Positions 1 to 25,099 of a stretch of DNA of 25,099 nucleotides are shown here, in pieces. The notes below the pieces were generated by a model. That model ran no database searches. It had not been told where the DNA came from and saw only the letters and a program-made list of their open reading frames with translations. Numbering within the stretch: the stretch's first letter is position 1; every line of letters starts with the position of its first letter. Source of the DNA: a virus; IMG/VR virus record IMGVR_UViG_3300025101_000169, positions 1 through 25,099 of that record; one strand, given 5' to 3'. The position numbers were made by a program, and so were the translations under genes.

Positions 1-1
1 C

Positions 2-1534
2 TCAACAGTTACTGTAACAAATAAATTAACAACTGCAGCAGGTAGTACAAAAGTTTTAGTAAGTACAGCTAATACTTTATCTACTGGAGATTTTGTAGAG
101 TTTACATCAATGGCAGCAACTATTGGTGGTAATGTATTTTTTACAAGTGGTAGTGATTTTAAAGTTAGTGTTATTAATAGTAATTCATTTGAAGTATTAA
201 CATCAACAACTGCAGCAGCAACTTCAGCAGCAACTGGTGAAGTAACAATAAATTTTTTATTACCAGTAGGTACATCAACAGCAGTTACAGGTTTAGGTTG
301 GAATGCAGGTTACTATGGTCAAGGTGGTTATGGAGAACCAAAGACTCAATCAGATATAACTATATTACCAAGACAGTGGACGTTAGATACATGGGGTGAA
401 GATTTAGTTGCAGGTTTAAGAGGTGGTCGTGTTTATTATTGGGAAACTTCTGTAGGTATTGACCAAAGAATAATTGAAGTAAGTGCAGCACCAAGTGTAA
501 GTAATACATTAATTGTTTCTCAAGAAGATAGACATTTAATTTGCATGGGAACAAATGAATTTACAGGTGGTGCATTTAATCCATTATTAGTTAGATGGTC
601 AAATCAAAATGATTTTAATAATTGGACACCTTCAGTCAGTTCAACTTCAGGTGAAGCTATATTAGGTTCAGGAAATAGAATTGTAGCAGCAGCTCGTAGT
701 AGAAATAATATAATTATTTTAACTGATAAGTCTGCACATACAATGCAGTTTATAGGACCACCATTTACTTTTGGTTTTAATGAAATAGGTACAAACTGTG
801 GTGCAGCAGGTTTACATGCAGCTAAAGATTTTGATGGTAGAGTTTATTGGATGGGCACTGCAAACTTCTATGTGTTTGATGGTACAGTTAAAAATTTACC
901 TTGTACAGTAAGACGATTTGTTTTTGACGATATTAATTTAGACCAATCAGATAAAATATTTGCAGGTGTTAATTCACAGTTTAAAGAGATAACATGGTTG
1001 TACTGTTCTAAAAATGCAACTGAATGTGATAGGTACGTAACCTTTAATCCAAATGAAAATTATTGGGTATATGGTTCTACACACTTTACAACTTTTGAAG
1101 ATAAAGGTGTATTTGCAAACACAATTACAACTGGTCGTGAAGATGATGGTGATTCATATTTATATGATAATGAACCTGAAGGTATCTATACTGCAAATGG
1201 AAATGGTATTGAATCATTTGTAGAGTCAGCAGATTTTGATATGTCTCAAGGTAATGAGATAATGTTTATAGATAGAATGGTTCCTGACTTTACATTAAAT
1301 AATGAAGTATCAGGAACATCTGGACAACTTAATGTACAGTTTACTACAAAAAGATATCCAGATTCAAATGAATCAACAACAAAAGGACCTTTTATTATTC
1401 AACCAAATACTCAAAAGGTTTCAATGAGAGCCAGAGGAAGACAAGCAAAGATAAGAGTAGCAACTTCAACAACAGGTACAAGTTGGAGATATGGTACAGT
1501 AAGACTTGATATAGGCTCAGATGGGATGAGATAA
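2..1534 (+). CDS. P22 gp10-like phage stabilisation/tail protein, 5' partial
   Basis: The reading frame is open from the first bases of the window, so the start lies upstream; the ATG at 110 is internal and 510 residues are visible. The product is a beta-rich, Ser/Thr/Gly/Asn-rich virion protein. The segments VGIDQRIIEVSAAPSVSN, HLICMGTN, VRWSNQNDFNNWTP and the ending WRYGTVRLDIGSDGMR resemble the P22 gp10 family, whose members close the portal/tail-tube junction after DNA packaging. Family knowledge places it in the virion neck or tail; that is inference from remembered motifs, not a search. Its stop codon overlaps the next ATG (TAATG), so it begins a tightly coupled virion operon. The N-terminal part before about residue 100 is low-complexity (Thr/Ala-rich) and typical of a surface or linker domain. 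An alternative is another tail hub protein. Confidence 0.72.
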   Translation, partial: STVTVTNKLTTAAGSTKVLVSTANTLSTGDFVEFTSMAATIGGNVFFTSGSDFKVSVINSNSFEVLTSTTAAATSAATGEVTINFLLPVGTSTAVTGLGWNAGYYGQGGYGEPKTQSDITILPRQWTLDTWGEDLVAGLRGGRVYYWETSVGIDQRIIEVSAAPSVSNTLIVSQEDRHLICMGTNEFTGGAFNPLLVRWSNQNDFNNWTPSVSSTSGEAILGSGNRIVAAARSRNNIIILTDKSAHTMQFIGPPFTFGFNEIGTNCGAAGLHAAKDFDGRVYWMGTANFYVFDGTVKNLPCTVRRFVFDDINLDQSDKIFAGVNSQFKEITWLYCSKNATECDRYVTFNPNENYWVYGSTHFTTFEDKGVFANTITTGREDDGDSYLYDNEPEGIYTANGNGIESFVESADFDMSQGNEIMFIDRMVPDFTLNNEVSGTSGQLNVQFTTKRYPDSNESTTKGPFIIQPNTQKVSMRARGRQAKIRVATSTTGTSWRYGTVRLDIGSDGMR

Positions 1535-1821
1535 TGTCTACAAATAAAGCTACAGTTTTTCCTGAACTACGAGATACGTTTGGGGTATTAACAACAAGAG
1601 AACAAAAAATTATATTTGACATTGTAAAACAATGGGCAGATTCTTTAACAACTGAATTAACGTCACAAATTATTCAGGAACAAGCTAGAGAATCAATACG
1701 AGTTGCAAGAGTGGACGATACAGCAAATGTACCTAATCCTCAAGCAGGTGATATAAGATTTAACATTTCAACTTCAAAGTTCCAGGGATATACTGGAAGT
1801 GCATGGGTTGATTTTCATTAG
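1534..1821 (+). CDS. Small virion-associated protein, 95 aa
   Basis: The start overlaps the stop of the preceding tail-protein gene by one base (TAATG), which implies translational coupling. The N-terminal half (TTREQKIIFDIVKQWADSL) looks helical. The C-terminal third, PQAGDIRFNISTSKFQGYTG followed by SAWVDFH, matches a short beta motif (GDIRFN..t.kFqGYtGsaWvdf) common at the ends of phage structural or tail-fibre proteins, where it is thought to form a small trimerising or capping unit. From this and its place between virion genes I infer a minor structural or attachment protein. I do not recognise a named family. No enzymatic motif is visible. Confidence 0.6.
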   Translation: MSTNKATVFPELRDTFGVLTTREQKIIFDIVKQWADSLTTELTSQIIQEQARESIRVARVDDTANVPNPQAGDIRFNISTSKFQGYTGSAWVDFH

Positions 1822-1829
1822 GAGTAATT

Positions 1830-2537
1830 ATGGGAGCAGGTGGAAACTACGCACAAGCAGCATTTCAAGCTTTAGCAGGTGAGAAAATTAAACAGATGAG
1901 CAATCAACCTGCTCAACCTGCAGAAGTTAATCAAGAATTAGTTGAACAGTATACTCCTCAATCAACACCTGTTGGTGAAACAACTGAAGATGTAACTAGA
2001 AGATTTACTGAAGGAACTGGACAAGTACCTACTTCACAATCAACAGGACTACAAGGTATATTAGATAAGATAGCTGCAGAACAAAAAGCATTAGATGAAT
2101 TAGAGTTTACTAAAACTACAACTAGAAAAGTTCCTGTATATAGTTACACCACACAAGGTAGTGGTCCTCCTGGTTTAGCAGGAAGTCAACCTGGTGTGGC
2201 TAAAACTACAACAGAATTACCATCAGGTACAGTAAATCGTCCAGCTTCATCATGGCAAGACCCAGGTGGTCTTTATAGTCCATCAGGAGTAAGGTACCAA
2301 CAAACAGGAACTAGAAATGTTACTGAAACATTTAAACGTCCTGCAGTAGCTGGAGACCCAGAGTACGATAAAAAACAAAGAATAATAGATGCTCTACAAG
2401 GACAGTATGATACAAGAAGTAAATATGCTTCACCAAGTGCTACAGGAATACAAGGTTTAATTGCTGAACCTATTGTAAATCAACCACAAACAGGATATAA
2501 TAATATCAACGAAATTATGAAAAGGTATATAGGATAA
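1830..2537 (+). CDS. Unknown Gln/Thr/Pro-rich virion-operon protein, 235 aa
   Basis: A clear Shine-Dalgarno (TAGGAG, 5 bases before the ATG) supports the start. The protein is polar and low in hydrophobic residues. It is rich in Gln, Pro, Thr and Ser, with a Tyr/Gly/Pro stretch in the middle (about residues 105-170), and looks largely disordered. It begins MGAGGNYAQAAFQALAGEKI, a small helical region. The gene sits between a tail-type gene and an internal-virion-type gene, and its stop overlaps the next start by one base (TAATG). It may be a linker or internal virion protein, but I recognise no family and see no catalytic motif. Confidence 0.55.
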   Translation: MGAGGNYAQAAFQALAGEKIKQMSNQPAQPAEVNQELVEQYTPQSTPVGETTEDVTRRFTEGTGQVPTSQSTGLQGILDKIAAEQKALDELEFTKTTTRKVPVYSYTTQGSGPPGLAGSQPGVAKTTTELPSGTVNRPASSWQDPGGLYSPSGVRYQQTGTRNVTETFKRPAVAGDPEYDKKQRIIDALQGQYDTRSKYASPSATGIQGLIAEPIVNQPQTGYNNINEIMKRYIG

Positions 2538-3892
2538 TGATGCAAGACACTATGGCAACTCCACCATTACAAGGTATGGCTAATCTTCTTGAAGACCAAG
2601 GAAGATATGGTGATACTGAGTTAGTACATATGTCACAACCTGAAGTAAGAGGTTTGCAATCATTAGGTAGATTAACAAGAAACCCTGAAACAGGTTTAAT
2701 GGAAGCATTTAGTATTGGTGGTTTCTTTAAAGATTATGTTGCACCTGCTGCATTATTTGCAGTTCCAACAATTGGTCCTTATCTATCTGCAGGTTATACA
2801 GGTATTAAATCAGGTATTGAAAGTGGTAATGTATTAACAGGTATTACTTCAGGTTTATTAAGTTATGGTTTAGGTAAAGTAGGTGGTAAATTATTTAAAG
2901 GTATGTTTGGTGGTGCAGATGATGCAGCATTAAGTGCAGGTCAAACAAGTTTTAAAGAAGGTTTACAAAAAGGTGCAGGTAATGTTTCTAAAATGGCTCA
3001 ACTTGGAGGTCAAAATCCATTTACTACAACAGCAGGTGCAGCTACTAATGCTTTTAATGCTATGGCTCCAGAGCAATTGGCAAAAGGTGTTAGTCAATCT
3101 GTTGTTAGAGAGGGTTTAAATGTTACAACACCAACTGTAAAAAATTTATTAGCTGGTTCTTATACACCTGGTCAAGTTCTTAGTGGAATGACAACTACAG
3201 AGGGTTTAAAAAATATAGGTACAGCAACAATGAAAAATTTAGCGACACCTGAGACTGCAATAAGAGGACTAGCTTCAGGTGTTATTTCAGATTTAACACG
3301 TACACCTGAATATGCTGAAGCTACAGGTTTTGCTACTGATGATAGTGCTAGAGAACCTGTACTTGCTGAGAACAGAAACTTTGCAATGAATACTAGAACA
3401 GCACCTTTATCTGCATCACAAATTCTAGCTTCACAAACAGGACAGGCACCACCATTACAATTTACTGACCCTAAATATTCACCTGCTGAGACAGGTAATT
3501 TAAGTGGTTCATTACTAGCTAAGAAGGGTGGTATGTTAGACGCACTTGATTCAATTACTGAAGGTATGGAAGAGTTAGCTGAACAAACAGATGGTGACGT
3601 TTCAATTGAAGGAATGATTAAAGCTGCACAAGAAGGTGGTTTAATGGGTATGCAACCTTTTGAAGGAAAAGTTATGGGTCAAGGTGATGGTATGTCAGAT
3701 GAAATACCATTTAGTATTGAAGGACAACAACCTGCATTATTAAGTAGAGATGAGTACGTTATACCTGCTGATGTTGTATCAGCTTTAGGTAATGGTTCAT
3801 CTAATGCAGGTGCAGATAAGTTAGATGGATTTTTAACTGATGTTAGAGAAAAAGTTATGGGGAGAAAAAGACAGATTAACCAAATAGGATAG
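2537..3892 (+). CDS. Virion (internal or tail) protein with GDTELxH and DEYVIPADVVSALG motifs, 451 aa
   Basis: Two candidate ATGs lie side by side at 2537 and 2540; the first overlaps the previous stop. Residues 22-60 carry the motif GDTELVHM...GRLTRNPETGLMEAF, which recurs in altered form at the N-terminus of the 1018-aa protein three genes later. The middle is Gly/Ala-rich with hydrophobic stretches (for example AALFAVPTIGPYLSAGYTGI, near residues 71-90), as in membrane-active ejection proteins. The C-terminal part has DGMSDEIPF...LLSRDEYVIPADVV and a Gly/Ser/Ala/Asp segment, a combination I associate with internal virion proteins of marine podoviruses. By position it may correspond to a T7 gp14-type core protein; this is inference from context and composition. 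It is followed by a clean AGGAG site for the next gene. Confidence 0.6.
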   Translation: MMQDTMATPPLQGMANLLEDQGRYGDTELVHMSQPEVRGLQSLGRLTRNPETGLMEAFSIGGFFKDYVAPAALFAVPTIGPYLSAGYTGIKSGIESGNVLTGITSGLLSYGLGKVGGKLFKGMFGGADDAALSAGQTSFKEGLQKGAGNVSKMAQLGGQNPFTTTAGAATNAFNAMAPEQLAKGVSQSVVREGLNVTTPTVKNLLAGSYTPGQVLSGMTTTEGLKNIGTATMKNLATPETAIRGLASGVISDLTRTPEYAEATGFATDDSAREPVLAENRNFAMNTRTAPLSASQILASQTGQAPPLQFTDPKYSPAETGNLSGSLLAKKGGMLDALDSITEGMEELAEQTDGDVSIEGMIKAAQEGGLMGMQPFEGKVMGQGDGMSDEIPFSIEGQQPALLSRDEYVIPADVVSALGNGSSNAGADKLDGFLTDVREKVMGRKRQINQIG

Positions 3893-3900
3893 GAGTTAAA

Positions 3901-4317
3901 ATGAAAGTTGTCCCTGTAGAACCCATAGGTGTAGAATTATTTTGGGATAAAATAAAACCATTAGTTAAAAAATCAGTTTCTTACTCAGGTGGTAGACATA
4001 CAGTTAATACCACTAAGTATCTTTTACAACAAGGTATGATGGATTTATTTATTGTATTTAAAACTGTAAAAGATATTGAAGCAATTATTGTTACACAAAA
4101 ATCTATATATCCTGCTAAGACAATGATGACAGTTGTTTTATGTGGTGGTAAGAATATGAATAAATGGGCAGGAGAAGGAATTAAAACAATCATGGAGTAC
4201 GCAAAGGAAAAAGGTTGTACAGGAGTTGAAGTCATGGGTAGACCAGGATGGAGAAAAATATTTAAACAACATGTAAAGTATAAGGAAAGCTATGTCACTT
4301 TTGAAACACATTTCTAA
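3901..4317 (+). CDS. GNAT-like protein in the virion operon (T7 gp13-like position), 138 aa
   Basis: The start follows a strong AGGAG. The mixed alpha/beta protein has the order expected of a small GNAT fold: two beta strands around DLFIVFKTVKDIEAIIV, a strand TMMTVVLCGGKN, a helix (WAGEGIKTIMEYAKEKG), then CTGVEVMGRPGWRKIFKQ and a last strand YKESYVTFETHF. The segment VMGRPGWRKIFKQHVKYKE is like the C-terminal 'gR.gW.k.lk..Gfk.' of acetyltransferases. T7 gp13 has the same length and a similar place just before the large core proteins, and related phages carry this type of protein. A clear acetyl-CoA P-loop (Q/RxxGxG/A) is not seen, so catalysis is doubtful and a structural or assembly role is as likely. 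Its last 26 bases overlap the next gene. Confidence 0.5.
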   Translation: MKVVPVEPIGVELFWDKIKPLVKKSVSYSGGRHTVNTTKYLLQQGMMDLFIVFKTVKDIEAIIVTQKSIYPAKTMMTVVLCGGKNMNKWAGEGIKTIMEYAKEKGCTGVEVMGRPGWRKIFKQHVKYKESYVTFETHF

Positions 4318-7300
4318 TTTTTTAATAGAAAAAGTATTACCAATTAAATTTAAAGTCTGGTTATTAGATAGACTTACTTGTGATATTGCGTCACAAGGTG
4401 AAGATGGTGATACTGAATTAGCACATATTAATTCATATGAAGCTAAACTATTAAGGTCAGTTGGTGGTTCAGGTACTATCAATAAAACCACAGGTCTAAG
4501 ACAATATGGTGGTGGTGGTAGTAAAGGTGGTGGTGGTGGAGGTGGTGGAACTACCACTCAAACTGTAACAAAGGAAGAGTTTCCACCAGAGATACGTCCT
4601 TACATTACTGACATTCTTGAAAGAGCACAGGCTCAAGAAGAAGCAAGACAAGCTACTGGTTATCCAGTTTATCCAGGTCCACGTATTGCTGCATTTACTC
4701 CTGAAGAAAAAGCAGCACAAGCAGGTATCACTTCACTTGTAGGTGCATCTCAACCTTCATTTGATATAGCTAGAGGTTTAACTGCTGCTAGTGCATTAGA
4801 AGATACAGCACCTGCTATACAGGCACGTATGTCACCATTTATGCAAAATGTTGTTGACATACAAAAGAGAGAAGCTGAACGTGGTGCTGAAGCAAGAAGA
4901 CAACAACTTGCTGCTCAAGGTGTAGCTGCAGGTGGTTTTGGTGGTTCACGAGAAGCATTAATGCAGTCTGAGTTAGAAAGAAATTTACAACAACAATTAG
5001 GTGATATACAGGCTACAGGTTCACAAGCAGCATTTCAACAAGCACAACAAGGTCTTGCTAATTTAAGACAAAGACAAATGGCTGCTGGTCAACAGATGGC
5101 AGGACTAGGTACTGCTCAACAGGCTTCAGCTATGAAAGAATTAGGTGCATTATCAGGTGTAGGTGAACAACAAAGACAACAACAACAAAAAGCATTAGAC
5201 TTAGGATTCCAACAGTTTAGAGAAGAACAGACTTATCCTGAAGCAAGTCTACAACAGTATCAATCTATCATTAGAGGTTTCCCAATCTCACCAACAACCA
5301 CACAAACTCAACAGGCAATTTTACCACAACCATCATTAAGTCAACAATTAATTGGTGGTGCTGGTGCTTTGGCAGGTCTAGGTATTGCAGGACAGATACC
5401 TAAGTTATTTGCAGAAGGAGGGTCAACTTTCCCTGATTTAAGTGGTGATGGTAAAGTTACTCAAAAAGATATACTTATGGGTAAAGGAGTTATAAAGAAA
5501 AAAGAAGGTAAAAGAATATCTAAAAGTGATAATAAAGAATACACTAAAATGTTAATGGCACTTCTTGAGGATAAAGGCAGAGAACTTACAGGCATGGAAA
5601 CTATGAATGATGGTGGTGTTGTTAAGATGCAATCTGGACAGCAACCTATGAATTATATGGGTGGTGATGTTGCAGGTTTGGGTTCTCTTTCTTTAAGCAG
5701 TGACCCTAGAGATAATAGATTAATGAGAGATAAAAGAAATAGAGCAGTTCCTGTTTTTGGTCCAGATGGTGTAACACCTTCTTATTATAAAGACCCTCTT
5801 ACTAATGAAGTTATTTCTAATATTGAAATGGAAGGAGAACAACCTACAACATTTACATTAGGTGTTCCAAGAAATGTACCTGCATTAAAAGAAGGTGAAG
5901 TTACTAGAGTGAGAGATGAAGGTAGTGGTATTAATTTACAATTACCTAAGTTTGGTCAGATTCCTTTATTTAAAGGTATTGCAGGTTTAACTGAAAAAGC
6001 TGCAGAAAAAATAGGTGAGGGTAGAAAATTTATAGTTGACCAAGCTGCAGATATATTAGAACCAGCAGGAGAATATATTTCAGGTTCAGTTACTCCTGGT
6101 GGTGAAGGGAAAATGAGAAGAGCAGCAGCAGATTTAACTGATACTCTTAGAATTAAAGGTGAAGAACTTGGAGAATTTGGTAAAAGAATAATTGATACAG
6201 GTAAAAGAGGAATAGATACAGTTGCTTCTAAAGTTGCTGACTCTCAACCAAATGAAATGCAAGATATGGGAGCTATGATTTTATTTAAAAATACAATAGG
6301 AGAAGTAGATGATTTAAATAGACAAATAACACAATCTACAAATGATACTCAAAAAAATAATTTAATTAAATTAAGAGATGAAAAAGAACAGTATGCAAAT
6401 TCTATAGCAACAAGAATGGACTCTAGTGTTAGTGGTTATAGAGAACTTTATAATAAAAGACAGGAAGCAGAAAAAGATTTAACATTAATAGATAAATTTA
6501 AACAAGATTTTGGTTTAGGTAAAAAAGATGAAACTAAACAACCACCTGTATCAGCAGTTACAGATGAAACTAAAACTAAATCAACAGAAGAAACAGAACC
6601 TGTTCTTAATAAAAATGAAGAAAAAGGTGCTTCAGAATTTTTAAAAAATAATATAAATCCAGATGACCCTAATGCAGATTTATTACTAGAAGAAAGTAAA
6701 AACTTACTAAAAAATAATGAACCAACAAAAGAAGCAGTAGAGAATAGTTCTAGTTATTTAAGAGACATTATAACAAGACAAGAGAAAGAATCAAAAACTG
6801 ACTTTGAAAAACGTAGAGGTTTTGCTATAGCTCAAATGGGTTTCCAAATAATGGGAGGTGCTCGTATTGTTGATGCAGCAGCAGGACTTATGGGTAATCT
6901 AAGTAAACTTGAACAAGAAAAACTTGAAAGAAAAAATAAACAGTTTGATAGAGAACTTCAAATCAGAGCACTTGAATTAGATGAAATGAAAACTAAGAAA
7001 ACTCTTGAATTAGGTGAAAAAGAACTTGCAGTTAAAAGTAAATACTATAATATATTAGCAGATAAATATGCTAATGCAGGTAAACTAGATGAAAAAGATT
7101 TAATGGGTTTTGTTTCAGTTTCAGGTTTAGATGATATTGAGGGAATAACTAAACAAGATTTTTCTTCAATAACTTTTCGTGCAAAAGAACTAATAGACAA
7201 TGGAATGAGACCTGATACAGCTATTAAAAATGCAACTGCACAAATAGCTGCAGAGAACAGAGTTGATGAAAAGCCAGGATTTTTTAAAAGTTTCACCAAT

Positions 7301-7348
7301 TGGTTTAAAGGTCTTGGTGGTGGCGATACAATTCCTACAGAGGAATAA
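4292..7348 (+). CDS. Large internal virion/tail protein with poly-Gly, Gln-rich coil and EF-hand-like loop, 1018 aa
   Basis: The start, with AAGGA 7 bases upstream, lies inside the preceding gene. Residues 38-69 carry DGDTELAHINSYEAKLLRS and then GGSGTINKTTGL, the same motif as in the 451-aa virion protein. A glycine tract follows (73-86), then EEFPPEIRPYITDILERA, common in virion proteins of marine phages. Residues 190-320 are Gln/Ala-rich and strongly helical. Residues 382-393 form an EF-hand-like loop with D, S, D, K, T and D at positions 1, 3, 5, 7, 9 and 12. The middle holds beta-rich and helical stretches, the region 675-800 is highly charged, and 838-920 looks like a coiled coil. Together with its 1212-aa neighbour this suggests an ejected core protein (T7 gp15/gp16-type position); no lytic-transglycosylase signature is evident. 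Confidence 0.62.
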   Translation: MSLLKHISNFLIEKVLPIKFKVWLLDRLTCDIASQGEDGDTELAHINSYEAKLLRSVGGSGTINKTTGLRQYGGGGSKGGGGGGGGTTTQTVTKEEFPPEIRPYITDILERAQAQEEARQATGYPVYPGPRIAAFTPEEKAAQAGITSLVGASQPSFDIARGLTAASALEDTAPAIQARMSPFMQNVVDIQKREAERGAEARRQQLAAQGVAAGGFGGSREALMQSELERNLQQQLGDIQATGSQAAFQQAQQGLANLRQRQMAAGQQMAGLGTAQQASAMKELGALSGVGEQQRQQQQKALDLGFQQFREEQTYPEASLQQYQSIIRGFPISPTTTQTQQAILPQPSLSQQLIGGAGALAGLGIAGQIPKLFAEGGSTFPDLSGDGKVTQKDILMGKGVIKKKEGKRISKSDNKEYTKMLMALLEDKGRELTGMETMNDGGVVKMQSGQQPMNYMGGDVAGLGSLSLSSDPRDNRLMRDKRNRAVPVFGPDGVTPSYYKDPLTNEVISNIEMEGEQPTTFTLGVPRNVPALKEGEVTRVRDEGSGINLQLPKFGQIPLFKGIAGLTEKAAEKIGEGRKFIVDQAADILEPAGEYISGSVTPGGEGKMRRAAADLTDTLRIKGEELGEFGKRIIDTGKRGIDTVASKVADSQPNEMQDMGAMILFKNTIGEVDDLNRQITQSTNDTQKNNLIKLRDEKEQYANSIATRMDSSVSGYRELYNKRQEAEKDLTLIDKFKQDFGLGKKDETKQPPVSAVTDETKTKSTEETEPVLNKNEEKGASEFLKNNINPDDPNADLLLEESKNLLKNNEPTKEAVENSSSYLRDIITRQEKESKTDFEKRRGFAIAQMGFQIMGGARIVDAAAGLMGNLSKLEQEKLERKNKQFDRELQIRALELDEMKTKKTLELGEKELAVKSKYYNILADKYANAGKLDEKDLMGFVSVSGLDDIEGITKQDFSSITFRAKELIDNGMRPDTAIKNATAQIAAENRVDEKPGFFKSFTNWFKGLGGGDTIPTEE
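4508..4549 (+). repeat. GGT/GGA triplet repeat encoding a poly-glycine linker
   Basis: The DNA here is a run of GGT/GGA triplets interrupted once by AGT AAA. It encodes Gly4-Ser-Lys-Gly8 at residues 73-86 of the 1018-aa virion protein. It joins the N-terminal GDTELAH domain to the rest of the protein as a flexible linker. Triplet repeats of this kind are prone to in-frame length change. Confidence 0.85.
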
Positions 7349-7353
7349 GCATC

Positions 7354-10300
7354 ATGACTAAAAGTATGGATGAATTAATTAATTTAGAGATTAGTAGAAA
7401 TCCTGAATTAATGGAAAAATTTAAAAGAAAAAAAGAGGAAGAAGTAAACTCTTTTAGTTCTGCATTTAAAAGAGGTGTAGCAGGAACTAAACAAGCAATG
7501 TTTGATGGTCTAACTGCTATAGGAACTGCAGTTGAACAAAAGACTGGTGAAGATTCTACAGTCACAGACTTTCTTCAAGATGTAGGTAAACGTAATTCTG
7601 AACGTCAACAAAGTATTCTACAATCTTTAGGAACTCCCACAGAAACTACTGACTTATTTAAAATAAAATCATTTGATAATGCCAAAGAATTTACTAAACA
7701 GGCAGCAGGAACTGCTACTGGTTCTTTAGGTTTTCAATTAGGTCTAGGTACAGCAGCTAGGTTTGGTGTTAGTTTATTAGGTTTTACTCCTGCAGGTAGG
7801 GTTGGTAAATTATTATTTAATATGTTACCAGTTAGTCCTTTATTTGTTCAAGGTATTGGTGGAGTTTATAGGTCAGCTATAGAAAAGGGAGCTTCAGATG
7901 AAGAAGCTGCAGAAAAATCTATATTAGCAGGTTTAGCTAATGGTTTAATTGACACAGCTTTTGTAGGTAAAATACTAAGTAAAATATATGACCCAATAAA
8001 AGCTTCAACAAAAGTTGCTGAACTAACTAAAAAAAGTTTAGCAGGTTCAATCGCAAGTGACACAGCTAAACTTGCAACTACTGGTGCAGTTACTGAGGGT
8101 TTAGTTGCAGCTAATACAGAAATAGCTTCAGATAAAATAGCAGGTAGAGAAACAGACCCAAAGGAAGTAGCTAAACGAGCTATTAATGATGCAGCCATAG
8201 GTACTATAGGTGGTACTGCTGTTGGTCCTGTTGTAGGAACTTCATCTAAATTAGCCACAGATGCTTTAATTGAACAGAATAAAGAGTCTGATGAGTTTAT
8301 ACAAATAGCTGAAAAAATAAAAGAAGAAGATGTAGCTAATGCTAGTATAATAAAAAGAAGCACAGCCAAGATAGAAATATTAGAAAAGAGAATTAGAGGA
8401 ATAGATAAAGCTGCAGATGCTATAGAAAAAAAAGTAGGTGCTCCAGGATTTTTTAGTAACGCAAGTGAAACTATAAATAAATTAAGAGATAAAAGAAGTA
8501 AAGTTCTTGATGAATATAAAGCTGCTACTGAAAATGCTTTACCTCAAGAAGCTAGGACAAAAAGAATTGAACTTAAAAATATAGATAATGAAATAAATAA
8601 ATTTGAAAAATCTCGTCAAGGTGAGATAGGTTATTCTAGAAAAACAGGTAAAATAAAAGCAGCTTTACAAAAAAGAATTAATGAGGAGAAAGTAAAATTA
8701 AATAAGGCAAAAGAAAAAGGAGAAATGAAAGGTGAGTTAGTAATCACACCTGAATTATTATCAGGTACTTCTCAAACAGGTTTGACAGGAGTCATATCTA
8801 AAATATATGATGGTAGTGTTCTACAAAAATTATTAGGTAAAGCAACATCACCTATAAGAAGAACAGCTATAAATAATTATAGAGAAAAAGGTGATACAAG
8901 ATTGTTTAGAGTATATAATAATCTTGAGTCATTTTATCCTGAGTCTCAAAATAGAGCAGGAAGTTATTTATCACCTATACTAGAAGCTGTTAGAGATTTA
9001 CAACCAGTAGCTAGAACTGGAGTAAGAGATATAGCAAGTCTAGCTACATTTGGTTATGTATCTGAAAGTCCAGCTACATCTATAAAAAATCAAAAACTAT
9101 TAACTGAATCTTTATCAAATAAAAAAGGTAATATATTAGAAAAGTATGGTCAAACATCTTTAGCTAAAAAGGTAGATAAAGCTGATACTGAAATAAGAAA
9201 AGTTTTAAAACAAATATATGATGATGCACGAGATGCAGGTATAGATGTTAATTATGTGGACAACTATGTACCTGTTCGTCATCTTCTTAACAGTAAAAAG
9301 AATCAAGAAAAATTTAAAACAATTGCTAAAAAATATATTAAGAATGATAATGAAATTAATGCTATTGTTGAAAACATAAATAATGAAGGTGGTTATTATC
9401 TTACTAATATTAGAGGTAAAAAGAAAAAAGATATTCCTGACAGAAGAGCTAATTTAAATTTAGAAAAGAGTCGTAAGATACCAAAAGAAATGATTGAGGA
9501 ATTAAGACAAGAAGGATTAATTGACGATAATATATTGGAGATACTTCCAGGTTATATTATGAGAGCAGCTAAAGATATTGAGTTTGAAAATAGATTTAAG
9601 AATGTAGAACTTACTATGAAATCTTTAATAGACGAAGGTTTAGTAACTGATAAAGAATACAATGCAGTAGGTAATACATTACAAGCTATTCAAGGAAAGT
9701 ATGGAACACAAGTTCCAAAAGGATTTGCTAGAGGAACTTATCAGTTTTTATTAGCAAATGCTTATTTTTTAACTTTACCTTTTGCTGCCTTAACTGCACT
9801 AAGTGAGCCATTAATTTTATTAGCAAGAGCAAAACCTGGTAGTGCACTAGTGTCAGCACTAAAACTTCCTATCAATGCTTTTAAAAGAACTGCTCGTATA
9901 TTTTATCCAAGACTTAGAAAAAGTAATACTGAAAAAGCTTTTCAAGAAATAATGTATGGTCTTGATGGTGCATTGACTGAGAGAATAACTGCTTCATCTA
10001 CTCTTGATACACCTAGAAAATTTACTAATGGATTTTTTAAAACTACTATGTTAACACAAGTCACACAGTTGTCAAGACAAATGGCTTTTGATGGTTTTAG
10101 AAATGAACTCAAAACTGATATGAGTTCAATAGTAAATGGTAATTTAAAAGGAACTGTTAAAGGTTTAGAGTTAAGAAAAAAATATCAAGAGGTAGGTATA
10201 CCTGATATATTTAAATTAGTTGATGATATACAAGGTAAACCATTTGATAAAGTATTTAAAGAGAGTGCCCTTATTAAAGCAGCAGCAGCTCGTTTTGTTG

Positions 10301-10992
10301 ACCAACAAATTATGACACCTAATCCTACTAATAGACCATTATGGATGTCTAGTCCTGCTCTTGCAGGTACTGCTCAATTAAAAAGTTTTGCTTTTGTGTT
10401 TGGTAATACTGTTGGTTTTAGATTATTAAAAAATTTAATAGGTAAAGATAGAACTCCTAATCAAAGAACAGCTAGTTTATTTAGGTATGGAGTTGCTATG
10501 TCAATGATAATATTAGTTTCTATGTATACTGATTTATTAAAAGAAATGTTTAGGTCTGCAAGTTCAGATGACCCTATAGAAAATTTAGAAGATTTACTTA
10601 GAAAGAAAGAAGAAAGAGGACAGAATTATGTATTTGATGTCATTGCTGGAACTAATATAGCTGGTGGTGCAACATCATTTAAGTTAGCTTTAGATGCTGC
10701 TCGTTATGGTGCGAGTCCATTAGTATCTATTTTAATGGGTCCAATAGGAGCTAAAATAGATGGTATACTAAGAGGTTTCTCAAAAGCTGTCAAAGATGAC
10801 CCTGATACAAAACCTTTAATTAGAGAACTTGTAACTCTTAATCCTGTATTTGCAGCTAACAGAGGAGCAAGAGATAAAGCGATTGATTTATTAACAGGTA
10901 GAGATGAAGAATTTGAAAGTTATGAAGATTTTACAAAGAAACTTGGACTTGATAACTTTGAACTAAAAGACTTTGAATTAAAAGGATTATAG
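7354..10992 (+). CDS. Giant internal virion/ejection-type protein, 1212 aa
   Basis: The start has GAGG about 12 bases upstream and lies five bases after the previous stop. At 1212 aa it is close in size and place to T7 gp16, the largest core protein, which is ejected into the cell to carry DNA across the envelope. Visible parts are a charged N-terminus, a Gly/Ala-rich hydrophobic region (about residues 118-215, including LGFQLGLGTAARFGVSLLGF), a long charged coiled-coil region (about 330-460) and a basic central region. A hydrophobic hairpin (about 800-825, ANAYFLTLPFAALTALSEPL) and a further hydrophobic helix (about 1044-1060, GVAMSMIILVSMYTDLL) follow. Such amphipathic and membrane segments suit an ejection protein. 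No SLT-type catalytic motif is recognisable, so the role rests on size, composition and position. Confidence 0.6.
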   Translation: MTKSMDELINLEISRNPELMEKFKRKKEEEVNSFSSAFKRGVAGTKQAMFDGLTAIGTAVEQKTGEDSTVTDFLQDVGKRNSERQQSILQSLGTPTETTDLFKIKSFDNAKEFTKQAAGTATGSLGFQLGLGTAARFGVSLLGFTPAGRVGKLLFNMLPVSPLFVQGIGGVYRSAIEKGASDEEAAEKSILAGLANGLIDTAFVGKILSKIYDPIKASTKVAELTKKSLAGSIASDTAKLATTGAVTEGLVAANTEIASDKIAGRETDPKEVAKRAINDAAIGTIGGTAVGPVVGTSSKLATDALIEQNKESDEFIQIAEKIKEEDVANASIIKRSTAKIEILEKRIRGIDKAADAIEKKVGAPGFFSNASETINKLRDKRSKVLDEYKAATENALPQEARTKRIELKNIDNEINKFEKSRQGEIGYSRKTGKIKAALQKRINEEKVKLNKAKEKGEMKGELVITPELLSGTSQTGLTGVISKIYDGSVLQKLLGKATSPIRRTAINNYREKGDTRLFRVYNNLESFYPESQNRAGSYLSPILEAVRDLQPVARTGVRDIASLATFGYVSESPATSIKNQKLLTESLSNKKGNILEKYGQTSLAKKVDKADTEIRKVLKQIYDDARDAGIDVNYVDNYVPVRHLLNSKKNQEKFKTIAKKYIKNDNEINAIVENINNEGGYYLTNIRGKKKKDIPDRRANLNLEKSRKIPKEMIEELRQEGLIDDNILEILPGYIMRAAKDIEFENRFKNVELTMKSLIDEGLVTDKEYNAVGNTLQAIQGKYGTQVPKGFARGTYQFLLANAYFLTLPFAALTALSEPLILLARAKPGSALVSALKLPINAFKRTARIFYPRLRKSNTEKAFQEIMYGLDGALTERITASSTLDTPRKFTNGFFKTTMLTQVTQLSRQMAFDGFRNELKTDMSSIVNGNLKGTVKGLELRKKYQEVGIPDIFKLVDDIQGKPFDKVFKESALIKAAAARFVDQQIMTPNPTNRPLWMSSPALAGTAQLKSFAFVFGNTVGFRLLKNLIGKDRTPNQRTASLFRYGVAMSMIILVSMYTDLLKEMFRSASSDDPIENLEDLLRKKEERGQNYVFDVIAGTNIAGGATSFKLALDAARYGASPLVSILMGPIGAKIDGILRGFSKAVKDDPDTKPLIRELVTLNPVFAANRGARDKAIDLLTGRDEEFESYEDFTKKLGLDNFELKDFELKGL

Positions 10993-11002
10993 GAGAAAGA
11001 TA

Positions 11003-11236
11003 ATGAATAGTAGAGACTCATTAGAAGCACGACTAGCTGCACTTGAAGCACGTAATGAGGAGCAACACAAAGAGGTTGCCAATAAACTAGAAGTTGCTTT
11101 TCAATTAATTAATAAACAAACAGAGATTATATCAGCTATGAGAGCAGACTTAGCTAGAGGTTCAGGTGCTATTAAGATGTTGTTTATTGTAGGTGCTGCA
11201 CTAGGATTAGTGTATACATGGATTAAGATGATATGA
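11003..11236 (+). CDS. Small coiled-coil plus single-TM protein, 77 aa
   Basis: A perfect AGGAG lies 8 bases before the ATG. Residues 1-52 form a charged helix with heptad-like spacing (DSLEARLAALEARNEEQHKE...QLINKQTEI). A short Arg/Gly hinge follows (RGSGAIK), then a single membrane segment near the C-terminus (about 58-74, KMLFIVGAALGLVYTWI). This resembles small XhlA/holin-accessory-type phage proteins that link a cytoplasmic coil to the inner membrane. It overlaps the next gene as ATGA. I infer a lysis or membrane-associated late role, but a virion role is possible because it directly follows the core-protein genes. Confidence 0.6.
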   Translation: MNSRDSLEARLAALEARNEEQHKEVANKLEVAFQLINKQTEIISAMRADLARGSGAIKMLFIVGAALGLVYTWIKMI

Positions 11237-11445
11237 AGTGGTGGAATAAACTAAAACAAAAGTTTAAAGATGCAGATAATATCATTGACTTTAGTGTAGA
11301 TATAATCATTGTTATATTTGACGTAATGACTACACCATTACTAATACCTATTCGTATAGGTAAATATTATATCAAAGGATTTTTTAAATCAATGTGTAAA
11401 AGATTCTTAAAGAAAACTTATCATAGGTTGTATGATGACAAATAG
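11233..11445 (+). CDS. Small basic amphipathic/membrane protein, 70 aa
   Basis: The start overlaps the previous stop as ATGA, so translation is probably coupled. The product has a charged N-terminus, one hydrophobic stretch (about residues 19-41, DFSVDIIIVIFDVMTTPLLI) and a strongly basic C-terminus (KGFFKSMCKRFLKKTYHRLY). This layout fits a small inner-membrane-associated protein, possibly helping lysis together with its TM-containing neighbours. I recognise no family. Confidence 0.5.
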   Translation: MKWWNKLKQKFKDADNIIDFSVDIIIVIFDVMTTPLLIPIRIGKYYIKGFFKSMCKRFLKKTYHRLYDDK

Positions 11446-11548
11446 AATTATTATAACTTTACTTTTAATTGAGATAGCTTTACATTTAGCTGAGATTGCG
11501 TTTGACTTACACGCACATTATGGATTACAAGAACTGTTATACGGATAG
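11432..11548 (+). CDS. Putative 38-aa single-TM protein
   Basis: This short frame begins within the last codons of the preceding gene (overlap 14 bases) and ends just before the operon terminator. It reads MMTNRIIITLLLIEIALHLA and then EIAFDLHAHYGLQELLYG: one hydrophobic helix followed by an amphipathic tail. ATAGG lies 4-7 bases before the tandem ATGs. It is the third small membrane-type protein in a row at the end of the + strand operon, and the only frame that explains this stretch. A lysis-accessory role is possible but unproven; it could be a chance frame. Confidence 0.45.
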   Translation: MMTNRIIITLLLIEIALHLAEIAFDLHAHYGLQELLYG

Positions 11549-11567
11549 CCAACTGTGAAAATTGGAC

Positions 11568-11608
11568 AAAAAAATACCCCTAGTTATTAAGTTAGCTAGG
11601 GGTTTTTT
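11568..11608. terminator. Bidirectional intrinsic terminator between convergent operons
   Basis: CCCCTAG (11577-11583) pairs with CTAGGGG (11596-11602) across a 12-base loop. T6 follows at 11603-11608 and A7 precedes at 11568-11574. The stem therefore ends in a U-run when transcribed in either direction. It lies between the last + strand frame (stop at 11548) and the last - strand gene (stop at 11611), where convergent transcripts must end. Confidence 0.88.
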
Positions 11609-11610
11609 AT

Positions 11611-11826
11611 TTATTTAACAGATTTATTTTCAATCTTTAGTTCAGACATTTCGTCTTTCACTTCTTTTATTTCTTTTTCATAATGCTCTTTTTGTTCTAC
11701 AAGATAATCTAATCTAGCTTGTAGTTTCTTTTGTTGAGCTTCCTGATACATTTTATCAGATACGACCATTACTTTTGGTCTCATTAAATCAAAATGATTA
11801 TAGAACATGTTGTCCAATAACATCAT
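11611..11826 (-). CDS. Small coiled-coil protein, 71 aa
   Basis: AAAGGAG lies 7 bases before the ATG. After a short N-terminus containing MRPKVMVVSDKMYQEA, residues 27-65 form a charged, heptad-like coiled coil (ARLDYLVEQKEHYEKEIKEV...). It is the last gene of the - strand block and ends at the bidirectional terminator. The product has no TM segment or enzymatic motif. I do not recognise a named family, and the function is unknown. Its distance from pqqA (111 bases) is one of the larger gaps in the block. Confidence 0.6.
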   Translation of the reverse strand: MMLLDNMFYNHFDLMRPKVMVVSDKMYQEAQQKKLQARLDYLVEQKEHYEKEIKEVKDEMSELKIENKSVK

Positions 11827-11890
11827 ATTATTCTCCTTTAGTTAATTATCCCTATCATTAGGCAATAATGTTGTAGTTAAACTAGATGAA

Positions 11891-11936
11891 AGCCACACCT
11901 TAAAAAGCATATGGCTCACACCAAAAAATAAATGCT
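11891..11936 (-). other. pqqA 3' intergenic region with interleaved inverted repeats
   Basis: The 111-base gap after the pqqA-like gene holds no convincing gene. In the transcribed (-) direction it has AGCAT, AGCCA, ATGCT and TGGCT in that order, so two 5-bp stems interleave as in an H-type pseudoknot. ATGCT is followed by a short U-run (UUUUU), so the first stem alone could be a weak terminator. In AT-rich DNA short stems like these can arise by chance. Confidence 0.25.
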
Positions 11937-11937
11937 A

Positions 11938-12018
11938 TTACTTTTCAGCACAAGCATATGAGTTGATTTCTAAACCTACAGAAATTTCTGCGATAATAGG
12001 TTTTGTCCATGCAGTCAT
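11938..12018 (-). CDS. pqqA: PqqA-like coenzyme PQQ precursor peptide, 26 aa
   Basis: The 26-residue peptide starts MTAWTKPIIAEISV, continues GLEINSY and ends ACAEK. PqqA peptides are 22-30 residues, start W-x-x-P, and contain G-[LM]-E-[IV]-x-x-Y; the Glu and Tyr are cross-linked by the radical-SAM enzyme PqqE with chaperone PqqD and become PQQ, the cofactor of methanol, glucose and other periplasmic dehydrogenases. Here W4, P7, G15, E17 and Y21 all fit, and WTKPIIAEISVGLEINSY aligns closely with remembered methylotroph PqqA. The ribosome site GAAGGAG lies 8 bases upstream, inside the last codons of the holin gene, whose stop is one base away. No pqqB-F gene is in the window, so host enzymes would be needed. 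It may boost host PQQ, act as a decoy, or be another modified peptide. Confidence 0.82.
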   Translation of the reverse strand: MTAWTKPIIAEISVGLEINSYACAEK

Positions 12019-12019
12019 A

Positions 12020-12391
12020 TTATTTCTCCTTCCATGTTTTAATTCCTTTCTCAGCACCTCTACTTATGATGTAGCCACCAATACCAATCTGTAATAAATC
12101 AAACAGTTTCATAATAACTGCGTCTGATAAATTCTCAGGATGTATTCCAAACCAATACATAAACAAAAGCATCAAGAAAGATAACATTGTTAATGGTCTC
12201 CAATTACGTTGTAACCAACCTTCACCTTTAGCTTCAGCAACGACCACAGATGCAGCAGCTTTTTCTATATCTGCTGAATGTGTAACAAGTGCCTTGTTTA
12301 ATTCTGATTGAGCCTTTGCTTGACCAGCTTTATCAGGAATTATTCTATCAATTACTTTACCTAATATAGGTGCAATCATTGGTAATAACAT
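12020..12391 (-). CDS. Holin of the three-TM (GTA-type) family, 123 aa
   Basis: GGGAG stands 7 bases before the ATG. The N-terminus (MLLPMIAPILGKVIDRIIPD) is hydrophobic. A charged Ala/Gln/Glu-rich helix follows, then AEAKGEGWLQRNWRPLTMLS and two membrane helices (about residues 66-83 and 93-111). The pattern [AE]..s.W.QRNWRP...l....l is the signature I know from the 'holin of 3TMs, for gene-transfer release' family (PF11351). Such proteins open the inner membrane at the end of infection. No endolysin gene is recognisable beside it. It lies in the - strand block far from the + strand virion genes, and it is translationally linked to the pqqA-like gene. Confidence 0.8.
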   Translation of the reverse strand: MLLPMIAPILGKVIDRIIPDKAGQAKAQSELNKALVTHSADIEKAAASVVVAEAKGEGWLQRNWRPLTMLSFLMLLFMYWFGIHPENLSDAVIMKLFDLLQIGIGGYIISRGAEKGIKTWKEK

Positions 12392-12431
12392 ATTATTTCT
12401 CCCATTTATGTGTATTATAACTCAAATCTAT

Positions 12432-13007
12432 TTAGAAAAAAAGAGTTAAATTATTATTTTTGTTCATTTTACATTTACCTTCAAGGCAAATTAAGTCATT
12501 GGTTTCACTAATCTTTTCATAAGTCTTATGAAGAGGACTCGTATAGAAATATAACGAGCCTTCCCTCATAGGTATAAAATATTTTTTAGTAGCAGGTCTG
12601 TTATAATAAAATAAACCTGAACTAGAATTACCTATATGTATAGGTAACACAAAGTAGCTATCAGCTTTATGGTTTAAATTATAGTAAGTTCCATCCTCTT
12701 GTATAATCTCAAATGCAGGTGATGAATATGTTTCTTCAAATGTTAAATCATCAACGTACATATTATTTAATACTTGTTTTATTTTAAATAATAATGATGG
12801 AAACTTTTCAAATATAATAGGATTGTTCGTAAGACATTTATCTTTATAAGTATCTTCAGTATCTGAATCTTCTTTTCCTGAACCTAATGATAATCTATCA
12901 GAATATTTTGACCAGGAATCTTTTAAATCCAATACTGATTTATAAATTGTTTTACAATCTGTATCTTCTATAAAATCTTTAATCGTTATTGAAGAGAGTA
13001 TTTTCAT
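12432..13007 (-). CDS. Unknown protein with a possible double-stranded beta-helix domain, 191 aa
   Basis: The frame is open further upstream to 13118, but I choose the ATG at 13007: AAAGGA lies about 11 bases upstream, and the overlap with the preceding gene falls to 29 bases. The N-terminal half is polar and helical. The C-terminal half looks beta-rich (TYYNLNHKADSYFVLPIHIG, SGLFYYN, YFIPMREGSLYFYTSPLHKT), the strand pattern of a cupin/2-oxoglutarate-oxygenase jelly roll, with H157 (SPLHKTYEK) where a distal iron ligand would sit. A proper H-x-D motif and the usual 2OG-binding Arg are not evident, so I do not call it an enzyme. Its place after two sugar-modifying genes hints at a role in the same modification. 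Confidence 0.5.
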   Translation of the reverse strand: MKILSSITIKDFIEDTDCKTIYKSVLDLKDSWSKYSDRLSLGSGKEDSDTEDTYKDKCLTNNPIIFEKFPSLLFKIKQVLNNMYVDDLTFEETYSSPAFEIIQEDGTYYNLNHKADSYFVLPIHIGNSSSGLFYYNRPATKKYFIPMREGSLYFYTSPLHKTYEKISETNDLICLEGKCKMNKNNNLTLFF

Positions 13008-15255
13008 ATTTAGGATGTTCCTTTCTACCACCAGTTTTCCACAACTCAGAAACAAGAGTACCCTCACCATATAGTTCCATATGCATATCAACATCTTGTC
13101 TTTGAAATAATTTTTCACAGTCTTGTGCCATAGCTAGTAACTCACCTGTAGTCCAGAACTTCTTATTATTAGTAGTAACGTGTAAGTATTTACCTTTACC
13201 TGTTGAACTATCAACTGCATCTTTATCTTTAGGCTCATCCATTGAACAATCAAAACCATATAGTTTAAAGTTTCTAAATCCTAATGTGTGTCCAACACTA
13301 ATGGCTCTCATAGCTGCACAAGTACCACCAGTTAATAGAACTGTATCATCAGGTATACCTAATTCTTTTGGTATAGTAACTTTATTATCTGTATTCTTCT
13401 CAACAATAGCATCTGAGTAAGCATTCCAACCCACTATCTTTGCACTCTTATCTTTTAAATAATCTACAACTGAGGTATCAGTCATAGATGATACAAAGAA
13501 TATAGTCTCTTTAGGTATATCTTTAAATAATTCTTTACGAACAATCCCATGTGTACTTGTACCTTCAATAGGTCTGGGGTCAAGTATGTTACATGCCCAA
13601 GGAACTATACCTTCTTTCAAAAGCATAGGTAGTGAATGTTTAACACACATGATTTTATCTTTAGTTGATTTAAGATAATCTTTATAATTTAAAAAAGAAC
13701 TACCACCTGATACTATGTTAAGTACCTCTCCATGTGGTCTAGCTTTAGTTAACCATTTATTAATTGACTGTACATTATTTTTTATATTGTTTCTAATATA
13801 ATCAGTAGGCATACAGTCTTTTGGTTTAACAATTATTGGAACGTGATTGAAACTTTCAGGGAGTTTATCAAGACTAGATTTATGAAGAACGATAGCAAGG
13901 TGAGTAACACCACCACCTGCCACTGGGTCACTAGATGGAAGAACTTTTTTGCGTAGCTTTTTATCAAGGGCATCAAATACTTTATTCGTTCCTTTATGTT
14001 CATCAACAACTTCCTTTCCTTTGTCATCTTTAGTAAAGTAATCGTCAAACACAACAACAGGTAAATCTTTCGTCATGTTGTAATCATGTTGAACAGTATC
14101 AAAGCTATGTCCACCATCAAGATAAGCTATGTCAAAATCTTTTTGTTGTGTTAGTGTTACTTTAGTATCACCTTTAACTAATTTAAATTCAAAGTCTTTG
14201 TTCATTTTATCTTTAACAAAAGATTTAAATTCTTTTAGTCTAGTACTAACTGCTTCATAAAGATTGTGTGGTTTAGTATTCATTTCAGTTGCATCAGTAA
14301 ATTCATCTGCATCTTCAAATAAATCATAACCTTCATAATAAACTTTGTCTACGTTGTCAAAAGCTGCCAGTGCCATTTCAATAGCACGACCACCATTCCA
14401 TGTACCTGTCTCCAGTATTCTTGAAAACTTGTAATGTCTGATGACATCAGCCAACTGTTTGTACCTCTTTGGACCAACGACATCAGGTGTGGTTTTGTTA
14501 GATAACAAATCCTTCCTATTGCCCTTGAAGTGTTCAAAGTAATCTGCCAAAGGAGAATTATTAAACGCATCTAAACCTCTCACTTCTGGTGTTAAACTAT
14601 GTTTCTTTAAACCATGTGCACCATAGATATTAAATAATCTTTCAAAGATAAATCCATCATGCCATTCTCTATATGAAAGAACTTCATGACTATTATAAAG
14701 ACCTCTCATATCTCCTAGTAAATCAAGGGGTGGGATAGTATTAAGATTAAAAGCCATGAAAGATGTTTCACTATAGTCCACATCTTTCCTACCTAAGTGG
14801 ACGAGTTCAGAACCTAGGGGAATGATTCCAAACAAGTCTTGTTTATTAACAGGCTTTCTAAGGATAATGTCAGCATCTAACCAAACTACCCACCCTACTT
14901 GTACACTCTTTTCTACCAACTTGAAGGAGAAGTCAGTCAGAGCATACACTTTGTGACACCATTTAATGGCATCTAATCTCCAGTTATAAGGCATCTTACC
15001 ACCTTCAGTACCATCATGAAGTTTCATTTCTTCACGATAGGTAATCATTTCGTCTACCTCATTAAGATTTCTAAATGTTATCTTGTCTGTTTTAGGAAAC
15101 TTTTTTATCTGTTCATCAGTAAAGTCATGATAGTAAGCAGTTAAATGTAAATCATCAGCCATATATTTTACAACTGAGTCAATCATTTTCTTTGCATAAG
15201 TTTCCCACCCTTTAGGATTAAAGGAAGTTACGATATTTATTGTGTCTTTATTCAT
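12979..15255 (-). CDS. Three-part fusion: GT-A glycosyltransferase, class I methyltransferase and DUF115/MptE-like domain, 758 aa
   Basis: Three modules are visible. Residues 1-250 look like a GT-A glycosyltransferase, with WLDADIIL (DAD, 127-129) as the metal/nucleotide-sugar site and EHFKGNRK near the end. Residues 255-460 look like a SAM methyltransferase of the Methyltransf_24 kind: motif I ILETGTWNGGR at 280-290, acidic strand DIAYLDGGHS at 375-384, then VVVFDDY. Residues 490-758 resemble DUF115/MptE-like Rossmann domains, related to flagellin Maf and sialyltransferase-type enzymes: LNIVSGGSS (512-520), LTGGTCAAMRAISVGHTLGF (641-660), LYGFDCS (665-671). It starts one base after the glycosyltransferase stop, with no evident Shine-Dalgarno, so translation is probably coupled. 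A plausible job is building or altering a glycan on the virion, the host surface or DNA; the substrate is unknown. Confidence 0.72.
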   Translation of the reverse strand: MNKDTINIVTSFNPKGWETYAKKMIDSVVKYMADDLHLTAYYHDFTDEQIKKFPKTDKITFRNLNEVDEMITYREEMKLHDGTEGGKMPYNWRLDAIKWCHKVYALTDFSFKLVEKSVQVGWVVWLDADIILRKPVNKQDLFGIIPLGSELVHLGRKDVDYSETSFMAFNLNTIPPLDLLGDMRGLYNSHEVLSYREWHDGFIFERLFNIYGAHGLKKHSLTPEVRGLDAFNNSPLADYFEHFKGNRKDLLSNKTTPDVVGPKRYKQLADVIRHYKFSRILETGTWNGGRAIEMALAAFDNVDKVYYEGYDLFEDADEFTDATEMNTKPHNLYEAVSTRLKEFKSFVKDKMNKDFEFKLVKGDTKVTLTQQKDFDIAYLDGGHSFDTVQHDYNMTKDLPVVVFDDYFTKDDKGKEVVDEHKGTNKVFDALDKKLRKKVLPSSDPVAGGGVTHLAIVLHKSSLDKLPESFNHVPIIVKPKDCMPTDYIRNNIKNNVQSINKWLTKARPHGEVLNIVSGGSSFLNYKDYLKSTKDKIMCVKHSLPMLLKEGIVPWACNILDPRPIEGTSTHGIVRKELFKDIPKETIFFVSSMTDTSVVDYLKDKSAKIVGWNAYSDAIVEKNTDNKVTIPKELGIPDDTVLLTGGTCAAMRAISVGHTLGFRNFKLYGFDCSMDEPKDKDAVDSSTGKGKYLHVTTNNKKFWTTGELLAMAQDCEKLFQRQDVDMHMELYGEGTLVSELWKTGGRKEHPKYENTLFNND

Positions 15256-15256
15256 A

Positions 15257-16090
15257 TTAATATGTTACCATTTTTGTAGGTCTTGTTTCATTTATAGTAT
15301 TTCTATATAAAAGCTTTTCATCTTCCCAGTCTTGAGCAAATTGCATAGTATGAAACTTACCACCAAACCAAGGACCACCAAGAGAAAAATGTATAGCATT
15401 AGGTGATTCTTCAAGTGTTGAAACTCCAGGAATATGATTCCAGCTACAAGGTATGCCACCTATCTGGTCATCACTTGTCCACTTAAATTGATGAAGGTCT
15501 AAACCTTTCATAGTATTTACTTTATCACTTGTTAAATTTTTTACATCCTTATGTTTCATATTAAATAACATTAGTGAAGACCACAATTTTTTTTCATATC
15601 CTAATTGTTTTTGATTATCCATTTTTGTATCTTCAGTGGGTTGCCAATCAAACTTAACACAGGCAACAGCTTTATCATAATATTTTTCTTCTACAAATTT
15701 AAAAAGTTTATCTATATCTTTTAAAAATAAAAAATCACAATCACAAAACATAACCCAATTTTTCATATTATTTATTTTAGCTAGGTGAGGACATAGAAAT
15801 CTAGTATGACTAAACTCTGTTGAAAAAGGTTTGTCATCTAGCACATCATATTTTTGTCCTTCATTATCTTCTCTCCACTCTCTAGTAAAATGACCACTAC
15901 TTCTTAAATGAGAAACATTTAAATCAATAATTGTCAAAGGTCTTGAGCTATGTCTAGCTAATGAATTTTCACAAACTCTGTAAGCTATATCTTCACGAGA
16001 ATCATAACCTATAAAAACAAAATTAGTTTTCTCTTTAGGTAAAGGATGAACTGTTTCTTCCTTATGTGTTGCTCTTGCATTTATAAACAT
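15257..16090 (-). CDS. GT-A fold glycosyltransferase, 277 aa
   Basis: The beta1 segment FVFIGYDSREDIAYRVCENS (24-43) is typical of GT8-like enzymes that start with a nucleotide-sugar strand. NWVMFCDCDFLFLKDI holds the DxD motif (D117-C-D119) that binds Mn2+ and the sugar nucleotide. H234 in NAIHFSLGGPW is like the C-terminal H-x(n)-G metal-binding motif of the family. The ATG follows AAAAGGAG by 12 bases and a TATAAT by only 6 bases. It is coupled to the downstream 758-aa fusion protein, so the two are probably partners in one glycan modification. Donor and acceptor cannot be read from the sequence. Confidence 0.72.
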   Translation of the reverse strand: MFINARATHKEETVHPLPKEKTNFVFIGYDSREDIAYRVCENSLARHSSRPLTIIDLNVSHLRSSGHFTREWREDNEGQKYDVLDDKPFSTEFSHTRFLCPHLAKINNMKNWVMFCDCDFLFLKDIDKLFKFVEEKYYDKAVACVKFDWQPTEDTKMDNQKQLGYEKKLWSSLMLFNMKHKDVKNLTSDKVNTMKGLDLHQFKWTSDDQIGGIPCSWNHIPGVSTLEESPNAIHFSLGGPWFGGKFHTMQFAQDWEDEKLLYRNTINETRPTKMVTY

Positions 16091-16096
16091 TATATA

Positions 16097-16124
16097 ATTA
16101 TACTCCTTTTAAATATAAAGTCAA
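16097..16124 (-). promoter_or_regulatory. Sigma-70-type promoter for the glycosyltransferase block
   Basis: In the - strand direction the sequence reads TTGACT, 16 bases, TATAAT, then 6 bases to the glycosyltransferase ATG. Both hexamers are identical to those of the promoter before the ssDNA-binding gene. It lies in the 41-base gap after the ribonucleotide reductase. The expected start of transcription falls at or next to the ATG, which would make a leaderless mRNA. The spacer also contains AAAAGGAG, which could serve read-through transcripts. Confidence 0.55.
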
Positions 16125-16131
16125 GAAAAAA

Positions 16132-18045
16132 TTAAACTACTTCACATCCACCTGCAGTACATGCAAGTTCTTTTGATGAAGTAGTTGTATCTTCTTTCTC
16201 ATAGTTAGTTAAGTCCATCCAATTAATATTTCTTGGAGTCTTAGCTAACCATTCTTCATAAGTTTTCTTATCAACTTCTTGATAAGGTGCTTGTTTATAT
16301 GAGTGCTCAGAGTGAGGTAAGAATGAAACACCACTCATCACATCAAAGTTTTCATAAACCCATGCACCTACTTGTAACCATTCATCTTCTTTCACATAAA
16401 CTGTGATTGAAGGTTTGTGTTCACACCAATGCAATTGATATATCTTCCATATCTCTAGTTGTTCAATAGCAGATTTAGCATCTCTCATAATTGAACTCGT
16501 TGGAGACTTCATAGGAAAGTAAATAACTTTTGTATCATTAGGTTTCATTACGTCATCTTCACCATAGAAACCTTTGTCTAACATCATGTCACACAATGGG
16601 TCTTTCTTATCTGCTCTCACAGTTCTAAGATAGTAAGGTGAATAACGTGGGTGAATACCTGAAGCTGAATCAACTAATTGTGATACAGTTCCTGAAGGTT
16701 TCACACAAGTAATAGCAGTAGCTTGATTAACTCCTAGCATCTCTGCCCACTTCTTATTTGTTTTAATTGAATGTTCTTTTAAGTTAATTAACATTTCTTT
16801 TAAAACAGTTTGATTAAATATATTACCTGATAAAACTTCGTGGTCCATAATACCAGTTAATGAAACACCTAGTAATCTTTCTTCTTCAGTGTTATCTTTC
16901 CATTGTTTAGTTAAGTATCTAAAGTCTGATAGAGTTGACTGAAGTGTACCAAAGATTGTAGCTATCTCTACCTTTTCTTTTAAAGTTTCTTCAGTATCAT
17001 CAGGTCTTACAACTACTTCAGATAGATTACAAAATTGTTTATTTCGTAAAACTATTTCTGAACATGGATTAGTCCCAAAGTCAAAGTCACCTTCTCTTCT
17101 ACCTGAACGTGTTGCCATCTTTTGTGATGCAACTCTGTTAAAGATACCACGTTCACCTGACTTAGAATCATAAAGAGATACCCACTCCTTCATGAATGTA
17201 CCTATATCAGGCTTCTCAGTATAAGCTACAGAGTTATTAGCATAACTTCTTTGTGGATTATTGTCCCACCATTGACCAGTCTTTGCATCTCTCATTCTAA
17301 TATCTGAAAGATTAGAAAGACTAATTAAAGCTGAACGTCTTACACCACCACAAACAACTACGTCTGCAATCTTACATACAATGTCATGACATTCAATACT
17401 AGTTAATTTTCTACCACTAGCTTTTTGAAATGTCTCAATACTAAATTTAAATAAATCTCTAAGTGGGTCAGGACCACTGGCACGTCCACCAAATGTTTTT
17501 AGTTTAGCACCTGCAGGTCTGACAAGAGACATATCAAACTGTGGTATTTGTCCTGCGTAAAGCATAGCAACAAGTTCACGATAAGATTTTGCCCAACCTA
17601 TTTTACTATCTCTAACTTTAATAACTGTTTCAGTTGTATGAAACTTCTCTGCAATCTCAGGAAGTTTATCAACGTATTGTCTTTCAACACTGAACCCTAC
17701 ACCAGTACCACACATAAGTATGTACATAATCTCGTCAAAGGTTCTTACATTATCAATAGCTACATATGAACAATTAAATCCTGCTACATTATCTTTATCA
17801 AGAGCAGCTCCTGCAGTCATCAATGCTCTCATTGAAGGCATAACTTTTAATGTAGTGATAGCATCAATCCATCTATCTCTTTCCTTCTTGTCTAATTTTT
17901 TGTTTGTTAGTTTCTCATAACGTCCTTGCATATAACTAACATATCGTTCAACAGTTTCACTCCACGTTTCTCTTCTGTTTTCTTTTTCAATCCATCTCGC
18001 ATAACGAGAGATGGCAATATAGTTTTGGTATTCAGTTGGTAACAT
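16132..18045 (-). CDS. nrdJ: Adenosylcobalamin-dependent (class II) ribonucleotide reductase, monomeric RTPR type, 637 aa
   Basis: It reduces ribonucleotides to deoxyribonucleotides for phage DNA synthesis using coenzyme B12. The N-terminus YQNYIAISRYARW...RRETWSETVERY is typical of the RTPR branch. Catalytic cysteines are C92 (FNCSYVAID), C328 (NPCSEIVL, thiyl-radical position) and C339 (QFCNLSE); the C-terminal redox pair is C629/C634 (ACTAGGC). Also present are MCGTGVGFS, LGVSLTGIMDHE and CVKPSGTVSQLVDSASGIHP. At 637 aa it is shorter than the 739-aa Lactobacillus enzyme, as is usual in phages. The start has AGGGGA about 9 bases upstream and follows the preceding stop by 3 bases. Because B12 is needed, the host should make or import it. 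Confidence 0.93.
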   Translation of the reverse strand: MLPTEYQNYIAISRYARWIEKENRRETWSETVERYVSYMQGRYEKLTNKKLDKKERDRWIDAITTLKVMPSMRALMTAGAALDKDNVAGFNCSYVAIDNVRTFDEIMYILMCGTGVGFSVERQYVDKLPEIAEKFHTTETVIKVRDSKIGWAKSYRELVAMLYAGQIPQFDMSLVRPAGAKLKTFGGRASGPDPLRDLFKFSIETFQKASGRKLTSIECHDIVCKIADVVVCGGVRRSALISLSNLSDIRMRDAKTGQWWDNNPQRSYANNSVAYTEKPDIGTFMKEWVSLYDSKSGERGIFNRVASQKMATRSGRREGDFDFGTNPCSEIVLRNKQFCNLSEVVVRPDDTEETLKEKVEIATIFGTLQSTLSDFRYLTKQWKDNTEEERLLGVSLTGIMDHEVLSGNIFNQTVLKEMLINLKEHSIKTNKKWAEMLGVNQATAITCVKPSGTVSQLVDSASGIHPRYSPYYLRTVRADKKDPLCDMMLDKGFYGEDDVMKPNDTKVIYFPMKSPTSSIMRDAKSAIEQLEIWKIYQLHWCEHKPSITVYVKEDEWLQVGAWVYENFDVMSGVSFLPHSEHSYKQAPYQEVDKKTYEEWLAKTPRNINWMDLTNYEKEDTTTSSKELACTAGGCEVV

Positions 18046-18048
18046 AGT

Positions 18049-18423
18049 TTATTTCCCCTTTCTATTTTTAAGTTTAATTCTATCATAACTATCCTTATGT
18101 GTCAACAAAGCATTAATATGATTCCTCACAAAGTTAGTTCTTTTAGATGTTAGTATTTCCATAGCGACTCTTCTCATATAGTTTGGTTCAATATCTGCGA
18201 GTTCGCATATGTATTCAAAGTCTTCTTTTCGTTTACCACTGTTGGTAGTAAACCAAAGTATAGACTCACGTTTATACTTATGACTTTCCAAGTCTTGAGT
18301 ATCTTTTTGAGTAGCATCAAGTAGTGCTTGTAAAATAACTGCAAGGAATAATGTCCTCTCAGCACTTGTTGAGCTGATAATATTTTGTTCAACTGTACGA
18401 AAAAAATTATCATGTTGTTTCAT
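18049..18423 (-). CDS. Unknown small phage protein, 124 aa
   Basis: I chose the ATG at 18423, overlapping endonuclease I by 14 bases; the frame allows 18450 (133 aa), and neither has a strong Shine-Dalgarno. The protein is helical: SAERTLFLAVILQALLDATQ is a hydrophobic-faced helix, ILWFTTNSGKRKEDFEYICE is followed by LADIEPNYMRRVAMEIL, which looks like a helix-turn-helix-type unit, and the C-terminus is Lys/Arg-rich. The order 'ERTLFLAVILQALLDA...W....F..IC.lA.i.P.yvRR' recurs in phage proteins of unknown function. DNA binding is a reasonable guess given the basic tail and the position among DNA-metabolism genes. Confidence 0.6.
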   Translation of the reverse strand: MKQHDNFFRTVEQNIISSTSAERTLFLAVILQALLDATQKDTQDLESHKYKRESILWFTTNSGKRKEDFEYICELADIEPNYMRRVAMEILTSKRTNFVRNHINALLTHKDSYDRIKLKNRKGK

Positions 18424-18781
18424 TATACCATTGTTTAGGAATACCATCACTTATCTTGCAGTATTCAAAGTTATGTTTATCACACCACTTTGCGTAAGTC
18501 ATAGTACCACCTTTGTTTAGTTTTTTATTAGGATTATCAAAAGCAAATCTAATTATAATACTAGGATTAGACTTTCTAAAAAACAAATGTTTCTTTCTCA
18601 TCTCAATAGTTAACCTACCTTTAACTTCTATGTAAGACCCATTAGGTAATAAGAAGTCAGGGCAATAAGTTTTATTTTCAAACCATTCATAACTATATTT
18701 ATTAGGTTCATATTTAACTTTTACTTTTTTATCTTTAAAAAATTTATAAACCTTTTCTTCTGAACCACTTCTAAACTTCAT
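18410..18781 (-). CDS. T7 gp3-like endonuclease I (Holliday-junction resolvase), 123 aa
   Basis: T7 endonuclease I cleaves branched DNA, resolving junctions before packaging and helping break down host DNA. The family layout is clear: SGSEEKVYKFF (N-terminal Glu E8/E9), VKYEPNKYSYEW, YCPDFLLPNG with D42, and YIEVKGRLT with E52 and K54, which form the PD-(D/E)XK catalytic set. PSIIIRFAFDNP follows, then TMTYAKWCDKHNFEYCKISD and GIPKQWY. Length is close to the 149 aa of T7 gp3. GAGGA lies 9 bases before the start. The start codon overlaps the previous stop (18778-18781, ATGA). Confidence 0.9.
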   Translation of the reverse strand: MKFRSGSEEKVYKFFKDKKVKVKYEPNKYSYEWFENKTYCPDFLLPNGSYIEVKGRLTIEMRKKHLFFRKSNPSIIIRFAFDNPNKKLNKGGTMTYAKWCDKHNFEYCKISDGIPKQWYNETT

Positions 18782-19002
18782 TTAATATTCCTCATATGAA
18801 AATAGTTTCGTATATGTAAACATGTAAATACTACACACATAATTAACATATAATAACTAACAGATAATACTGACCATGTAATCCATATTATATTTGAAAC
18901 CATACCATATAAGGGTGCATAGTTATCTTTGTTACCATACACCCATACAGTAATCACTGCACTAATTGCAGCTAGTAATTCAAACAAACTAACCAATGTC
19001 AT
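18778..19002 (-). CDS. Small multi-TM membrane protein, 74 aa
   Basis: The start has GAGGT about 10 bases upstream and lies inside the end of the exonuclease gene (overlap 14 bases); its stop overlaps the endonuclease I start. Two or three hydrophobic helices are visible: LVSLFELLAAISAVITVWVY, GMVSNIIWITWSVLSVSYYM and MLIMCVVFTCLHIRNYFH. The pattern 'vWvYGN.....lyG..sNi.W..w....' is loosely like half of a PnuC-type transporter or a SWEET-like triple-helix unit, but it is too short to assign. Its role is unknown. Confidence 0.6.
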   Translation of the reverse strand: MTLVSLFELLAAISAVITVWVYGNKDNYAPLYGMVSNIIWITWSVLSVSYYMLIMCVVFTCLHIRNYFHMRNIK

Positions 19003-19837
19003 TTAATTCTACCTCAATTACATCAGGTTTTTTTACAACTTGTGTTAAGTATCTTGGTCCATTCGCATAGATAAATTTTCTAAGTCCTTTCCCATTATTA
19101 GCATCCTGCCAACAATTAACTTTATAAGCACAGTAGGAACAGCCAACATCAAGTTTACGATTACCACTAGCACCATCTGCAATATCGTCATAACACTTGC
19201 TAGGAACTGTATCATTTGCGACAACATTTTTAAGATGTAAGACCCTATCTTTCGCATTTATCATCTCCATATCATGGACAGACATTAAACATATACGTCC
19301 ACTCTGTTTATCAATAGCAAGAAAAGCACCACCTTTTTTATTTTGTGCATCAGCATAAGCTGACAACTGTGCAATGTAACCAAAGGGGTCATCTTTTAAT
19401 AGTGAACGATTAGAAAACTTTTTAAATGAATAAGCACTAGCTGATTTACAATCAGTAACAACACCATCAATCTCACAATCTTGGTGACCTAATACTCCTT
19501 CAATCTCTAATTCTTTTTGTTCATTCTTAACTTCATGTCCTGCAGTTTTAGCTAATAATAAAAGTAACTCTTCAAGTATATGACCATAAGTAAATTTTAT
19601 CTTCGCCCATGCAGGTAACTTTTCTTTTGTTATATCTCGTGACTGATACCACACCTGTCTATCAGGTTTACCAATCTGAGACATTCTTAAATTATTATTC
19701 TCAGAACGTGTGTTGAATAATTGTAATACACCTTCCTTCACTCTTTCAGCAAACAACTCCATATCTTTTTCACTAGGTTGTGTGCCATCAGTAATAGTCT
19801 GGTACATATCTTCAACTAAAGTATCAATATTTTTCAT
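18989..19837 (-). CDS. RecB/Cas4-like PD-(D/E)XK exonuclease, 282 aa
   Basis: It probably processes DNA ends in recombination or replication, in the place of the T7 gp6 exonuclease. Motifs in order: RMSQIGKPDRQVWY (51-64), GHILEELL with H86 and E89, GHQDCEIDGVVTDCKSAS with catalytic D120/D124, D129 and K131, and GYIAQLSAYA with Q157 and Y161. A C-terminal CSYC-x5-C (C233, C236, C242) follows. Cas4-type enzymes use four Cys for a 4Fe-4S cluster; here the N-terminal Cys of the 'iG.C.rq.wY' motif is Asp59, so the cluster is incomplete unless C215 or C121 replaces it. The ATG has no near ribosome site: an intrinsic terminator hairpin and its U-run abut it, and AAAAGGAG lies about 40 bases upstream. 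Confidence 0.85.
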   Translation of the reverse strand: MKNIDTLVEDMYQTITDGTQPSEKDMELFAERVKEGVLQLFNTRSENNNLRMSQIGKPDRQVWYQSRDITKEKLPAWAKIKFTYGHILEELLLLLAKTAGHEVKNEQKELEIEGVLGHQDCEIDGVVTDCKSASAYSFKKFSNRSLLKDDPFGYIAQLSAYADAQNKKGGAFLAIDKQSGRICLMSVHDMEMINAKDRVLHLKNVVANDTVPSKCYDDIADGASGNRKLDVGCSYCAYKVNCWQDANNGKGLRKFIYANGPRYLTQVVKKPDVIEVELNDIG

Positions 19838-19839
19838 TG

Positions 19840-19873
19840 AAAAAAATAGGGGTGAGTTATTAACTACACCCCC
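19840..19873 (-). terminator. Intrinsic terminator/attenuator between ssb and the exonuclease gene
   Basis: In the - strand direction GGGGTG and CACCCC pair, with an inner AGTTA/TAACT that extends the stem. TATTTTTTT follows directly, and the exonuclease ATG comes two bases later. The hairpin lies 21 bases after the ssDNA-binding stop codon. This arrangement should end most transcripts after ssb and let only read-through reach the genes downstream. Confidence 0.8.
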
Positions 19874-19894
19874 ATCTCCTTTTAAAAGTTAAGG

Positions 19895-20380
19895 TTAAGC
19901 AGGTACTTCTGCAAACTCTGAAGTTGAATTATCTGCATTAGATGCAGAAGGAATCTCTTCAAATTCACTTGCAGTTGAACTACCACCTTCATAGGCAACT
20001 AGGTTTACAACCTGAATGGCTTGTAAGTCAGCACTCTTACCACTTCTACCAGTTGGTTTATGAGTCCACTCGTAAGTTTTAAATAAAACATTTACATCTG
20101 AACCATTACCAATCAAAGTATTTTGAAGTGGACGTTTCATACCATCCATTACATCAGGTGCTTTGTTAGGACTACCATCTTTTCTTTTAGCTTTTCTTTT
20201 GATGGTAACAAAGTCTCCTCTATCGTCACCTTTGTTTTTAATAGATAGACCTTCAGCTTCAGCTTTCTTTTTATTATCAGCATCAACTGCTAAGTCTACA
20301 GAATAGACACCATCTTCATCAAACGTAGTGTTTGGTGATACGACTGATGCCCAGTAGGCTTTACCATTTAATATTGGCAT
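19895..20380 (-). CDS. Single-stranded DNA-binding protein, T7 gp2.5/DUF2815-like, 161 aa
   Basis: The first part (LNGKAYWASVVSPNTTFDED, then GVYSVDLAVD), the middle GDFVTIKRKAKRKDGS and NTLIGNGSDVNVLFKTYEW, and ADLQAIQVVNLVAYE give a five-strand OB-fold pattern. This matches the phage ssDNA-binding family, with the typical IGNGS turn. The C-terminal tail is Ser/Glu-rich and acidic (FEEIPSASNADNSTSEFAEV), as in gp2.5, where the tail contacts polymerase and helicase. It coats unwound DNA during replication. AAGGAG lies 7 bases before the ATG. It is the first gene after a near-consensus promoter and is followed by a strong terminator, so it should be the most highly expressed gene in this part. 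Confidence 0.85.
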   Translation of the reverse strand: MPILNGKAYWASVVSPNTTFDEDGVYSVDLAVDADNKKKAEAEGLSIKNKGDDRGDFVTIKRKAKRKDGSPNKAPDVMDGMKRPLQNTLIGNGSDVNVLFKTYEWTHKPTGRSGKSADLQAIQVVNLVAYEGGSSTASEFEEIPSASNADNSTSEFAEVPA

Positions 20381-20411
20381 AAGTTTACTCCTTCTTTAAG
20401 GTTATTATATT

Positions 20412-20428
20412 TTCGTATTAACTACGAA
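20412..20428. promoter_or_regulatory. Palindrome TTCGTA-N5-TACGAA in the ssb leader
   Basis: A perfect 6-bp inverted repeat with a TTAAC spacer lies between the ssb promoter and the ssb ribosome site, starting about 8 bases after the expected transcription start. It could be an operator for a repressor or a small hairpin at the 5' end of the mRNA. It is the only such palindrome I noticed in the gaps of this block. Function is inferred from position only. Confidence 0.4.
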
Positions 20429-20442
20429 TATCTCAGTGTATA

Positions 20443-20471
20443 ATTATAAGGTATAACAATACACAAGTCAA
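20443..20471 (-). promoter_or_regulatory. Near-consensus sigma-70 promoter for ssb and downstream genes
   Basis: In the - strand direction the sequence is TTGACT (20466-20471), 17 bases, then TATAAT (20443-20448): five of six and six of six consensus bases with ideal spacing. It lies in a 115-base gap between the polymerase and ssb genes, about 62 bases before the ssb ATG. It points to use of host RNA polymerase for the middle genes. Confidence 0.85.
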
Positions 20472-20495
20472 CACTAATCAAAAATAAATTTAAAA

Positions 20496-22196
20496 CTAGT
20501 GTGTTTCTGCCCAACTCAGACCAGTCTTATACTCTGCATCTAGTGGACAATTAAGGTTGAGTTGTTCAGTTGTTTCTTTAATTGCCAACTTCACAATCTC
20601 TCCCATACTTTGTATGTCATTTTTGTTTACTTCAAACTGGTACTCGTCATGTATTGAAGCTACAAGTTTAACATCCAAACCTTTTGTGCGTACATGTTTA
20701 ATCATGTTACGTAACCATACTTTACAAGCGATAGCACCTGCACCTTGTATGATTGTATTAACTGCTTTATGTGGTGACCTAACATTAAAGAGTCTACCAT
20801 CTAAACCTTTTACTTTACCTGACTGAGCAGCTTCTTCTACTTGACTTCTAAAAGATTTTAGTCGTGGTAACTCAGATAAAAATTTATCTATAAGTTGTTT
20901 ACCAACTGCCATATCTTTTGAGCCAACTATTTGTGCAATCTTTTTTGCACCTGCTCCAAACAAGAAAGCATATATAAAAGTTTTAGCTTGGTCTCTATCT
21001 GATAGTCCTGCCATGTTCATATTCTTTGTGTGAATATCACCATTCAGTATCTCATGTGTATACTCAGATGTGTTAATGTAATGTGCTAACATTCTTAACT
21101 CTAGTCCTGAAGCATCAGTACCAAAGATAACATGAGTATCTGGCTTATCAGTTGTCCATACTTCTCTACATTCTTTACCATAAGGTGAATATGTAGCAGG
21201 TATCTGAGCCATATTTGGCGAGTGATGGCTCATTCTACCTGATACACAACGCAAAGTAAGGACACGACCATGCACTCTTCCAGTGGTTTGATTAACAACA
21301 TCAAGCCAAGAAGAGATTTGAGACGTTCTTTTTTTTAATAATAAATATTCAGCTATCAATTTAGCTTCAGCTATATTATCTATCTTTGATAGTACACTCT
21401 CGTCTACAATAGGTGAACCTTTATCAGTAAACTTATTTGGTTTCCAACCTAACTTCATAAGTCGTTCAGCTATTTGTTTACGAGACGCAAGATTAAATTC
21501 TTGATAACTAACTTTAGTAAAAGGTACACCCTTTACATACCCACGAGATTTATTATTTACTTTAGGTATGAACTCTTCCTCAATCTTTAATGGTGGAAAA
21601 GTTTTATGTACTTCTTTTTCTAACTGTTCAGCTTTATCTTCAAGCATTGCATGAAGACCACTAGCTTTCTGTTGGTCTAAATAAAATCCAGTGTCTTCTT
21701 GTTTAGAAACAATGGAACGTATATCATGTTCAAGTCTCAAAGAATAATCTGAGAATCTTTTACCTTCAAGTTTTAAATGATTATAAACTTTATGTGTAAG
21801 TTCAACATCACGTCTACAATAAGTAAGCATCTCTTCACTAAACTCAGAGAAGTTATTGAACTCAAGTTTATTAAATCCAAATCTTTTACCCCAGGAATCT
21901 AATGAGTGACCATTCTCACGTTCAGGATTGTATAGCTGAGACATAATTAAAGTATCTTCAATCTGTCCAATAGTAATCTTCGTGCCAGTCAATCTATTTA
22001 GAACTGGTGCGTCAAAAGAAATACCATTGTGCATAATAATTTTATCTGCATGTTTATTTATAAACGCAGGAAACTTATCATAACAATCTTTACCAACGAA
22101 AGCATAGTTCTCATTTGTCTCCATGTTTCTAGCTACAATACAATGTATCTTTGTTGCATCTAGTGAATCTGTTTCTATGTCAACTACTAAATTCAT
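20496..22196 (-). CDS. Family A DNA polymerase with 3'-5' exonuclease, T7-like, 566 aa
   Basis: This is the replicative polymerase. The N-terminal exonuclease has VVDIETD (D6, E8), IMHNGISFDAPVLNRL (56-70) and YCRRDVELT (Y126, D130). The polymerase part has RVLTLRCVSGRMSHHSPNMAQ (311-331), motif A TDASGLELRML (D361), motif B RDQAKTFIYAFLFGAGAKKI and motif C IHDEY (H516-D517-E518). In motif B, Tyr409 stands at the E. coli Pol I 762 position (T7 Y526) and Phe413 at the 766 position (T7 Tyr). At 566 aa it lacks about 140 residues of T7 gp5, so a thioredoxin-binding insert is probably missing. Its start overlaps the preceding stop by one base (TAATG). No DnaJ-like insert is seen. Confidence 0.95.
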   Translation of the reverse strand: MNLVVDIETDSLDATKIHCIVARNMETNENYAFVGKDCYDKFPAFINKHADKIIMHNGISFDAPVLNRLTGTKITIGQIEDTLIMSQLYNPERENGHSLDSWGKRFGFNKLEFNNFSEFSEEMLTYCRRDVELTHKVYNHLKLEGKRFSDYSLRLEHDIRSIVSKQEDTGFYLDQQKASGLHAMLEDKAEQLEKEVHKTFPPLKIEEEFIPKVNNKSRGYVKGVPFTKVSYQEFNLASRKQIAERLMKLGWKPNKFTDKGSPIVDESVLSKIDNIAEAKLIAEYLLLKKRTSQISSWLDVVNQTTGRVHGRVLTLRCVSGRMSHHSPNMAQIPATYSPYGKECREVWTTDKPDTHVIFGTDASGLELRMLAHYINTSEYTHEILNGDIHTKNMNMAGLSDRDQAKTFIYAFLFGAGAKKIAQIVGSKDMAVGKQLIDKFLSELPRLKSFRSQVEEAAQSGKVKGLDGRLFNVRSPHKAVNTIIQGAGAIACKVWLRNMIKHVRTKGLDVKLVASIHDEYQFEVNKNDIQSMGEIVKLAIKETTEQLNLNCPLDAEYKTGLSWAETH

Positions 22197-22606
22197 TATA
22201 TACTAATATACTCCTTTATTGTTTTTAAATCAAATAGTTTTTGCAAACTAATTAAATACATTCTTGATGCGTTATGGTCACCACCATTTACAGATACCTT
22301 TCTTTCTAAAGAGTCCAGTATCTTTTTTAGGTTCTCAGTTTTAAATACTAACGTGGCATAAACATCTTCACCTACACATAGATTATGAAACCAATAGTCA
22401 GCTTCAGTTGCATTGATACCTGAAGGTTTACCATAACATTCATATTCAATAGCTATGTTACCAGTTCTTTTCCAAACATCACGTTCAGATTTAACTTCAA
22501 TCTTTTTATCTTGAAGCATATCTTGAATCATATCTTCTCTAACTTTTCCATAAGCTAAATCAATATCAAACTTCTTTCTGTCTTTACTCTTGGGTTTCAA
22601 ACTCAT
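22196..22606 (-). CDS. PD-(D/E)XK-like small nuclease, 136 aa
   Basis: The segment FDIDLAYGKVREDMIQDML holds a conserved Glu (E24). KKIEVKSERDVWKRTGNIAI followed by EYECYGKPSGINATEADYW has the E-x-K pair (E37, K39) of the restriction-endonuclease fold, and the pattern 'iEVKse......TGNi.iEye..gkpSGi..T.Adyw' recurs in phage-encoded nucleases of unknown exact role. A role in junction resolution or DNA repair is likely; the substrate is not known. AAGGAG lies 8 bases before the ATG, which overlaps the primase-helicase gene by 23 bases, and the stop overlaps the polymerase start. Confidence 0.7.
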   Translation of the reverse strand: MSLKPKSKDRKKFDIDLAYGKVREDMIQDMLQDKKIEVKSERDVWKRTGNIAIEYECYGKPSGINATEADYWFHNLCVGEDVYATLVFKTENLKKILDSLERKVSVNGGDHNASRMYLISLQKLFDLKTIKEYISI

Positions 22607-24227
22607 CTGCGTTCTCCTTAAAAGGGTTATCTATTTCAGTCATTCTACCATTCTCAGTAGAGTAAAGTAAGTAAGAACCAACTCCAGTAGTTCCTGCATA
22701 CCTATTTTTAAGTACACGAATAGTTGAAGTATTCTTTGCAATCTCATCATCATCTTGTTGGTTTCTTTCCATACCAATCACTGCATCAGATAACTGTGCG
22801 ATTGAATGTGAACCACGCAAGTGTGATAATGAAACTTGCTTTCCTTCTTCGTGTCCTTTATCATTATCAAGTCTTCGTAAGTGACAAGCTAACAACATAC
22901 CTATCTTAGACTCATGACATAAGCTACGAAGTTTAGTCATAAGAATATCAATAGCTTTTCTTTCATTACCATCATCTCTGCCTGATATAATTAAACTTAG
23001 ATGGTCAACGAATACCCACTTACAATCACAACCTTTAGCCATGTAACGAATACGATTGATAACATCATCATCATCCATAGAACCAAAGTGGTCAAACAAA
23101 ACTAAACGTCTATCACCCCTAAGTTCTTCAGACCATTTCTTTAATTCAGATGGTTCTTGTTTCTTCCACTCTTCAGGTTTGTGTAGTTCTTTGTTTGCAT
23201 GTATACCTACTAAACCTCTGAATGTTCTTTTCTTTTCTTCTTCTAAAAACAAAAGCCCAATCTTATCTTCAGTAGTTTTCCATATATGATATACAAGCTC
23301 ACGTAGTAAACTTGATTTACCCATACCAGTACCTGATGTAAGTGTAACCAATTCACCAACACGCATACCATATAACTTATTATTTAATCCTTTAAAAGGA
23401 TAAGGAACAGAGTCAACCTCTTCCTCAACCCATAGGTCATCAACAATATCATCATACGTTACAATACCTGCAGGTGTATAAGGTTTAGCATCCCACCATG
23501 TACGAGTAAACTGTTCACGTTTACCTGCCTTTAAATATTCGTTAGCATCTTTTAATTCAAGATTAACTATCTTACATTTATTAGGTGGAAATATCTCTGA
23601 TACTTTATTAGCAGTTTCTCTACCAATACTATCGCTATCAAAACATATCACAATATTCTCAAAGCTATTTAAGTATTCAAAGTTTTGTTTACAATCTCTA
23701 ACTGCTGAAGCTACACCATTCTTAATGGACACAGTAGCATAACGACTACCAGTCATTTGAAATACTGCCATAGCATCACACTCACCCTCAGTAATTGTAA
23801 TGTACTTCTGTCCACTTGTGAATAAGTGTTGTCCAAACAATTCAGACTCAGCAAAGTTACCTTGTGTCGTAAACACTTTAGGTAATGCTCTAATCTTATT
23901 AGCAACGTGCTTACCTTGTGCATTATAGAATGGATATATATGTTTTGTAACCATACCATTATTAGCTAACGTGGTTACTCCATACTTACTCGCAGTTTCT
24001 TGAGAGATATTTCTATCTTTCAATTCAGTTCTATCACCAACGTACAAGTCAGAATAACTGTTAGTATTATTTGTAATAGGTGTTACTTCCACTCCTTCTC
24101 CTTTCTCAAAATAGCCACAGTCAGGTGTAAAGCAGTGTGCACCATCACTATAACGTGCTAAATTATCTTTACTCCCACATTTAGGACACTGTTCGTGCCC
24201 AATAAATTTACTTTCCATTTTTAACAT
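22584..24227 (-). CDS. T7 gp4-like primase-helicase, 547 aa
   Basis: The protein makes primers and unwinds DNA at the fork. The zinc ribbon has CPKC and HCFTPDC (C14, C17, C32, C37). The TOPRIM primase has ITEGECDAMAVFQ (E147, E149) and IVICFDSDSIG (D197, D199). The RecA-like helicase has Walker A SGTGMGKSS (298-306), LLFLEEEKKRT (catalytic Glu near 329), VFVDHLSLII (D408), LLACHLRR (H449) and MERNQQ as the likely arginine finger. Length is close to T7 gp4 (566 aa). AGGGGG lies 4 bases before the ATG at 24227; the ATG at 24218 is an alternative. It is the first replication gene after a hairpin gap. Confidence 0.95.
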   Translation of the reverse strand: MLKMESKFIGHEQCPKCGSKDNLARYSDGAHCFTPDCGYFEKGEGVEVTPITNNTNSYSDLYVGDRTELKDRNISQETASKYGVTTLANNGMVTKHIYPFYNAQGKHVANKIRALPKVFTTQGNFAESELFGQHLFTSGQKYITITEGECDAMAVFQMTGSRYATVSIKNGVASAVRDCKQNFEYLNSFENIVICFDSDSIGRETANKVSEIFPPNKCKIVNLELKDANEYLKAGKREQFTRTWWDAKPYTPAGIVTYDDIVDDLWVEEEVDSVPYPFKGLNNKLYGMRVGELVTLTSGTGMGKSSLLRELVYHIWKTTEDKIGLLFLEEEKKRTFRGLVGIHANKELHKPEEWKKQEPSELKKWSEELRGDRRLVLFDHFGSMDDDDVINRIRYMAKGCDCKWVFVDHLSLIISGRDDGNERKAIDILMTKLRSLCHESKIGMLLACHLRRLDNDKGHEEGKQVSLSHLRGSHSIAQLSDAVIGMERNQQDDDEIAKNTSTIRVLKNRYAGTTGVGSYLLYSTENGRMTEIDNPFKENADEFETQE

Positions 24228-24245
24228 TCAACCCCCTATATAAAA

Positions 24246-24269
24246 AGTAATACATAAAAAAGTATTACT
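24246..24269 (-). terminator. Weak hairpin with U-run before the primase-helicase gene
   Basis: AGTAATAC and GTATTACT form an 8-bp stem with an 8-base AT loop, followed in the - direction by TTTTTA. The stem is AT-rich and probably weak. It lies in the 76-base gap between an early unknown gene and the primase-helicase. A TATAAT with no good -35 hexamer sits at 24294-24299. The gap could partly separate early and replication transcripts. Confidence 0.35.
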
Positions 24270-24303
24270 GTTGTTATTATATATACATTACTCATTATAC
24301 CCC

Positions 24304-24603
24304 CTAATGTAGTTTATTATTATCTTTATCGTACATAAATTCAAATACTTCATCACCTTCAGTTGGTTCTTCTCCCATACTTAATGCTATAAGTTCTTGA
24401 GCAGTATCATTTAATGCGTTCTGCATTGTAAGAAAACCATAGTAATCTTTTTCAGCTTTGGTTATAGCTGTAATTGCTAATGCTCTTGCCATTAGGTATA
24501 CAGTTTCAGGTGAATCATATTTAATTATTAACTCCATAATTATTTTATGGATAGCCATAACTACTTCTTCACGTTCTTTGGTTGTTAACTTTTTTAGTTC
24601 CAC
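24304..24603 (-). CDS. Unknown early protein, 99 aa, GTG start
   Basis: I start this gene at GTG 24603, because AAGGAG lies 6 bases upstream; the TTG at 24609 is only one base from the same site and too close. The protein begins (M)ELKKLTTKEREEVVMAIHKI and is helical, with an Ala-rich hydrophobic stretch (VYLMARALAITAITKAEKDY) and an acidic end (EEPTEGDEVFEFMYDKDNNK). I do not recognise the family. It lies between small early genes and the primase-helicase and overlaps the previous gene by 35 bases. Confidence 0.65.
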   Translation of the reverse strand: MELKKLTTKEREEVVMAIHKIIMELIIKYDSPETVYLMARALAITAITKAEKDYYGFLTMQNALNDTAQELIALSMGEEPTEGDEVFEFMYDKDNNKLH

Positions 24604-24748
24604 TATCAACTCCTTCCATCATTTCAACAAACCCATTTATATCTTTCAATGGAACTTGTTTAATATTTGTTTCACCACTCATAGTTAATATATTATCTAC
24701 AAGAGATGTTGGTATTTCTTCGTGTGTTTTAAATTTAGATATCATCAT
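24569..24748 (-). CDS. Small unknown early protein, 59 aa
   Basis: Tandem ATGs (24748 and 24745) follow AAGGAAGGAG; with the second ATG the spacing is 6 bases. The product begins MMISKFKTHEEIPTSLVDNI, contains LTMSGETNIKQVPLKDINGF and ends basic (TKKVNNQRT). No TM segment or known motif is seen. It overlaps its neighbours at both ends (14 bases with DUF3310, 35 bases with the 99-aa gene), as elsewhere in this block, and it carries the ribosome site of the next gene within it. The good ribosome site and the fit into the operon support it. Confidence 0.55.
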   Translation of the reverse strand: MMISKFKTHEEIPTSLVDNILTMSGETNIKQVPLKDINGFVEMMEGVDSGTKKVNNQRT

Positions 24749-25034
24749 TTACTCCTTCCTTAAAACCTTCCATTATTATCTGTCTTGATTTTAAGTCCTC
24801 ATTATGAATTATATTTATAAGTTTGTCAAGATACCATTGTGCTTTCTTTAAATCTTCCAAAGGTTTGCCTTTATAATCATACCTCCAGAGATACTTTATA
24901 ACATTTGCTTTTAAGTACCCAACAAATTCTTTGTCTGACATTGATGCTTTGATACCATCAATACATTCTATGCCATCTTTATTATAATGTCGTGGGTTAT
25001 TTACGTTATCGTATTTTTTCATATGCGTGTCCAT
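24735..25034 (-). CDS. DUF3310 protein (T7 gp1.7-related), 99 aa
   Basis: The motif VNNPRHYNKDGIECIDGIKA, then VGYLKANVIKYLWRYDYKGK and LEDLKKAQWYLDKL, is the DUF3310/SaV-like signature (nP.HY...giE.iD.i......f..yl..nviKYl.Ry..K....eDLkKA.wYl..li). T7 gp1.7, which carries this domain, is a nucleotide kinase affecting dideoxythymidine sensitivity; small family members like this one have no proven activity. I start at 25034, with AAGGA 9 bases upstream; the frame is open to an ATG at 25079, but that stretch overlaps what looks like the end of another gene. Confidence 0.8.
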   Translation of the reverse strand: MDTHMKKYDNVNNPRHYNKDGIECIDGIKASMSDKEFVGYLKANVIKYLWRYDYKGKPLEDLKKAQWYLDKLINIIHNEDLKSRQIIMEGFKEGVNDDI

Positions 25035-25098
25035 ATCTTTTGTCCTTTCTTTTATCACCAAATTCTTTTGGTGTATCACATTTAACTGCCTTTATTTT
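25006..25098 (-). CDS. C-terminal end of an upstream gene, partial
   Basis: Reading leftward from the window edge, a frame with no visible start encodes 30 residues including KAVKCDTPKEFGDKRKDKRY and ending GHAYEKIR before TAA. The mix of residues looks like a real basic protein tail, and the 29-base overlap with the DUF3310 start is like other overlaps in this block. No function can be assigned from so short a piece, and it could be a chance frame. Confidence 0.4.
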   Translation of the reverse strand, partial: KIKAVKCDTPKEFGDKRKDKRYGHAYEKIR

Positions 25099-25099
25099 A

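Follow-up and report, generated by a model that had tools for sequence, protein, structure and literature searches.

What could a virus gain from a gene of 26 codons whose product resembles PqqA and whose start codon lies a single base behind the stop codon of a holin gene? PqqA peptides are 20-30 residues long and carry a Glu-x-x-x-Tyr pair that is the cross-link site of PqqE; they are consumed in PQQ synthesis, one peptide per PQQ. The window, by which we mean the whole stretch of 25,099 nucleotides analysed here, contains such an ORF (pqqA, MTAWTKPIIAEISVGLEINSYACAEK) at 11938..12018 on the minus strand, the plus strand across these positions containing stops. The gene lies within a viral record, the same 25 kb holding virion structural, DNA polymerase, primase-helicase and holin genes. 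Its translation bears out the 26 codons and the residues W4, P7, G15, E17 and Y21 described in an earlier sequence-only reading, which had named no strand, and E17 and Y21 stand at the family spacing within the 26 residues. Both profile models that this reading had proposed as a check recognise the peptide above their curated cut-offs, in support of the suggested PqqA identity: TIGR02107 at 38.6 bits (E=6.7e-10; cut-off 20 bits) and PF08042 at 34 bits (E=2.8e-08; cut-off 21.1 bits). Since six-frame searches with the PqqA profile returned a single match within the whole window record and none in 14 control genomes, the similarity, at these E-values, goes far beyond chance. By sequence criteria the ORF is confirmed as a true PqqA precursor gene; a PHROG search returned no family for the peptide.

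Relatives of the window were gathered by their holin and not by the peptide, which gave 30 loci among virus contigs from other metagenomes, 25 of them close. The synteny check that the earlier reading had called for places pqqA at the same spot, one base 3' of the holin stop, in 24 of the 25 close relatives, one copy being cut by the contig end. L022, a close relative of 56.7 kb, lacks pqqA on the entire contig, which indicates that the gene is dispensable, and five more distant or truncated holin relatives are without it. The 24 copies comprise 13 distinct DNA sequences; their overall pN/pS is 0.40, and amino-acid variation is limited to positions 2, 3, 5, 6 and 8-10. Variation at positions 7, 12, 14, 18, 19 and 20 is synonymous only, and residues 15-26 show no amino-acid difference, codons 18, 19 and 20 varying synonymously. 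The Glu-x-x-x-Tyr pair is invariant in the complete copies of the window clade found through the holin; these copies were used because, in the pattern-found set described below, W, P, G, E and Y are fixed by the search pattern itself. The ratio of 0.40 and the synonymous-only changes in the core argue that the gene encodes a protein and that selection acts on its PqqA core, and pqqA of the window clade is under purifying selection. The sequence-only reading had listed three observations that would speak against it (no profile match, an unconserved E-x-x-x-Y core in related phages, a non-coding substitution pattern), and none of them occurred.

The holin gene (12020..12391, minus strand) specifies a 123-residue protein of the GTA_holin_3TM type, which in profile searches scores 39.8 bits against PF11351 (cut-off 24.8) and matches phrog_3427 (lysis) at E=5e-25. 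Its 3' end reads ...AAA ACA TGG AAG GAG AAA TAA, followed by T and the ATG of pqqA. The AAGGAG ribosome-binding site of pqqA (12026..12031, minus strand), 7 nt 5' of the ATG, is thus formed by the holin codons AAG GAG, as the earlier reading had seen together with the one-base gap (TAA-T-ATG). The arrangement is common to all pqqA-bearing relatives, with an AAGGAA variant in L021-L026. Downstream of pqqA, in the same orientation, lies an ORF for a predicted coiled-coil protein of 71 residues (11611..11826, minus strand), present in 18 loci of relatives. It is followed by an inverted repeat that resembles a terminator, CCCCTAG / CTAGGGG flanked by runs of A and T (11577..11602), between two converging gene blocks; a terminator-like repeat is also found 3' of the holin in L022. 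No endolysin was recognised in the window by profile and PHROG searches. Elsewhere in the window, positions 12979-15255 (minus strand) encode a 758-residue protein that combines a methyltransferase (Methyltransf_24) with an MptE-like domain.

A degenerate DNA pattern for the W..P...G.E..Y spacing matched at least 120 viral stretches, and a short PqqA is encoded in 114 of the 120 matches listed, that is in at least 114 viral stretches; the peptides have 24-29 residues, with one of 59. Among the 114 copies listed, 112 are preceded by a Shine-Dalgarno-like site and 112 are shorter than 90 bases, most of them measuring 75-84 bases. Common gene callers usually apply a minimum of 90 bases, and the short length of most copies would explain both the missing PHROG and the apparent rarity of the gene in surveys. 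The window peptide had no tblastn match in 50,697 annotated phage records, and a C-type peptide of other phages gave chance-level partial matches only, with no isolate phage carrying a close PqqA among these annotated records.

The gene recurs in more than a hundred marine virus sequences, and its copies, at least 114, stand in several unrelated phage settings. Their neighbours comprise the window's holin family, a 136-residue GTA-type holin, a 122-residue protein that in relatives lies ahead of a lysozyme-like ORF (read from the DNA), portal, major capsid and terminase small subunit-like proteins, a fatty-acid-desaturase family protein and peroxiredoxin; a tmRNA lies beside pqqA in two loci, and iscU downstream of it in two (L046, L095). 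Outside the window clade, pqqA is found 3' of two further holin or holin-like genes; it occurs in 39 of 74 holin-2 relatives, in 9 of 12 close holin-3 relatives and in 0 of 66 distant ones. Viral pqqA is a flexible insert. The lysis coupling emphasised by the sequence-only reading is real in the window clade, but it is just one among several settings of the gene. Because the pqqA of other phages adjoins other holins, portal, terminase/capsid genes, tmRNA and iscU, the connection with lysis seems to mark one site that tolerates cargo and not the purpose of the gene. The direct coupling to the holin, together with the position behind two other holin or holin-like genes, could also suggest a peptide repurposed for lysis, acting perhaps as an antiholin or as a regulator of the holin, with a mere resemblance to PqqA. 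We find this highly improbable, since the peptide is also encoded well away from holins (behind portal, close to terminase/capsid, beside tmRNA or iscU) and its conserved features are those of a PqqE substrate.

Searches of 42 virus records recognised no PqqE and no PQQ alcohol dehydrogenase; as these records are fragments, the viruses may still lack or possess pqqB-E. Linkage of pqqA to other pqq genes, usual for the family although not strict, was not seen in these 42 records either; the operon is found in the likely hosts. A genome scan for the core located this PqqA type, among the matches listed, in marine alphaproteobacteria, and 22 of the 22 listed genomes that carry it belong to one order, HIMB59. 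The closest bacterial PqqA among the matches listed, from AG-907-I19 and MED657, is identical to the window peptide at 22 of 23 positions, and the common form present in MED-G10 (HIMB59) and many single-cell genomes at 21 of 23. Moreover, the iscU genes carried by relatives of the window share 81-89% identity with that of HIMB59; against 18 other genomes G069 reaches 82% and the remainder at most 51%. No iscU was recognised in the window itself. The identities of PqqA (22/23) and of the relatives' iscU (81-89%) suggest that the host of the window's virus is probably HIMB59-like. C-type peptides of other phages resemble instead those of Rhodospirillaceae/MarineAlpha genomes, among the matches listed.

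Among 40 host genomes tested, pqqE exceeds the cut-off in 33 and a PQQ alcohol dehydrogenase in 29. In HIMB59-order genomes pqqE adjoins a pqqA copy and xox genes, and most have pqqABCE beside an XoxF-type methanol dehydrogenase. In HIMB59 the gene order is pqqA-B-C-E, near a dehydrogenase gene with a WDYD motif; the best solved match of this dehydrogenase is the lanthanide-dependent XoxF 6oc5, and two genes at the locus are read as xoxJ and xoxG. This operon beside an XoxF homologue with WDYD lends support to the connection with XoxF-type methanol oxidation drawn by the earlier reading; the HIMB59 paper makes no mention of PQQ. Genomes of the order hold 1-5 pqqA copies, most of them outside the operon, which makes additional precursor genes a normal feature of HIMB59. 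Among the HIMB59-order genomes G031-G052, up to five pqqA genes occur in a small genome, mostly alone between unrelated genes, for example beside cobalamin genes.

Several scattered copies in the hosts could mean that loose pqqA genes enter phages as neutral cargo, bringing them no benefit, and the patchy presence in each lineage (none in L022, 39 of 74 among holin-2 relatives) would agree with this. Against it stand the purifying selection, with residues 15-26 free of amino-acid change, the ribosome site of 112 of the 114 listed copies and the many unrelated contexts, and we give this explanation very little chance. By its 22/23 match to HIMB59 PqqA and its substitution pattern, the window's pqqA is classed as host-derived and kept under selection.

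We regard it as probable that phage pqqA is a precursor-only auxiliary gene, which raises PQQ supply by means of the host's enzymes for XoxF-type or other quinoproteins. A true PqqA peptide would be made during infection, in the window clade from the lysis transcript through translational coupling to the holin. The phage would supply the substrate only, to be consumed one-for-one in PQQ making, and the host PqqE/PqqD, protease, PqqB and PqqC would convert it to PQQ. This PQQ would load XoxF-type methanol dehydrogenase or other quinoprotein dehydrogenases, which could help to sustain electron flow and energy supply until lysis. What we infer here, besides the host itself, is that its enzymes process the peptide, that PQQ rises and that the phage benefits. 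As one peptide is used per PQQ, a virus that brings PqqA alone can raise PQQ if PqqA is limiting, and the extra pqqA copies of the hosts fit such an effect. In favour of it, overexpression of pqqAB in Acetobacter raised PQQ by 29% (PMC7936290); the full operon gave a far greater increase, so that PqqA need not limit PQQ in HIMB59. A further counterpoint to a role in PQQ supply is that expression together with the holin comes late for a gene meant to aid metabolism.

That timing could suit a decoy, in which phage PqqA occupies PqqD/PqqE or the protease and so depresses PQQ and methanol oxidation in the host, or uses up SAM to no purpose: pqqA adjoins lysis genes, late expression could serve shutdown, and no other PQQ gene was found in the 42 virus records. 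A competitive decoy would however be expected to lose its reactive residues, whereas both of these, Glu and Tyr, are intact in the complete holin-found copies of the window clade and the peptide remains a near copy of the host substrate. We therefore consider a decoy unlikely, and the decoy or signal role suggested in the earlier reading finds no support. The supply of PQQ could also be genuine and yet be meant for quinoproteins other than XoxF, or take effect chiefly once lysis sets the PQQ free. Genomes that encode the C-type peptide do carry other PQQ alcohol dehydrogenase homologues, and the timing coincides with lysis; but the HIMB59 dehydrogenase gene beside pqq is XoxF-like and released PQQ would not favour the phage that makes the peptide, which leaves this variant very unlikely. 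If supply through host enzymes is the right reading, marine phages of HIMB59 and similar bacteria steer the cofactor supply of their hosts with one of the smallest known auxiliary genes, bringing a consumable substrate alone and leaving the chemistry to the host. Phage pqqA would then offer a simple test of whether the small methanol users of the ocean are limited in their PQQ by the supply of PqqA.

The sequence-only reading had allowed that similar phage genes might be known, and this is so (PMC7678222, PMC13188868). The Methylophilaceae phage population VP_266 of Lake Baikal carries PqqA with a methanol dehydrogenase (PMC7678222), and there too phage PqqA was proposed to support PQQ-dependent methanol oxidation. 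Unlike the window record, which has neither PqqE nor a PQQ dehydrogenase, VP_266 is a freshwater T4-like phage with its own methanol dehydrogenase, and the window peptide is of the marine alphaproteobacterial type. Viral contigs from reservoir sediment, compared here by habitat and interpretation, likewise list PqqA as virus-encoded, with pqqA, pqqE and pqqD, but come from another habitat and were read as phosphate solubilisation (PMC13188868). Among ocean RiPPs, a PqqA family is reported to be co-expressed with defence systems (PMC11118758). The window gene shares with the PqqA family (TIGR02107 / PF08042) its length, W-x-x-P start, G-x-E-x-x-x-Y core and a score far over the cut-offs; it differs in being viral, stand-alone and coupled to a holin rather than placed with pqqBCDE. 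Thus phage PqqA is not new as such; what is new is its scale, the probable host, the holin linkage and a covarying hairpin in other phages. Among the open-licence papers searched, none describes these phages, their coupling of pqqA to lysis or the hairpin.

This hairpin (model R1), of 27-32 nt and the form GTGG-n-CYGCGRYC / GRYAACCRGCAC, lies almost exclusively 5' of viral pqqA, in several other lineages and about 90 distinct places (for example L284:3343-3372, L366:3425-3456, L044:622-650 and L084:1369-1396). It starts shortly 3' of a -10-like box and ends 19-32 nt ahead of the pqqA start. A scan by the motif only, pooled with previously gathered loci, gave 92 distinct places, with pqqA 19-32 nt further on in 91, whereas in the last the contig breaks off. 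Of the ten pairs, nine are formed in every sequence with letters at both positions. Two-sided changes occur in four pairs, and 0 of 500 shuffles reach the observed covariation score, which related sequences can inflate. A -10-like hexamer stands 2-10 nt upstream in 50 of 64 cases against 13.8 expected, related sequences included. R1 was looked for in the window clade and in most loci with the C-type peptide, and among these it was found in L044 only; Rfam gave no match in the window or for the hairpin. We propose tentatively, as a possibility slightly short of an even chance, that pqqA of several other phage lineages is joined to a new kind of structured 5' leader RNA, the two forming a regulatory cassette in which the leader would protect or control the message and perhaps respond to PQQ; the window clade uses holin coupling instead of this leader. 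Of 40 host genomes, 39 lack the hairpin; the lone copy lies in the rpoH (sigma-32) leader of AG-896-A16 (L542 / G036:C2:10943-10982). A general origin in rpoH leaders was rejected, since 27 of 28 HIMB59-order rpoH loci lack the hairpin, AG-896-A16 being the one that has it.

Several further features were observed near viral pqqA. A phage tmRNA of the alphaproteobacterial (permuted) type lies just 5' of hairpin and pqqA at L084:1065-1356 and L161:6107-6390. Phage iscU (NifU_N) occurs near pqqA in L002, L009, L015, L021, L023-L026, L046 and L095, in some with an iscA-like gene (Fe-S_biosyn); PqqE itself is an iron-sulphur enzyme. In L091 and L148 the PqqA-like peptides end in a long C-terminal tail rich in Asp and Ser, and a viral contig of 265,895 bases (L133) encodes a Methylobacterium-like PqqA, MKWSAPIVQEVCVGMEVTSYDSAEIDTFN. 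Finally, upstream of pqqA in L067 and L117, and as a fragment in L044, lies a gene for a 354-residue membrane protein that has AlkB-like histidine boxes and belongs to the fatty-acid-desaturase family (PF00487); alkane hydroxylation followed by PQQ-dependent alcohol oxidation would make a striking pair.
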